A program made the position numbers and the translations under genes. A stretch of DNA of 51,532 nt from Candidatus Levybacteria bacterium RIFCSPHIGHO2_01_FULL_41_15 (GTDB lineage Bacteria; Patescibacteriota; Microgenomatia; Levybacterales; UBA12049). How positions within the stretch are numbered: the stretch's first letter is position 1; each line of letters starts with the position of its first letter. Below, one piece after another: positions 1 through 51,532 of the stretch. The notes beneath the pieces are model-generated. The model saw only the letters and a program-made list of their open reading frames with translations, searched no databases and was not told the DNA's origin. The stretch spans positions 1 through 51,532 of the forward strand of contig MFNV01000010.1 of the NCBI GenBank assembly GCA_001782165.1. Direction: 5' to 3'.

Positions 1-3000
1 GTTGGCTACCAGGCCCTCTACTCAAACACGACAGGCGCCAACAACACCGCCGTTGGCTACCGGGCCCTCTACTCAAACACAACAGGCGACTACAACACCG
101 CCGTTGGCTACAGTGCTCTCTCCTTAAACACAACAGGCGCCAGCAACACCGCTCTTGGCTACGACGCAGGTCGTACAAACAGCGGACAGTATTACAACCA
201 GACAGGAAGCAATAATGTATATCTTGGGTACAATGCAGGACCATGGACTCAGAATGCATCTTTTAATAACTCAACTGCCATAGGAGCGTATTCTCTGGTT
301 AATGCAAGCAATTCTCTGGTTCTCGGAGGAACAGCATTCTATGCAGTAAATGTAGGTATCGGCACCGCAACCCCATCAGCTGTACTTGATATCCAGGGAG
401 GACAAATGGGAGGAAATGCTGCTCTAATAGTAAACCAGACAGGAGTAAGTACAAATGATCTAATCACCGCCTCAGCATCAGGAACAACTAAATTTACTCT
501 TTCCAATGCCGGAGTAGCGTCCTTGGTAGGAGGCCAGACTGCAGATCTAACATCCCTTGGTAATGCAAATCTGACAATATCCGCAGGTGGTACAGGAGAC
601 CTAAGGCTTCTTTCTGATTCAGATACAGATATTCTCCTTCCCTATTCTGACTTTACATCTGAGGACAACAGTGTTCTATACACAGGTGTTGGCGGAAAAC
701 TCTCAGCACTTACTACTACAACATCAGGTCTGTGTATAGTCTCTGCAGCTGCTGACAATGCTCCTACATGGGCTACATGTCCCGGAGGATCCGGAGGAAG
801 CTCTAACTGGACACTTGATACCACAAATGGGCTTCTTTTCCCAAATAATAATACGGTAGATTTACTGGTTGGCGGCAGGGCAACCTCCTCTGCCAAATTC
901 GCAGTCTTAAACATAAACTCCGGTACTCCAACAGCATCTGTTTCTGCAGGAACAGCAGGAGGAGCTTTCTTGACAGCTGATGGGTATCTTTCAAGTACAG
1001 CAAGACAAACATTAACAATCGGTAATTCCTCAACCTACAATACCACAGGAAATGTCCTTCTTAATCCAAATGGAACAGGAAAAGTAGGAATAGGTCTTAC
1101 CAACCCCAATAACAATATCCAAGTTCTTGACCTTATCAACTTTGATGCAACAACCTCAGGAACCTTCCTTGGCTATAGAACTGGTTATGCTAATTCAGGC
1201 ACTGGAAGTACATTTGTAGGCTATGAGGCTGGATTTAGGAATACCACAGGTGTAAATACAGCCGTAGGTTATCAAGCCTTAGATGCGAATACAACAGGGA
1301 CCGCAAATGTGGCGATTGGGAAGTTTGCCCTTGGGGCTAATACCTCTGCCAGCAGTAATACAGCGATTGGTAATCAAGCCTTACAATCGAATACAACAGG
1401 GATCAAGAATGTGGCGATTGGAAGTACTACACTCCTCTCAAACACCACGGCCAGCCATAACATGGCGATCGGCTTCCAAGCCCTAACACTCAATACAACA
1501 GGAGCCCAAAATGCGGCGATTGGAAGTAGTACACTCCTCTCAAACACAACAGGCGCCAACAACACCGCCATAGGATTTCAAGCAGGATATGGAGCACCGG
1601 GGACAGGATTGTATGCAAATACAACAGGAAGCAATAACACTTTCATAGGGTACAATGCATCTGCCTTTTCAGCAACCCAGAGAAACAATATGACAGCGAT
1701 TGGAGTTTTCTCTGTTGTTGATCAGGCTAACTCTTTGGTTTTGGGAGGACTTGGATTTTATGCTGTGAATGTAGGTATTGGTACAGCCACTCCATCTGCA
1801 GTCCTTGATATACAAGGAGGCCAAATGGGAGGAAATGCCGCTCTTATTGTGAACCAGACAGGAGCAAGCGCAAATGATCTATTTACAGCCTCTGCCTCGG
1901 GCGTTACCAAATTTACAATACAAAATGGGGGAACAGCCTCATCAGCGGGGAATTTTGTATTTGATACTACGGGAATTATATCAACCACCAAAAAACAGAC
2001 CTTAACCTTGGGCGATGCAAATACCGGGGAGATACATATTTATACCCCTGCCGGAGCTAAAACCGAATTATTATGCTCAAACGCGTCCCATGGCGATGCA
2101 CTGGCCTTAAGTGATGCGAGCATTGGAGATTGCTCCAATGCCGGTCAAGGGGATATTGCTGAATATTATGGTTCTTCCGGAGATTTAGAGCCCGGAGATT
2201 TAGTAGTTATGGACCAAAATAAGGCTCCCCAAGAAGTCCAGACTGATGTAGGTCATGGAAGTAAAGCTTGGGTAAAAAAATCCAGCTATCCATACGACAA
2301 TAAACTTATAGGAATAGTATCGACTAATCCTTCCCGCTTCTCATTATTATCTGATGGAGTCTTTGAAGAAGAAGAAATTTCCGTTCCCGTTGCCCTAGTT
2401 GGCCGAGTACCGGTTAAAGTTTCAACCGAAAACGGACCTATTAATATAGGAGATGTACTGACATCCTCTTCGGTTCCCGGAGTCGCGATGAAGTCTACCA
2501 GAGCAGGACAAGTTGTTGGAAAAGCTTTGCAATCCTTCGACGGAGCTCAGGACGACATTGGTCGGATAATTGCCTTTGTGAATGTTTCCTGGTCTGACCC
2601 ATCGGTTTATATTACTGCGGATGGAACCTTAGCAAATACCAATCCTTTGAGCTCAGAGGCGGCGGCGCTGGCGCTGGGGCTACCTTCGGTGCCCGAAGCG
2701 CCAACAATTATGTCTAACGATCCCGTATCGTCAGCCTCGTCATCATCTGGGAGTTTTGATTTGGCGAGTGATCAGAACTTTATAGATCTTAAGAACAGAG
2801 TGGCAAGTGTTGAAGCGCAAATTGAAAGTTTGCGCTCGGATATTATAAACAGTTCGACCCAGTCCGCATTCTTGCAAAGCGTTTTGGGCGACACGTCAAA
2901 CGTGCCTATCGCGTCTGACTCGGCAGAGTTTGTCTCAAATCTTCAAAACCTTGATATACAGTCGGCTACGATTTCGGGAAACCTTATGGTTTTGGGGAGA

Positions 3001-3492
3001 ACAACACTCTCGGATCTTGGAGTAACAGGAAATATAACGGCAGGGCTTCTCTCGATTCACGGTTTGGACAGTTCGGCTAACAACGGAGACGGGGGGGCGA
3101 CTATAAATAGCATTGGAGATCTCAACCTTCAAAACAATCAGTTGGGCGGAATAAATATACTTGCCGGCAAAGTTACAATTGATAATAAAGGAAACATTAA
3201 GACAGAGGGCGAGCTCACAGTTAAGAAAGTCAATATAGATACGGCCGCGTCAGACGCGGCATCGTTGGGTTCCGCAACCCTGCTCGCAGGACAGACCAGT
3301 GTCATAATTGAGACGACTGCGGTTACCAATAAGTCCAAAGTATTTATAACGCCTACAACCAAGACAGGGAACAGAAGCTTGATAGTTTCGCAAAAGAGCG
3401 CGGGGACAGGATTTACAGTCACAATCGAAACATCTTACACAAGCGATATTAAATTTGACTGGTGGATTGTGGACGAAGTCCACAATCCATAA
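1..3492 (+). CDS. Fibre-like repeat surface protein, 5' end outside window
   Basis: The reading frame is open from base 1, so the gene begins before the window; the ATG at 406 is internal. About 1163 residues are visible. The first ~130 and residues ~395-560 carry repeats of the type AVGYxAL.. NTTGxxNTAIG, like the head repeats of trimeric autotransporter adhesins and phage fibres. A block containing VGIGTATPSAVLDIQGG occurs twice (near nt 355 and 1765), so the repeat-plus-linker unit is duplicated. Around nt 2145-2580 a domain beginning GDIAEYYG and containing VALVGRVPVKV resembles the autoproteolytic peptidase G2/fibre-chaperone type domain. A heptad-like stretch near nt 2790-2870 suggests coiled-coil trimerisation, and the C-terminus ends in a beta-rich module (FDWWIVD). 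Probable secreted or cell-surface adhesin; the substrate is unknown. Confidence 0.75.
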   Translation, partial: VGYQALYSNTTGANNTAVGYRALYSNTTGDYNTAVGYSALSLNTTGASNTALGYDAGRTNSGQYYNQTGSNNVYLGYNAGPWTQNASFNNSTAIGAYSLVNASNSLVLGGTAFYAVNVGIGTATPSAVLDIQGGQMGGNAALIVNQTGVSTNDLITASASGTTKFTLSNAGVASLVGGQTADLTSLGNANLTISAGGTGDLRLLSDSDTDILLPYSDFTSEDNSVLYTGVGGKLSALTTTTSGLCIVSAAADNAPTWATCPGGSGGSSNWTLDTTNGLLFPNNNTVDLLVGGRATSSAKFAVLNINSGTPTASVSAGTAGGAFLTADGYLSSTARQTLTIGNSSTYNTTGNVLLNPNGTGKVGIGLTNPNNNIQVLDLINFDATTSGTFLGYRTGYANSGTGSTFVGYEAGFRNTTGVNTAVGYQALDANTTGTANVAIGKFALGANTSASSNTAIGNQALQSNTTGIKNVAIGSTTLLSNTTASHNMAIGFQALTLNTTGAQNAAIGSSTLLSNTTGANNTAIGFQAGYGAPGTGLYANTTGSNNTFIGYNASAFSATQRNNMTAIGVFSVVDQANSLVLGGLGFYAVNVGIGTATPSAVLDIQGGQMGGNAALIVNQTGASANDLFTASASGVTKFTIQNGGTASSAGNFVFDTTGIISTTKKQTLTLGDANTGEIHIYTPAGAKTELLCSNASHGDALALSDASIGDCSNAGQGDIAEYYGSSGDLEPGDLVVMDQNKAPQEVQTDVGHGSKAWVKKSSYPYDNKLIGIVSTNPSRFSLLSDGVFEEEEISVPVALVGRVPVKVSTENGPINIGDVLTSSSVPGVAMKSTRAGQVVGKALQSFDGAQDDIGRIIAFVNVSWSDPSVYITADGTLANTNPLSSEAAALALGLPSVPEAPTIMSNDPVSSASSSSGSFDLASDQNFIDLKNRVASVEAQIESLRSDIINSSTQSAFLQSVLGDTSNVPIASDSAEFVSNLQNLDIQSATISGNLMVLGRTTLSDLGVTGNITAGLLSIHGLDSSANNGDGGATINSIGDLNLQNNQLGGINILAGKVTIDNKGNIKTEGELTVKKVNIDTAASDAASLGSATLLAGQTSVIIETTAVTNKSKVFITPTTKTGNRSLIVSQKSAGTGFTVTIETSYTSDIKFDWWIVDEVHNP
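1183..1650 (+). repeat. Head-repeat array in the fibre gene
   Basis: Tandem degenerate repeats of about 42-72 nt encode the motif (A)IGxxAL..NTTGxxN(T/V)A. A second array of the same family occupies bases 1-170. Near-identical runs such as ctcctctcaaacac recur, which suggests recent duplication or gene conversion. Confidence 0.8.
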
Positions 3493-3507
3493 TTGTTAAA
3501 TTGTTCG

Positions 3508-3540
3508 ATTGCTAAATTGCTATGAAATATCTGGAGTTGA
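3508..3540 (+). repeat. Duplicated start region, copy 1
   Basis: Thirty-three nt that include the ATG and first five codons (MKYLEL) of the gene at 3522. They match positions 4289-4321 at 32 of 33 positions. The rest of the two genes is far more diverged. Confidence 0.9.
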
Positions 3541-3893
3541 ATGACATAACTTCTTATAAAAAAGCCTTCCTTCTGTCTAATTATGTTTGGGACATTATTT
3601 CCTCTTGGAAATTCTTTGAAAAAGAGACTGTAGGAATTCAATTTGTAAGATCAATAGATTCAATATCGGCTAACATCGCAGAGGGGTTTGGAAGATTTAA
3701 CAAGAAAGATAAAATTAAATTCTATTACTATTCATTGGGTTCTGTTCGGGAAAGTTTGGACTGGAATGAAAAGTCAAAAATTAGAAAACTTATAAGTGAA
3801 AGTCAATATAAGAAGATTTTTTCTGAGCTAGAATTTTTACCTAAAGAGATTCATCAGTTAATTAAATTTACTTTTAGTAAATTGAAGCAATAG
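3522..3893 (+). CDS. Four-helix-bundle protein (S23/TIGR02436-like)
   Basis: A 123-residue helical protein with the family hallmark SANIAEGFGR at residues 49-58, followed by a basic K-D-K-I segment and a YYSLGSVRES helix. The family was first seen as the protein encoded in rRNA intervening sequences of Leptospira and relatives; its molecular role is unsettled, though RNA or rRNA association is suspected. It is the first of three tandem family members here. The start codon lies inside a 33-nt sequence that is repeated, with one mismatch, at the start of the gene at 4303, so the translation start region itself was duplicated. Confidence 0.85.
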   Translation: MKYLELNDITSYKKAFLLSNYVWDIISSWKFFEKETVGIQFVRSIDSISANIAEGFGRFNKKDKIKFYYYSLGSVRESLDWNEKSKIRKLISESQYKKIFSELEFLPKEIHQLIKFTFSKLKQ

Positions 3894-3922
3894 AACAATA
3901 CAACAATCTAACAATTGTTAAT

Positions 3923-4267
3923 ATGAGTATAGAATTATCTCTTTACATCGAAAAAAGGATTTTAAATCTTCTGCTTTTTGCCTTGGAGCTTAAAAGGCAA
4001 CTGCCTGAAAGCTCTGATAATTTCATTTTATCCAATCAGATAGTAAGGATAATAAGACGCCTTGAGAGTATTTATGAGATGGCAAGGCAGGTAGGAGAAG
4101 GGGAGGAATTCGTTTCAGTGATGGTTGAAGCACAGAAAGAGGCGCGAGAAACGAAGTATTGGATTAGGGTTCTAAAAGAGTCAAATGCGCAACTACGTAT
4201 AATTTCGGAGCTTGAGGATGAAAGCGAGGAGCTAATTAAGATTTTCTCAAGAATTATCAGTATGTAG
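3923..4267 (+). CDS. Divergent four-helix-bundle-like protein
   Basis: A 114-residue, almost wholly helical protein lying 29 nt after the preceding four-helix-bundle gene. It lacks the NIAEG hallmark. The spacing of helices (FALELKRQLPE, ILSNQIVRIIRRLES, SVMVEAQKEARETKYWIRVL) follows the S23-like layout, and the ARETKYWIRVL segment is typical of TIGR02436 relatives. Membership of the family is inferred from this pattern and from the two neighbours. It is likely co-transcribed with them. No catalytic motif is visible. Confidence 0.6.
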   Translation: MSIELSLYIEKRILNLLLFALELKRQLPESSDNFILSNQIVRIIRRLESIYEMARQVGEGEEFVSVMVEAQKEARETKYWIRVLKESNAQLRIISELEDESEELIKIFSRIISM

Positions 4268-4288
4268 AATTAATTGCTAGATTGCTAA

Positions 4289-4321
4289 ATTGCTAAATTG
4301 TTATGAAATATCTGGAGTTGA
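4289..4321 (+). repeat. Duplicated start region, copy 2
   Basis: Partner of 3508-3540 with one C-to-T difference. It supplies the ATG and the first codons of the gene at 4303. Confidence 0.9.
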
Positions 4322-4896
4322 AAATGAAAAATAAGAATTTAAAGACCAAGGCGGGATATGAATATCTGCTGGCTTATAAAATAACTGTACCAATTTATGA
4401 CTACACGGTTGAATTTGTAAAAAGATGGATTAACGGTCGCTCAAGAACCAAAGATCAAATGGAGCAGGCTGCCCGTTCGGGGATGACAAACATTGCAGAG
4501 GGAAATAAACAAAAGAGCCTGGAGCTTTATATAAAATTGGCTGGTATTTCGCGAGGAAGCCTTGAGGAGCTTTTGAAAGATTATTTATCTTTTGCTAGAC
4601 AAAACTCTATAGATATTTGGGATAAGCAAAGATGTGTAAGGGAAATAAGGGAGATAGGGCAGATATGGGAAATAATAAAGAAAAATCCTACTCTCCCGGA
4701 TTCCCCCAATTTCCCCAATCTCCCACATGATAAGGAGAAGGCAGTTAATTTAATGCTGACTCTAATAAACCAAGCAAACTATCTTTTAGATAAATTAGTC
4801 GAGGCCTTGCTAAAAAAGCATCAGGAGAAGGGCGGATTTTCAGAGAACCTTCTTAAAAGAAGAATTGAATACAGGAGCATTAAGCTAAAACAATAG
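4303..4896 (+). CDS. Four-helix-bundle suffix-domain protein
   Basis: A 197-residue protein with the hallmark MTNIAEGNKQ at residues 61-70, followed by a longer C-terminal region than in the classic family; this long form is often annotated 'four helix bundle suffix domain'. A Pro-rich linker (residues ~127-140) separates two helical halves. The first ATG lies in the duplicated start region shared with the gene at 3522. The alternative ATG at 4324 (MKNKN) would remove that borrowed segment and may be the ancestral start. Function unknown; association with nucleic acid is only a suspicion from the family. Confidence 0.75.
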   Translation: MKYLELKMKNKNLKTKAGYEYLLAYKITVPIYDYTVEFVKRWINGRSRTKDQMEQAARSGMTNIAEGNKQKSLELYIKLAGISRGSLEELLKDYLSFARQNSIDIWDKQRCVREIREIGQIWEIIKKNPTLPDSPNFPNLPHDKEKAVNLMLTLINQANYLLDKLVEALLKKHQEKGGFSENLLKRRIEYRSIKLKQ

Positions 4897-4941
4897 AATG
4901 AGCAATATAACAATAAAACAATTGAGCAATTCAAGGCATAC

Positions 4942-4969
4942 TTGACAGACTAATCTAATCTGCTAGAAT
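4942..4969 (+). promoter_or_regulatory. Leaderless promoter of the beta-helix protein
   Basis: TTGACA, 16-nt spacer, TAGAAT, then 8 nt to the ATG at 4978. Transcription should start at or next to the start codon. Confidence 0.7.
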
Positions 4970-4977
4970 AAACTTGC

Positions 4978-7431
4978 ATGAGACGGTTTTTCAAAATATC
5001 GCCGACGCTTCAAAGTAAATTTTTTCCGCTTTTCTCAGCGCTTTTGTTAATTTTGCCTCCTTTTCTTTCGATGGTAGGACCGGTTTATTCACAAAGCACT
5101 GTTCTTGCCGTTGCCTTTGCTGCCGTCGAGCCCAGTCCCGAGATCTGCGACGGCATCGACAACGACCTCAACGGTCTGGTCGACGAGGGTTTCCCCGATA
5201 CCGACGGCGACACCATGGCCGACTGCGTGGACCCCGACGACGACAACGACGGCATCCCCGACGCCACCGACGCCTGCCCGCTCGACCCCGAAGACTTCGA
5301 CGGCTTCGAAGACTTCGACGGCTGTCCCGAGCCAGATCCAACTCCCACTCCCACTCCTACTCCAACCCCAACACCCTCTCCAACTCCCACTCCTACTCCA
5401 ACCCCAACACCCTCTCCAACTCCAACCCCCATTCCATGCGAGACTTTTGTAACAGTTCCCGACGCAGATCCTTCAACATTTACCGTAAACTCAACCTGCG
5501 ATGAGCCGGATGCAACTATCGGTGATGGATTTTGTGATGCAGGCTTAGTGACTAATAAATGTACCTTGCGCGCTGCTATTGCGGAAGCCAATTCCCATCC
5601 CAATACCAACCCTGCCACTCCTGACACAATAAACTTTAGTATGGGTTCAGGTACCCAAACAATCGCTCCGCTTTCTGCTCTTCCAACACTTATCGACCCG
5701 GTAATAATCGACGGCACAACCCAACCCGGATTTGCCGGAACGCCGATTGTTGAATTAAGCGGAGTGAATGTTAGCGGAGTCAATGGCCTTCATATCACAT
5801 CCGGCGACAGTACTGTACAGGGTCTTGTTATTAACCGATTTCCAACCGCCAGTACCTTTGGTATGGCTATAAGAATCGGAAACAATGGCAGAAATACCAT
5901 TAAAGGAAATTTCATTGGTACCGACGTTACCGGTAGCGTGGCGCAGGCAAATGGTTTTGGGATTTTAATAGAGAACGGGTCCAACAACAACACAATTGGT
6001 GGAACTTCCGCTGTTGATAGGAATATTATTTATCCCGGGAATACTTCTGGAGTTGAGATCTCGGGAGATGGCACAGATAACAATACAATTATTGGTAATT
6101 ACATTGGAGTCAGAACTGATGGTAGTGCAGTAATAGCTGGGGTACAAGGCAATAATGGTATACGAATATCAAATGGCAGTAAAAATAATGATATCGGCGG
6201 TAACTCTGCAAGCAGACGAAATATTATTTCCGGCAACAGTTTTGGAGTCAAAATTGATAATGCAGGATCTGAGAACAATCGAGTTATGGGAAATTACATT
6301 GGATCTGATAGCACTGGTACTGTAGCAATAGGAAACAGCGTAGGCGTTCGTCTTGGAAGCTCGTCCCAGCACAATAATATAGGCGGTCCCGGTAATGGAG
6401 ACGGTAATATAATATCAGGCAATCAGAACGGAATTGAGATTCACACAAGTGCAAAATTTAATTCTATTGAAGGCAACCAGATCGGATTAAAAGCTCCGCT
6501 CGGAGGTCCCCTTGCAAGAGAAAGCGGAATAAGAGCAGCAGAATCTGAAGCACTCCCGAATTCTGTAGGTATATATATACTTTTAGGCTCCCAAGATAAT
6601 ACAGTAGGGGGAGCAACTACGGAAGAGTTTAATACAATTGCTCATAATACGGGTGAGGGAATTCATGTTGACGGACAAGATACCACGGGCAATACTTTAA
6701 GCGCTAATTCTATTTATGATAATGGCACCGGGATTAATAATTCTAACGGCGGAAATGGAGAACTTGCGGCTCCTGTCGTGACCGAGACCGGTTCTGCGGG
6801 AGGCACTTCCTGCGCACTTTGCAAAATTGATATTTATTCGGATGATGGAAACCAAGGCCGGATTTATGAGGCTACAGTTTATGCAGATTCAGATGGCAAT
6901 TGGCACTACCCGGGCGCCGTTACCGGACCTAATGTCACCGCTATTGCAACAGACGGAACTGGTAACTCCTCTGAATTTTCCATTCCGGCAACTGTCCCGG
7001 CTGGATTTCACGATGTCAAGGTCAAAAAACTGGACAGTGGAGGTAAGGCTTTGGCGTTGGGCGGTGATGGCAAAGCCGACCGTGACGTCCATTTAGAGTT
7101 TCAGAATAAGAGCGCCCACACCGAGATTATCCGCGGAAGTCTTGAATTGGCCGGACTACCCGAAGGGTGCACTGCCACAAACCTCAAAACTGGGGCGCTA
7201 ATTGGTTCACCTGGGGGCTTACTGGTAGACGATACTTCAAGCTACTTGCAAAACCAGACTAAGAAATTTAACTTCAAGATGAGAATTATCTGTTCGCCAA
7301 TTCCTGCAAAAACTCCCATTACTTTTAAGGCAAGAGTAGATCATAACGCTGACGATGGCTTGGGTGCGGACAATGATGATTCCAATCCCGTAAACAACAT
7401 CCTTACTCGCTTCCACATCCTCAAAAAGTGA
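4978..7431 (+). CDS. Secreted TSP3-linker-CSLREA-beta-helix protein
   Basis: An 817-residue exported protein. Residues 1-45 form a signal peptide or single anchor (hydrophobic run LFSALLLILPPFLSMVG). Then come a DGIDNDLNGLVDEG metal-binding motif and acidic thrombospondin type-3-like calcium repeats (DTDGDTMADCVDPDDDNDG), a Pro-Thr linker (residues ~121-155), a CSLREA-type segment (CTLRAAIAEAN), and about 450 residues of right-handed beta-helix repeats (IxGNxI, NxIGG). The C-terminus has an Ig-like or DUF11-like beta domain. The likely role is calcium-stabilised surface adhesion or glycan binding. The stretch at about 5105-5340 is conspicuously GC-rich beside the AT-rich remainder, which suggests a grafted N-terminal module. 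It ends with TGA. Confidence 0.7.
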   Translation: MRRFFKISPTLQSKFFPLFSALLLILPPFLSMVGPVYSQSTVLAVAFAAVEPSPEICDGIDNDLNGLVDEGFPDTDGDTMADCVDPDDDNDGIPDATDACPLDPEDFDGFEDFDGCPEPDPTPTPTPTPTPTPSPTPTPTPTPTPSPTPTPIPCETFVTVPDADPSTFTVNSTCDEPDATIGDGFCDAGLVTNKCTLRAAIAEANSHPNTNPATPDTINFSMGSGTQTIAPLSALPTLIDPVIIDGTTQPGFAGTPIVELSGVNVSGVNGLHITSGDSTVQGLVINRFPTASTFGMAIRIGNNGRNTIKGNFIGTDVTGSVAQANGFGILIENGSNNNTIGGTSAVDRNIIYPGNTSGVEISGDGTDNNTIIGNYIGVRTDGSAVIAGVQGNNGIRISNGSKNNDIGGNSASRRNIISGNSFGVKIDNAGSENNRVMGNYIGSDSTGTVAIGNSVGVRLGSSSQHNNIGGPGNGDGNIISGNQNGIEIHTSAKFNSIEGNQIGLKAPLGGPLARESGIRAAESEALPNSVGIYILLGSQDNTVGGATTEEFNTIAHNTGEGIHVDGQDTTGNTLSANSIYDNGTGINNSNGGNGELAAPVVTETGSAGGTSCALCKIDIYSDDGNQGRIYEATVYADSDGNWHYPGAVTGPNVTAIATDGTGNSSEFSIPATVPAGFHDVKVKKLDSGGKALALGGDGKADRDVHLEFQNKSAHTEIIRGSLELAGLPEGCTATNLKTGALIGSPGGLLVDDTSSYLQNQTKKFNFKMRIICSPIPAKTPITFKARVDHNADDGLGADNDDSNPVNNILTRFHILKK
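5338..5440 (+). repeat. Pro-Thr linker tandem repeat
   Basis: A ~36-nt unit made of cca/act/ccc triplets occurs about twice, plus partial copies, and encodes PTPTPTPTPS. It creates long open frames on both strands that are not genes. Confidence 0.85.
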
Positions 7432-7447
7432 ATTTGACGACGATTTG

Positions 7448-7470
7448 ACGATCCCGTATCGTTATGTTTT
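7448..7470. terminator. Possible terminator between convergent genes
   Basis: ACGAT-cccgt-ATCGT stem-loop followed by a T-rich stretch (tatgtttt), in the 44-nt gap between the beta-helix gene and rplL, which converge. The stem is short. Confidence 0.35.
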
Positions 7471-7475
7471 CGTCA

Positions 7476-7898
7476 CTACTTGAGTTCAACCGTAGCTCCC
7501 GCGGTCGTTAGTTTTTCCTTGGCTTCTTCCGCTGTCTTTTTGTTGACCTGAGTCATAACCTCTTTTGGCGCAGCGTCCACCAAATCTTTTGCTTCCTTAA
7601 GTCCTAATGTTGGGACCAATTCTCTTAGAGCTTTAATGACTGAAATTTTATTTGCTCCGGAATTTGCAATTACAACATTAAAGACAGTTTGTTCTTCCAC
7701 TGGCTCCTGATCTCCCGCCGGTTGCGCTGCTCCGTTTGCCGGTATGGATGCAACCATTGCCTGAGCCGAAACTCCAAATTTCTCTTCAAGTGCTTTCACA
7801 AAATCAGAAAGCTCCAAAACTGTCATCTGTCCGACTGCTTTTATTAAATCGTCTGTTTTCGTCCCCGATTTAATCGGGGTCGTTTTTTTATCTGCCAT
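7476..7898 (-). CDS. rplL: 50S ribosomal protein bL12 (L7/L12)
   Basis: Forms the ribosomal stalk that recruits translation GTPases. The N-terminal dimerisation region ([26 protein letters not shown]) is followed by an Ala/Pro/Gln hinge and the C-terminal domain ([29 protein letters not shown]). I place the start at 7898 (MADKKTTP) because GGGAGGTG lies 6 nt upstream; the longer frame to 7925 lacks such a site and overlaps rplJ's stop. The protein is 140 residues, slightly long for the family owing to the N-terminal [12 protein letters not shown] segment, which is encoded by a CCCGATTTAATCGGG palindrome. It is co-transcribed with rplJ. Confidence 0.95.
7862..7882. repeat. Palindrome inside rplL
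   Basis: CCCCGATTTAATCGGGG is a near-perfect palindrome in the N-terminal coding region. It encodes extra residues before the conserved L7/L12 domain. A relative (CCCGATTAAATAGGG) lies near 9106. Confidence 0.6.
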
Positions 7899-7924
7899 AT
7901 CTACACCTCCCTTCAAATTAGTCA

Positions 7925-8461
7925 CTAACCACTAGTTGCTAGTTGCTTTTTGTTTTGGACAACTTTTAAAGTTAAAACCAAATTATTAATATTCCATGAA
8001 AGAGTTCTATGAAGTCCATAAATAGGAGATTTTAATACGCTTATAACTTGAGAAAGCAATACTTCACGAGAGGGAAGCATGGCTAATTTTAGTACTTGAT
8101 CACCTGTAAGCGCTTGATTATCTAGAATGCCAAATTTAATCGTAGGAAGACCAAACATTTTAAGACTTTTTGCAAGTTGCTTTAAAGGGGGAATTGCATC
8201 GCCGTATGCAAAAAGGGTGGCGGTGGGACCGGTAGAATTTGAAATTTGATCCGCCGACTTGGCGGATGAAATTTGAAGCGCACGCGCAAGCAGGGTGTTT
8301 TTTGTAACCACCAGCTCTGCGTCTAACATTTTAAGAGATTTTTTCAGCTCTTCTAGTTGCTTGTGCTTAAGACCTTGGTAATTAACAAAGACCAAGCTTT
8401 TGGCGCGATCGACCTTTTCTTTGAGCCTTCCGACAATATCAATTTTTTTCTGACTTGGCAT
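7925..8461 (-). CDS. rplJ: 50S ribosomal protein uL10
   Basis: Base of the ribosomal stalk that anchors bL12 dimers. 178 residues, normal length. The N-terminal rRNA-binding part shows the family pattern ([43 protein letters not shown]). The C-terminal helix that binds bL12 follows. It sits 26 nt upstream of the chosen rplL start, in the usual rplJL order. Between residues 64 and 72 a TCCGCC...GGCGGA palindrome is embedded in frame (AKSADQ). In most bacteria rplJ directly follows rplA; here an island of about 4 kb intervenes. Confidence 0.95.
8243..8273. repeat. In-frame palindromic element in rplJ
   Basis: The arms AAATTT-g-ATCCGCC and GGCGGAT-g-AAATTT surround a 5-nt loop. The core TCCGCC..GGCGGA is the same as in the 43-bp flanking repeats at 8965 and 12660. 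It is translated as part of L10 without disrupting the frame. Confidence 0.7.
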
Positions 8462-8960
8462 ATTTATCCTGAGAGGACCTGCTTGCTCGCCTCGACTTGC
8501 CTCGCGTCGAAGCGGGTTCGGCGAAGCGGGCCGGCAGGCTTTCGTTGGGTTTTTGGTTTAAAACTTCGACACTTCGACTTTGCTCAGTGCTCAGCTCCCA
8601 GCGGTCTTAGGATTTTGATATCTTACCAAACCTTCGGAAATTCGTCAAGGACATAAATTTCTTCTCCTTTTTCCGCAAAGGAACCCAAATCCTTTTTAAA
8701 TTTTTTCTTTTCTTGTGCCGACAAGAGAACCAGAAGCTCTCACCATGTCTCTCCTCATGCTTTCGAAGTTGATTTCGTTTGTCGGGTGATAATTTTCCAC
8801 GCTTGTCAAGCAAGCGAACTCCTTTCAGTCCGTTCCCTCCGAATTCACGGGTTCCCCCTGACGCACTCCATCAACTTCTCACGCATTCGAAATTCGAAAT
8901 GGCGATGTTTAATAATTCAACAATTTAACAAAGTATAACAATTTTGTCTATTGAGCCCAC
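8462..8960 (-). other. rplJ upstream region, leader-like, no clear gene
   Basis: This 500-nt stretch contains GC-rich short repeats near 8483-8545, a fragment resembling the common cttcgac..gctcag motif (8564-8592), and on the minus strand a CTTGT-cggc-ACAAG hairpin near 8722. A small basic minus-strand frame, 8607-8813, has an AAAGGAG site ahead of a TTG start and would encode 68 Lys/Arg-rich residues. The position fits an rplJL autoregulatory leader (L10 leader), but I cannot match the known consensus, and I do not call the small frame a gene. Confidence 0.35.
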
Positions 8961-8964
8961 CCAA

Positions 8965-9007
8965 CTTACTTTTCACCTTTTCATCCGCCAGCTGGCGGAA
9001 CGGCTCA
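8965..9007. repeat. 43-bp island-flanking direct repeat, left copy
   Basis: Identical over 43 bp to 12660-12702, same orientation. It begins cttacttttcacctttt, contains the perfect 16-bp palindrome TCCGCCAGCTGGCGGA and ends cggctca. A further GCTC-aaa-GAGC hairpin overlaps its right edge; the right copy keeps that stem but has loop acg. Confidence 0.95.
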
Positions 9008-9031
9008 AAGAGCATTTATCGAGGGGTCTGC

Positions 9032-9052
9032 GGGGAAATTGAAAATTTCCCC
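9032..9052. other. Perfect hairpin abutting a -35 box
   Basis: GGGGAAATT-gaa-AATTTCCCC, a 9-bp perfect stem that ends directly at the TTGACA of the next promoter. A similar arrangement (GGGGTAAA...TTTACCCC then TTGACC) lies at 39692-39718. It could be a boundary terminator or a regulatory structure. Confidence 0.5.
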
Positions 9053-9081
9053 TTGACAAAACTGTTATACTTTGTTACTTT
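9053..9081 (+). promoter_or_regulatory. Promoter of the excisionase-like HTH gene
   Basis: TTGACA, 17-nt spacer, TACTTT. It implies a leader of about 65 nt before the ATG at 9151, unlike most promoters in this window. Confidence 0.5.
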
Positions 9082-9150
9082 ATAGATAATTAACAAATAT
9101 AAAGTCCCGATTAAATAGGGAAAGATTCTCAAAATAGTAGTTTCGAGACT

Positions 9151-9357
9151 ATGACTAATCAAACGCTATCAATCAATAATCTTCCAGATCTTCTTACAGT
9201 ACGGGAAGTTGCACAAATTCTTCGAGTTTCACCTCTTACTATAAAAAGATGGGGCAAGAGAGGAAAGCTCCCCGCAATAAGAATTAACTCCCGGGGTGAT
9301 CGGCGCTACAAAAAAGAAGCAGTCCTCTGGCTTTTGGGAATACAGCAAAGAGGCTAA
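9151..9357 (+). CDS. Excisionase/MerR-type helix-turn-helix protein
   Basis: A 68-residue single-domain DNA-binding protein. Residues 14-50 (LLTVREVAQILRVSPLTIKRWGKRGKLPAIRI) match the excisionase-family HTH (HTH_17/MerR-like), followed by a short wing (GDRRYKKEAVLWLL). Such proteins act as recombination directionality factors or small repressors. It is the first gene inside the island bounded by direct repeats; no integrase is visible within that island, so a role in excision is only a possibility. It diverges from hicBA. Confidence 0.8.
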   Translation: MTNQTLSINNLPDLLTVREVAQILRVSPLTIKRWGKRGKLPAIRINSRGDRRYKKEAVLWLLGIQQRG

Positions 9358-9359
9358 CC

Positions 9360-9386
9360 CGCATAAACTCCTTTCAGTCGTAATAA
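9360..9386 (-). other. Orphan copy of a ribosomal-gene start leader
   Basis: Read on the minus strand, ACTGAAAGGAGTTTATG closely matches the start region of rplA at 13601 (ACTAAAAGGAGTTTATG), but no convincing gene follows here. It may be a remnant of the original rplJ/rplA junction carried by the rearrangement. Confidence 0.4.
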
Positions 9387-9484
9387 ACCGATACTACAAA
9401 TACTGCCAATAAATACCAATTTCAAATAAATAAACATTGGTTGATTTAGAATTTGCTAATTTGTCGATTGGATTACTTGATAAT

Positions 9485-9715
9485 TTAAATTGTTTTCAGA
9501 AGTTTTAAATATTCTTTACGAGTTATGCCCGCAGTTTTGAGATTGCGAAGAATTATAAACTCTGGAGTTTCTCTATATATAGGAATTATAATTGGTCTAA
9601 TAATACCTTCTTTTTCATAAACCAAATGATCGCCTCGCGTCCGAACATATATAAATCCTTTTTTCTCAAACACCTTTGCTAGTTTTCTGTAGTGGACAGG
9701 CGTGATCCTGGGCAT
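9485..9715 (-). CDS. hicA: HicA-type mRNA interferase toxin
   Basis: A 76-residue protein of the HicA double-stranded-RNA-binding-like fold. The pattern is K-x-F-x-x-K-G-F (residues 14-21), then RTRGDHLVY with the conserved catalytic His at residue 30, and a C-terminal helix (GITRKEYLKLL). HicA cleaves mRNA ribosome-independently and is neutralised by HicB. The ATG shares one base with the hicB stop codon (TAATG), so the two are translationally coupled, with antitoxin first. Confidence 0.9.
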   Translation of the reverse strand: MPRITPVHYRKLAKVFEKKGFIYVRTRGDHLVYEKEGIIRPIIIPIYRETPEFIILRNLKTAGITRKEYLKLLKTI

Positions 9716-10005
9716 TATGTAAGTCTTATCTTGGGGAACAAAAAAGTCTCAAAAGTTACTCGGGGTGGAATTAGACGACCCTTTTTCTTTTGAAATCCTA
9801 GTTCCTCAAGAAGTTCTTTAAGTCTACCCTTTCTTTCAGCTTCCTCAAGAACTATTTCTATTGCTTCATGAAGATTTTGGCGAGCTTTATCTTCTGTGGG
9901 ACCGCAGGACGCAACATCAAGCTCCGGAGTATAAGCAACAAACGGTGCATCTTTAGATCTCTTGTCGATCATAATCTTTACTGTCATTGGAGCCGCTATT
10001 TTCAT
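9715..10005 (-). CDS. hicB: HicB-type antitoxin
   Basis: A 96-residue partner of the HicA toxin. The N-terminal partial RNase-H-like fold is recognisable (FVAYTPELDVASCGPTEDKARQNLHEAIEIVLEEAE), including the glycine/cysteine turn (CGPT) typical of HicB. The C-terminus (FETFLFPKIRLT) is not an obvious HTH or RHH DNA-binding domain, so this is a short HicB. It is transcribed from its own leaderless promoter and overlaps hicA by one base. Within the island it is probably a stabilising addiction module. Confidence 0.88.
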   Translation of the reverse strand: MKIAAPMTVKIMIDKRSKDAPFVAYTPELDVASCGPTEDKARQNLHEAIEIVLEEAERKGRLKELLEELGFQKKKGRLIPPRVTFETFLFPKIRLT

Positions 10006-10013
10006 ACAGACCC

Positions 10014-10041
10014 ATTGTAGCAGTTATAAATAAAAAATCAA
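10014..10041 (-). promoter_or_regulatory. Leaderless promoter of hicBA
   Basis: Minus strand TTGATT, 16-nt spacer, TACAAT, then 8 nt to the hicB ATG. Confidence 0.65.
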
Positions 10042-10094
10042 CCCAAGATTCGATCCAATATTATTGGTTGATTTGGAATTTGTTAATTGGTTTA

Positions 10095-10124
10095 TTGGAT
10101 TATTTACCTCTTTGTGCATATAAT
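10095..10124 (+). promoter_or_regulatory. Leaderless promoter of the cupin-like gene
   Basis: TTGGAT, 18-nt spacer, perfect TATAAT, then only 5 nt to the ATG at 10130. Confidence 0.65.
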
Positions 10125-10129
10125 TAAGT

Positions 10130-10642
10130 ATGTTTATACCTTTGGCTGAGACCCCGGTTGAACTGCGCCCGGGAGGGGAAGAGAGAAATTGTTTTTATTT
10201 TTATGAGAGAGACCCCAATCTTCCTCTTGAAGTTAAGATAACAAGACTCCCGCCCCATTTTGATATGGATTTAAATTGGCATAGACATAAGTTTGTCGAA
10301 GAATTTTCAGTACCTCTCATCGGTGAAGTTCTAATTAAAGAAAAGAAAGATGCAGATGTCCTTAGGAAAAGAATTTCAGAGGCAATTTTAAAAAAAGGTG
10401 AGTGGGTTGTCGGAATAGAGTGTAAGAGCACAAAAAGCGTTAAACTTCTAATAGAGAAAGCTAGCGGAGGAAGAAGAAAAGTTGAGGTGATATTCATTCC
10501 TGAATACACAGAGGGAAAAGATTGGCATACTGTCGGAAACCCTACGGATGATCTTGTAGTTATGCTGACTCTTAAGAGAGTGCCTAGAAAGATTTTTAGG
10601 AAGGACCCAATGGTTTTCCAGGTAGATAGAGAAAAGAAATAA
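10130..10642 (+). CDS. Cupin-fold protein, function unknown
   Basis: A 170-residue soluble protein. Residues 51-57 (HRHKFVE) fit cupin motif 1 (HxH then Glu), with a Gly eight residues on. HTVGN at 133-137 fits motif 2 (H-x3-N) exactly, so a single metal-binding cupin barrel is likely. The N-terminal ~45 residues add a strand-rich extension. Possible roles are small-molecule or sugar isomerase/dioxygenase or a binding protein; substrate cannot be read from the sequence. It lies alone under its own promoter in the island. Confidence 0.6.
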   Translation: MFIPLAETPVELRPGGEERNCFYFYERDPNLPLEVKITRLPPHFDMDLNWHRHKFVEEFSVPLIGEVLIKEKKDADVLRKRISEAILKKGEWVVGIECKSTKSVKLLIEKASGGRRKVEVIFIPEYTEGKDWHTVGNPTDDLVVMLTLKRVPRKIFRKDPMVFQVDREKK

Positions 10643-10704
10643 AAGACTATAAGTCTATAAACTTGATAATTTAACTTCACATCTCCCAATATATATCCTA
10701 TAGC

Positions 10705-10733
10705 TTGACAAAATCTTCAAAATTTAATATAAT
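10705..10733 (+). promoter_or_regulatory. Promoter of the Nudix-like gene
   Basis: TTGACA, 17-nt spacer, TATAAT: a near-consensus promoter. It predicts a ~165-nt leader that is GC-richer than the surroundings and ends in a good ribosome site (AAAGGAG, 7 nt before the ATG at 10905). This long leader contrasts with the leaderless genes nearby and may have travelled with the gene. Confidence 0.7.
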
Positions 10734-10904
10734 CCCTCATAGCTTTTACAGCAACCTTTCTGCAATTGCGCAGTCTGCTTTGTTTTAAAAGCGTACATTG
10801 ACAAAAACACACAGGAAAGGAGGAGCAACCGAATAAAAGGAAATTGGTCAGGAAAATGCACCAGTTTTCTTCTAAGCCGAATACCAGTTTGAAAGGAGCC
10901 AGAA

Positions 10905-11624
10905 ATGGCATCATGGATTACGGCTGCGGAGTGTGAAGAACGCTTCCCCGGCTGGCTTGCCGCACGTGGCGAGAATGGCTGGAGAGTGGATGTAGCAAAG
11001 CGCTGCATCAGCTCGCGTTTTGGATTCGCAGAAGTGCGGGTTCAGCTCAACCAGGACGGAACACCCGCTTTCGATCGAGTGGTCTGTGGAGAGGCACCGA
11101 ACATAAACGCGGTTGCGTACTACGTTAAGGACGGTGTCTGGTATATTGGTGTCACTTTTCAGGTGCGCCCGTTCGCAGACCTCGCCTATGGCGTACCCGC
11201 AGACCCGCCGATCAAATTCGCTCAGCCTGTGATGGGTTTTCGCGATAAGATCGTGGGTAAGGTTGCATCGGCAGTTTTCGAATCCGCCCCTGAGGGTGCG
11301 AAGAGAGAAGTGCTCGAAGAAGCCGGCGTCAACGATGTCATGTCAATCCAGAGCATGGGACAGCACTGGGGCAACCCGACTGGACCGCTCGTGACGCCAA
11401 CCGACCTTCTCGAGATCCAAGTCAATCCCGAGTCCATCGACACGAGCAAGCTGGATCGTGAAGAGCTCATCTACAAGTGTGAGTACCTTTCGACAAGCGA
11501 ACTCGTTTCGCGAATAGCTTCTGGTGAGCACGATGGCGTGAACTACCGTGCAAGCGTTGCGATGAACACGTTCTTCGTGTTTTTCGCTCGCCACCCTGAG
11601 GCGCTCGCGCAGGCGACTTCATAG
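10905..11624 (+). CDS. GC-rich Nudix-like hydrolase, probably acquired
   Basis: 239 residues. The segment from residue 125 to 142 reads E-x7-REVLEEAGV, matching the second part of the Nudix box (GX5EX7REUXEEXGU). The box's first Gly is replaced by Val at the expected position, so activity is plausible but not certain. Nudix enzymes hydrolyse nucleoside diphosphates linked to other groups. Base composition and codon use (mostly G/C third positions) differ sharply from every neighbour, a strong sign of recent transfer. Strong hairpins and a terminator follow, so the gene looks like a self-contained cassette with promoter, leader, gene and terminator. Confidence 0.65.
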   Translation: MASWITAAECEERFPGWLAARGENGWRVDVAKRCISSRFGFAEVRVQLNQDGTPAFDRVVCGEAPNINAVAYYVKDGVWYIGVTFQVRPFADLAYGVPADPPIKFAQPVMGFRDKIVGKVASAVFESAPEGAKREVLEEAGVNDVMSIQSMGQHWGNPTGPLVTPTDLLEIQVNPESIDTSKLDREELIYKCEYLSTSELVSRIASGEHDGVNYRASVAMNTFFVFFARHPEALAQATS

Positions 11625-11678
11625 ATCAATCTTCTCGGGGGGAATGTTGACGGAATTGGGCATAAGGCTTGATTTCAG

Positions 11679-11735
11679 GTCGGTTGAGCCGACTCTTTCC
11701 CTCTGCCCTTCGGGGTTTTCTTTTGCCCTTTGGGC
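11679..11735 (+). terminator. Hairpin cluster and terminator after the Nudix gene
   Basis: Three hairpins in a row: GTCGG-ttgag-CCGAC, CCC-ttc-GGG followed by gttttctttt (the best intrinsic terminator), and GCCC-ttt-GGGC. Confidence 0.7.
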
Positions 11736-11858
11736 GTACTAAGTATGAATTAAGCTTTGAATCTTAAGGCAAATTGCGCCTTAATTTTAAATTTTAAATT
11801 TTTAATTTTTAATTTTTCTTGGTATACCTGTGTGTTTTTTGTTTCAAAAATATATACT

Positions 11859-12620
11859 ATGAATACTGTGTTAGTTTCACCACTATACGATCCGGATGCC
11901 AGACTTGCGAAGCAAGTCTTAAATGTTGGCAAAAAGCTTTTTTCTATCTACTCTGGAAAAATTTTCGTTTCCATTTCTCACAATACATCAGAAGATACAG
12001 AAGGAGCCTTAAGAGAAGCGGGTATTCCATTTTCTGTAACAGCCGAGTCGATATCTTTGGGACAAAACTACAGAAGGGCGATAAAAGGAGGATTAAGACT
12101 TAATCCCACCCATATACATTTTGTTGATTTCGATAGGGCACTCCATTGGGTAGAAAGATTTTCCGAGGAGCTTTTGAAAGTAGATAAAGAAATAGAAAAG
12201 AGAAGAGGACTAGTATCTTTTGTGCGAACTAGAAGAGCATTTGAGTCACATCCTCTTATTCAAAGAACGACGGAAACCGCTGTCAACGCTATTGCGACTG
12301 AAATTGCAGGCATAGATGTAGATATTATGTCGGGGTCTTTTGGGTTTGATAAAAAAACGGCAGAGACTATCATAGGAAAATCTAAGAGAGATGATTTCGG
12401 CATTTATGCTGAATTTTTGCAAATTGCATTAAAGCACAAAATTAAAATAACCACGATTGAGGTAGAAGGTCTTGAATGGGAAACACCCGATCAGTTCCGG
12501 GAAAAGATAGAGAAGGAAGGATATCTAGCATGGCTCAATGAATTTGAGTCTTTGCCCGAGTGGAAAAAAAGAGTGAAATTAATAGAAGAATCTGCAGCAG
12601 TTCTTACTAAAAATAAGTAA
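11859..12620 (+). CDS. Glycosyltransferase-like (GT-A fold?) protein
   Basis: 253 residues from the ATG at 11859 (MNTVLVSPLYDPDARL). Upstream codons back to 11757 are low-complexity AT and poor protein, so I reject the longer start. The layout suggests a nucleotide-diphospho-sugar transferase fold: an N-terminal strand with an early P-D turn, and THIHFVDFDRALHW near residue 87, where the acidic D-F-D stands where the metal-binding DxD would be. DIMSGSFGF and the DDFGIYAEF segment further resemble acceptor-site loops. This is fold-level inference; the donor and acceptor are unknown. It is the last gene before the right direct repeat. Confidence 0.45.
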   Translation: MNTVLVSPLYDPDARLAKQVLNVGKKLFSIYSGKIFVSISHNTSEDTEGALREAGIPFSVTAESISLGQNYRRAIKGGLRLNPTHIHFVDFDRALHWVERFSEELLKVDKEIEKRRGLVSFVRTRRAFESHPLIQRTTETAVNAIATEIAGIDVDIMSGSFGFDKKTAETIIGKSKRDDFGIYAEFLQIALKHKIKITTIEVEGLEWETPDQFREKIEKEGYLAWLNEFESLPEWKKRVKLIEESAAVLTKNK

Positions 12621-12659
12621 GTTAGATTTGGATTTTTATCCCCGGGGACCCCACAGAAG

Positions 12660-12702
12660 CTTACTTTTCACCTTTTCATCCGCCAGCTGGCGGAACGGCT
12701 CA
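12660..12702. repeat. 43-bp island-flanking direct repeat, right copy
   Basis: Identical to 8965-9007 in sequence and orientation. It lies 33 nt beyond the rplA stop codon. Together they bracket about 3.65 kb of accessory genes. Confidence 0.95.
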
Positions 12703-12734
12703 CGGAGCGCTTCGGCGGGGCAGGCATTGTAGAT

Positions 12735-13601
12735 TTATATATTAATTTTAATTGCCGGTGACATTGTACTTTTCAAGACTGCCTTCTGGATGTTTTCGGG
12801 TTTTATGGCCTCAATTATTGTATCTATATTTTCTTTGAGTTTTTTATCTCCAAAGGAAAACTTGCCTACAGTTAAATGAATAATGGGAGTTTTTGCCTCG
12901 TTTTTAAATGAAATTTGCCCTGCCTCAAATTTTTTGATCAGACTTTCTGGGTTAAGGGTAATAGTTCCATTCTTTGGATTTGGCATAAGGCCGCGAGGGC
13001 CCAGGATTTTCGCAACTTTTGCAAGTTTGGGCATCATGTCGGGAGTTGCAACAAGAATATCAAAATTTATTTTTCCTCCTTCAATTTCTTCAATTAATTC
13101 ATCGCTTGCTATGGCGATTTTTGTAGTTTTCCCTGTTCCGTGAGGGAGAGTAACGGTTCCCGAAACTCCTGTCCCGACAGTATTTAAATGAAGCTCAACA
13201 GTTTCATCAAACTTGGCTTTTTGAAATTTGGAAAGAAGCTCTAGAGCTTCAGAAAGCGGATAGATTTTTGACTTGTCTAAAACCTGAACTGAAGTCTGGT
13301 ATCGTTTGGAACGAACCCTTTTCTTTATGAATTTTTCTTTCTTGCCCTTCGACTCGGCCTTCGTAGCCATCGCGGTGGAGGAGGCAGTCTTGGCGAAGGA
13401 GGGTTCTTCCTTCCCCTCTTCAGTGGGTTTTGTTTCTAAAACTTTCTCAATTTCTTCCTCATTAGGCCCTACAGCAACTACCCGCTCTCCTCCATGAGCT
13501 CCTTTTGCCATCTTTTTGGCTTCTTTTTTTTCTTTTGTTTTTTTCTTTTCTTTTTCTTCTTCCTCCGGTAACCCGAAGGTTTTAACTCTTACTTTACCCA
13601 T
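12735..13601 (-). CDS. rplA: 50S ribosomal protein uL1 with long N-terminal extension
   Basis: L1 binds the mobile L1 stalk of 23S rRNA and usually autoregulates the rplKA message. The core (from ~residue 96) is clear: YPLSEALELLSK, FDETVELHLNTV, GTGKTTKIAI, ILGPRGLMPNPKNGTI. The protein is 288 residues, about 55 longer than usual. The first ~95 residues are a charged, low-complexity extension (EEEEKEKKKTKEKKEAKK) that includes a GC-rich palindrome-like insertion translated as PSFAKTASSTAMATKAESKG. An AAAGGAG site 5 nt before the ATG at 13601 fixes the start. It is followed by the accessory island rather than by rplJ. Confidence 0.95.
   Translation of the reverse strand: MGKVRVKTFGLPEEEEKEKKKTKEKKEAKKMAKGAHGGERVVAVGPNEEEIEKVLETKPTEEGKEEPSFAKTASSTAMATKAESKGKKEKFIKKRVRSKRYQTSVQVLDKSKIYPLSEALELLSKFQKAKFDETVELHLNTVGTGVSGTVTLPHGTGKTTKIAIASDELIEEIEGGKINFDILVATPDMMPKLAKVAKILGPRGLMPNPKNGTITLNPESLIKKFEAGQISFKNEAKTPIIHLTVGKFSFGDKKLKENIDTIIEAIKPENIQKAVLKSTMSPAIKINI
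13345..13412. repeat. GC-rich insertion in the rplA extension
   Basis: A short GC-rich block with the inverted motifs ccttcg and cgaagg inside an otherwise AT-rich gene. It is translated in frame and looks like a dispersed palindromic element absorbed by the ORF. Confidence 0.5.
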
Positions 13602-13618
13602 AAACTCCTTTTAGTCGT

Positions 13619-13735
13619 AAATCTCAAATCCAAAATTCAAAAATCTAAATAATTTCAAAATTCTAATTTTCTAAATCCAAAACTTTTTGTATTTTGATAT
13701 TAAGTTTTATTTGTGATTTGTGATTTTAAATTTTC
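13619..13735. repeat. Dispersed AT-rich element (rplK-rplA gap)
   Basis: Contains aaattcaaaaatctaaataa on the left and ttatttgtgatttgtgattt on the right, an inverted arrangement. It is the same family as the elements near 15190, 15540, 22830, 30005, 32520 and 51457. Confidence 0.65.
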
Positions 13736-13739
13736 AATT

Positions 13740-14162
13740 TTATTCTATTTGTACTCCCATTGATCTTGCTGTTCCCTCAACCACTTTCATTGCTTGCCCG
13801 ACGTCACCGGTATTTAAATCATCCATCTTAGCCTTGGCAATTTCTTCGACCTGCGTTTTTGTCAGAGTTCCTGCTGTTTCTCTTCCCGGCTTACCCGAAC
13901 CTTTTTCTTTTGCAAGAGCCTTTTTGATCATCTCTGCAACCGGAGGCTTTTTTGTTATAAAGGAAAAAGTGCGGTCCTCATAGACAGTAATGACAGCAGG
14001 GATAATTGTTCCTTTTTGATCTTCGGTCTTTTCATTAAACGCCCTTACAAACTCCATGATGGGAAGTCCATGCTGCCCCAGGGCAGGTCCCACAGGCGGA
14101 GCAGGAGTAGCTTCTCCTCCCGGAATATTTAGTTTTATAATTGTTTTAATTTTCTTTGCCAT
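13740..14162 (-). CDS. rplK: 50S ribosomal protein uL11
   Basis: 140 residues, normal length. It binds the GTPase-associated region of 23S rRNA. The N-terminal domain is typical ([20 protein letters not shown], then [15 protein letters not shown]), and the C-terminal RNA-binding domain includes [12 protein letters not shown] and [19 protein letters not shown]. It precedes rplA in the conserved order; an AT-rich dispersed element separates the two. Confidence 0.97.
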
Positions 14163-14221
14163 AATTCAGTTATGAGTTCAGGGTTCTTAGTTATGAGCAC
14201 CTTTTAGCGTATAAGTGTATA

Positions 14222-14574
14222 TTATATAGATTTTTTTAATTTACTCAACATCTTTGAAATAGTTATAATTTTTTCTAGCAAAGCATCCTTTTCGCTTTAA
14301 CTTATTAATTTTTGTTTAAATGACGTTTCTATTAAGGGTACACATTCGTGAGCAGATCCGCGGCTAATTGTTATAAAACGTTTAAACTCCAACCTTGTTC
14401 TACTAGCGCCTTCTGCTATGTTTAAGACAATCGACAAAAATGCTCTTCTTATTTGATCAGTGAGAGAAAAAGAATGTTCTCTTGGCCACTTTTTAGTTAT
14501 CTCATAAACTTCGTTACAGAAATCAAAGCTATTTGATAAACTTTAAGTTTTTCAAAATTAAACTCATAACCCAT
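14222..14574 (-). pseudogene. Decayed four-helix-bundle (S23-like) gene
   Basis: Between nusG and rplK the minus strand encodes a clear family member: MGYEFNFEKLKVYQ from an ATG at 14574, then in another frame NEVYEITKKWPREHSFSLTD and LNIAEGASRTRLEFKRF, ending SKMLSKLKKSI. It carries two lesions: a frameshift just after KVYQIA (about 14535) and an in-frame TAA at 14297-14299 within the last third, after which the same frame continues as a family-like C-terminus to a TAA at 14222. It is unlikely to make a full protein. It is the fourth copy of this family in the window. Confidence 0.8.
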
Positions 14575-14591
14575 AACTCATCACTCATCAC

Positions 14592-15176
14592 TCATAACTT
14601 AGCTACCTGTAGAAAATCTAACTCAACGGGTGTTTCGCGGCCAAAGATTGAAACTAAGACTTTAAGTCTTCCCTTGGTTTCATCAATCTCATCAATCGTT
14701 CCTAAGAAGTCTGCAAAAGGGCCATCGATTATTTTTACCGCTTCTCCTTTAACAAAAGCAGCCTTATAAAGAGGTTCCTCCATTACCATAAACTTCTGAA
14801 TTGCTTCAACTTCTTTCTCGGAAATCGGCGTTGGCTTGTTTCCCGTACCGATGAAGGAAGTTACCCCCTGTGTGGTTCTGACCAAGAGCCAGCTTTCATT
14901 ATCAAGAATCATCTTGACAAGTATGTATCCGGGAAAAATCTTTTCTTTTACAGATTCTTTTTTGCCTCCCGAGACTTTTATAGTGTTTCTCTTGGGGACT
15001 ATAATGTCAAAAATTCTGTCCTCAAATCCGAGACTCTGAAGCCTTTGTTTTAAGGTTTTGACCACGCGATCTTCATGCCCGGAGTAGGTATGGACGATGT
15101 ACCACTTGGCGCTTGAAGAGACATCAACCCGACCTTTCTCTTTTTTTGTTTCCGACTCTTTTATTTGAGTATCCAT
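14592..15176 (-). CDS. nusG: Transcription termination/antitermination factor NusG
   Basis: 194 residues. The NGN domain starts [19 protein letters not shown] and the C-terminal KOW motif is [21 protein letters not shown] (residues ~138-158). NusG binds RNA polymerase and couples it to ribosomes, Rho or antitermination complexes. The residues before ~27 are a charged extension ([14 protein letters not shown]). It follows secE in the universal secE-nusG-rplK-rplA order. Confidence 0.96.
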
Positions 15177-15184
15177 ATCATCAA

Positions 15185-15335
15185 AATTTCTAATTTCTAA
15201 TTCCTAATTATCTAAATAAATCCCCCCGCAAAGCGGGATCCCGCATTTGCGGTGACTAAATCCTAAATAAATCCCAAATTCAAAAAATTTCAAATATCAA
15301 GCTTAGGTTAATTAGATCAATTAGAGCAATTAGGT
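15185..15335. repeat. AT-rich element with GC double hairpin (secE-nusG gap)
   Basis: The gap holds AT-rich dispersed-element sequence and, at 15222-15256, a double hairpin CCCGC-aaa-GCGGG then atCCCGC-attt-GCGG. A close relative of that double hairpin lies at 16675-16703 after galU. Confidence 0.6.
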
Positions 15336-15340
15336 TAATT

Positions 15341-15523
15341 TTACTTTAATATTATTTCTGTTAACTTTGTCAGTATGAAATCTAGTCCTCCCAAGAAAAT
15401 TCCGACCACAACACTTACGAAAATAACCACAAAAGTGAGTCTTATGATCTCATCTCTAGTAGGCCAAACAACTTTTTTAAGTTCATCCTGAACCTCTTTT
15501 AAAAAAGAAACCGGTGTTGCCAT
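15341..15523 (-). CDS. secE: Preprotein translocase subunit SecE
   Basis: 60 residues with the minimal SecE form: an amphipathic N-terminal helix with the signature FLKEVQDELKKVVWPTRDEI, followed by a single transmembrane helix (LTFVVIFVSVVVGIFLGGLD). It stabilises SecY in the protein-conducting channel. First gene of the secE-nusG-rplKA run. Confidence 0.95.
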   Translation of the reverse strand: MATPVSFLKEVQDELKKVVWPTRDEIIRLTFVVIFVSVVVGIFLGGLDFILTKLTEIILK

Positions 15524-15534
15524 ACATTGGAAAA

Positions 15535-15660
15535 TCCTAAATTCGAAATCATAAATCCTAAATAAATCTTAATTTTCAAATATCAAATTTCCAAAAGGTT
15601 TTGGATTTTGATTATTATGATTTTGATATTATTTAGGATTTAGATATTAGTGCTTAGAAT
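15535..15660. repeat. Dispersed AT-rich element (secE-galU gap)
   Basis: It begins aatcctaaattcgaaatcat and ends atatta-GTGCTTAGAATTT. The right end is the inverted counterpart of AAATCCTAAGCAC, the left end of the copy interrupting the 16S gene. Confidence 0.7.
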
Positions 15661-15739
15661 TTACTTTTGTTATTCTAACAAAAGTTGGTTGACATGTAAA
15701 GATAGGGAAGGGTAAAATAGAGTTTATCACAGAATAATT

Positions 15740-16636
15740 ATGAGTAAGAAAATAAGGAAAGCGGTAATTCCGGCCGCAGGTTTTGGGACAAGATTTTTGC
15801 CTCAGACTAAAGCCATGCCTAAGGAAATGCTTCCGATTGTGGACAAACCTATTATCCAATATATAGTTGAAGAACTGGTAGGAGTCGGAATTGAGGACAT
15901 AATTATAGTAACAGGATATCACAAGAGGACAATTGAGGATCACTTCGATAGGCCAAGTCTTGAGCTTATTGAGAACTTAAGGAACGGAGGAGAAAATAAG
16001 CTGCCTTTGATTGAGCAGATCGAAAACATAGCCAATCTTGCCAACTTCATTTATGTCCGCCAAAAAGGCCCTTACGGCAATGGCACGCCTCTTCTTAATG
16101 TCCTGTCAATAATTGGAGATGAGCCTTTCATTTATACTTGGAGCGATGATTTTATAAAATCCGAACCTTCAAGGTTTAGGCAGCTTATAGATATCTATAA
16201 AGAATATCAGTGTACTGTGCTTGGGGGCATAAGAGTAAGACAAGAGGAAGATTTTGAGAAGTACGGATTTGCAGGAGGAAAAAAGATTAAAGACGGCCTT
16301 ATTGATGTTAGGACTTTAATCGAAAAGCCTGGCAAGAAAAATGCGCCTTCAGATCTTGCCACAGTCTCAGGATTTGTATTCACTCCTGACATTTTTGAAT
16401 ACATACAAAGAGCAAGAGAAAATCTGGGAGAAGGCGATGAACTTTACTACAACGATGCCTTAAAACTTATGCTGTCAGACGGAAGAAGGGTGGTTGCTAA
16501 AGAGATAAAGGGAGGAAAGTATTTCGACACAGGGAATAAACTTGAATACATGAAGACAATTGTTGAATTTGGTTTGGAACACGAAGATATAAAGGGAGAA
16601 TTCCGCGCTTTCCTCAAAGGTTTTAAGTTGGACTAA
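15740..16636 (+). CDS. galU: UTP-glucose-1-phosphate uridylyltransferase
   Basis: 298 residues, family-typical length. The nucleotide-binding signature is intact: AVIPAAGFGTRFLPQTKAMP (residues ~8-27), then KEMLPIVDKPIIQYIVEE. Later motifs include QKGPYGNGTPLLNV, TLIEKPGKKNAPSDLA and GKYFDTGNKLEYM. It makes UDP-glucose for envelope glycans. It diverges from secE and is followed by a PAP2 phosphatase, with a GC-rich double hairpin in between. Confidence 0.94.
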   Translation: MSKKIRKAVIPAAGFGTRFLPQTKAMPKEMLPIVDKPIIQYIVEELVGVGIEDIIIVTGYHKRTIEDHFDRPSLELIENLRNGGENKLPLIEQIENIANLANFIYVRQKGPYGNGTPLLNVLSIIGDEPFIYTWSDDFIKSEPSRFRQLIDIYKEYQCTVLGGIRVRQEEDFEKYGFAGGKKIKDGLIDVRTLIEKPGKKNAPSDLATVSGFVFTPDIFEYIQRARENLGEGDELYYNDALKLMLSDGRRVVAKEIKGGKYFDTGNKLEYMKTIVEFGLEHEDIKGEFRAFLKGFKLD

Positions 16637-16674
16637 AATGGCAAAAACCATTTATTTCAGAGCAGGGATTTTTC

Positions 16675-16703
16675 CTGCAAAGCAGGATCCCGCTTTGCGG
16701 TGA
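16675..16703. repeat. Double-hairpin repeat
   Basis: CCTGC-aaa-GCAGG then atCCCGC-ttt-GCGG, paralogous to 15222-15256 in the secE-nusG gap. It could terminate galU or be a dispersed palindrome. Confidence 0.6.
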
Positions 16704-16712
16704 TAATTTTAA

Positions 16713-17372
16713 ATGAAAACTTCATCCATTCGAAAAACTCAGGACAAAAATTTTAAATTTCTAATTTTACTTTCGGGTTCAATAACATTAATTTTATTCC
16801 TTATTTTTTCAGTTCTCGCTTACATTGATCTTTTTACTAGTTTTGACTTTAATACGACTTTAAAACTTCAGGAAATAATTCCAAGAACATATGACACTCC
16901 CTTTTCTCTTTTTAGTCTTCTGGGATCTTTTGAAGTAACTGCCTTTATTCTTGTTTTCCTACTCTTTCTTCTGAAGAAAGCCAGAGGAGTTTATGTTTTA
17001 TGTTTATTTTTTCTTGCAATCGGCATAGAAGTTTTGGGGAAAACTCTTATAGATCATCCGGGACCTCCTCTTTTTTTTCTAAGATATAATTTCCCTTTTA
17101 ATTTCCCAAGCTCTGCTGTCGATACAGGATCCTCATTCCCTTCAGGGCATTCAACAAGAACAGCTTTTATAGGAGTTTTTGCATTGATTTTGATTTTGAA
17201 ATCTCAAAAATTATCAAGGAACCAAAGAATATTGATGTCATTTGTTATATTGCTTATAGTTTTGACTATGTTAGTAAGCCGTGTTTATCTTGGGGAACAC
17301 TGGGTATCAGATGTAATGGGAGGATTTCTTCTTGGGACCGGTTTTTCTCTTGTTGCCGGCCTTTTTCTCTAA
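16713..17372 (+). CDS. PAP2-family membrane phosphatase
   Basis: 219 residues, about six transmembrane segments. It carries the acid-phosphatase signature SSFPSGHSTRTA (motif 2, around residue 140) and SRVYLGEHWVSDVMGG (motif 3, around residue 190). The first motif, K-T-L-I-D-H-P-G-P, is a degenerate KxxxxxxRP. It probably dephosphorylates undecaprenyl pyrophosphate or other lipid phosphates at the membrane, which would fit the adjacent galU. Confidence 0.88.
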   Translation: MKTSSIRKTQDKNFKFLILLSGSITLILFLIFSVLAYIDLFTSFDFNTTLKLQEIIPRTYDTPFSLFSLLGSFEVTAFILVFLLFLLKKARGVYVLCLFFLAIGIEVLGKTLIDHPGPPLFFLRYNFPFNFPSSAVDTGSSFPSGHSTRTAFIGVFALILILKSQKLSRNQRILMSFVILLIVLTMLVSRVYLGEHWVSDVMGGFLLGTGFSLVAGLFL

Positions 17373-17373
17373 T

Positions 17374-17402
17374 TTGACTTCTTGGGACCTTTATGCTATA
17401 AG
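17374..17402 (+). promoter_or_regulatory. Leaderless promoter that decides the start at 17410
   Basis: TTGACT, 17-nt spacer, TATAAG, then 7 nt to ATG. It overlaps the upstream in-frame codons, so the longer reading from 17332 is not credible. Confidence 0.7.
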
Positions 17403-17409
17403 CTTATTC

Positions 17410-18084
17410 ATGACTCAAAGATCAGAACGTGGAGAAGTCACTGACGCCGAGCGCAGAATTATACAAGAGGTTACCAGGCAGTTTGGAGAAGTAGTGGGGG
17501 ATACTTCTTTGTCTGGTGATGAGTATAATGTGTTGGATGGGATAAAGCTTAAAGTAATTGTCAATAAAATTGCACAATACCAAGAGCTGGGAATAATGAG
17601 CGAGGATGATTTCAGGATGCTTTTTGATGAATTCTCATCAAGATATGAGGGCTCCATTTTACCAACAACCATAATGGGGCCGGATATAAAAGATGATCTT
17701 ACTGGATCTGATGGAGAAGGTTGGATTGTAAGCGCACACGCAAGCCGCTTGGAAAATCCAGAGGCAGCTTCTCATGCACACAGAGCTTTAAGAGCAATGC
17801 ATGCACTTGTTATGATAAGCTGGGCAGATATATCAAAGGAGAGAAGAGATGGTGCACTTCAAGAAAGCTTTAGGACAATTGGAGATCTTTATGGCTATAG
17901 GTATGACCAAAATATTGATAGGATCTATAGTGAGGGACGGGGGGACAGAGCAGCACAACTTGGAGCGTTAAGAACTAATGCAATGAATTTATTCAGAAGC
18001 GATACGGATTCATCACCCTTAAACCCCGGTGCATTAAACAAATTGTTTCATGTGTTTGAAATTGACTGTTCCCCGTTTCTCTAG
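17410..18084 (+). CDS. Hypothetical soluble helical protein
   Basis: 224 residues beginning MTQRSERGEVTDAERR. No family recognised. It is charged and mainly helical, with no signal peptide or membrane segment, and the central part is rich in Ala/His (SAHASRLENPEAASHAHRAL). The start is set by the leaderless promoter just upstream. Its stop codon TAG overlaps that of the convergent GNAT gene at the shared CTAG (18081-18084). Confidence 0.6.
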   Translation: MTQRSERGEVTDAERRIIQEVTRQFGEVVGDTSLSGDEYNVLDGIKLKVIVNKIAQYQELGIMSEDDFRMLFDEFSSRYEGSILPTTIMGPDIKDDLTGSDGEGWIVSAHASRLENPEAASHAHRALRAMHALVMISWADISKERRDGALQESFRTIGDLYGYRYDQNIDRIYSEGRGDRAAQLGALRTNAMNLFRSDTDSSPLNPGALNKLFHVFEIDCSPFL

Positions 18085-18560
18085 AACATTTTTACGAAGC
18101 CGATTTGAGGGAGAGTTTTGAATTTAAGTTTTTTATACAATCTGTGAGCTTTTGTATTACCTGTTGTTGAAACCAGAAATAAAGCATGGAATTTGTTTTT
18201 CTTTGAAATCTCCTCTATACATTTAATAAATTTACTTCCGATTCCTTGATTTCTATACTCAGGTTTTATATAAATCTCGTCGATCTCTCCATACATCCCG
18301 TCAAACTCGACACTGAATGCTTTATTATATATTGCATAGCCGATTATTTTCCCGTCTCTTTCAGCGACATAAAGCTCGACAAACTTTCTATCTGGCGCAT
18401 GAAGGAATAGTTGTTTTATTTTCCGCAAGTTAATAGGCATTTCCTGCGTGTCTTCTTTGTTGAGGGCGTACATGAGGATCTTTATAGAGTTGACATCACC
18501 TTTTTTAAACAGCCTGAATTTTACAGACGATCTGTTTTTTTTATTTTTTTTCACGCTCAA
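18081..18560 (-). CDS. GNAT-family N-acetyltransferase
   Basis: 159 residues. The acetyl-CoA-binding motif A is present as IDEIYIKPEYRNQGIGSKFI (R/Q-x-x-G-x-G type) around residues 95-114, with motif B (LFLVSTTGNTKAHRLYKKLKF) behind it. It transfers an acetyl group from acetyl-CoA to an unknown amine. The start (GTG) overlaps the end of the DUF4342-like gene by 20 nt, suggesting coupling. Confidence 0.82.
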   Translation of the reverse strand: MSVKKNKKNRSSVKFRLFKKGDVNSIKILMYALNKEDTQEMPINLRKIKQLFLHAPDRKFVELYVAERDGKIIGYAIYNKAFSVEFDGMYGEIDEIYIKPEYRNQGIGSKFIKCIEEISKKNKFHALFLVSTTGNTKAHRLYKKLKFKTLPQIGFVKMF

Positions 18561-18807
18561 CAGTGATCGTACATTCGGCTACAAGTGCTGCTATTGCTCC
18601 AACAGCCGCAAGGACCGGTGCCAGAAAAACTCCGACAACGCCTAAAGTTAGTGGAAACTGGATAAGCTCTTTCCCGCTTTTGTCTTTTATAATTACCCTT
18701 CTTACATTCCCCTCTTTAATAAGAACTTTTACTTTTTCCAAAAGCTCCTCGCCTCTCACCTGAAAAGTTTCTTCTGTAGTTTTCTTGGTTGTTTGTTTGA
18801 CCGTCAC
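18541..18807 (-). CDS. DUF4342-like small membrane protein
   Basis: 88 residues. The N-terminal half is soluble (EELLEKVKVLIKEGNVRRVI, IKDKSGKELIQFPL), followed by one hydrophobic segment (GVVGVFLAPVLAAVGAIAAL). This is the layout of DUF4342 proteins, whose function is unknown. It is upstream of and overlapping the GNAT gene. Confidence 0.75.
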   Translation of the reverse strand: MTVKQTTKKTTEETFQVRGEELLEKVKVLIKEGNVRRVIIKDKSGKELIQFPLTLGVVGVFLAPVLAAVGAIAALVAECTITVEREKK

Positions 18808-18872
18808 AGCTTTATTATAGCAGATATTTTAGGCAAAAAGTCAAAGGGGAGTTTCTGCTCGGAATTAATCTT

Positions 18873-19526
18873 CTACTTGAGTCCATGGGTATCCATTCCT
18901 CTTGCGTTTTCTTGTATAAATCCTAAAGTTGCCGCTTCGTATGCCGGAATTATCCATGTTCTTATATGTTCAAGGGTTTTTGTTTTCTCCAGGAGCTCTT
19001 TTATGGCTTGGGGCATAAGGTCATAATGGTCTGTGAAGATGGTTGCCAGTGTTCTGTCAGGCTGGGGAAATTGAGGATCAGCCAGTCTTATTAGTTTTTG
19101 TTGGTGTTCAATTGTTATTGTTTCTTTTTCTTCATCCACTGATTTCTCCTGCGGTACAAAAGTGTTTCTAAACGACGCATTATACTCTCTAGTCATCTGG
19201 CTTATTGAAACAGCTCTTTCTACGATCGCTTGTTCAATATTTACCATACATATACCAAAAATTACCGCCGCAAAGTTTAGGATAAATCCTTTTCGTTCAC
19301 CCTCTGGCAATTCCAGATGAAAATCTTCTCTCTCAGTATTTACCCGGATTTTGGCAGAATCTAATCTGTCCTGAAGCTTAAGAAGTCCTTCTTGTCCCTT
19401 TCTCCAAAAAGTCGCAGCAACAATATAAACGGGAGATCTTGTTGGGTGTCCGCTCTCTTTTTCAGCCCTATCGGTTGCTTCTATATGTTCTTTTGCCCGA
19501 CCTCTTATCAATGTTTCAACTGACAT
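18873..19526 (-). CDS. Hypothetical protein
   Basis: 217 residues with no recognised family. It is helical, with one moderately hydrophobic stretch (GFILNFAAVIFGICMVNIEQ, around residues 85-104) that may be a buried helix rather than a membrane span. Acidic and basic residues are evenly mixed. It stands alone between the DUF4342 gene and the structured-RNA locus. Confidence 0.55.
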   Translation of the reverse strand: MSVETLIRGRAKEHIEATDRAEKESGHPTRSPVYIVAATFWRKGQEGLLKLQDRLDSAKIRVNTEREDFHLELPEGERKGFILNFAAVIFGICMVNIEQAIVERAVSISQMTREYNASFRNTFVPQEKSVDEEKETITIEHQQKLIRLADPQFPQPDRTLATIFTDHYDLMPQAIKELLEKTKTLEHIRTWIIPAYEAATLGFIQENARGMDTHGLK

Positions 19527-19590
19527 ATGCGAATATTGTTCCCAAAATTATAGTTCTTTTAAATTTGGGTGGCAAGGGGATGTTTCCTTC

Positions 19591-19620
19591 TTGACTTTTC
19601 ACAGAAAAGTTTCATATACT
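19591..19620 (+). promoter_or_regulatory. Promoter of the structured RNA
   Basis: TTGACT, 18-nt spacer, TATACT. The predicted start near 19627 coincides with the left arm of the long hairpin. Confidence 0.65.
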
Positions 19621-19626
19621 ATTGTT

Positions 19627-19826
19627 GTTCTTTGATATTAGAGATAGTTGGGAATTTTCCTCTACAAAGTCACCAAATATGAGGTACCCCGCGTAGCCTT
19701 GGCAAAGTGGGGGACGAGGCGTTTTTCGCAATGGGTGCGCCCAGTGCGATAGCCTTCCTAATATCATATATGGGGAAGTGTCAACTACCCTCGATATCAA
19801 AGACCGAATTTATTCAGTCCTCTTTT
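19627..19826 (+). ncRNA. Rod-like structured RNA, 6S-RNA-like candidate
   Basis: A ~200-nt transcription unit with no credible ORF. The ends pair: TCTTTGATAT (19629-19638) with ATATCAAAGA (19794-19803), a perfect 10-bp stem, continued by TAGTTG with CAACTA and further imperfect pairs. The apex holds GAGGC...GCCTT enclosing a strong arm TCGCA-a-TGGG-tgcg-CCCA-g-TGCGA. A weak internal region separates the two. A GAC.GAAT...ATTC.GTC stem and CTCTTTT follow as a terminator. A long rod with a central bubble is the shape of 6S RNA, which sequesters sigma70 polymerase. I see no SRP, tmRNA or RNase P core motif. Identity as 6S is inference. Confidence 0.5.
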
Positions 19827-19886
19827 GCCTCTTGTGCTTGAAAGGGTATTAATTTCTTTATCTTTTTGGTAAAATTACTGTTGGTT

Positions 19887-19921
19887 GCCGCCTTAGCTCA
19901 GTGGCAGAGCAACTGTTTTGT
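19887..19921 (+). pseudogene. 5' half of a tRNA-Thr, truncated after the anticodon
   Basis: 35 nt matching the acceptor strand, D arm and anticodon 5' strand of the intact tRNA-Thr(TGT) 67 nt downstream. It ends at TTTTGT, i.e. at the last anticodon base. No matching 3' half is found before the next tRNA. Confidence 0.75.
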
Positions 19922-19988
19922 CCCAGCACTTTCTTGCCAAATTTGATAAAATCTGGTTTAGAAATGCGGGATCCAGTAAAATTGGCTT

Positions 19989-20060
19989 GCCGAGATGGCT
20001 CAGTGGCAGAGCAGCTGTTTTGTAAACAGCAGGTCCCGGGTTCGAATCCCGGTCTCGGCT
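19989..20060 (+). tRNA. tRNA-Thr (anticodon TGT)
   Basis: 72 nt; acceptor GCCGAGA pairs with TCTCGGC, anticodon arm GCTGT-TTTGTAA-ACAGC, T arm CCGGG-TTCGAAT-CCCGG. CCA is not encoded. Confidence 0.95.
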
Positions 20061-20111
20061 CAAGCAAAACACGAATTTTCTGGGATAAACGTTTTTAAAA
20101 ATTGGCTCCGA

Positions 20112-20195
20112 GCTGGGGTGGCAGAGTAGCAATTGCACGTGGCTGTAGACCACGCGTCCTTACGGACTCCGGGGGTGCAATTCCCTCCTCCAGCA
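20112..20195 (+). tRNA. tRNA-Tyr (anticodon GTA)
   Basis: 84 nt class II tRNA. Acceptor GCTGGGG/CTCCAGC, anticodon arm CGTGG-CTGTAGA-CCACG, long variable arm with CGTCC-tta-CGGACT. The T loop reads TGCAATT rather than TTCAATT, an unusual G at position 55. CCA is not encoded. Confidence 0.85.
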
Positions 20196-20280
20196 CTAGA
20201 TAGTTTGGGGTTATGGGATTCAGAGCTATGAGTAATTGGATTTTTTCTCCAGACTCATAGCTAATATTTCATAATCACTC

Positions 20281-20315
20281 GCCGGCGTAGTTCAGGGTAG
20301 ACATGTCCGCCGCTC
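20281..20315 (+). pseudogene. 5' half of a tRNA abutting tRNA-Thr(GGT)
   Basis: 35 nt starting GCCGGCGTAGTTCAGGGTAGAC, with the acceptor and D-arm pattern of a tRNA, that stop where the intact tRNA-Thr begins. No 3' half is present. It is exactly as long as the other 5' half at 19887. Confidence 0.6.
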
Positions 20316-20387
20316 GCCCAGGTAGTTCAGTGGCAGAACGCAATCTTGGTAAGATTGAAGTCGAGGGTTCGATTCCCTCTCTGGGCT
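20316..20387 (+). tRNA. tRNA-Thr (anticodon GGT)
   Basis: 72 nt; acceptor GCCCAGG/TCTGGGC (one G-T pair), anticodon arm CAATC-TTGGTAA-GATTG, T arm GAGGG-TTCGATT-CCCTC. CCA is not encoded. Confidence 0.93.
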
Positions 20388-20526
20388 CACATTCACATTC
20401 GTTTAGTGTAAACAAAATAACCATTTCAATTATGATTTGGAAATTTCACAAGATAGAAGTTATAATGGTTTATCCTGAGGAAGGATAACAAAGGGAGGAA
20501 AAACTCGTACTGAGTTTAATCGAAGT

Positions 20527-20703
20527 ATGGCAAAAAAAGGAGAACACAGAATTATAGTCGGTTTGGTTTGCACTGTTTGCAAAAACAGAAATTACGTAAC
20601 GACAAGAAATAAGTTAAACACCGAAGAGAAATTAAAGCTTGTGAAATATTGCAGGCATTGCAGAAAAAAGACTGATCACAAGGAAACAGACAGACTAAAG
20701 TAG
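20527..20703 (+). CDS. rpmG: 50S ribosomal protein bL33
   Basis: 58 residues starting MAKKGEHRIIVGLVCTVCKN. A zinc ribbon is formed by CTVC (residues 15-18) and CRHC (~43-46), so this is the zinc-binding form. The body (NYVTTRNKLNTEEKLKLVKY) is diagnostic for L33. It lies in the classic tRNA-rpmG-tRNA-Trp neighbourhood that in many bacteria leads into secE-nusG; here secE is about 5 kb away on the other strand. Confidence 0.93.
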   Translation: MAKKGEHRIIVGLVCTVCKNRNYVTTRNKLNTEEKLKLVKYCRHCRKKTDHKETDRLK

Positions 20704-20704
20704 T

Positions 20705-20762
20705 TATGGGTTATGAGTATAGCTATCAACTCATAACTCCGAACTCATAACTAAAAACTAGT
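20705..20762. repeat. AT-rich inverted filler repeat
   Basis: Repeats of the unit ACTCATAACT and its reverse (AGTTATGAGT) surround a short loop. The same unit lies near 14565-14600 beside nusG and within the start of the decayed four-helix-bundle gene. Confidence 0.55.
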
Positions 20763-20813
20763 TTAGGGGTGTCGGTTAACGGCAAACCACCCGCCAAATC
20801 GGCGGGGACTGGA

Positions 20814-21067
20814 ATGTACTACGTTTACATCTTAAAAAGTGAGAAAGACGGCAAACTTTGTACCGGTAGTACCAGTGATTTAAAAAAAGAATTGATGATC
20901 ACCTTAAAGGCTCCTCAATAGCTACAAGAAACAGAAGACCTCTCAAATTGATTTATTACGAAGCTTACTCAAACAAATCTGATGCCTTGAGACGTAAAAA
21001 GTTTTTAAAAACTGGTAACGGTAGAGATTTGATTAAAAATCAGTTAAAATATACATTGAGAGTATAG
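20814..21067 (+). pseudogene. GIY-YIG endonuclease-domain gene with -1 frameshift
   Basis: The ATG frame gives MYYVYILKSEKDGKLCTGST..DLKK and then stops early. Shifting -1 at the run TTTAAAAAAAG (20879-20889) restores IDDHLKGSSIATRNRRPLKL and the rest of a UvrC-type GIY-YIG domain to a TAG at 21065. The site T-TTA-AAA has the form of a -1 slippery heptamer, so programmed shifting is formally possible. A homopolymer deletion is more likely, since the second signature tyrosine is also lost (LCTG instead of LYTG). The stop overlaps the first two bases of tRNA-Trp. Confidence 0.75.
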
Positions 21068-21139
21068 GGACGTGGTGAAATGGTATCACAGCAGTCTCCA
21101 AAACTGCTTTTCTCAGTTCGAATCTGAGCGTCCCTGCCA
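21066..21139 (+). tRNA. tRNA-Trp (anticodon CCA) with encoded 3' CCA
   Basis: 74 nt; acceptor AGGGACG/CGTCCCT, anticodon arm GCAGT-CTCCAAA-ACTGC, T arm CTCAG-TTCGAAT-CTGAG, discriminator G followed by CCA in the DNA. It is the only tRNA here with a genomic CCA. Confidence 0.93.
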
Positions 21140-21154
21140 GTTAAAATTTGCTCC

Positions 21155-21183
21155 TTGAATTCTCAATATCTCGGTGATATTCT
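21155..21183 (+). promoter_or_regulatory. Leaderless promoter of the coiled-coil gene
   Basis: TTGAAT, 17-nt spacer, TATTCT, 6 nt, ATG at 21190. Confidence 0.6.
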
Positions 21184-21189
21184 CTTAAT

Positions 21190-21492
21190 ATGCTTACAAA
21201 AACCGACTTAAGCCAAATTCGAAAAGTAGTTAGAGAAGAAGTAGAAAATGAAGCGCAATCAATAAAAGATGAGCTTGGAGCAGACATTACTACGTCTCGG
21301 ATGAGAATTCAAACCGAGATTAATGAACTTAAAGACAGAATAAAAAATCTAGAGATTAGAGTTTCTAAAATGCACAAGGAACTAAAGAAAGAAATAAAGA
21401 TGGTATCGAATTTTCTCGATAAAGAAAATTTACTGGTTGTAAAAAGAGTAGAGAAAATAGAAGAGCATCTCGGATTATCAAGCGCCCAGTAG
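21190..21492 (+). CDS. Small coiled-coil protein
   Basis: 100 residues, almost entirely one heptad-patterned helix (INELKDRIKNLEIRVSKMHK), highly charged, no signal peptide or membrane segment. The N-terminal QIRKVVREEVENE motif is common in small CPR and phage proteins of unknown function. It probably oligomerises; partner unknown. It converges on gpmA with 6 nt between the two stop codons. Confidence 0.6.
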   Translation: MLTKTDLSQIRKVVREEVENEAQSIKDELGADITTSRMRIQTEINELKDRIKNLEIRVSKMHKELKKEIKMVSNFLDKENLLVVKRVEKIEEHLGLSSAQ

Positions 21493-21498
21493 TTCTAG

Positions 21499-22107
21499 CT
21501 AGGCTCTTCTTAGTTCTTTACTTACCACGTTTCCGTCAGTACCTACTTTATAAACAATTACTTCGCCGGTTGGGATTTCGAGATTTTCAACTTCAGTATC
21601 TGTTAACCCGTCTAAATATTTCACAAGAGCACGGAGACTATTTCCGTGAGCAGAAACTAAAACATTTTTGCCTTCTTTTAATTTAGGCAGAATCTCTTTC
21701 TCATAATAGGGAACTGTCCTGTTATAAACATCCTTTAAGGTTTCTCCGTTTGGGACAGGCACATCCCATCCTCTTCGCAGTTTTTTAAATCCTTCTTCCC
21801 CCAGCTCCTTTAAGATCGACCATTTGTTTTTGCCCGTATATGTTCCATAGTTTCTTTCCTTAAGGGCAGGAGATACGACAGCAAGAATTTGCTCTTTTAA
21901 CACATATCCAATCTGTTTGAGAGTTTGCTGGGCGCGAAGAAGGTCTGAGGTGAAAGCCAGATCAAATTTAATGTCCTTGAGTTTTTTTCCTGCCTTCCTT
22001 GATTCTTCAATTCCCCTAATAGAAAGCGGAGGGTCCTGCCAGCCGGTCCATACACCCTTTGCATTCCAAGTAGATTCACCGTGACGGACAAGAGCAAGAG
22101 TTGCCAT
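21499..22107 (-). CDS. gpmA: 2,3-bisphosphoglycerate-dependent phosphoglycerate mutase
   Basis: 202 residues. The phosphohistidine motif LVRHGESTWN (His at residue 9) and WTGWQDPPLSIRG are followed by FTSDLLRAQQT, ERNYGTYTGKNK and SAHGNSLRALVKYL with the second catalytic His. It interconverts 3- and 2-phosphoglycerate in glycolysis. It is shorter than the ~250-residue E. coli form, as is usual in compact genomes. Confidence 0.92.
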   Translation of the reverse strand: MATLALVRHGESTWNAKGVWTGWQDPPLSIRGIEESRKAGKKLKDIKFDLAFTSDLLRAQQTLKQIGYVLKEQILAVVSPALKERNYGTYTGKNKWSILKELGEEGFKKLRRGWDVPVPNGETLKDVYNRTVPYYEKEILPKLKEGKNVLVSAHGNSLRALVKYLDGLTDTEVENLEIPTGEVIVYKVGTDGNVVSKELRRA

Positions 22108-22158
22108 ATTAGCTAATAGTAACTAGCCACTAGTAACTAGTTACTTTAAAAAATTATA

Positions 22159-22815
22159 TCAGATTCCTAGGAGTTTTTCGGCGAATGTAAGAACTGAAAA
22201 TATAAATTGACCCAATGAAAATCCGCCGATAGGAAAGACCAGAAGGAAAAATATTATAAAAATCCCAATTCCGGAGATGGACATATAAGCGTTTGCCTCC
22301 TTTTCAGGCAGAAGAAGAGCAAAAATTTTGGATCCGTCAAGAGGAGGAATAGGAAGAAGATTAAAAACGGCAAGGAGAAGATTTAATCTTGCAATCATAT
22401 GAAGAATAAAATAAACAGATGGCAAGAAGGAATTCTCAGAGAGAAAAAGCGGGCCATTAATAAGAAACATAATTTTAATGATAAGACTTACGACAACTGC
22501 GATAAAAATATTTGTCAGTGGTCCGGAAAGTGAAACAAGGGCAAGATCTTTTCGGCCTTCTCTTAAATTGAATGGGTCAACAGGGACGGGTTTTGCAGCT
22601 CCGAAAATAACAGGGGACCCTGAGACTATTAAAATAAGTGGAAGAAGAATGCTCATAAATGGGTCAATGTGTTTTCTGGGGTCAAGTGTAAGCCTTCCCG
22701 CAAGTCTTGCAGTGGGATCTCCAAGTCTTTCTGCCACAAATCCGTGCGCTATTTCATGCAGGATTGCCGAAAAAATTAAAATAACTAATATTATCAGCCC
22801 CGATGTCAAATCCAT
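22159..22815 (-). CDS. Site-2 protease family (M50) membrane metalloprotease
   Basis: 218 residues, about five transmembrane segments. The zinc site is HEIAH at residues 20-24, and the third ligand lies in NLLPIPPLDGSKI near the C-terminus; GPLTNIFIAVVV is the conserved loop. Members of this Rip-like subgroup cleave membrane proteins within the bilayer, often in signalling. AAAGGAG precedes the start. The substrate is unknown. Confidence 0.9.
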   Translation of the reverse strand: MDLTSGLIILVILIFSAILHEIAHGFVAERLGDPTARLAGRLTLDPRKHIDPFMSILLPLILIVSGSPVIFGAAKPVPVDPFNLREGRKDLALVSLSGPLTNIFIAVVVSLIIKIMFLINGPLFLSENSFLPSVYFILHMIARLNLLLAVFNLLPIPPLDGSKIFALLLPEKEANAYMSISGIGIFIIFFLLVFPIGGFSLGQFIFSVLTFAEKLLGI

Positions 22816-22828
22816 AAGCTCCTTTCAG

Positions 22829-22925
22829 GATAAATTCGAAGTTCCAAATCCGAAATTCTGCCTGCCGGCAGGCAGGTCTAAATAAGTTTCAAAATTCAAA
22901 ACTCAAAATTTAGGATTTATAATAG
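22829..22925. repeat. Dispersed AT-rich element with a GC palindrome
   Basis: AT-rich element sequence (aaattcgaagttccaaatcc, then aaattcaaaactcaaaattt) interrupted by the palindromic GCCTGCCGGCAGGC at 22860-22873. Confidence 0.55.
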
Positions 22926-22961
22926 AATAACCTATTATTGTTTTGTGGGCAAGTTTTTGAT

Positions 22962-23022
22962 AGACTACAGACTACGGTCCACAGACTACAGTTTTAAAAT
23001 GCCGTAGACAGTAGACTGTAGG
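22962..23022. repeat. Inverted filler repeat before rpmB
   Basis: Units of AGACTAC(AG) on the left and (CC)GTAGAC/TGTAG on the right form an imperfect inverted repeat. It may form a stem in the rpmB leader. Confidence 0.45.
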
Positions 23023-23041
23023 CAGAGAGCGATTTCTATTT

Positions 23042-23314
23042 ATGATAAGCGGAAATAAATGCCAGAATTGCGGTAAGGGAATAATGTACGGACACAATGT
23101 GTCCCATTCCAAAAGAAGGACAAGGAGAATTTTCAAACCAAATCTTCATGTGGTGCGTGTTGAAGTTGGTGGCGTAACAAAAAGAATGAAGCTTTGCAGC
23201 AAGTGCTTAAGGCTTCTGAAAGGCAAAAGCACAAGAGATCTTAAAAAGAAAGAAAAAATTTCAAAAAATCCGGAAGTTCAATCTTCTCAGGAGGCAATTT
23301 CCGTAACAGCCTAG
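23042..23314 (+). CDS. rpmB: 50S ribosomal protein bL28
   Basis: 90 residues. The start [20 protein letters not shown] and [10 protein letters not shown] are diagnostic. Two Cys pairs (CQNC and CSKC) form a zinc ribbon, which many L28 proteins lack. The last ~20 residues are a lineage-specific tail. Monocistronic, flanked by repeats. Confidence 0.94.
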
Positions 23315-23371
23315 GTTTTAATTTCTAATTTTTATTTTTCAATTTTCATTGAAAACTTTAAATTTCAAATT

Positions 23372-24220
23372 TTAAATTAATTTTAGTTTAACTAAAATTT
23401 CTTTCCCCTCTTTGTATCCATTCACAAAATCCTTGTAGCTCATTGGATTTTTTCCTTCAACCTGGATTTTGCTATCAGGAAGAAGTTTGATAATCTTTTT
23501 TTTGGATTCAAGGTATGCCACTAAAAAAACTCCTGGCCATGGAAAGTATGCCCTTATCATTCTTTTTATTTTATCGGCTGAAGGAGGATTATTTAAGTCA
23601 ATATATCCATCTTTTTTCTCTAAAATTTTTGTAAAGGTCGCTTGTGGGTCATCTTGGGGAATAGGTTTTAGATCACCCTTTATATATTGCTGTATAGTTT
23701 GATATAGGTTATCTGCACCAATTTTAAAAAGCCTTTTATAAAGGCTATCCGCAGTGTCTTTGTCAGTTATTTTTCCTTCTTGTTGAAAAAGAACCGATCC
23801 ATGATCTACCTTTTCATCGAGTTTTATCAACGTCACTCCCGTAACTTCCTCCCCGTTTAAAAGCACAGTTTGAACAGGAGTGGGACCCCGATGTTTGGGA
23901 AGAAGAGAAGGATGAATGTTTATGATTCCCTTTGGGAAAAACTTCAAAACTTTTTTGGGAATTATCAAGCCAAAATCAGCGAGAACGGCAAAAGACGCAT
24001 GAGCGTCTTTAGTTGTTTGCATTATTAAATTATTAAATTGTTGAGCGGAAATAGAAGGAATTTTGTTTTTAAGACAATAAGAGGGGACTGGATCAAATAG
24101 ATTTTGTTCGGTAGTTATGACAAGAGAGAGATTAAAGTTTTTTTTAATGACTTCAATTACGGGAATAACATACTTGGAGCTTCCGAAAAAAACCAGTTTT
24201 ATATTGTCAGATTGTTTCAT
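23372..24220 (-). CDS. fmt: Methionyl-tRNA formyltransferase
   Basis: 282 residues. The formyl-donor site is clear: INIHPSLLPKHRGPTPVQTV, with the N-H-D catalytic triad represented by INIHPSLL and DEKVDHGSVL. The N-terminal Rossmann part (LVFFGSSKYVIPVIEVIK) and a C-terminal OB-like part complete the enzyme. It formylates initiator Met-tRNA using 10-formyl-tetrahydrofolate. It lies 39 nt downstream of def, with which it works. It is slightly short, with a reduced C-terminal domain. Confidence 0.9.
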   Translation of the reverse strand: MKQSDNIKLVFFGSSKYVIPVIEVIKKNFNLSLVITTEQNLFDPVPSYCLKNKIPSISAQQFNNLIMQTTKDAHASFAVLADFGLIIPKKVLKFFPKGIINIHPSLLPKHRGPTPVQTVLLNGEEVTGVTLIKLDEKVDHGSVLFQQEGKITDKDTADSLYKRLFKIGADNLYQTIQQYIKGDLKPIPQDDPQATFTKILEKKDGYIDLNNPPSADKIKRMIRAYFPWPGVFLVAYLESKKKIIKLLPDSKIQVEGKNPMSYKDFVNGYKEGKEILVKLKLI

Positions 24221-24259
24221 TCAAAATAATCAATTATAAATAATAAATAGTCAATTTGC

Positions 24260-24796
24260 TCAAATTTCCAGTTCTTCAAAGACGGCCTCGCCTTTTTTGT
24301 CTTTGTGAGATTTATAAAGAATTCCGTTTTGTTCAAGAACCCTTTCTGTAAAAAGGATTCCATTGAGGTGATCCATCTCATGTTGAATAATTGTGGCCAA
24401 GAATCCTTTAAATTCTTTTGTATGGAGCTTACCTTTTTCATCAGAAAAGGAGAGAGTTATAAAATTTTTCCTCTTTACCTCTCCCCAAATATTCGGAAGA
24501 GAAAGGCATCCTTCAAGCCGCTTGCGGGGACTCTTTCTTGTTTCCATTTTCGAAACTTCACCACCCTCATCTGATATTTGAGGATTTATAAAAACCCTAA
24601 TAGAGGATTTTGGAGCCGGTTTTATTATGAAAATCGACTGCGGAATTTCGACCTGAGGTGCGGCAAGACCCACGCCCTCAGGATCTTTGGCTGAAAGTAA
24701 AGTTTTTTTCATCCCCTCAAGAAGCTTCTTGTCTGTCTTCTTGACAGGTTTTGCTTTTTGAGAAAGGATGGAATTCGGCGCTATAATAATTTTCAT
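24260..24796 (-). CDS. def: Peptide deformylase
   Basis: 178 residues. All three motifs are intact: GVGLAAPQ (41-48), EGCLS (95-99) with the metal Cys, and HEMDH (139-143) with the two metal His and catalytic Glu. It removes the N-formyl group from nascent proteins, downstream of the Fmt reaction. A charged insertion (KMETRKSPRKR) precedes the EGCLS motif. It is followed by fmt in the usual def-fmt pairing. Confidence 0.95.
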   Translation of the reverse strand: MKIIIAPNSILSQKAKPVKKTDKKLLEGMKKTLLSAKDPEGVGLAAPQVEIPQSIFIIKPAPKSSIRVFINPQISDEGGEVSKMETRKSPRKRLEGCLSLPNIWGEVKRKNFITLSFSDEKGKLHTKEFKGFLATIIQHEMDHLNGILFTERVLEQNGILYKSHKDKKGEAVFEELEI

Positions 24797-24837
24797 TCAA
24801 GAAATTATAGCACGCAGGGGTTCAAAATAGAAGGCAA

Positions 24838-25536
24838 TCAATTTGTAAATGAGAGGGTATCAACTATTTGTTCAAACAATTGTTTTTCTTCTGCAAAATA
24901 ATCCTTTAAAGTTATGAGTTCTACCATATACTCCTTTTCACCATTTCGAACTACATAGGCGAATAATTTGCGGTCACCTGCTAAATCGTATCCGCCTGAA
25001 ATAGTTGCCGTGATTGCGATCGTAGGTTGTCCTGCAATATTTCTTCCTTCTCCTAGTATTTCTGATTCTCCGACTCGATCTGGAATTGAATTTGCTGCTT
25101 CTTGGGCGTAGTCATTAAGAGGTCGGTTAGGGGTGGTTCTGTCTCTTACTGTAACATATGTGTAATGATTTAAAAATAAAAATTTTCTAAATCTTGCAGC
25201 ATCAAGATCTTCGTATGAGTCGTCATACTCAAAGTCCTGCGGAAGATTCATTGACCAGCCTTCAACTGATTTTTGTTTTTTCCATCCCTCCTGAGGTTCG
25301 GGGCCGGGTTCTGTTTGGGGAGGGGTTTCTGCTGGTGTTTGAGCCGGAGGATTTGTCGGGGGCTCATTTTGACCGGGGTTAGTCGGGGTTCCATTCCCTC
25401 GATTTAAGATGGGATTTGAGACGGTTACTCCTGGTTTCTTTTCCGAAGCGCATCCGACCGTGGCAGCTGCTACAAATCCGCCAAACGCCATTATAAGTTG
25501 TCTTCTTCCGATTCTATTCTCTCTAGGATTATTCAT
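24838..25536 (-). CDS. Tat-type lipoprotein with PsbP-like domain
   Basis: 232 residues from the ATG at 25536; the frame extends upstream but overlaps the promoter. The N-terminus has twin arginines (GRRQLIMAFGG) and a lipobox ending ATVGC, so it is probably exported by Tat and lipidated. A Pro/Thr/Glu linker (~residues 40-85) leads to a compact beta domain (GWSMNLPQDFEYDD ... IVDTLSF) of the PsbP/Mog1-like type found in many extracytoplasmic proteins. First of two neighbouring lipoproteins with this layout; function unknown. Confidence 0.7.
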   Translation of the reverse strand: MNNPRENRIGRRQLIMAFGGFVAAATVGCASEKKPGVTVSNPILNRGNGTPTNPGQNEPPTNPPAQTPAETPPQTEPGPEPQEGWKKQKSVEGWSMNLPQDFEYDDSYEDLDAARFRKFLFLNHYTYVTVRDRTTPNRPLNDYAQEAANSIPDRVGESEILGEGRNIAGQPTIAITATISGGYDLAGDRKLFAYVVRNGEKEYMVELITLKDYFAEEKQLFEQIVDTLSFTN

Positions 25537-25544
25537 GTTTCTGG

Positions 25545-25573
25545 AATATAACAAAAGCAAATTTAAAAATCAA
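25545..25573 (-). promoter_or_regulatory. Leaderless promoter deciding the start at 25536
   Basis: Minus strand TTGATT, 17-nt spacer, TATATT, 8 nt, ATG. Confidence 0.7.
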
Positions 25574-25581
25574 TAGGCATT

Positions 25582-26196
25582 TCAATCGGTAAATCTAAAT
25601 GAATCTACCATTTTCTGGAAAACAGGAAGCAGGTCTTGAAAATCGGTTTGTGGTGCCGAGAATGTAATGCTCCAAGCTTCTCCGCCTTTTATAAAAACAT
25701 AATAGAATTTTTCATTTTTGGTGCCATCGAAATCAAATTTATGGCGGAATGTCCATGCGGGGACTCCGTCAACTTCAGCTCCTTGGGACTCATAGACTTT
25801 TGCAGAAGGGTCATCTGACTTTTTAATAGTTTTTTCAATTTTATCAACGACTTGGTTTTTGTACTGCTCTAAAGTCATTCCAAAATCAATAGGAGTTACC
25901 CTTATAAGAACTTGACCGCTTCCGATAAATTCATCGTAATTATCTGCATTTTTTTCGATTGTGGAAATATGTAGGGCCTGCCAATCGGAAGGATAAGAGA
26001 TTTGGTAAGGGTAGTCATCTGATCTAAAGTTCGTCCATCGAGAGGTCTGAATTTCGGTTTCGATCGGGGTATTTACCCCATTTGTATTTGAATCATTGCC
26101 ACATCCCAAAAAAACTGCTGTAAGTAGTCCGCCTCCAAGTTTTGCCCCATTAAATATAAGATTTCTCCGCGTTGATCTTCTTTCCAGAAAAGACAT
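25582..26196 (-). CDS. Tat-type lipoprotein with PsbP-like domain
   Basis: 204 residues. STRRNLIFNG and a hydrophobic run ending AVFLGC give a twin-arginine lipoprotein signal. The C-terminal domain (YQISYPSDWQAL ... FQKMVDSFRF) is a PsbP-like fold, related in layout to the preceding lipoprotein and to the protein at 41985. It has its own leaderless promoter, so the two lipoproteins are separately transcribed paralogues rather than one operon. Confidence 0.7.
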   Translation of the reverse strand: MSFLERRSTRRNLIFNGAKLGGGLLTAVFLGCGNDSNTNGVNTPIETEIQTSRWTNFRSDDYPYQISYPSDWQALHISTIEKNADNYDEFIGSGQVLIRVTPIDFGMTLEQYKNQVVDKIEKTIKKSDDPSAKVYESQGAEVDGVPAWTFRHKFDFDGTKNEKFYYVFIKGGEAWSITFSAPQTDFQDLLPVFQKMVDSFRFTD

Positions 26197-26202
26197 CCTG
26201 CA

Positions 26203-26231
26203 AATATATCAGAAGGTATATCAAAAATCAA
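26203..26231 (-). promoter_or_regulatory. Leaderless promoter of the second Tat lipoprotein
   Basis: Minus strand TTGATT, 17-nt spacer, TATATT, 6 nt, ATG at 26196. Nearly identical in form to the promoter at 25545. Confidence 0.7.
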
Positions 26232-26248
26232 TAACTTTGAAGATTTAT

Positions 26249-27613
26249 CTAATACACAGAGGTGATGGGAAGAAAAGAAGCAAACATTTGATCTATGTAC
26301 TCATCAAGCGATTCATCTTTCCCCACATAAGATAAATTAAAAATAACTCCATCTACTCTTACATAAACTATAAATTCTTTAATTCTGTATTCTTTGCTTG
26401 GTCCGATCCAGCCTTCAATAGTTTTTGCAGGGAAATAATCCCATACTTTTGTCTCACTTACTACAGAAACATTTGCGTCTCCTGCTTTTAAATTATTTAC
26501 CTCAAGATTTACATAGGAATCAAAGTCATCTATCGGCCTGTCAAGATGAACTCTTCCTACTTTAAATAAGTCATTTGTGTCCGAAGATTTTTTGTTGTCG
26601 AATTTATCATAATCAAATCCTTCAAAATCTTCACTTTCTGGCGGAGAAAATATATTTGAAGGATATTCTATATAGTAATATTTTTTATAAGTACTGTATT
26701 CTATCCATCCGGGGTCAAAGGGAGTTTCCAAAGGAGAAGCTTTTCCCTCAGTCGGGCAGCCGATGATAAGATTTTTCGAACCGCAAAGTTTTCCATCGGT
26801 AAATCTTGGGTCATTAATATTGGGATAGTATTCTCGGGGCCCGCTTATATCAAATCCGTCAATGGAAATGTCATTTTCATCAAAGATTCTAAAATGGACA
26901 TGAATCCATTCTGGTTGAGGATTTTTGTCTTCGTCTAAAACTCCGGTTGCGCCTGCCATTCCAATGAAATCTCCTCTTTTTACCTCCTCTGGTATCCCTC
27001 CGCAATCTGGCATGCCCTCCTTGATGGACTGAAGATGTCCGTAATAAGTATAAATTGTAATTTCTCTTACCATATGTTGTATCATAACCGCTTCTCCCTG
27101 TTTGTCTTCAGGATTTGCGCAAGCTTTTCCGTCTGCGGCAGCCAAAACAGGAAAAGTCTCCCAAGTGCTTGAATCATTCAGCTTGCCTTTTATAATATCC
27201 AATGCATGATGTGTCGGATTGGGACCTGTCCATGCTTGCTGAATCCTCATGTTGGGATCAGGAGGAAAAGGGAGATCAAGAAGATCTATGCTATGATCAA
27301 TTTCAGGATTTGAAATTCCAGGTGTTTCCAAAGGAGAATGTAGGGGATTTGGATTTTCTTGAGAACCTCCGTCCGGCTCGATTGGACATCCTGTAAATGC
27401 AATAGCGGCTATAAGAGGAGCAAGGGGGAGAATAGCTCTTTTGGGCAAACGGCCAAATATCCCATTGAGAAACCTTCCAAGACGGCTTTCTTTTCTGACA
27501 ACAACAAGGTCATCTCTTAAAACTTTATCAGCGTCGGGTAATGGCTTGAAATATTCAATTTCCTCGGGGGTTGGGCCTATGACTCCAGAATTCTCTGCCC
27601 TCTCATTTCTCAT
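26249..27613 (-). CDS. M23-type lipoprotein peptidase with C-terminal PsbP-like domain
   Basis: 454 residues. An unusually long cytoplasmic N-terminus (~58 residues) precedes a membrane segment with a lipobox ending FTGC (Cys 76). The LytM/M23 zinc motifs are HHALD (H135-D139) and HVH (238-240), with YGHLQSI between them, so peptidoglycan endopeptidase activity is plausible. The last ~130 residues (YYYIEYPSNIF ... MFASFLPI) form a PsbP-like domain as in the neighbouring lipoproteins. The start lies 8 nt after the stop of the large ligase-like gene, so it is likely co-transcribed with it. Confidence 0.78.
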   Translation of the reverse strand: MRNERAENSGVIGPTPEEIEYFKPLPDADKVLRDDLVVVRKESRLGRFLNGIFGRLPKRAILPLAPLIAAIAFTGCPIEPDGGSQENPNPLHSPLETPGISNPEIDHSIDLLDLPFPPDPNMRIQQAWTGPNPTHHALDIIKGKLNDSSTWETFPVLAAADGKACANPEDKQGEAVMIQHMVREITIYTYYGHLQSIKEGMPDCGGIPEEVKRGDFIGMAGATGVLDEDKNPQPEWIHVHFRIFDENDISIDGFDISGPREYYPNINDPRFTDGKLCGSKNLIIGCPTEGKASPLETPFDPGWIEYSTYKKYYYIEYPSNIFSPPESEDFEGFDYDKFDNKKSSDTNDLFKVGRVHLDRPIDDFDSYVNLEVNNLKAGDANVSVVSETKVWDYFPAKTIEGWIGPSKEYRIKEFIVYVRVDGVIFNLSYVGKDESLDEYIDQMFASFLPITSVY

Positions 27614-27621
27614 ACTTTAAA

Positions 27622-29994
27622 TTACTTTTTCTCGATGGTTTTGAGGGCTTCTTTTGCCTGGGCATCGGAAGATGAGATTTTATCTAAAATATAATTCATT
27701 TGATCTATTGATTTTTTAAGAAATTCTTTGTCGACAATATTCCCATTTTTGCCCTGCGCTTTTTGGTTATAAAAAAGCCCTAGGGCATATCGTGCGTCTC
27801 TGTAATCGGGTTTCATCCAGACTGTTCTCTCAAGCGCGGCGATGGCGCTGTCTATATTTCCGCTTTGTCCCTCAATAACGCCTAGGTTATAATTAATGCT
27901 TGCATCATTTGGAGAAAGGGCTTGTGCCTTTCTTGCCGCATCAAGAGCTTGAGGTAGCATAGAGGGATCAACCTGTGAAAGAGTGTAAAAAATTCTAATT
28001 CTAGTTTTTAAGAAGACAAAATTTTTAGGATACGAAGAGACCAAATTCGTATTTATTGAGATAGCTTCCTGGGAAAGATTTGAAGCAAGCTGGGCAGCTT
28101 GAGTTCCTGTCTGTGCATCTTTTTGGGAAAGAAGCGCAGCCGCATTCGCGGCGTTATTTATAGAATATTCGTCTCTAAAGACCGGCTCGCCCGGCCGAAG
28201 TGCCACAGCCTTTTGAAGATAGGGGAAAGCGTCCTGATAATATCCAACCCGGTCCAGGTTTGCTCCGTAAGCGTACGCCTTATCAGCATTCCAGTAAATT
28301 ATAAGATTGAAGATCAGGTAGAACGAAATTACTATGGTTACCAGAATTCCTGCCCATTGGAAAGGAGAAACCTGAAAATCTCTCAGGCTTTGAGGTTTTA
28401 GTCCCAACGTTTTAGGAATTTCAAAAACTTTTTGGTTGTCTATTAATTTCAAAAGAGAAAGAACAAAGGCGGGGATTAGGAAAAGATAAATATTTACTAT
28501 TACTACGGAAAAACCAAAGAAATTGGTTATTGAAATCGAGATATAAGAGGCAAGAAGACCCAGGACAATTAGGACATTTGACGATTGCCTTTGATCTATT
28601 AGGTTACGTATTGATATATAAAGGAAGTATCCAAGCATCAAAAGATAAGAGGAAAAACCAAGAACTCCCGAAGTCGCAAGGAGGTTTAGGAATTCATTGT
28701 GCGCTTTGTTGTAAAGAAAGTTCCATTCAGAAGTTAGATTGTGGGCCGGAAATTTATATTTATAATAGGCAAAAGCAAAGGTCTCAACTCCGGTTCCGAA
28801 GATCGGATTGTTTTTAAAGGCCTCAATCGCGCCTTTCCATACCAGAAGTCTTATCCTGGATGAATCCGTTCCGCCCAACTCTCCTAAGTGTTGGGGAGCA
28901 GGTTTGTTAACCTCTGTTTTGGCAGGAGGCGGAGGGGGAGAAAATTTTCCCCTTAAGCCATCATATGTCAGGGGTTTAAGAATTCCGAATGGCTGTCCTA
29001 TGAAAAAGGTGATGACAAAAATTATTATTAAAAAAACAGCCGGGATAGAAGACTGTATGCTTTTCCTTTGTAAATATAGGAAGGAAAGAAAGAGAAAGGC
29101 AAGAGTGATCCAAACAGCAAGAATTCCTGACCGAGATCTGGTATACAAAAGATCAATATAAAACAATATAAAAGATAAAAAATAAAAGGTAAAAATGGGT
29201 TTAACTTTTGATGGAACCGCGAATTTGTATTTTAAAATCCGAATTTGTTTGTTCAGATGGTCTTTTATTGAGATGACAAACATCGTAAGTGAGATCGGAA
29301 TAAGTATTGCAAGATAGGCAGAGAGCCAGTCGGGTTGTCCTAGGGTTGAGAAGATTCGAACTCTCGGCTGAAAATCTGCGGCCCAGCAGGAGACATCAAG
29401 ATTTCCGCGGAAAAGAAAACAGGTAGGATCATAGCCAAAGTGAGACGGAAGTCCCCAGAGCGAGACAATAAATCCGGTGATGAGACTGATATTTAAAACA
29501 CGTTTTACGGTGTGGGTGGCGGTATGACTGCTCGTATTGGTATCGTTTTCGTTTCTGTCGTACGTTTGACTACGACCCTTTACCATACCGGTTGCGAAAC
29601 CCTTTACCGATTGACCAAGCTGGGTGAAATTGTTGACAAATGCGTAATAGAGAAAAATATAAAGGATGGTTGAAAGAAGCCCGCCGTTGAAACGGGTGTA
29701 ATAGCCCCAAATCGAAACATGCCTGTCCCATGAGAAAATTGTCGATAGGATTTGAGAGGCAAAAAAAAGTAAAATCGGAATATCAAGGGGCGTTTTCTGA
29801 ATTTTAATTTGCCCCTCAAGAATAGATTTTATAGCCCACGAGGCAGCAATTACTATCCCAAGTCCGAAAGCCACCCACATTTTATTGAATTCAAAAAGCT
29901 CTGATGTGTCTCCGACTACTACAAGAGGGACAAGAAGGAAGAGAGCGTAGAAAGAAAACTCAATAATGCGACTGCAAATGTTGATTAACTTCAT
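27622..29994 (-). CDS. O-antigen ligase-like membrane protein with TPR tail
   Basis: 790 residues. About 12 transmembrane segments contain the Wzy_C/WaaL-type periplasmic region (SSRIRLLVWKGAIEAFKNNP, FGTGVETFAFAYYKY, AHNEFLNLLATSGVLG). The C-terminal ~230 residues are tetratricopeptide repeats (NYNLGVIEGQSGNIDSAIAA, ARYALGLFYN). It probably polymerises or ligates surface glycans, or O-glycosylates proteins such as the repeat adhesins. A hydrophilic insertion (GMVKGRSQTYDRNENDTNTS) sits between two membrane segments and looks like absorbed repeat DNA. Confidence 0.82.
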   Translation of the reverse strand: MKLINICSRIIEFSFYALFLLVPLVVVGDTSELFEFNKMWVAFGLGIVIAASWAIKSILEGQIKIQKTPLDIPILLFFASQILSTIFSWDRHVSIWGYYTRFNGGLLSTILYIFLYYAFVNNFTQLGQSVKGFATGMVKGRSQTYDRNENDTNTSSHTATHTVKRVLNISLITGFIVSLWGLPSHFGYDPTCFLFRGNLDVSCWAADFQPRVRIFSTLGQPDWLSAYLAILIPISLTMFVISIKDHLNKQIRILKYKFAVPSKVKPIFTFYFLSFILFYIDLLYTRSRSGILAVWITLAFLFLSFLYLQRKSIQSSIPAVFLIIIFVITFFIGQPFGILKPLTYDGLRGKFSPPPPPAKTEVNKPAPQHLGELGGTDSSRIRLLVWKGAIEAFKNNPIFGTGVETFAFAYYKYKFPAHNLTSEWNFLYNKAHNEFLNLLATSGVLGFSSYLLMLGYFLYISIRNLIDQRQSSNVLIVLGLLASYISISITNFFGFSVVIVNIYLFLIPAFVLSLLKLIDNQKVFEIPKTLGLKPQSLRDFQVSPFQWAGILVTIVISFYLIFNLIIYWNADKAYAYGANLDRVGYYQDAFPYLQKAVALRPGEPVFRDEYSINNAANAAALLSQKDAQTGTQAAQLASNLSQEAISINTNLVSSYPKNFVFLKTRIRIFYTLSQVDPSMLPQALDAARKAQALSPNDASINYNLGVIEGQSGNIDSAIAALERTVWMKPDYRDARYALGLFYNQKAQGKNGNIVDKEFLKKSIDQMNYILDKISSSDAQAKEALKTIEKK

Positions 29995-30002
29995 TTTATG
30001 AT

Positions 30003-30135
30003 TTTAATAAATTCTAAGCTCAAAATCTCAAATTCCAAATAATATCTAAATTCAAATTTCTAAATTCAAAAACATTTTTTAGTGCTTGGGATTTATTTGT
30101 AATTTGTTATTTTGAATTTGTAATTTCTTTAGATT
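30003..30135. repeat. Dispersed AT-rich element before the ligase gene
   Basis: The left end aaattctaagctc and the right part tagtgcttgggattt are inverted counterparts; the middle has the family core ccaaataatatctaaattc. It lies just upstream of the large membrane protein gene. Confidence 0.7.
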
Positions 30136-30159
30136 AGCATATCGGAAATCTTTGGGCAA

Positions 30160-30205
30160 GACCTGCCTTGCTCGCCTCGCTGCGAAGCGGGGCGGCATGC
30201 AGGGA
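30160..30205. repeat. GC-rich palindromic cluster
   Basis: CCTGC..GCAGG and GCCTCGC-t-GCGAAG type inverted motifs, akin to the ones near 8483-8545. It sits downstream of the toxin gene and could act as its terminator. Confidence 0.45.
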
Positions 30206-30212
30206 GGAGTTT

Positions 30213-30470
30213 CTATTTATAAATCGAATGGGTTCCGACCGAATGAAACCATATAATGTCTTTCTCTGCAAATTCGAAAATAATTCTATGCTGATAATCT
30301 ATAGAAAATGAATAGTAATCTTTTAGTTTTCCCGTAAGCTTATGTGTTTTAAGTCTTGGATCGTGTGGGTTTTTGCGAAAAATTTTTTCTCTCTTCTCGG
30401 CGGCAAGTTTTATTTTAAGAGGTAATCGCTTATATTCCTTAGCAAATTTACTAGAATAGTAGATTTTCAT
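30213..30470 (-). CDS. RelE/ParE-superfamily toxin (YafQ/YoeB-like)
   Basis: 85 residues. The layout is typical: KIYYSSKFAKEYKRLP helix, a basic middle (KTHKLTGKLKDYYSFSID), then YQHRIIFEF and a C-terminal HSVGTHSIYK with the conserved His-x-x-x-Tyr end of mRNA interferases. It most likely cleaves ribosome-bound mRNA. It follows an RHH-type antitoxin gene by 8 nt. Confidence 0.88.
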   Translation of the reverse strand: MKIYYSSKFAKEYKRLPLKIKLAAEKREKIFRKNPHDPRLKTHKLTGKLKDYYSFSIDYQHRIIFEFAEKDIIWFHSVGTHSIYK

Positions 30471-30478
30471 TCACTAAA

Positions 30479-30694
30479 TTAACGAAGAGAGGAAAGGGAT
30501 TTGAGAAGTTTTCCTTTGCCCATCTTAAGTTCTTGTCTGCTTTTTTCAAGTTCTTTTGCCAAATTTCCCTCATGCCAAAGACGGAGTAAATGTCTAAAAA
30601 ATTCACTTTTGCTAGCATATTTACCCTTGGCAACTTCATTTTCTACAATAGAAGTTAGTTGATGCGGTAATGAAATGTTTATAACAGTTCTCAT
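30479..30694 (-). CDS. Ribbon-helix-helix antitoxin (ParD/CopG type)
   Basis: 71 residues from the ATG at 30694 (MRTVINISLPHQL); an upstream in-frame ATG overlaps the -10 box and is rejected. The N-terminal ribbon (TVINISLP) and helices (SIVENEVAKGKYASKSEFFRHLL) form the DNA-binding dimer, and the C-terminal tail (ELEKSRQELKMGKGKLLKSL) wraps the toxin. It should repress its own promoter through the inverted repeat at 30694-30712. Confidence 0.85.
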   Translation of the reverse strand: MRTVINISLPHQLTSIVENEVAKGKYASKSEFFRHLLRLWHEGNLAKELEKSRQELKMGKGKLLKSLSSLR

Positions 30695-30712
30695 GTAACA
30701 CATTGTATTACA
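30694..30712. promoter_or_regulatory. Autoregulatory operator of the antitoxin (predicted)
   Basis: TGTAACACAtTGTATTACA, 9-bp arms with one mismatch, covering the -10 box and start codon. Well placed for repression by the RHH antitoxin. Confidence 0.6.
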
Positions 30713-30731
30713 GGTTTATGTTTTTTGTCAA
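30702..30731 (-). promoter_or_regulatory. Leaderless promoter of the toxin-antitoxin pair
   Basis: Minus strand TTGACA, 18-nt spacer, TACAAT, 7 nt, ATG. Confidence 0.75.
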
Positions 30732-30740
30732 GTGCACTCT

Positions 30741-30752
30741 TATACTAGTATA
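30741..30752. promoter_or_regulatory. TrpR-like operator, site 3
   Basis: TATACTAGTATA, a 12-bp palindrome 10 bp upstream of the toxin-antitoxin -35 box. It matches the core of the palindromes around the TrpR-family gene at 42820. Confidence 0.5.
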
Positions 30753-31019
30753 TTGGTAAACATGGGGAATAAGAAGTTTTAAAAGCAGAAGATAAAAATA
30801 TCAGACTAAAGAAGTATCGAACGAAAGTTGGGAAGGGCAAGAAGAATAAAGCTATTTGAGGGCATCTTCGAGGTTCAACCTTGATAAGGTTTTTGAAAAG
30901 GTTAATTAACAGATTGGTGAAATTCTGTCTCGTACAGCATTACGCTATAGCGTAGGTTTGTAACAAGAACAAAACACATTTAATATGTTACTACTATATT
31001 TTGAGTCGAATCTCAAAAA
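30753..31019. other. Gap with no recognised gene
   Basis: Between the toxin-antitoxin promoter and the end of the next gene I see only AT-rich, stop-dense sequence and a short GCTATAGC palindrome near 30947. No tRNA, terminator or ORF could be supported. Confidence 0.5.
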
Positions 31020-32456
31020 TCAGGGGCGGGGAGGAAGGCTTTGTACAAAACTTCTCAATTTACCCATATGCTCAGTCTGCTCAACAACCCTTTGTACAGG
31101 AGTTTCCGAGGCAGCGACATTTTCCTGAATGACTTCCTGCACTCTTTCTGCCGTTTGAGGATCTGTCAGATCGAGATCTGATACTTCTCCAAAACCTTTT
31201 TCTTTTTCACCGAAATTAACCCACGAAATACCCCCATCCTTATTTGATACTGTAAAAGTTAATCTGCGTGTTGATCGTCCGTATCCCTCCGATTCGGGCC
31301 TAGAAAAAACAGGGTATGCAATTCTTTTAGAGATAACTTCTTTAAATCCACTTACGTCTCTGGGTCTTATTTCTTTTACTCCATCTCTTGTAAAGACAAG
31401 GAATCTTGATGCTTCCACTTCCCCTTCGAGGCTATAAGATTGGGGAAGGACAATAGCTCTTGTATCATCTGTTAATGCGCCATGCTTACTTTCTGATCCA
31501 AAAACTGCACCGATTCTTCGTTTCTCAAGATCATTCAAAAGCTTTAATCCCATTTCCAGTAATCCGTTATTTGCTTCCTCCAGAGTTTTTGGTTCTGACG
31601 ATTGAGTTTGGTCGCCTACGTCCATGGTTATCTCAGAAACTTCCGAAGGCAAACCTGTTTGATTATTAACATCATCCGATGGGGGAGCTACTCCGAGATC
31701 TTCCGGTTTTGGTACTTGTTCTTCTGCTTGCATAGCTACTTTTAATGTGTCAGAATTTTCCTCTCTTGTCAAGCCCAAATTTGAGTCTTGGCCGCCGTAT
31801 AATTGCTCGTCCTGTGCGTCTTGGATACTTGCTTTAATAACTTCGCCGACCAAATTGATATCAGGAGCTGCTTCTTCAACTTTTACTGTGTGGCCTTTTT
31901 CTCCCAGACGTATGAAACGCCCGTCATAGCCTGCATTTTGGGAAAATTTATCCGGGTTTCTTACGGCAGAAGCAATTGCATCTGTCATAATACTTGTGCC
32001 ATCATCTCTTAGAACTCTCGGTCCGTCTACTGTCAGCACAATCCATTCAACTTCACCGCTTCCATAGGATCCTTTTCCGGGAATGATATTTCTGTGTCTT
32101 AAGATCAAAGCTCTTAAGTCTTGTCCTGTTTCTCTGTTTTTTTGCCCAAATTTTGCAATTCCTGAAACACCTCCTAAGTCATCCAGGACGGATGACCAAT
32201 TCTGTTTTTCCGGAGGAGTTTGAGTTTGCGACTCTGTAAAAAGAGAACGAACTTGATCAAACTCCGAGAGAGGGCTTGTTATTTCTTCTGGTTTATCAGC
32301 AATATCTTCTTTGACTCCAATGGTTGCCTCCTGAAAAATCTTATCACCTTTATTACCTTTAAGTCTTGATGCTAAAGCCCTGAAAGGATTTGGAATCTTA
32401 ATTCTTGGTTTCTGCGGAACTGCAACTGCTTCTGCTGTTTGCGCAAATTCTGCCAT
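31020..32456 (-). CDS. Large hypothetical protein with internal duplication
   Basis: 478 residues from the ATG at 32456 (MAEFAQTAEAVAVPQKP), the start fixed by a leaderless promoter. No signal peptide. Two regions of about 100 residues resemble each other: RALILRH ... VLTVDGPRVLRDDG ... IASAVRNP near the N-terminal third, and RAIVLPQ ... VFTRDGVKEIRPRD ... ISKRIAYP in the C-terminal half. They are separated by an acidic, disordered linker (Glu/Pro/Ser/Gln-rich). No family recognised. The layout suggests a two-domain scaffold of a beta-rich module. Confidence 0.6.
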   Translation of the reverse strand: MAEFAQTAEAVAVPQKPRIKIPNPFRALASRLKGNKGDKIFQEATIGVKEDIADKPEEITSPLSEFDQVRSLFTESQTQTPPEKQNWSSVLDDLGGVSGIAKFGQKNRETGQDLRALILRHRNIIPGKGSYGSGEVEWIVLTVDGPRVLRDDGTSIMTDAIASAVRNPDKFSQNAGYDGRFIRLGEKGHTVKVEEAAPDINLVGEVIKASIQDAQDEQLYGGQDSNLGLTREENSDTLKVAMQAEEQVPKPEDLGVAPPSDDVNNQTGLPSEVSEITMDVGDQTQSSEPKTLEEANNGLLEMGLKLLNDLEKRRIGAVFGSESKHGALTDDTRAIVLPQSYSLEGEVEASRFLVFTRDGVKEIRPRDVSGFKEVISKRIAYPVFSRPESEGYGRSTRRLTFTVSNKDGGISWVNFGEKEKGFGEVSDLDLTDPQTAERVQEVIQENVAASETPVQRVVEQTEHMGKLRSFVQSLPPRP

Positions 32457-32464
32457 ACAGCTTA

Positions 32465-32493
32465 AATATCCCACATAGAAAAATCTTTTTCAA
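32465..32493 (-). promoter_or_regulatory. Leaderless promoter deciding the start at 32456
   Basis: Minus strand TTGAAA, 17-nt spacer, GATATT, 8 nt, ATG. Confidence 0.6.
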
Positions 32494-32519
32494 GATGCTA
32501 TTATAAATTAACCTAATTT

Positions 32520-32640
32520 ATAAAAATTACAAATTCAAAATTACAAATTTCAAATAATATTTAAATTCAAAACAGTTTTTGGATATTGAAATTTATAAAA
32601 TTGTAATTTATTTAGGATTTGATGCTTTGAATTTGTGATT
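32520..32640. repeat. Dispersed AT-rich element before mreB
   Basis: Core aaatttcaaataatatttaa, then aaaacagtttttggatattg and a right end tttaggatttgatgctttga. The core and the aaaacagttt motif match the copy inside the 16S gene. Confidence 0.75.
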
Positions 32641-32649
32641 TGAATATTT

Positions 32650-33786
32650 ATGTTTGATAAACTTTTCAGTCTTTTTTCATACGATATTGGGATAGATTTG
32701 GGTACTGCAAATACTCTTGTCTTTGTTAAGGGTAAGGGAATTGTTATAAGAGAGCCTTCGGTTGTTGCGATACATAAGAAGACAAAAAAAATAATATCGA
32801 TCGGGACAGAAGCCAAAAAAATGCTGGGTAAAACCCCTGCGACAATTCTGATAGTAAAACCTCTTCGGGGAGGAGTAATTGCCGACTTTGATGCTACAGC
32901 AAAAATGATATCATACTATATCCAATCAGTACATCAGGTTGGAAATATTCTGCCTGCCGCGTGGTCCAAGCCCAAGGTAGTAATAGGTATCCCCTCGGCT
33001 GTAACAGAAGTTCAAAGACGAGCGGTTTGGGAGGCGGCACTGTCTGCCGGCGCAAGGGAAGCGTTCCTTATCGAGGAACCTATGGCAGCGGCAATCGGGG
33101 AGGAGATTTCGGTTTTTTCTCCAACTGGATCAATGATAGTGGATATTGGAGGAGGGACGACCGAGATTGCTGTAATATCTCTTGGGGGAATTGTGTTGAG
33201 TAAATCTTTTCTTGCCGCAGGGGATGAGATGGACCGGGCAATATCGCACTATATAAGGCTAAGACACGGTTTGCTTTTGGGTGAAAAAACAACCGAGGAG
33301 GTAAAACTTAAGATCGGAAGCGCATCAGAGAGTAAATTCAAAATTCAAAAGGCAAAAATCAAAAGCGAAAATGAGAAAAACGAAGATGAAAGTCACGGCG
33401 AGAAGTTTAATCCTGTGCAACTTAGAGAGAAGGTTGCGGTTGTGAGAGGGAGAGATATAGAGACTGGATTTCCCAAGAGTCTTAAGGTTACAGAGGTTGA
33501 GGTAAGAGAAGCTCTTGCCCCGGTCGTCTCAGAGATTATAGAAGGGATTTCCGATGCTTTGGAAGATGCACCCCCTGAGCTTGTCTCGGATATACTCGAG
33601 CATGGGATACTCTTAACAGGAGGAGGATCACTTCTTCCGGGGATAGAAGATATTATAGCTGAGAGGACCCGTATTCCTGTTATAAAGTCAGAAGACCCTC
33701 TTACCAGTGTGGTGAAGGGTACCGGGAAAGTGCTTGAAGACGAATCGCTTCTTGAAAGAGTCAAAGTCATCGGCGGCCTGAAATAA
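32650..33786 (+). CDS. mreB: Rod-shape-determining actin homologue MreB
   Basis: 378 residues. Actin-fold nucleotide motifs are intact: DIGIDLGTANTLVFVKGKGI (phosphate 1), VDIGGGTTEIAVISLGGIV (phosphate 2) and GILLTGGGSLLPGIEDII (adenosine). It polymerises under the membrane and directs wall synthesis. After KLKIGSASES an insertion of ~35 residues (KFKIQKAKIKSENEKNEDE) is present, encoded by AT-rich DNA like the dispersed filler repeats. First gene of mreB-mreC-mreD-PBP2. Confidence 0.96.
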   Translation: MFDKLFSLFSYDIGIDLGTANTLVFVKGKGIVIREPSVVAIHKKTKKIISIGTEAKKMLGKTPATILIVKPLRGGVIADFDATAKMISYYIQSVHQVGNILPAAWSKPKVVIGIPSAVTEVQRRAVWEAALSAGAREAFLIEEPMAAAIGEEISVFSPTGSMIVDIGGGTTEIAVISLGGIVLSKSFLAAGDEMDRAISHYIRLRHGLLLGEKTTEEVKLKIGSASESKFKIQKAKIKSENEKNEDESHGEKFNPVQLREKVAVVRGRDIETGFPKSLKVTEVEVREALAPVVSEIIEGISDALEDAPPELVSDILEHGILLTGGGSLLPGIEDIIAERTRIPVIKSEDPLTSVVKGTGKVLEDESLLERVKVIGGLK

Positions 33787-34018
33787 TTCAGAATCTAGAA
33801 TTCAGAATTAAGAATTACGAATAGTAAGCTTCGAATTAACACCAAGAGCTGAAGTTAGCAATTAGCTATTAGCACTGATAATTAAGGTATTTATTAATGG
33901 CTGTTTGTACTAGCAAATACTAACGGTGTCTACTAATAATTAGCAGTTGATACAAGTGTCTGCTTTCGTGGGTTTTTTGTGGCTTGTTATCTTTTTCAAA
34001 AGAGACTAAAATCTTTTT
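33787..34018. other. mreB-mreC gap with filler repeats
   Basis: Contains the filler unit AGAATTCAGAATTAAGAATT near 33798 and small inverted repeats (TTAGC..GCTAA) near 33855-33890. No gene or promoter is clear. Confidence 0.45.
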
Positions 34019-34819
34019 ATGAAGAAAAAAAGTAATTTTATCCCCGTTTTTATAATTCTTCTCATTCTATCTTTTATAGTATTTTCTTTTTCAAAATCAG
34101 GATTTTTGGAGGGGTCTTTTTCTATCACGGAGAAAATCTTTTCACCCCTAAGAACTTTAAGCTTTGCTCCTTTTGGATTTTTTTCAAAGATATCCAGAGA
34201 TTCTGAGCTTCAAAAGCTGTCGGAGGAGAATAAAGATCTTATTAAAAGACTTGTGGAGCATGAAAGACTCAAAAAAGATAACTTGGCCTTGCGGGATCAG
34301 TTTCAAACCATAAGCCCCAAGAGTACATCTCTTATTCCCGCCAAAATCGTTGGAGCTCCCAGCTTCATCCCCGGGATCTTTGATCCTGTTAGTTTTATTA
34401 TCGACAAAGGAACAAAGGATGGGGTCGGGGAAGGTTTTGCAGTGATTTATAAAGATAATATTGTCGGAAAAGTAATCCAGGCCTCTTTCTATTTTTCAAA
34501 AGTTGACCTTGTCACCAAGCGTTCCTTAAGCCTTACAGTCAGAGATTTAGGAACTTCTGCTATGGGAGTTGTGAAAGGGGAGGGGGGTAGGGAAATGATC
34601 CTGGATAATGTAATTCAATCAGATGAAATAAGGCAAGGAGATATTATTGTCTCAAAGGGAGACCTGAGTTTGGATGGACGTGGGTATCCGCCCGATCTTG
34701 TAGTTGGAAAAGTAATTTCTTTAGAGAAAAATCCAAGCGAACTTTTCAAGAAAGGAAAGGTTTTGAGCCTTTTGGATTTCTCTAGTCTCGAAATGGTCTT
34801 TGTTGTACGCTTAGAATGA
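34019..34819 (+). CDS. mreC: Rod-shape-determining protein MreC
   Basis: 266 residues. One N-terminal transmembrane helix (FIPVFIILLILSFIVFSFS), a coiled coil (ELQKLSEENKDLIKRLVEHE), then the beta-barrel domains with AKIVGAPSFIPGIFDPVSF and the conserved V-I-D-K-G-x-x-D-G-V turn (IIDKGTKDGVGEGFAVI). It links the MreB filament to periplasmic wall enzymes. mreD follows after one base. Confidence 0.92.
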   Translation: MKKKSNFIPVFIILLILSFIVFSFSKSGFLEGSFSITEKIFSPLRTLSFAPFGFFSKISRDSELQKLSEENKDLIKRLVEHERLKKDNLALRDQFQTISPKSTSLIPAKIVGAPSFIPGIFDPVSFIIDKGTKDGVGEGFAVIYKDNIVGKVIQASFYFSKVDLVTKRSLSLTVRDLGTSAMGVVKGEGGREMILDNVIQSDEIRQGDIIVSKGDLSLDGRGYPPDLVVGKVISLEKNPSELFKKGKVLSLLDFSSLEMVFVVRLE

Positions 34820-34820
34820 A

Positions 34821-35255
34821 ATGATTATTTTAATAATACTTGCCTTATTTTTAGTTCTTCAAGTAGCTCTCACGACTATTCCTCTGGTTTTTATTTTCCA
34901 TCTTTTAAGCGCTGTTATCTTAAGAAAGCTCTGGGTTCTTGGGACGGCATTTTTTTCGGGAATTTTTCTTGACATTATGCTTCATAATCCTGTTGGAGGA
35001 ACAAGCATATTTTTTCTTATCTCTCTTATGATTGTTTTTGTTTATGACCGGAAATTCGATATTCAAACTTATCCTTTTGTTTTTGCCGTGACATTTTTGG
35101 GAGATTTTTTAAATTCCCTTCTTTTTGGCTACCAAAATCTCTTTGTACACTCACTATTCTCAGGTCTTATTGCCGTTTTCTTCCTTTTTATTCTTATCAA
35201 ACTTAACAGATTTGATTTGAGCCATAAATTTTCATCTCTTTCTTATGAAGGTTAA
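34821..35255 (+). CDS. mreD: Rod-shape-determining protein MreD
   Basis: 144 residues with about four or five transmembrane segments. FFSGIFLDIMLHNPVGGTSI contains the conserved G-x-x-D-x-x-x-x-x-P-x-G motif of MreD. It overlaps the PBP2 gene by 11 nt, indicating an operon. Confidence 0.85.
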   Translation: MIILIILALFLVLQVALTTIPLVFIFHLLSAVILRKLWVLGTAFFSGIFLDIMLHNPVGGTSIFFLISLMIVFVYDRKFDIQTYPFVFAVTFLGDFLNSLLFGYQNLFVHSLFSGLIAVFFLFILIKLNRFDLSHKFSSLSYEG

Positions 35256-37029
35256 GCCCGGAGTTGCATTTCCCGATTTTATAAGTTCCGAAAAACAAAA
35301 AAAGAGAGGAGATTTGTACGAAAAATATCTTAGGACGAGAGAATTTTTTATACCTCTTTTTTTAATTATTATGGTCTTGGGTATTGTTGTTAAGCTTTTT
35401 TCTCTTCAGGTCCTTAAAGGATCGTATTATCAAGATCTTTCTGATACAAACAGAATAAAAACCATTACTATTTATGCCCCGAGAGGAATAATTCTTGACA
35501 GTAAAGGAAATCCTCTTACCTATAATGTTCCGGGATTTAGAGAAAATGTTGCCGGCAAAACGAGAGTTTTAGAAAAAGATGAGGCTCTATCTCTTATAGC
35601 AGGAGGCGAAAAAGATCTTGAAATTGATTCTCTCAGATCGTACCCGTATAAAGATGTTTTTTCCCATGTTTTAGGGTACATCGGGCAAATCTCAGAAGAT
35701 GAGCTTAAAAATCCCAAGTACGAAAGTTACAAAGCAGGCGATCTTATAGGAAAAATGGGAATTGAAGAAGCGTATCAATCTATCCTGAGGGGAATAGACG
35801 GAAAAGAGCTTATTGAAGTGAACAATCTTGGTGAAACAGTAAGAAGGCTGGGACAAACTGATCCAATTCCAGGGGAGGACATAGTTGTCACTCTGGACTT
35901 AAGACTTCAGAAGGTAGCGTTTGAGGCAATGAAAGAAGTCAAAAAAGGAGCTGCGATTGTATCAACTCCAAAAGGAGAAATCTTGGTTTTACTTTCTAAA
36001 CCGTCGTTTGACCCCAACCTTTTTACTTTAGGCAAAAGTTACAAGCCCTTTTCCTCCTCAAGCTATCGAAGTGTCGAAGAGGTTCTGTCCGATACTGTAA
36101 ATCAATCGCTTCTCAACAGGGCAATATCAGGAGTTTATCCGCCCGGCTCAACCTTCAAACTGGTTGTCGCAGCCTCGGGTCTTGAAAATAAAATCATAAA
36201 TCAGAATTTTGAAATTGTGGACACCGGAGTAATAAATGTGGGCGCATTCTCTTTTTCGAACTGGTACTTTACCCAGTATGGGAAAACAGACGGAGAGGTA
36301 AATATTGTGAAAGGAATAAAAAGATCAAACGACGTCTTTTTCTACAAACTTGGGGAAAAAATAGGTGTTGATAAAATCTCAGAAATGGCAGAGCATTTTG
36401 GGCTTGGGAAAAAACTTGGAATAGATCTTTCAGGAGAAGAAGAAGGATTAATCCCAAGCCCATCATGGAAAAAAAGTTACATAGGAGAACCTTGGTATCT
36501 TGGAGACACTTATAATTACAGTATCGGGCAGGGATATATTCTGACAACACCTCTTCAGGTAAATTACTGGACACAGGTTTTCTCAAATGGAGGAGATTTT
36601 TACAGACCTCATCTTATTAAAGGCAGTTTTGCTCCTTCTAAAAAAAATTTAATAGGAACAGAGGCTTTAAATCTTATAAGAGAGGGGATGAGGCAGTCTT
36701 GCTCACCCGGAGGAGTTGCCTGGCCGCTGTTCGAATTTAGAGTTCAGAATTCAAAATTAAGAATTGATGGAAAGAACTTTCTAGAAGTTCCGGAGGCTAC
36801 AACTTCGGCAAACTTTGAAGACTACAGAAAAGTAAGTGTTGCCTGTAAAACCGGGACTGCCCAGCATGGAGGAGAGGGAACTCTTCCTCATGCATGGATT
36901 ACTCTTTTTGCACCTGCCTACGATCCTGAGATAGTAGTTACTGTTCTTGTTGAGGAGTCAGGAGAAGGGTCAAATATCGCAGCACCGATTGCCAAGAAAA
37001 TTCTTGAGGCATACTTTCAGGGAAAATAA
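35245..37029 (+). CDS. mrdA: Penicillin-binding protein 2 (transpeptidase)
   Basis: 594 residues. An N-terminal membrane anchor is followed by the PBP dimerisation domain (YAPRGIILDSKGNPLTYNVP) and the transpeptidase domain: PPGSTFKLVVA with the active-site Ser at residue 302, SND (in KRSNDVFFYKLGE) and KTGTA at 535-539. It cross-links peptidoglycan in the elongasome. A short stretch just before the KTG region (EFRVQNSKLRIDGKN) is encoded by AT filler (agttcagaattcaaaattaa). rodA, the usual partner, is not next to it. Confidence 0.93.
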   Translation: MKVKPGVAFPDFISSEKQKKRGDLYEKYLRTREFFIPLFLIIMVLGIVVKLFSLQVLKGSYYQDLSDTNRIKTITIYAPRGIILDSKGNPLTYNVPGFRENVAGKTRVLEKDEALSLIAGGEKDLEIDSLRSYPYKDVFSHVLGYIGQISEDELKNPKYESYKAGDLIGKMGIEEAYQSILRGIDGKELIEVNNLGETVRRLGQTDPIPGEDIVVTLDLRLQKVAFEAMKEVKKGAAIVSTPKGEILVLLSKPSFDPNLFTLGKSYKPFSSSSYRSVEEVLSDTVNQSLLNRAISGVYPPGSTFKLVVAASGLENKIINQNFEIVDTGVINVGAFSFSNWYFTQYGKTDGEVNIVKGIKRSNDVFFYKLGEKIGVDKISEMAEHFGLGKKLGIDLSGEEEGLIPSPSWKKSYIGEPWYLGDTYNYSIGQGYILTTPLQVNYWTQVFSNGGDFYRPHLIKGSFAPSKKNLIGTEALNLIREGMRQSCSPGGVAWPLFEFRVQNSKLRIDGKNFLEVPEATTSANFEDYRKVSVACKTGTAQHGGEGTLPHAWITLFAPAYDPEIVVTVLVEESGEGSNIAAPIAKKILEAYFQGK

Positions 37030-37064
37030 TTAACTGTGGGATGATTATTAAAAGCGCCTTATGT

Positions 37065-37517
37065 CTATTTTTGCTGCGCCTCGTATTCTCTTACCACTCT
37101 CGCAAGACGGCTGAGCTGATCTTTTTGATGTAACTTGCCAATCGTTTTCCAAGAAGTAATATCCCTTACGACAGTAAGACTTAAGCCGTTTGGTAGAGTT
37201 GGATCAAAAAACAGATGAGAAACGGACCCGGTTTTCGGATCTATAAAAGGAGTAGCAGGTCCAACAAAAACTAATTCAGAGGTACTCTTTCCATTATCAT
37301 CAGGATGAGATTCTCTACTTAACCTAATTATATCTCCTATTACGACAAAACCCTTTACCGAAGCATTATGGAGGTCATAATTACTGATGCCGTTTTCTCT
37401 CCCTTTCCTAAACCACTTTTTTGCCCAGGGAAAAGTTACCTCTTCAGGCTTACGGGTACATAAAGGTGAGCGGCTGGTTTCAGATAAGCGCCTGCTTAGA
37501 ATTTCCGAAAGTCTCAT
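37065..37517 (-). CDS. Hypothetical protein
   Basis: 150 residues, no family recognised. Mixed alpha/beta with a basic N-terminus (LSEILSRRLSETSRS) and a central beta-rich part (KGFVVIGDIIRLSRESHP, ELVFVGPATPFIDPKTG). No signal peptide or membrane span. It converges on the end of the mre cluster and is followed, on the other strand, by dprA. Confidence 0.5.
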   Translation of the reverse strand: MRLSEILSRRLSETSRSPLCTRKPEEVTFPWAKKWFRKGRENGISNYDLHNASVKGFVVIGDIIRLSRESHPDDNGKSTSELVFVGPATPFIDPKTGSVSHLFFDPTLPNGLSLTVVRDITSWKTIGKLHQKDQLSRLARVVREYEAQQK

Positions 37518-37597
37518 GTTATGTATTTAAATCTTGAAATAAGTCTAGATAATAGCACTTTACTATTTAATTTTCAACTCCTATTATTAAATTGATT

Positions 37598-38695
37598 ATG
37601 AAAGATGAAAGGTTTTACTGGCTGTCATTTTCGCTTTTTCCGGGGATAGGACCTTTGAAGTTTAAAAAACTACTTAATGAGTTTGGAACGGCAGAGAAAG
37701 CGTGGAAAGCGCCTTTGGATTCTTTGAAAAAGGTTATCGGGGATATAACTTCAGAAAAATTTGATAATTTTCGTAAAGATTTTTCCGTCGAAAATTATCT
37801 TCTCAAACTTAAAAAGGCAGATGTTTGGTTTATAACTTCAAATGACCCATTTTATCCTTCCTCTCTTTTGCAGATTAAGAATCCGCCTTTTGTTCTGTTT
37901 GGCCGAGGATTAAAGTTTGACAAACTTAAAAATGAGCTTGAAAGAACTATTGCGATCGTCGGTACGCGAAAACTCACAAACTATGGAAGAGAAGTTACCG
38001 AAATATTCACGAGGGATCTTTCAGCCTCCGGATTTACGATAGTATCGGGTCTTGCTCTTGGTATTGACTCTGTCTCTCATCAAACCGCTTTGGAATCCGG
38101 CGGAAAGACAATAGCGGTTTTAGGTTGCGGCGTTGACTGCTGTACGCCAACAACTAATCAAGGTTTATACGATAAGATTATAAAGGGAAATGGTGCAATA
38201 ATCTCGGAAGTCCCCTTATCATATATGCCCTCAAAGGGTCTTTTCCCATCTCGAAACAGGATAATTTCAGGTTTGTCTTTGGGCGTTTTGGTTACAGAAG
38301 GCGCAGAGGATTCAGGCTCTTTGATAACAGGTAATCTTGCCTTTTCTCAAAACAGGAAGGTTTTTGCAGTGCCCGGACCAATAACATCCGATTTCTCTAA
38401 AGGCCCATATAAACTTATCGAAAAGGGAGCAAAGCTTGTAACCTCGGCAGAAGATATATTAAAAGACTTAGGACTTAAGACTTCGGACTTAAGATTAAAA
38501 AAATCAAAAGTAATAAAAGGGGAAACAAGGGAGGAGGGGAAGATTTTGACAATTCTTCAGAATGAGCCGTTATATTTTGATGAAATAGTGAAACGGTCCA
38601 AGCTTGATTCTTCCAAAGTCGGAAGTTTACTTTCCATAATGGAGATAAAGGGACTTATAAAAAACTCCGGAAGTTTTTATTCAATAAACAATTAG
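37598..38695 (+). CDS. dprA: DNA processing protein DprA
   Basis: 365 residues from the ATG at 37598 (the preceding TTG codon is not needed). The Rossmann-like core shows AIVGTRKLTNYGREV, SGLALGIDSVSHQTAL, GKTIAVLGCGVD and GSLITGNLAFSQNRKVFAVPG. A C-terminal winged helix (LYFDEIVKRSKLDSSKVGSL) is present. DprA loads RecA onto incoming single-stranded DNA during natural transformation, consistent with DNA uptake in this lineage. A short segment (LGLKTSDLRLKKSK) between core and winged helix is encoded by repeated filler (gacttaagact, gacttaagatt). Confidence 0.92.
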   Translation: MKDERFYWLSFSLFPGIGPLKFKKLLNEFGTAEKAWKAPLDSLKKVIGDITSEKFDNFRKDFSVENYLLKLKKADVWFITSNDPFYPSSLLQIKNPPFVLFGRGLKFDKLKNELERTIAIVGTRKLTNYGREVTEIFTRDLSASGFTIVSGLALGIDSVSHQTALESGGKTIAVLGCGVDCCTPTTNQGLYDKIIKGNGAIISEVPLSYMPSKGLFPSRNRIISGLSLGVLVTEGAEDSGSLITGNLAFSQNRKVFAVPGPITSDFSKGPYKLIEKGAKLVTSAEDILKDLGLKTSDLRLKKSKVIKGETREEGKILTILQNEPLYFDEIVKRSKLDSSKVGSLLSIMEIKGLIKNSGSFYSINN

Positions 38696-38716
38696 GGGTG
38701 AGATTCGTCTGAATAG

Positions 38717-39130
38717 TCATCCTCGGATCCCAGTCCGCGGCCTGCCTCTTTCACGTGATTGCATTGATGCAATGTCATCTTCATCCCACCAGTTTTTCCT
38801 AAAGGGCTTGTCCGAAAACTCAGCTTCTCTTCTCTGTTCAGTTTTCCAATCTCGGTAAATCTGTTCTGCCCGCTTTTTTGCATCTTCTTTATATTTTGTC
38901 GGAGGCCCTTCAGTTGCTTTTAATAAATCAAATTGAGCAAGGACTATTGCCTCATATCTTGGGAAGAGTTTTCCGAGACTATCTCTTAGACTTGTTTTTT
39001 CTTGAGTCTTCGGGTTTAGAAAGCTAATTCCTGCAAGTTGATCTTTGACAAACAAATGTTCGGGAGAATCTTGCGGTTCAGGATTTTTCTGAGACTCGTG
39101 TCCTTCCTTGGGCGTCAGGTTTGGTTCCAT
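38717..39130 (-). CDS. Hypothetical charged protein
   Basis: 137 residues, no family recognised. The N-terminal ~30 residues are disordered (Pro/Glu/Gln/Ser), the middle helical (LRDSLGKLFPRYEAIVLAQF), and the C-terminus basic with Gly/Arg. A promoter-like TTGACA is followed by an unusual (AT)n tract as spacer (about 39142-39160). Confidence 0.5.
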   Translation of the reverse strand: MEPNLTPKEGHESQKNPEPQDSPEHLFVKDQLAGISFLNPKTQEKTSLRDSLGKLFPRYEAIVLAQFDLLKATEGPPTKYKEDAKKRAEQIYRDWKTEQRREAEFSDKPFRKNWWDEDDIASMQSRERGRPRTGIRG

Positions 39131-39252
39131 AAAAATAGATTAACTTATATATATATATATATTCTGTCAATAGGAGAATTACCAGTCTTTAGCTTCGCGT
39201 TTGCGGATTATTAATTTTTTTGCTCTTTTTGTCATCGTGATATAATTTCCTC

Positions 39253-39474
39253 ATGCCTATTGTATTCTCGGAACATGCAAAGAGACAATTAGAAAGACGA
39301 AAAATTTCTCAAAAATTAGCAAAAAATGTAGTGATAAACCCGGATGAAATAAATTCAAGTTTCCGAGACAGAAAATTGCGCAGTAAGAAAATTCGTGGTA
39401 GACTAATTGAGATAGTTACAAAAACAGAAGGCTCAAAAATAACAATAATTACAGGATATTTTATTAAGGAGTAG
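39253..39474 (+). CDS. DUF4258 protein, toxin-like partner
   Basis: 73 residues. FSEHAKRQLERRKISQKLAK and the C-terminal beta part (LIEIVTKTEGSKITIITGYF) match DUF4258, a small RelE/BECR-like fold often paired with a DUF2283 protein. It precedes such a partner by one base. An extended -10 (TGATATAAT) lies 6 nt before the ATG, so the message is leaderless. Role as a toxin is inference from this pairing. Confidence 0.75.
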   Translation: MPIVFSEHAKRQLERRKISQKLAKNVVINPDEINSSFRDRKLRSKKIRGRLIEIVTKTEGSKITIITGYFIKE

Positions 39475-39475
39475 T

Positions 39476-39682
39476 ATGAAATTTAAATACGATACCAAAG
39501 TAGATGCAGTTTATATTGAATTTGCAAAAGGGAAATACGACAGTACGCGTAAAATCTCTGATGCTATTTTAGTAGACGAAGATAAAGAAGGAAAAATCTT
39601 GGGAATTGAGATTTTAGATGCGAGTAGAAATATTAATGCATTTAACCCAAAGAACCCCAAATTTTCAATAACATCTTCTTAG
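39476..39682 (+). CDS. DUF2283 protein, antitoxin-like partner
   Basis: 68 residues. KFKYDTKVDAVYIEFAKGKY, then ILVDEDKEGKILGIEILDAS is diagnostic for DUF2283. It is the second gene of a two-gene unit with a DUF4258 protein. Such pairs are widespread and proposed to be toxin-antitoxin modules, not proven here. A CCCC-ttc-GGGG hairpin follows its stop codon. Confidence 0.78.
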   Translation: MKFKYDTKVDAVYIEFAKGKYDSTRKISDAILVDEDKEGKILGIEILDASRNINAFNPKNPKFSITSS

Positions 39683-39683
39683 C

Positions 39684-39718
39684 CCCTTCGGGGTAAAGTT
39701 TTAATTTTACCCCTTGAC
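39684..39718 (+). terminator. Hairpins after the DUF4258/DUF2283 pair
   Basis: CCCC-ttc-GGGG overlaps a second hairpin GGGGTAAA...TTTACCCC, which ends directly at TTGACC. The arrangement parallels 9032-9058. Confidence 0.5.
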
Positions 39719-39813
39719 CACACCAATTTTAACATTCGGCTTTTCAGTATTATTCATACACGTCTCATGTTGCAATTTTGGTGGTCTTCGTCGCAAAAAA
39801 AAGTTTTTGCTCC

Positions 39814-39842
39814 TTGACAAGTATACTATCCTTTTAATTAAA
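39814..39842 (+). promoter_or_regulatory. topA promoter
   Basis: TTGACA, 17-nt spacer, ATTAAA, with a short leader containing GGAAAAG before the ATG at 39857. Confidence 0.5.
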
Positions 39843-39856
39843 CTGGAAAAGTTATT

Positions 39857-41980
39857 ATGAAGAATTTAGTTATTGTTGAATCGCCGACAAAGGCAAGAAC
39901 AATAGGGCGATTTTTGGGCAAAGATTATGAGATAAAGGCTTCGATGGGGCATATTATGGATCTTCCCAAAAGTAAATTGGGAGTAAATGAAAAAACTTTT
40001 GAGCCTCAATATGAGCTGGTTTCCGAAAAGAGAATGGCAATTTCAGATCTTAAAGAAGGAAGTAGGAAGGCAGAGTCTATAATAATCGCAACTGATCCTG
40101 ATAGAGAAGGGGAAGCGATCGCTTCGCATATAAAACAGATATTAAGTGAAAAAGATACTAAGATATTAAGTAAAAAAAATAAAAATCTCTTAATATCTCA
40201 ATATCCTAATATCTCAAGCTCCAAGTTTAAGAGGATTGTTTTTCATGAGATTACTAAAGAAGCCATCGAGGAGGCTTTGAAAAACCCTAGAGACATAGAT
40301 CAGGCACTTGTTGATGCTCAAACTGCAAGAAGAGTTCTTGATAGATTAGTGGGTTATAAAATTTCTCCCGTGCTTTGGCAAAAAGTAAGAAGAGGATTGT
40401 CAGCAGGGAGAGTTCAGTCTGTTGCCCTAAGACTTATTGTAGAAAGGGAGCGGGAAATAGAAAAATTTAAAAAAGAAAAATACTACACCATCACTGCGGT
40501 AATGGTAAATCTCAAATCCCACGCCGCCGGCATAGCCTCTGGCGACGCACGGCAAATCACAAATAACAAAGAGGAGACGGAGTTTGAATTAATAGAGATA
40601 GACGGAGAAAAGGTTGAGTTTCAAGAGACTCTAAATCTTTATGACGGGCAGTATAAGATTACAAAAACAACCCTCGATAATTTAGGCAAAACGCAGAGAA
40701 TAGTCGAAGACTTGGAAAGAAAAAATTTTGAAGTTTTAGATATTCTTAAAAAAGAAATTAGAAGAAGTCCCTATCCGCCTTTTACTACATCAACACTTCA
40801 ACAGGAAGCATCAAGACGATTGTTTTTTTCGGGAAGACGAACTATGAGTTTGGCGCAAAAACTCTACGAAGAGGGATTTATAACTTATCACCGAACAGAT
40901 TCCGTAGTAATTTCGCAAAGCGCGACTTTTGCTTTGAGAAATTATGTAAAAAAAGAATTCGGAGATAAATATCTTCCGGAGAAACCGAGATTCTACAAAA
41001 CCAAACAAAAATTGGCACAAGAAGCGCATGAGGCGATCAGGCCAACCGGCTTGAACAATCAACCATCAACAATTAACAATCAACTGGGAAGAGACTACGG
41101 AAAATTGTATGAGTTGATTTGGAGAAGGGCATTGGCTTCTCAAATGAGCGATGCGATTATTGAACAAACAAATGTTCTTGTTGATTCAGGAGACAAAAAA
41201 TACAGACTTAAAGCGAATGGGTCAGTTCTGCTATTTGATGGTTTTCTTAAGATTACACCGCAGGCTTTAAACGATATAATACTCCCGGATTTTAAAGTAA
41301 ACGAGGAAATAAATTTCAAAGAAATTCTTTGGAAAGAGCACGAGACTACCCCTCCTTCAAGATACAATGACGCTTCTTTGGTTGCAACTTTGGAAGAAAA
41401 GGGAATTGGAAGACCATCTACCTACGCAACAATTATTTCAACTATTGAATCTCGAAGATATATAGAAAGACAGGAGGGAAGATTTGTCCCAACGTATGTG
41501 GGGATTGCAGTTTCGGATTTTTTGGTAGAAAACTTTTCTTCAATAGATGATATTCCTTTTACTGCTTCAATGGAGGATGAGCTGGATGCAATAGCAAATG
41601 AGAAGAAAGAATGGGTTCCTGTTATAGAAAAATTTTATAGTGAGCTTGCGCAGAAACTTGAAGGTGTTAAGGGTGCACAGAGGGTCAAGATAGAAACAGA
41701 AGAAACAGATGAGCGTTGTCCTAAGTGCGGTTCAAAACTTGTAATTAGGATTGGAAGATTTGGCAAGTTTTTATCGTGTAGTACATTTCCAAAGTGCGAT
41801 TTTACAAAACCTTATCTTGAAGAAGTGGGAATTCCCTGTCCAAAGTGCGGAAAAGACAAAGGAGGACAGGTTATATCAAGAAAAACGAGAAAAGGCCGCA
41901 AATTCTATGGATGTTCAAATTACCCAAATTGTAACTTTGCCGCGTGGAAGTTGGAGGATATTAAGAAAAATAAGAAGTAA
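39857..41980 (+). CDS. topA: DNA topoisomerase I
   Basis: 707 residues. The TOPRIM domain begins NLVIVESPTKARTIGRFLG with the acidic TDPDREGEAIA motif. The active-site Tyr is 344 in GFITYHRTDS; most TopA proteins have Met where His follows here. The C-terminus has two zinc ribbons (CPKCGSKLVIRIGRFGKFLS and CPKCGKDKGGQVISRKT). It relaxes negative supercoils. Three lineage-specific insertions are encoded by repeat-like DNA: LSKKNKNLLISQYPNIS, SHAAGIASGDARQITN (GC-rich) and GLNNQPSTINNQL (caatcaaccatcaacaatt). Confidence 0.95.
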   Translation: MKNLVIVESPTKARTIGRFLGKDYEIKASMGHIMDLPKSKLGVNEKTFEPQYELVSEKRMAISDLKEGSRKAESIIIATDPDREGEAIASHIKQILSEKDTKILSKKNKNLLISQYPNISSSKFKRIVFHEITKEAIEEALKNPRDIDQALVDAQTARRVLDRLVGYKISPVLWQKVRRGLSAGRVQSVALRLIVEREREIEKFKKEKYYTITAVMVNLKSHAAGIASGDARQITNNKEETEFELIEIDGEKVEFQETLNLYDGQYKITKTTLDNLGKTQRIVEDLERKNFEVLDILKKEIRRSPYPPFTTSTLQQEASRRLFFSGRRTMSLAQKLYEEGFITYHRTDSVVISQSATFALRNYVKKEFGDKYLPEKPRFYKTKQKLAQEAHEAIRPTGLNNQPSTINNQLGRDYGKLYELIWRRALASQMSDAIIEQTNVLVDSGDKKYRLKANGSVLLFDGFLKITPQALNDIILPDFKVNEEINFKEILWKEHETTPPSRYNDASLVATLEEKGIGRPSTYATIISTIESRRYIERQEGRFVPTYVGIAVSDFLVENFSSIDDIPFTASMEDELDAIANEKKEWVPVIEKFYSELAQKLEGVKGAQRVKIETEETDERCPKCGSKLVIRIGRFGKFLSCSTFPKCDFTKPYLEEVGIPCPKCGKDKGGQVISRKTRKGRKFYGCSNYPNCNFAAWKLEDIKKNKK

Positions 41981-41984
41981 AATT

Positions 41985-42740
41985 TTACTGCGCCGGGCAG
42001 GATGCGAATTCGCAGTCTGGTCCTTCTCTCCCCACATATGATCCATCCGGACACAGTTTTACCTCTTGAGTACATGCTACTGGTTCAGTCGAATCGAGGA
42101 ATTTGAAAGTGGGAATTATTTTTTCTAGAACATTTTTCGCAGATTCCTCTGTTTCTTTCGACGCCGAGGAACCTATTTGATACGTGGTTGCCATAAGGAT
42201 AAAGGTTTTATCGCCCTTTACGAACTCTTTATAGGTAAAGGGTGTATAGTTTTTCTGCCACTGCGGGGCAATTTTTGCTGTTTCGAATATATGAACGGAG
42301 ATAAGAGCAGGTTTTTCACCGACTGGTGTTTTGGTATCAGAAAATGTTAAAATACTCTCTTCCTCTATGATTCTCCAATCGGAAGGATACTTTAATGAGA
42401 ACCCATATGTAGAATCTTCATATGTTTTCCAATTTGCGGTTTCATCGGCTGAGGTTCCCGCCTTCGCTGAAGCTTCGGTGGGTAAGGGAGTTGGAGTAAC
42501 TTTAGAAGCTTGTTTACTTTTGGAATTTAGGGCAAGATATGTACCGCCGGCGGCAAGGATTAAAATTAAGAAAACTAAAGCTAGGATCAGTCCTTTTGGC
42601 AGAAAAGATTTTTTGGAAACTGAAGCTGTTGGAGGAGTAAAATTTGTTGGAGCTTGAGGAATTTGTGCAGAGACGTTATTTTGAGAACTATTATCCAAGG
42701 CATTATTTTGTATGTTTGGTTTTACACTTTGATTTTCCAC
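41985..42740 (-). CDS. Membrane-anchored PsbP-like protein with Cys-rich tail
   Basis: 251 residues, GTG start at 42740. A disordered N-terminus (~50 residues) precedes one transmembrane helix (GLILALVFLILILAAGGTYL), a Thr/Pro linker and a PsbP-like domain (YGFSLKYPSDWRIIEEES ... VLEKIIPTFKFL). The tail CPDGSYVGREGPDCEFASC is a small Cys-rich motif common on CPR secreted proteins. The linker PLPTEASAKAGTSADE is encoded by a GC-rich palindrome. A CTAG-centred palindrome lies just upstream of its promoter, so the TrpR-like regulator next door probably controls it. Confidence 0.7.
   Translation of the reverse strand: MENQSVKPNIQNNALDNSSQNNVSAQIPQAPTNFTPPTASVSKKSFLPKGLILALVFLILILAAGGTYLALNSKSKQASKVTPTPLPTEASAKAGTSADETANWKTYEDSTYGFSLKYPSDWRIIEEESILTFSDTKTPVGEKPALISVHIFETAKIAPQWQKNYTPFTYKEFVKGDKTFILMATTYQIGSSASKETEESAKNVLEKIIPTFKFLDSTEPVACTQEVKLCPDGSYVGREGPDCEFASCPAQ
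42456..42483. repeat. GC-rich palindrome in a coding linker
   Basis: CCCGCCTTCG on the left and CTTCGGTGGG on the right, around ctgaag. It is translated in frame as part of the linker between membrane helix and PsbP-like domain. Confidence 0.65.
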
Positions 42741-42746
42741 CCAATC

Positions 42747-42775
42747 AGTATTTCATTGTGAGCAACTGTTGTCAA
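42747..42775 (-). promoter_or_regulatory. Leaderless promoter of the PsbP-like protein
   Basis: Minus strand TTGACA, 17-nt spacer, AATACT, 6 nt, GTG. Confidence 0.6.
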
Positions 42776-42786
42776 GCAACACTTCA

Positions 42787-42812
42787 TTACTAATATACTA
42801 GTATAATAGTAA
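42787..42812. promoter_or_regulatory. TrpR-like operator, site 2
   Basis: A 26-bp palindrome with left half TTACTAATATACT and one mismatch, centred on CTAG. It starts 12 bp upstream of the -35 box of the PsbP-like gene, nearly the same distance as site 3 from its promoter. Confidence 0.7.
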
Positions 42813-42819
42813 TTGGTGA

Positions 42820-43251
42820 TTAATCCCAATTCCCAGAGGCAAACTTTGCCCTTGCTTTCATATTTGTTTTTGATTTTAGAGCAAGATCAACTGGTTTTAA
42901 TATTTTTCCTATCTTCTTGAAAAAATTGATTACATTTTCTCTTTTCAAAAGCTTTTCTATGGTTTGGTGAAAAGAAGAGTTTTTGTATTTGAGCTGGTTC
43001 TGGTACGTTCGGACAGTTTCATAGCTAACATGAAGAGCAGATTGAATAGAGTCAGGAAGGAAGCCTCTTTTAAGCATCATAAAAAGAACCAACCGCTTTG
43101 TTAACATGATTTTTTCCTCTTTTGTCAGAAATTCCTCAAAAAAATTTTCAATCTCATTCGCATTGGTTAAAGATGATACAAGGAAAGCAAAATGCTCTTT
43201 TATTTCTTGAAGTTGATTTTGACTAAGATGAAATTTAGAAATTCTGGTCAT
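42820..43251 (-). CDS. TrpR/YerC-family transcriptional regulator
   Basis: 143 residues. The middle matches the TrpR-like fold: FFEEFLTKEEKIMLTKRLVL (helices B-C) and a helix-turn-helix RGFLPDSIQSALHVSYETVR. The residues after ~105 (RENVINFFKKIGKILKPVDL) form an extra basic tail. E. coli TrpR binds CTAG-containing palindromes; here a perfect 32-bp palindrome centred on CTAG overlaps this gene's own promoter, with variants upstream of two other genes. It is probably an autoregulated repressor; the ligand, if any, is unknown. Confidence 0.82.
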   Translation of the reverse strand: MTRISKFHLSQNQLQEIKEHFAFLVSSLTNANEIENFFEEFLTKEEKIMLTKRLVLFMMLKRGFLPDSIQSALHVSYETVRTYQNQLKYKNSSFHQTIEKLLKRENVINFFKKIGKILKPVDLALKSKTNMKARAKFASGNWD

Positions 43252-43282
43252 AAATACTAATATACTAGTATATTAGTATTTA
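43251..43282. promoter_or_regulatory. TrpR-like operator, site 1 (perfect palindrome)
   Basis: A perfect 32-bp palindrome; each half reads TAAATACTAATATACT. It fills the spacer and -10 of the regulator's own promoter and touches the start codon, an ideal autorepression geometry. Confidence 0.8.
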
Positions 43283-43288
43283 TGTCAA
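43265..43288 (-). promoter_or_regulatory. Promoter of the TrpR-like gene
   Basis: Minus strand TTGACA followed at 17-18 nt by GTATAT/TATATT within the palindrome; the ATG is about 8 nt after, so leaderless. The -10 position is less certain because of the repeats. Confidence 0.5.
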
Positions 43289-43344
43289 TAGTGCAGTCAT
43301 TATTCGTGTATTACTTAATGATGTAGTTTCTGTAATTACAGAAT

Positions 43345-43788
43345 TTAAAATATTTTTGCGAGGAGAACAAGGAGGGCAAGGATGGCGACTTGGTTTATTA
43401 TTCCCCAAGGTGCAGGCATCCTATTATCAAACATTTTCTGAAATTTATAAAAGACCTTAAAAGGTTTAATGCCAAAAAAATACCAGGGGGCTGTCAGCCA
43501 GTCTAATAACTGGGAAGTAACTATTATCAAAAATGCATACAAAATATTAGTTTGAGGAAACAAAAGAAAAATTAATAGATATGAAAGAGCAAATCCAAGA
43601 ATAACATCGATTAGGGCCTCCTTGATTATTCTTTCTTTGCTTTTTGTCTTTCCGTTGGTACCTTCGTCCCAATGAGGAAATAAATCTCCTATTATATGGG
43701 AGATAAAGGCAAGGGGAATTGCGAGGGCTGGATTTCCGATTTTTGTTGCTATTACCGTTCCAATTATAGCGTGTCCTGTTGCAGTCAT
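43345..43788 (-). CDS. YdjM-like membrane protein (metal-dependent hydrolase family)
   Basis: 147 residues from MTATGHAIIGTVIA; upstream codons (MAERGIR) derive from a tRNA-like fragment and are probably not translated. There are three or four membrane segments. The motifs H-x-x-x-G near the start, HIIGDLFPHWDE and QLLDWLTAPWYF fit the LexA-regulated YdjM/DUF457-type inner-membrane hydrolases. Substrate unknown. Confidence 0.72.
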   Translation of the reverse strand: MTATGHAIIGTVIATKIGNPALAIPLAFISHIIGDLFPHWDEGTNGKTKSKERIIKEALIDVILGFALSYLLIFLLFPQTNILYAFLIIVTSQLLDWLTAPWYFFGIKPFKVFYKFQKMFDNRMPAPWGIINQVAILALLVLLAKIF

Positions 43789-43790
43789 GG

Positions 43791-43813
43791 TTCGAATACC
43801 CCTCTCGGCCATG
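43791..43813 (+). other. Fragment resembling a tRNA 3' end
   Basis: GGTTCGAATACC followed by CCTCTCGGCCA looks like a T-arm and acceptor ending in CCA, but the T stem does not pair well and no 5' partner is seen. Confidence 0.3.
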
Positions 43814-43907
43814 AACTCGAGGCCGAATGGTCACCATGACACTGAACTTCTGTCGAATGGGTCATCTTAAAAGTATAAAGTATTAGATATAAAGTATCAA
43901 CCGACTT

Positions 43908-43935
43908 GACAACCTTTAAAACTTCTGATCATAAT
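43908..43935 (+). promoter_or_regulatory. Leaderless promoter of the DUF5667 gene
   Basis: TTGACA, CATAAT at 18-nt spacing, then 5 nt to the GTG at 43941. Confidence 0.6.
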
Positions 43936-43940
43936 AAGCT

Positions 43941-44891
43941 GTGGGAAGAAAAATTGCATTTTTTCCTGTAGCGTTTCTTAGTTTTATTCTGGTTTCGGCA
44001 ACTCCGGTTTATGCCTACCATCAAAAGCAGGTTTTGGGGGTGTCGGTTTCTTCTGAAGCTCCACAAATACCTCCCACCGCAGAAGGTCCGGGTCTTATTC
44101 TTCCGGACAGCCCCTTATTTTTCTTAGACAAACTTAAGCAAAATGTGAGATTGCTTTTTGCTTTTACTCCTGAAGGGAAAACTAGGATTTACAATGCTAT
44201 TGCAGGGGAAAGGCTTGCAGAGCTTAGATTCATGCTTTTAGAGAATAATCGGGAAGGGATCGAAATTGCTATCGAAGGAGTTGCTCGAAATCTTGAAAAG
44301 GCCTCTGACCATCTGGAAGCTGCGAGATTTAGAGGCAAGGACGTTTCAGAGCTGGCAAAAACAATTAACGAGGATATTAAAAGAAAACAAGATGCCATGG
44401 ATATCCTTGAGGAGGAATCAACGGGAGAACTTTATGCAATGGTTCTTGGAGCACAAACTTCAATCTTAAAATCAAAAGTTAAGGTAGAGGATAATCTGCC
44501 AAAACACATGATTGAAAATGAAATAAGAGATAATCTTACAAGACAAATCAATAAAAAAATAAAGATTGCTTCTTCCTCGTCACAAGAACTGCTTTATCAG
44601 ATTGAGGAGCTTAGAAGGGAGGCAAGCGAGGCAAGCAGAAGATCTCTTAGGAATCGGGAAGAAGCCTTAAGAAAAGCGATAGAAAAAAAGAATGAGATTT
44701 TAAGAAAAAACAACCAGAGACTTTTTGAGCTTGAGAAGAAAAAGCAGGAAAGACTTCTTCAGCTTCAGGACCGAGCCTTAGAGAACGTAAGAGAGATAGT
44801 AAAAAAAGCTCAGGAAACAGCCTCTAATTATGAACAAATAAAGGAGGTAGAAAAAACAGGAATCAATATTAATACTCAAACTTCCCAATAG
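43941..44891 (+). CDS. Secreted DUF5667-type coiled-coil protein
   Basis: 316 residues, GTG start. A signal peptide (IAFFPVAFLSFILVSATPVYA) is followed by LPDSPLFFLDKLKQNVRLLF, the hallmark of DUF5667, and long helical segments predicted to coil (ELRREASEASRRSLRNREEA, KKKQERLLQLQDRALENVRE). It is probably a surface or periplasmic fibre-like protein. Transcribed alone from a leaderless promoter. Confidence 0.75.
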   Translation: MGRKIAFFPVAFLSFILVSATPVYAYHQKQVLGVSVSSEAPQIPPTAEGPGLILPDSPLFFLDKLKQNVRLLFAFTPEGKTRIYNAIAGERLAELRFMLLENNREGIEIAIEGVARNLEKASDHLEAARFRGKDVSELAKTINEDIKRKQDAMDILEEESTGELYAMVLGAQTSILKSKVKVEDNLPKHMIENEIRDNLTRQINKKIKIASSSSQELLYQIEELRREASEASRRSLRNREEALRKAIEKKNEILRKNNQRLFELEKKKQERLLQLQDRALENVREIVKKAQETASNYEQIKEVEKTGININTQTSQ

Positions 44892-44911
44892 CTCTGCCAT
44901 CCTTTCTTTAG

Positions 44912-44917
44912 TATAAT
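44912..44917 (+). promoter_or_regulatory. -10 box of the TrmH-family gene (leaderless)
   Basis: Perfect TATAAT 7 nt upstream of the ATG at 44925. No clear -35 was found. Confidence 0.55.
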
Positions 44918-44924
44918 TATCTCC

Positions 44925-45530
44925 ATGGTAAACCCTGCGCCAACAAAGAGAGACGAGTCATCGATTGTACTGCCGCATGATTCGTGGTGCGGGGTAAAGC
45001 TTGCGGCAAGAGAACTTAGGATATGTTTTCCGACAAGTGAGGATCTAAAAAAAATTAAGAAAAAGCCGATTTATATAATTGTTGATAATGTCTTAGATAC
45101 TTACAATGTCGGCGGCATTTTTCGTCTTGCGGATGCTGTTGCGGCAAAAAAAATTTTTCTTTGCGGGCAAACAGAAACACCGCCTCATACCCGCATAAAA
45201 AAAGCGTCTATAAATACGACAGAATGGGTGAGCTGGCAGTATTTGCCTTCGGCGAAGTCTGCCATTGACCATTTACGATCGACAATTGACAATTTACAGG
45301 TTATTGCGATTGAGCAGAGTAAAAAAAGCGTTCCATATAATAAAGTAGATTATAAATTTCCTATTGCTCTTATTGTTGGTCACGAATCAGAAGGGGTTTC
45401 AAAAGAAGTTCTCAAAACGGCAGATTACATCGCAGAGATTCCAATGTGGGGAGTCAATAAATCCTTAAATGTCATCGTATCCTTGGGGATAGTTTTATAT
45501 GAAACAATAGGGAAGGTTTCGATTAAATAA
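44925..45530 (+). CDS. TrmH/SpoU-family RNA methyltransferase
   Basis: 201 residues. The SPOUT knot motifs are present: IVDNVLDTYNVGGIFRLADA (motif 1), ALIVGHESEGVS (motif 2) and IPMWGVNKSLNVIVSLGI (motif 3). It 2'-O-methylates tRNA or rRNA using S-adenosylmethionine; the target cannot be told. No N-terminal substrate-binding domain is present. The segment AIDHLRSTIDNLQ is encoded by filler repeats (attgaccattt, attgacaattt). Confidence 0.88.
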   Translation: MVNPAPTKRDESSIVLPHDSWCGVKLAARELRICFPTSEDLKKIKKKPIYIIVDNVLDTYNVGGIFRLADAVAAKKIFLCGQTETPPHTRIKKASINTTEWVSWQYLPSAKSAIDHLRSTIDNLQVIAIEQSKKSVPYNKVDYKFPIALIVGHESEGVSKEVLKTADYIAEIPMWGVNKSLNVIVSLGIVLYETIGKVSIK

Positions 45531-45534
45531 TATC

Positions 45535-46128
45535 ATGGAGTTTACAAGTAATTACAAAAAGCATACAAGTAAGAACCTAATCCAAAAGTTTTTGATAAAT
45601 AATTTTTATAATAATTTTATCTCCTTAATTAAAAACCTTGATATTAAATCTATTTTGGATGTGGGATGTGGAGAGGGGTTTACCCTAAACAAATTTTATG
45701 AGAATAAAATCGGAGAAAAACTTGAAGGCATTGATTTTCAGAAAAATTCAATTGAAATTGGCAAAAAACTGCATCCATATTTGGCTCTGAAACAAGGAAA
45801 TATATACAACTTAGAATACAAAAATGATTCATTCGATTTGGTAATAGCTACAGAGGTCTTAGAGCATTTAGGAGATCCGAGAAGAGGTTTAAAAGAGCTT
45901 GTTCGTGTCTCAAAAAAATATCTTCTTCTATCAGTTCCCAATGAACCGTTTTTCATGATTGCAAATTTCTCACGTGGCAAAAATTTAAGCCGGTGGGGTA
46001 ATGATATCGAACATATTCAGCACTGGAGCGCAAAAGGATTTGCGCAATTTATAATTCATAATTCAGAATTAAGAATTAAAACAAAACGCCATCCTTTCCC
46101 CTGGACAATCCTATTTTTGGAGAAATGA
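45535..46128 (+). CDS. Class I SAM-dependent methyltransferase
   Basis: 197 residues. Motif I is ILDVGCGEGFTLNKFYE, motif II/III NDSFDLVIATEVLEHLGDP, typical Methyltransf_11. The substrate is unknown. It starts 4 nt after the preceding methyltransferase, so they form an operon. The C-terminal segment FIIHNSELRIKTKRHP is encoded by AT filler (attcataattcagaattaa), and its last codons overlap the conserved upstream element of the next gene. Confidence 0.85.
   Translation: MEFTSNYKKHTSKNLIQKFLINNFYNNFISLIKNLDIKSILDVGCGEGFTLNKFYENKIGEKLEGIDFQKNSIEIGKKLHPYLALKQGNIYNLEYKNDSFDLVIATEVLEHLGDPRRGLKELVRVSKKYLLLSVPNEPFFMIANFSRGKNLSRWGNDIEHIQHWSAKGFAQFIIHNSELRIKTKRHPFPWTILFLEK
46095..46127 (+). promoter_or_regulatory. 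Shared upstream element, copy 1
   Basis: CCCCTGGACAATCCTATTTT then TTGGAGAAA. Copies 2 and 3 (48329, 49652) share CCCTGGACAnTnCTTnTnTT and TTGGAAAA. Each lies ~60-80 nt upstream of the next start codon. Confidence 0.6.
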
Positions 46129-46139
46129 ATAAAGATCTC

Positions 46140-46169
46140 TTGACTTTTGCTACTTATAATAAGTAGAAT
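46140..46169 (+). promoter_or_regulatory. Leaderless promoter with palindromic spacer
   Basis: TTGACT, 18-nt spacer, TAGAAT, 6 nt, ATG at 46176. The spacer carries CTACTTA-taa-TAAGTAG (46150-46166), a possible operator. Confidence 0.65.
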
Positions 46170-46175
46170 TTTATT

Positions 46176-48314
46176 ATGGACGAAGAACTGGAAAATAAAG
46201 AAAATTTTATTTCCTCGCTTGATCCCAGGAAAAATCATACAAACTTTTTTTTGTTTCTTTTTGTTGCAATACTTATTATTGGAGGGATTGGGGTTTCAAT
46301 AAATACAGTCCAAAAAACAGCTAAGCAGAATGAAAATACAAGTACAACCAAAAGTTCCCCCGCTTTTACAAGCATTGCTCCAAGAACTTTAGTATATGGG
46401 TACGGGACAGATAAAAATTCCTATATCGAAGCTGTGGATCTTAATTCCGGTAAAGTTTATGCTTTAGCAACCCTAGATTTAAATATCAAAAAAGTAACAG
46501 TAACCTCTTCGGAATCTATGATTTTTATAAATAAAACTGATGCAAGAGATTACGGAAGAGAGATTTCCACTTTTAATTTTGGGAATAAATCTGTTTCTTC
46601 TACTGTTTTGGCGGACACAAATTATGGAATTGACGATTATGTCGTCTCTCCTAATAAGAGATATATTGCAACATGGGAAATAAGTGTTCCAGAGAATTCC
46701 CAGGGGCTAATTGGAGGAAAGTCAAGAGTTTATGCCGTTGATATCAACAGCCCGCAAAGAAAAAATATTATTTATGATGAGCCGATCAGCAATGGGTCAT
46801 TTATGCATTATCCTCTGGCAATAACAGACAGAGGCGAAATTTATATGGATAAATTTGAAGCAAATAGTCAGGCAGGATGGGCAAACGGAATAAGCGTTTC
46901 AGATTTTTCGGGAACTGTCAAAGAAGAAATTCCTTCTATGTCTTCGGGAACCCTTTCATCTCAGCCAATTTTGTCTCCCGACGGTAAGAAACTTGTCTTT
47001 GCCGGATATGATGGAAGCAAGGGTCCTGGAAATGTTTCCCTTGCGGATAGAGAAGGATTCAGGCAAGCTCTTCTTAATCCTAATACTATAGAAATTTTTG
47101 ATACTTTGGGTAGACAAAGAACAAAACTTACGGGTATCCTGAATACTAACCGGTATCCTTTTGTTTCGTGGGATTCTTACAGTGGAAAAATAATTTATTT
47201 CACTTTATCAAAAAGCTTGGAACAGAATGGTTTTTATCTTTACGATCCCATAACTTCGTCGACACAAAAGTTAAGGGGCGAAATTGCAACATCGCAAGAT
47301 TCTGTGCTTTCTACATTGGGGGACAATAATATTTTGGTGGGAGTAAACAATACATCAGTCTCAACTGTTGGAAATCTTGGAGAAAAATATAGCCAGACTC
47401 TAAATGAAATAGGAATATATAATACAAACACAAAAGAAAGAGCTAGGGTTAATATAGGAAAAAATCCGATTCAGTACATTGGTCTTTTGCCTTCCGCTTT
47501 TTTTAATGACTCTCAAGCTACGGGAAATCTTGGATCAAGTAGCAAAGAAAACGTAAGCACACTTCAGCTTAAAACAATTACTCTTAAATCCGAACTGGGG
47601 CCAAAGAGGATAACCCAACAAAGTAAGCCGGCATGTAAAAACATTGCTACTGAACAATGCAATTCTATGTTGGGAACAAACTTTAGTCCAGATCAAAGGA
47701 GCAGCACGCCCAATTCTGAATATAATTCCTGCTTTAAAACACAATTTGCGCTTGCCAGAACGGATGGCGTATGTATGGATAGCCCTTTATATCTTTACGG
47801 AAAACCCGGTACATATATAAAAATTAAGATAGGTACGCAAATTTATGGATCTAATGCTCCCTACAAGGGTGGTTCTTATGAGGGTTTTTTAACTGGGGAC
47901 GGGGGATTAAAAGTTGAAAATCAGCTGTATTCCAATATAAATTTTAACTATACTTCTGCTCTAAGGAAATTACCTCAACTTAATTATGGTAAAACAGTCA
48001 AATCCGAAGAAGTACCAAAAACCCTTGAAGAGTACGGGAAAAAGTTAGGGTTGAATTTAGTTGAAATAAAAGACTTAATAGCTTCGATAGGAAAATTCTC
48101 CTCCTCTTATGTTTTTGTTTCATTTTTTGATAATGAAACCTCTAAAGCCATTCTTCCTATTTCCTTTAATCCCATTCCCGATACATATAGAAATATAGTT
48201 TTCTACTTAAAGCCTCTCGAAGATCCAATTGTTTCTAGTTCTTCGAAGTTTCCGGGAATTCCTCAAAGAAAAGGCTTAGCTGCTATTGAAGTTAGCTACA
48301 TCATAGACGAGTAA
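46176..48314 (+). CDS. Membrane-anchored beta-propeller-like protein
   Basis: 712 residues. A short cytoplasmic tail and one transmembrane helix (FFLFLFVAILIIGGIGVSI) are followed by an extracytoplasmic domain with repeated beta motifs resembling TolB/WD40 propeller blades (YVVSPNKRYIATWEI, PILSPDGKKLVFAGYDGS, YPFVSWDSYSGKIIYF). The C-terminal third adds a Cys-containing region (KPACKNIATEQCNSM) and a further domain with no recognised family. Likely a surface or envelope binding protein. The start is fixed by the leaderless promoter. Confidence 0.65.
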   Translation: MDEELENKENFISSLDPRKNHTNFFLFLFVAILIIGGIGVSINTVQKTAKQNENTSTTKSSPAFTSIAPRTLVYGYGTDKNSYIEAVDLNSGKVYALATLDLNIKKVTVTSSESMIFINKTDARDYGREISTFNFGNKSVSSTVLADTNYGIDDYVVSPNKRYIATWEISVPENSQGLIGGKSRVYAVDINSPQRKNIIYDEPISNGSFMHYPLAITDRGEIYMDKFEANSQAGWANGISVSDFSGTVKEEIPSMSSGTLSSQPILSPDGKKLVFAGYDGSKGPGNVSLADREGFRQALLNPNTIEIFDTLGRQRTKLTGILNTNRYPFVSWDSYSGKIIYFTLSKSLEQNGFYLYDPITSSTQKLRGEIATSQDSVLSTLGDNNILVGVNNTSVSTVGNLGEKYSQTLNEIGIYNTNTKERARVNIGKNPIQYIGLLPSAFFNDSQATGNLGSSSKENVSTLQLKTITLKSELGPKRITQQSKPACKNIATEQCNSMLGTNFSPDQRSSTPNSEYNSCFKTQFALARTDGVCMDSPLYLYGKPGTYIKIKIGTQIYGSNAPYKGGSYEGFLTGDGGLKVENQLYSNINFNYTSALRKLPQLNYGKTVKSEEVPKTLEEYGKKLGLNLVEIKDLIASIGKFSSSYVFVSFFDNETSKAILPISFNPIPDTYRNIVFYLKPLEDPIVSSSSKFPGIPQRKGLAAIEVSYIIDE

Positions 48315-48328
48315 TTGTTATTTATTCT

Positions 48329-48359
48329 TCTTCCCTGGACACTGCTTCTTTTGGAAAAG
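48329..48359 (+). promoter_or_regulatory. Shared upstream element, copy 2
   Basis: TCCCTGGACACTGCTTCTTT then TTGGAAAAG, about 62 nt upstream of the ATG at 48395. Confidence 0.6.
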
Positions 48360-48380
48360 ACGGTTTAGCCTCTGTTGTGT

Positions 48381-48386
48381 TATAAT
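48381..48386 (+). promoter_or_regulatory. -10 box of the first HTH paralogue (leaderless)
   Basis: Extended -10 TGTTATAAT, 8 nt before the ATG at 48395. Confidence 0.6.
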
Positions 48387-48394
48387 TCGCTCCT

Positions 48395-49597
48395 ATGGTG
48401 GAAAGAGAAAAAACCAGAGAAGAGCTTCATGCCCAAAGGCAAGATTTTATTCAAAAGGCTATTCAAGAAAGAGCTCATGAAAAACGGCCGGAAGATATTT
48501 CTCAACACCATTGGGAAAGGGCGGTGAACATTGGCGTTGCTTATAATTTTGGAGATGAATATTTGGAGGTACTGGGGCTTCAGTACGAAAGAACAAAGGA
48601 AATAGCATCAAAAGCCGTGAGAAAATTTATAGAAGGTTTATTGGGTAATTCATCTGAAGGATTGCGATTCTCCCATCCTCTTGAAGATCTTTTGTCAAAG
48701 AGACCCGAGTCCGAAATCATTGGAGAAAGAAGATCACAGGCAATGGGAGGGATAAGTTTGAGAGTAAGAGAGCAAGTTCGTAAAGGAGCAAAAGACGTAG
48801 AAGAAATACAAAGAAATACCGGGATTTCAGAAAGTTCAATACGGAAATCTTTAGGCGTAATTAGGAGATGGGGTATTGATGTAAGTCGTTTTATCCCGTC
48901 TCATGAAGATCAAGAAAAAATAGAACAGCTTACAAAAGAGGAAGATGATAAAAAGATACAACAAATACTGGATGAATTACCACCTAATATTATTTTAGCA
49001 AACTTAGTTAAACGGAAACTTGGGTATAATGCAAAAAGAGATGGGCTTTTTATTACAGTTGGAGATTTAACATCGGGGGTCTTCCATTATAGCTCTGAAG
49101 CAACGCGTCTTTTTTTCGATAGTCTTCGTTTATCCGGGATTTCTAGTAGACCGGTAGAATGCAGAGTACCAAAAACAGGGGAAGTTCAGGTGCATTATTA
49201 CGTTTTGCTTGAGAGACACAGGGAGAGAGCCTTAGGTGTTTTGGATGAAGATCCGAGTCTTCAAAAATATAAAGAAAATCCGGTCAAAATAATCTGCGGA
49301 AAAGGCAATGATCCTATACCAAGCACACACCAGTTGCAACACAGCGGAGATTTTAGAAGTGTAGAAAGTTTATTTAAAGAGATGAAAGTGCTTATTAGTA
49401 AGAGAAGATCGGGATTCCATTACTCCGATTTTTTGACACCTGAATGTAGAGTACCAGTTTATCAATATCAACATGGTTCCAGAATAAACTATTATTTTCC
49501 AGAAAAGTATGCCGCTGCACTAAAAAATTTTTTAACAAATAGATATGCAGCGCTTTTTAGAACACGGGTTATTGATGTGTCATTTGAATCTGTATGA
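48395..49597 (+). CDS. Putative multi-HTH protein, long paralogue
   Basis: 400 residues, no named family. Three regions: an N-terminal helical part (REELHAQRQDFIQKAIQE, then RAVNIGVAYNFGDEYLEVLG) that resembles a sigma-region-4-like HTH; a middle HTH-like segment (VEEIQRNTGISESSIRKSLG); and a C-terminal alpha/beta region (LFITVGDLTSGVFHYSSEAT, VHYYVLLERHRERALGVLDE). The N- and C-terminal regions, but not the middle, match the shorter neighbour at 49730. DNA binding is inferred from the HTH-like patterns. Confidence 0.55.
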   Translation: MVEREKTREELHAQRQDFIQKAIQERAHEKRPEDISQHHWERAVNIGVAYNFGDEYLEVLGLQYERTKEIASKAVRKFIEGLLGNSSEGLRFSHPLEDLLSKRPESEIIGERRSQAMGGISLRVREQVRKGAKDVEEIQRNTGISESSIRKSLGVIRRWGIDVSRFIPSHEDQEKIEQLTKEEDDKKIQQILDELPPNIILANLVKRKLGYNAKRDGLFITVGDLTSGVFHYSSEATRLFFDSLRLSGISSRPVECRVPKTGEVQVHYYVLLERHRERALGVLDEDPSLQKYKENPVKIICGKGNDPIPSTHQLQHSGDFRSVESLFKEMKVLISKRRSGFHYSDFLTPECRVPVYQYQHGSRINYYFPEKYAAALKNFLTNRYAALFRTRVIDVSFESV

Positions 49598-49651
49598 ATT
49601 GGCTTAAAAGACATGGCTTTAAAATTTATTAAGTTGATTTCTCTACTAAAT

Positions 49652-49683
49652 TTTCCCCTGGACAATGCTTCTCTTGGAAAAAT
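49652..49683 (+). promoter_or_regulatory. Shared upstream element, copy 3
   Basis: TCCCCTGGACAATGCTTCTC then TTGGAAAAA, about 77 nt upstream of the ATG at 49730. Closest to copy 2. Confidence 0.6.
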
Positions 49684-49715
49684 AAGAATGGGATGATTTG
49701 TGAGAAACAATTTGG

Positions 49716-49721
49716 TATAAT
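49716..49721 (+). promoter_or_regulatory. -10 box of the second HTH paralogue (leaderless)
   Basis: Extended -10 TGGTATAAT, 8 nt before the ATG at 49730. Confidence 0.6.
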
Positions 49722-49729
49722 TCCTGTTT

Positions 49730-50464
49730 ATGGTAGAAAGACAGAGAACGCTTCAGGAACTTCATGCAAGAAGACAGGCATTTGTTGTAAAAGCCATAGA
49801 GCAAGGTGCTTATCTTAGAAAACCGGAGGGAGTTAGTCAAAGAGTTTGGGACAGAAGTGTAAACATCGGGGTTGCACGCAATTTAGGCCTCTCTACTTTT
49901 GAAAGACTTGGGAGTTCATATGATAAAACATGGCAATTGGCAAGACTCGACAACATACGTTTTCTTTCGACAATCTGGGAAAGTGCTCCTCAAGCTGTTC
50001 AAGAGGAATATCCGCTCTCGGAATTTCTCAGCCCTAAACCGCGAGCCAAAAAAGAAAGAGCGTGCAGAAGTAAGCTTAAAGTGGAAAGGTTTCTCAAGGT
50101 TATAGAAGAGATGGATAACGATCACAAAGTTCAGGAGGAATTCGATCACCTTTCTAACAGAGCAATCATTAGATATTGTTCAACATATCCCAAAAATTCA
50201 GACCGGCCAAATCGCATAACTGTTTTAAAAGATGTAATAATGCAAGGATTTCGATATTCTCCTCGCTATGCCCATCTTTTCGCAGATTCAATTGGAAGAC
50301 ATGGAATTCCAATAAAAAAGGCGAGAAGGTCGTTAAGCAATCCTAAAATACCCGTCCAGAATTATTATTATCTTTTAGCACGGGATTCTCAAAGGGCATT
50401 AAATGCGCTTGAGACAGATGAAGCTTTGACCCCTTTTAAAATTCTTAGCTTAGAAGCTGCGTAG
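49730..50464 (+). CDS. Putative HTH protein, short paralogue
   Basis: 244 residues. The N-terminus (MVERQRTLQELHARRQAFVV, then RSVNIGVARNLGLSTFERLG) aligns with the longer protein at 48395, and the C-terminus (ITVLKDVIMQGFRYSPRYAH, QNYYYLLARDSQRALNALET) aligns with that protein's C-terminal region. The middle HTH-like segment is missing or replaced by a basic stretch (KPRAKKERACRSKLKVERF). Tandem duplication with shared upstream DNA is evident. Function unknown; regulatory DNA binding is the best guess. Confidence 0.55.
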   Translation: MVERQRTLQELHARRQAFVVKAIEQGAYLRKPEGVSQRVWDRSVNIGVARNLGLSTFERLGSSYDKTWQLARLDNIRFLSTIWESAPQAVQEEYPLSEFLSPKPRAKKERACRSKLKVERFLKVIEEMDNDHKVQEEFDHLSNRAIIRYCSTYPKNSDRPNRITVLKDVIMQGFRYSPRYAHLFADSIGRHGIPIKKARRSLSNPKIPVQNYYYLLARDSQRALNALETDEALTPFKILSLEAA

Positions 50465-50480
50465 TTATTAACTTTGATTC

Positions 50481-50508
50481 TTGACAAAGGTTTTTATTCA
50501 ACTATAAT
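50481..50508 (+). promoter_or_regulatory. Strong promoter upstream of 16S
   Basis: TTGACA, 16-nt spacer, TATAAT: consensus boxes, the strongest promoter in the window. Confidence 0.8.
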
Positions 50509-50514
50509 AGATTT

Positions 50515-50589
50515 TGGTATGTAAGACTTTCGCCAAAAGTTTGGTCTCGTTTCAAACGAGAGTTGTGACCCGCCTTTGGCGGGATTTTT
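50515..50589 (+). ncRNA. Short leader RNA ending in an intrinsic terminator
   Basis: From the predicted start to the terminator is about 75 nt. A near-perfect TCTCGTTT-c-AAACGAGA hairpin precedes CCCGCC-ttt-GGCGGG followed by ATTTTT. An upstream CGCCAAAAG can pair with CTTTGGCG of the terminator, giving a possible antiterminator. It is either an attenuated 16S leader or a separate small RNA. Confidence 0.5.
50569..50589 (+). terminator. Intrinsic terminator between promoter and 16S
   Basis: Perfect 6-bp GC stem CCCGCC/GGCGGG, loop ttt, then ATTTTT. Confidence 0.75.
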
Positions 50590-50684
50590 GGTCTTAATAT
50601 CTTAAAATAGCACATTAACAAGTGAATCAGCAACATTTTGGATACACTTCTTTAAGCTAAATTCAAGGAGGTCATCCGCTCGAT

Positions 50685-50731
50685 CTTACTTTTCGCCTTA
50701 CCTACTATTCGTAGCGCGGCTCAAAGAGCGA
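50685..50731. repeat. Diverged third copy of the island-flanking repeat
   Basis: Shares cttacttttc-g-cctt on the left and cggctcaaagagc on the right with 8965 and 12660. The central 16-bp palindrome is replaced by an unrelated hairpin (CTAC-tatt-cGTAG). Confidence 0.7.
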
Positions 50732-50779
50732 TCTTTGGCGGATTGTCCATCTTTGATGGCCAAGAAGTGGTAGGAATGT

Positions 50780-50815
50780 TTTGACAAAGTCATTTGGACT
50801 TCGTCAAATTTTTTT
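50780..50815 (+). other. Hairpin plus T-run at the 16S 5' end
   Basis: TTTGAC-a-AAGTC pairs with GACTT-c-GTCAAA, followed by seven T. It has intrinsic-terminator form but ends where mature 16S should begin, so it may be a processing stem or a site overridden by rRNA antitermination. Confidence 0.6.
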
Positions 50816-50893
50816 GAGGATTTGATCCTGGTCCAGGATGAACGCTGGCGGCGTGCCTTAGGCATGCAAGTCGTTCGGTCCGTAGGACCGAAC

Positions 50894-51341
50894 AGTTAAC
50901 AGTTGACCAATTGACCGTTAACAATTTAACATAAAAGAGTGAGAACTTTTAGATTTCTAGAACTCCCAGTCTATAAAGATGGAAAGTCTTTTTATCGAAA
51001 ATGTTTATTTCTAACTAAGAATTTGAATAAACAGTATTGGGAATTAGGTGACCAGTTAAGAAGGGCAGCATTATCGGTTTGTCTTAATATTGCAGAGGGA
51101 TCTGCAAAGTATTCTGATAAAGATTTTAAAAGATTTCTTGAAAATTCACTGGGATCTATTAATGAAGCCATCGCTTGTTTAGATATAGCTTATGATAACT
51201 CGCTAATAAAGAAGGCAACATACGAGGATTTAAAAGTTTTGGCAGAAAGTATAACAAAACAACTTGAAGGATTGGCTAAGAAACTTCGAAGCTCTTAATT
51301 TGTTAGTTTGTTAATTGGTCGAAAGTTAATTGTTGAAAGTT
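50894..51341 (+). other. Intervening sequence 1 in 16S (V1)
   Basis: Flanked by two rRNA-like hairpins (GTTCGGTCC-gta-GGACCGAAC and CTGTCC-tac-GGACAG). Its ends pair with each other: GACCAATT at 50905 with AATTGGTC at 51313, plus weaker AT pairing around it. This is the architecture of RNase-III-excised rRNA intervening sequences. It encodes a four-helix-bundle protein. Confidence 0.8.
50939..51298 (+). CDS. Four-helix-bundle (S23-like) protein inside the 16S IVS
   Basis: 119 residues, GTG start. The hallmark QLRRAALSVCLNIAEGSAKY spans residues 39-58, followed by DKDFKRFLENSLGSINEAIA, as in classic S23/IVS proteins of 23S rRNA. It is intact, in contrast to the decayed copy between nusG and rplK. 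It may bind the rRNA or the excised IVS; the family's real activity is not established. How it is translated from within a pre-rRNA is unclear; no good ribosome site is seen. Confidence 0.85.
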   Translation: MRTFRFLELPVYKDGKSFYRKCLFLTKNLNKQYWELGDQLRRAALSVCLNIAEGSAKYSDKDFKRFLENSLGSINEAIACLDIAYDNSLIKKATYEDLKVLAESITKQLEGLAKKLRSS

Positions 51342-51456
51342 CTGTCCTACGGACAGAGGCGGACGGGTGAGTAACGCGTAGGAATCTACCTCTGGGTGGA
51401 ACATAGCTCATCGAAAGATGGGGTAATATTCCATAGCCTCAAGGTGGTACCTTGAG

Positions 51457-51532
51457 AAAATCCTAAGCACAAAATTACAAATTCTAAATAATATCAAAAT
51501 CACAATAACCAAAATACAAAACAGTTTGGGAT
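51457..51532 (+). repeat. Dispersed AT-rich element interrupting 16S (V2), cut by window
   Basis: It starts AAATCCTAAGCAC, whose inverted counterpart ends the element at 15535-15660. The core caaattctaaataatatcaa and aaaacagtttgggat match the copies near 30005 and 32520. Confidence 0.75.

Follow-up and report, generated by a model that had tools for sequence, protein, structure and literature searches.

A TrpR-type regulator gene between two palindromes

The window, i.e. the whole 51,532-nt stretch of DNA analysed here, is contig C10 of G000, a 728-kb genome with a completeness of 98.6%. It carries a gene for a regulator of the TrpR family with a long palindrome at either end and, 12 kb away, a short sequence related to these palindromes next to a toxin-antitoxin pair (Table 1).

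Table 1. Features of the window discussed in the text.
Feature	Position	Strand	Remarks
TrpR-family regulator gene	42820..43251	-	143 aa, long form with C-terminal extension; PF01371
Perfect 36-bp palindrome (5′ bracket, probable auto-operator)	43249..43284	.	overlaps start codon, -10 box and 2 nt of -35 box
-35 box of regulator promoter, TTGACA	43283..43288	-	perfect TTGACA
-10 box of regulator promoter, TATATT	43259..43264	-	inside the palindrome
28-bp near-palindrome (site 2, 3′ bracket)	42786..42813	.	6 nt past the regulator stop codon
Downstream neighbour, PsbP-like lipoprotein-type gene	41985..42740	-	differs from the gene downstream of the G038 ortholog
Short core TTATACTAGTATAT (site 3)	30740..30753	.	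mreB–O-antigen ligase slot; possible relic or weak site
Toxin-antitoxin pair	30213..30703	-	YafQ-like toxin and RHH/ParD-like antitoxin, downstream of site 3

The regulator protein matches PF01371 (Trp_repressor) with an E-value of 2.9e-9 and 37.3 bits, above the curated cut-off of 27, and the same profile is matched by all 30 long-form relatives that were aligned. Its score against TIGR02531 (YerC/YecD equivalog), 23.3 bits, lies below the cut-off of 42.2. An AlphaFold2 model built from 30 relatives (mean pLDDT 89.4) retrieved TrpR structures as top Foldseek matches (6fal, 1jhg and 1trr; probability 1.00, best E-value only 0.013), and the structures matched include E. coli TrpR and TrpR-like proteins of S. 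aureus and Eubacterium. With a TM-score of 0.82, normalised to 6fal, the 143-aa protein is predicted to have the TrpR fold with its helix-turn-helix. Profile and fold match thereby bear out the family assignment of an earlier, sequence-only reading of this DNA. No link of the regulator to trp genes was visible.

On the gene strand the regulator promoter reads TTGACA-18 bp-TATATT, and the ATG begins 7 nt past the -10 box. The sequence-only reading had described a perfect 32-bp palindrome over this -10 box; the palindrome is real and covers the box, but it is 36 bp long (CATAAATACTAATATACTAGTATATTAGTATTTATG) and includes the ATG. Its half-length of 18 compares with a maximum of 11 for perfect palindromes in 60 Markov-simulated windows. 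The sequence is composed of CTAA-TATA-CTAG-TATA-TTAG, i.e. three CTAG-like units at 8-bp spacing, and its self-identity at shift 8 is 0.71. Because the palindrome extends from the edge of the -35 box to an ATG only 7 nt behind the -10 box, it is probably an auto-operator and the mRNA is probably leaderless. An ortholog with 67% identity, in genome G038, shares the core palindrome and has the same layout, with TACCACTAATATACTAGTATATTAGTGGTA spanning TTGACA to ATG. Autorepression, as proposed earlier, is thus well supported by the position of the palindrome and by its recurrence in the ortholog: we regard it as highly likely, and judging from sequence the regulator is even more likely to bind its own brackets.

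The palindrome on the other side of the gene, site 2 (ATTACTAATATACTAGTATAATAGTAAT; 94% complementary), had been taken for a 26-bp near-palindrome 12 bp upstream of the -35 box of the neighbouring envelope gene. It is likewise real, but measures 28 bp, and the TTGACA of the neighbour's putative promoter follows at a distance of 10 nt. What had been overlooked is that the regulator's own stop codon immediately precedes site 2, an arrangement that recurs in relatives. The regulator gene is bracketed by two palindromes, and site 2 is the 3′ one; since its distance from the next gene would also suit a promoter site, it may have a second role there. G000 contains a second long-form TrpR gene (C9:7457-7831), which is bracketed by another palindrome.

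Bracketing is a trait of the long-form subfamily

Homologs from 60 related genomes were fetched together with their flanks, and the identity between 5′ and 3′ flank was scored, with a threshold of at least 12. This threshold was reached by 37 of 60 non-redundant homologs, compared to 3.3% of 600 mismatched 5′/3′ pairs; about a third of the relatives lack a detectable 3′ copy, which counts against the bracketing reading. In the bracketed relatives, one repeat lies over the gene start, ending at a median of 6 nt ahead of the ATG, and an equal repeat directly follows the stop codon, starting at a median of 2 nt past it and at times overlapping it. A perfect TTGACA is present at 32.5% of the loci (1.25% of shuffles), and the -10 box falls within the repeat at 21 of 40 loci. 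The palindromes are wholly different between clades (e.g., GATTTAAATC, ATTATTCGAATAAT and TCTAATNATNTNAATNATTAGA types) and matched within each locus. In the G208 ortholog, where the recognition helix is nearly identical, the 3′ palindrome overlaps the stop codon. A scan of named genome contigs returned one relative, JANWIQ010000014.1 (a Candidatus Paceibacterota MAG), as the nearest named one; its trpR gene is bracketed by TGTCCAATATATTGGTATAT... on both flanks. This relative and the small genome size are the grounds for placing G000 with the Patescibacteria. No relative was found by tblastn in IMG/VR contigs, and viral carriage of the family was rejected on this ground.

The bracket repeats show an 8-bp periodicity, with a self-identity at shift 8 that is the highest of shifts 3-12 (z=10.2 versus symmetric shuffles). 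TrpR half-sites carry an eight-base-pair spacer, as quoted in PMC9413887. Since 8 bp is the TrpR register, the periodicity links the repeats with a DNA-binding protein of the TrpR type, and the CTAG-centred palindrome of the window sustains the earlier description of a CTAG-bearing, TrpR-like operator. Palindrome similarity tracks protein similarity among the relatives (Mantel r=0.63, 0/5000 permutations). The helix-turn-helix covaries with the palindrome no more strongly than the N-terminus does, so that shared ancestry may explain this correlation.

As a short-form control we used the best 30 PF01371 matches of a phylum-wide sample, mostly about 85-123 aa long. The short YerC/TrpR-type proteins among them are unbracketed, with 1 doubtful case of 29, and the sole 172-aa form in the set scores 32. 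Thus, bracketing is a trait of the long-form subfamily and not of TrpR proteins as such.

Several short TrpR-type genes of the same lineage (L035, L037, L038, L070 and L273; 84-96 aa) carry a AGTATACTAGTA-like site, at their 5′ end only, so that, where a genome lacks the long form, some of its CTAG sites may belong to such genes. One type-1 trpR homolog (L014, G043:C22:16420) lacks brackets, breaks off within its recognition helix and is probably decaying; its genome keeps two perfect solo palindromes of its type.

Bracketed genes stand in different chromosomal slots

Orthologs of the regulator occupy at least six gene contexts. They adjoin different conserved genes in G000, G038, G022 (M50 peptidase/rpmB/fmt), G014 (rpsG/fusA), G208 (an rplA-like gene) and JANWIQ010000014.1 (a recF-like gene); the names of these neighbours were partly assigned by reading sequence. 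The gene backbone is stable while the positions of the orthologs relative to it differ. Conversely, depending on the genome, the rpsG-fusA, ftsX-envC and alaS slots are filled by TrpR genes that belong to different subfamilies and point in opposite directions. We consider the odds somewhat better than even that the bracketed gene relocates in the manner of a cassette. No empty site was found at nucleotide resolution, because the flanks diverge too fast, and a mobilising enzyme for the bracketed unit was likewise not found: none of 30 family proteins scanned contains a transposase or recombinase domain, including Y1/HUH.

A RAYT/Y1 transposase gene does lie at the G022 ortholog (L012, G022:C10:16964-18229). 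It is inserted near the 3′ end of trpR, has duplicated about 30 bp of the trpR coding end, and the original 3′ bracket now lies behind it. Being a secondary insertion, it was rejected as the mobilising enzyme.

Three further observations concern these neighbourhoods. The rpsG-fusA interval (L120-L149) is variable in the lineage, the two genes being adjacent or separated by different small genes or TrpR cassettes. The trpR loci L022 (G023:C18) and L024 (G015:C20) are identical including neighbour genes in genomes assigned to different genera, reflecting either contig cross-binning or recent transfer. Reverse transcriptase genes are present in L008 (G000:C9:73036-74064) and L084 (G022:C2); that of G000 adjoins a small helical ORF which could encode a DGR accessory protein.

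Solo copies lie mostly at gene ends and inside genes

Genome-wide pattern searches, with reversed patterns as controls, detected between 0 and 3 further near-exact copies per bracketed type and genome, and almost none for the controls, giving totals of 2-5 copies per genome and type. We classified 32 copies by mechanical ORF calls. Half of them (16) lie over a stop codon or within tens of bases after one, many between convergent genes; 9 are inside a long ORF, and of the 7 located elsewhere one or two are promoter-like. Two congeneric species (L158, L159) share a conserved solo site that follows the same gene of 111/113 aa. We also considered metG, which adjoins several family members, as a conserved target and rejected it, as a qualifying trpR-type palindrome is missing upstream of this gene in 27 of 30 genomes.

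Asymmetric letters of the bracket copies are common to the solo copies; in G059, for example, five copies are identical over all specified bases. These shared letters suggest that the solo copies arose by copying. However, simple insertion was rejected for the copies inside the genes fmt and murI, the latter a 26-bp perfect palindrome: both proteins align to PDB homologs through the site essentially without gaps. These two observations pull apart; recombinational replacement and selection on binding sites are both conceivable.

The alternative that survives best, doubtful as it is, sees the palindrome itself as a REP-like mobile unit, the trpR-like gene as its helper, and the solo copies as dispersed copies or as scars of lost cassettes. 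Besides the copied asymmetric letters, the scatter of orthologs over slots and the sharing of single slots by different subfamilies in opposite orientation, the excess of direct over inverted brackets (19 versus 7, p=0.03) is in its favour, as is the case of G014, where the window's core is present as a perfect solo copy although the ortholog of this genome has a different palindrome. The resemblance to REP/RAYT systems (PMC2817692, PMC3116915) extends to a gene flanked by palindrome copies and to dispersed copies often located at gene 3′ ends. In contrast to REP/RAYT, the protein here is a TrpR-type binder without a Y1/HUH domain, each subfamily has its own palindrome, the copies of a genome are 2-5 rather than >100, far below REPs, and those copies inside genes that were tested did not arise by insertion. 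The RAYT gene beside the G022 ortholog, a later arrival that duplicated the trpR end, also argues against this alternative.

Sites upstream of neighbouring genes

The sequence-only reading had placed a 12-bp core 10 bp upstream of the -35 box of the toxin-antitoxin operon. This core (TATACTAGTATA, 30741-30752, within site 3) is present, but lies 9 nt upstream of the TTGACA. It occurs three times in the window and in none of 60 simulations. In the window, mreB (32650-33786) and the O-antigen ligase gene (27622-29994) flank site 3 and the toxin-antitoxin pair, and in G038 the ortholog of the regulator stands between the mreB neighbourhood and the O-antigen ligase gene. As site 3 occupies the slot where G038 carries a bracketed trpR gene, i.e. 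the slot used by the sister lineage, it may be a relic.

A less probable alternative, which we regard as unlikely, is that the protein is an ordinary TrpR-like autorepressor with two further targets, the envelope gene and the distant toxin-antitoxin operon, which it would control from upstream sites, perhaps as an activator. Consistent with this, sites 2 and 3 each precede a TTGACA box, by 10 and 9 nt respectively, TATACTAGTATA is rare, with four occurrences in the 728-kb genome by pattern search, and one solo copy (L278) lies between divergent starts. However, the 3′ position is a rule of the family whatever the direction of the next gene: the 3′ copy is kept even where the next gene runs convergently, as it does at 11 of 40 bracketed loci, so that this copy cannot generally be the operator of the next gene. 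Moreover, the downstream gene differs between G000 and G038, most solo copies are found within genes or at their 3′ ends, and site 3 is just a 14-bp core in the slot of an ortholog's bracketed gene. A regulon activated from upstream sites, as put forward from the sequence, is thus not supported, given that site 2 is the 3′ bracket and site 3 lies in the sister's trpR slot. The predicted promoter placement fares no better: full-length outlying copies are found after stops, between convergent genes and inside genes, close to the scattered distribution that had been named as evidence against the proposal. The PsbP-like gene or the toxin-antitoxin pair might be activated, though the comparison of relatives lends this no support.

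It is very improbable that the 3′ palindromes are merely RNA hairpin terminators unrelated to the protein: like terminators they closely follow stop codons, but their sequence is an almost exact and clade-specific copy of the 5′ operator, they have no loop and no clear T-tract at the sites read, and they are absent from short TrpR relatives.

A proposed relocating gene between copies of its own operator

We favour, with a probability of roughly 0.6, the interpretation that the window gene is a member of a long-form (about 130-190 aa) TrpR-type family of Patescibacteria, and that the gene and the copies of its own operator that bracket it form a cassette that relocates. In this model, a stack of protein dimers would occupy each long palindrome, and the 5′ copy would serve to shut off the leaderless promoter of the gene itself. 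Additional binding would take place at the 3′ copy and at the few solo copies, where bound protein would most likely block RNA polymerase at gene ends rather than activate promoters; for such a roadblock role of the 3′ copy we would give somewhat less than even odds. The bracketed gene would be inherited and relocated as a unit.

The system resembles E. coli TrpR in its fold, its CTAG-centred palindromes, the 8-bp register and the predicted autorepression over its own promoter, and differs from it by the C-terminal extension of the protein, longer operators of 28-36 bp and a second copy behind the gene. HisR/YerC, another member of the family, has palindromic operators, with a candidate auto-operator at nearly half of the hisR genes (PMC9413887). 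The site of one bracketed relative (L021, CACTTTA...TAAAGTG) resembles the HisR consensus cacTTTAnnnnnnTAAAgtg and is 8 bp longer. Reported HisR sites lie upstream of his genes and of hisR, and not behind the gene (PMC9413887). In contrast, the window protein scores under the TIGR02531 cut-off, its site is also found behind the gene, and no his target is seen here; a his gene was recognised beside none of the listed palindrome sites, whose neighbours are annotated in part. Stoperators of Cluster A mycobacteriophages (PMC9283540, PMC6550527) offer a parallel in site placement, with repressor sites at the own promoter and dispersed away from promoters, at which elongation might be halted. They are asymmetric and numerous and lie in phage genomes, whereas the sites of the window family are palindromic, few and chromosomal.

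We found no earlier report of CPR TrpR proteins or their operators in the open-access literature, whose coverage leaves out most subscription journals. Knowledge of the regulators and operators of Patescibacteria (CPR) is scant. In the long-form family, the gene alone predicts both ends of its recognition site, and the family offers many natural protein-operator pairs of one fold that are suited to reading the TrpR-type recognition code. For regulon calls this means that a palindrome which precedes a neighbouring gene may in fact be the regulator's own tail bracket. More tentatively, Patescibacteria could harbor minimal selfish or regulatory cassettes that consist only of a TrpR-type gene between its own palindromes, and that relocate among conserved slots, swap subfamilies, leave solo copies behind and co-diversify in palindrome and protein, with no transposase of their own. 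If relocation is confirmed, this would be a mobile unit built on a repressor and not on a transposase.
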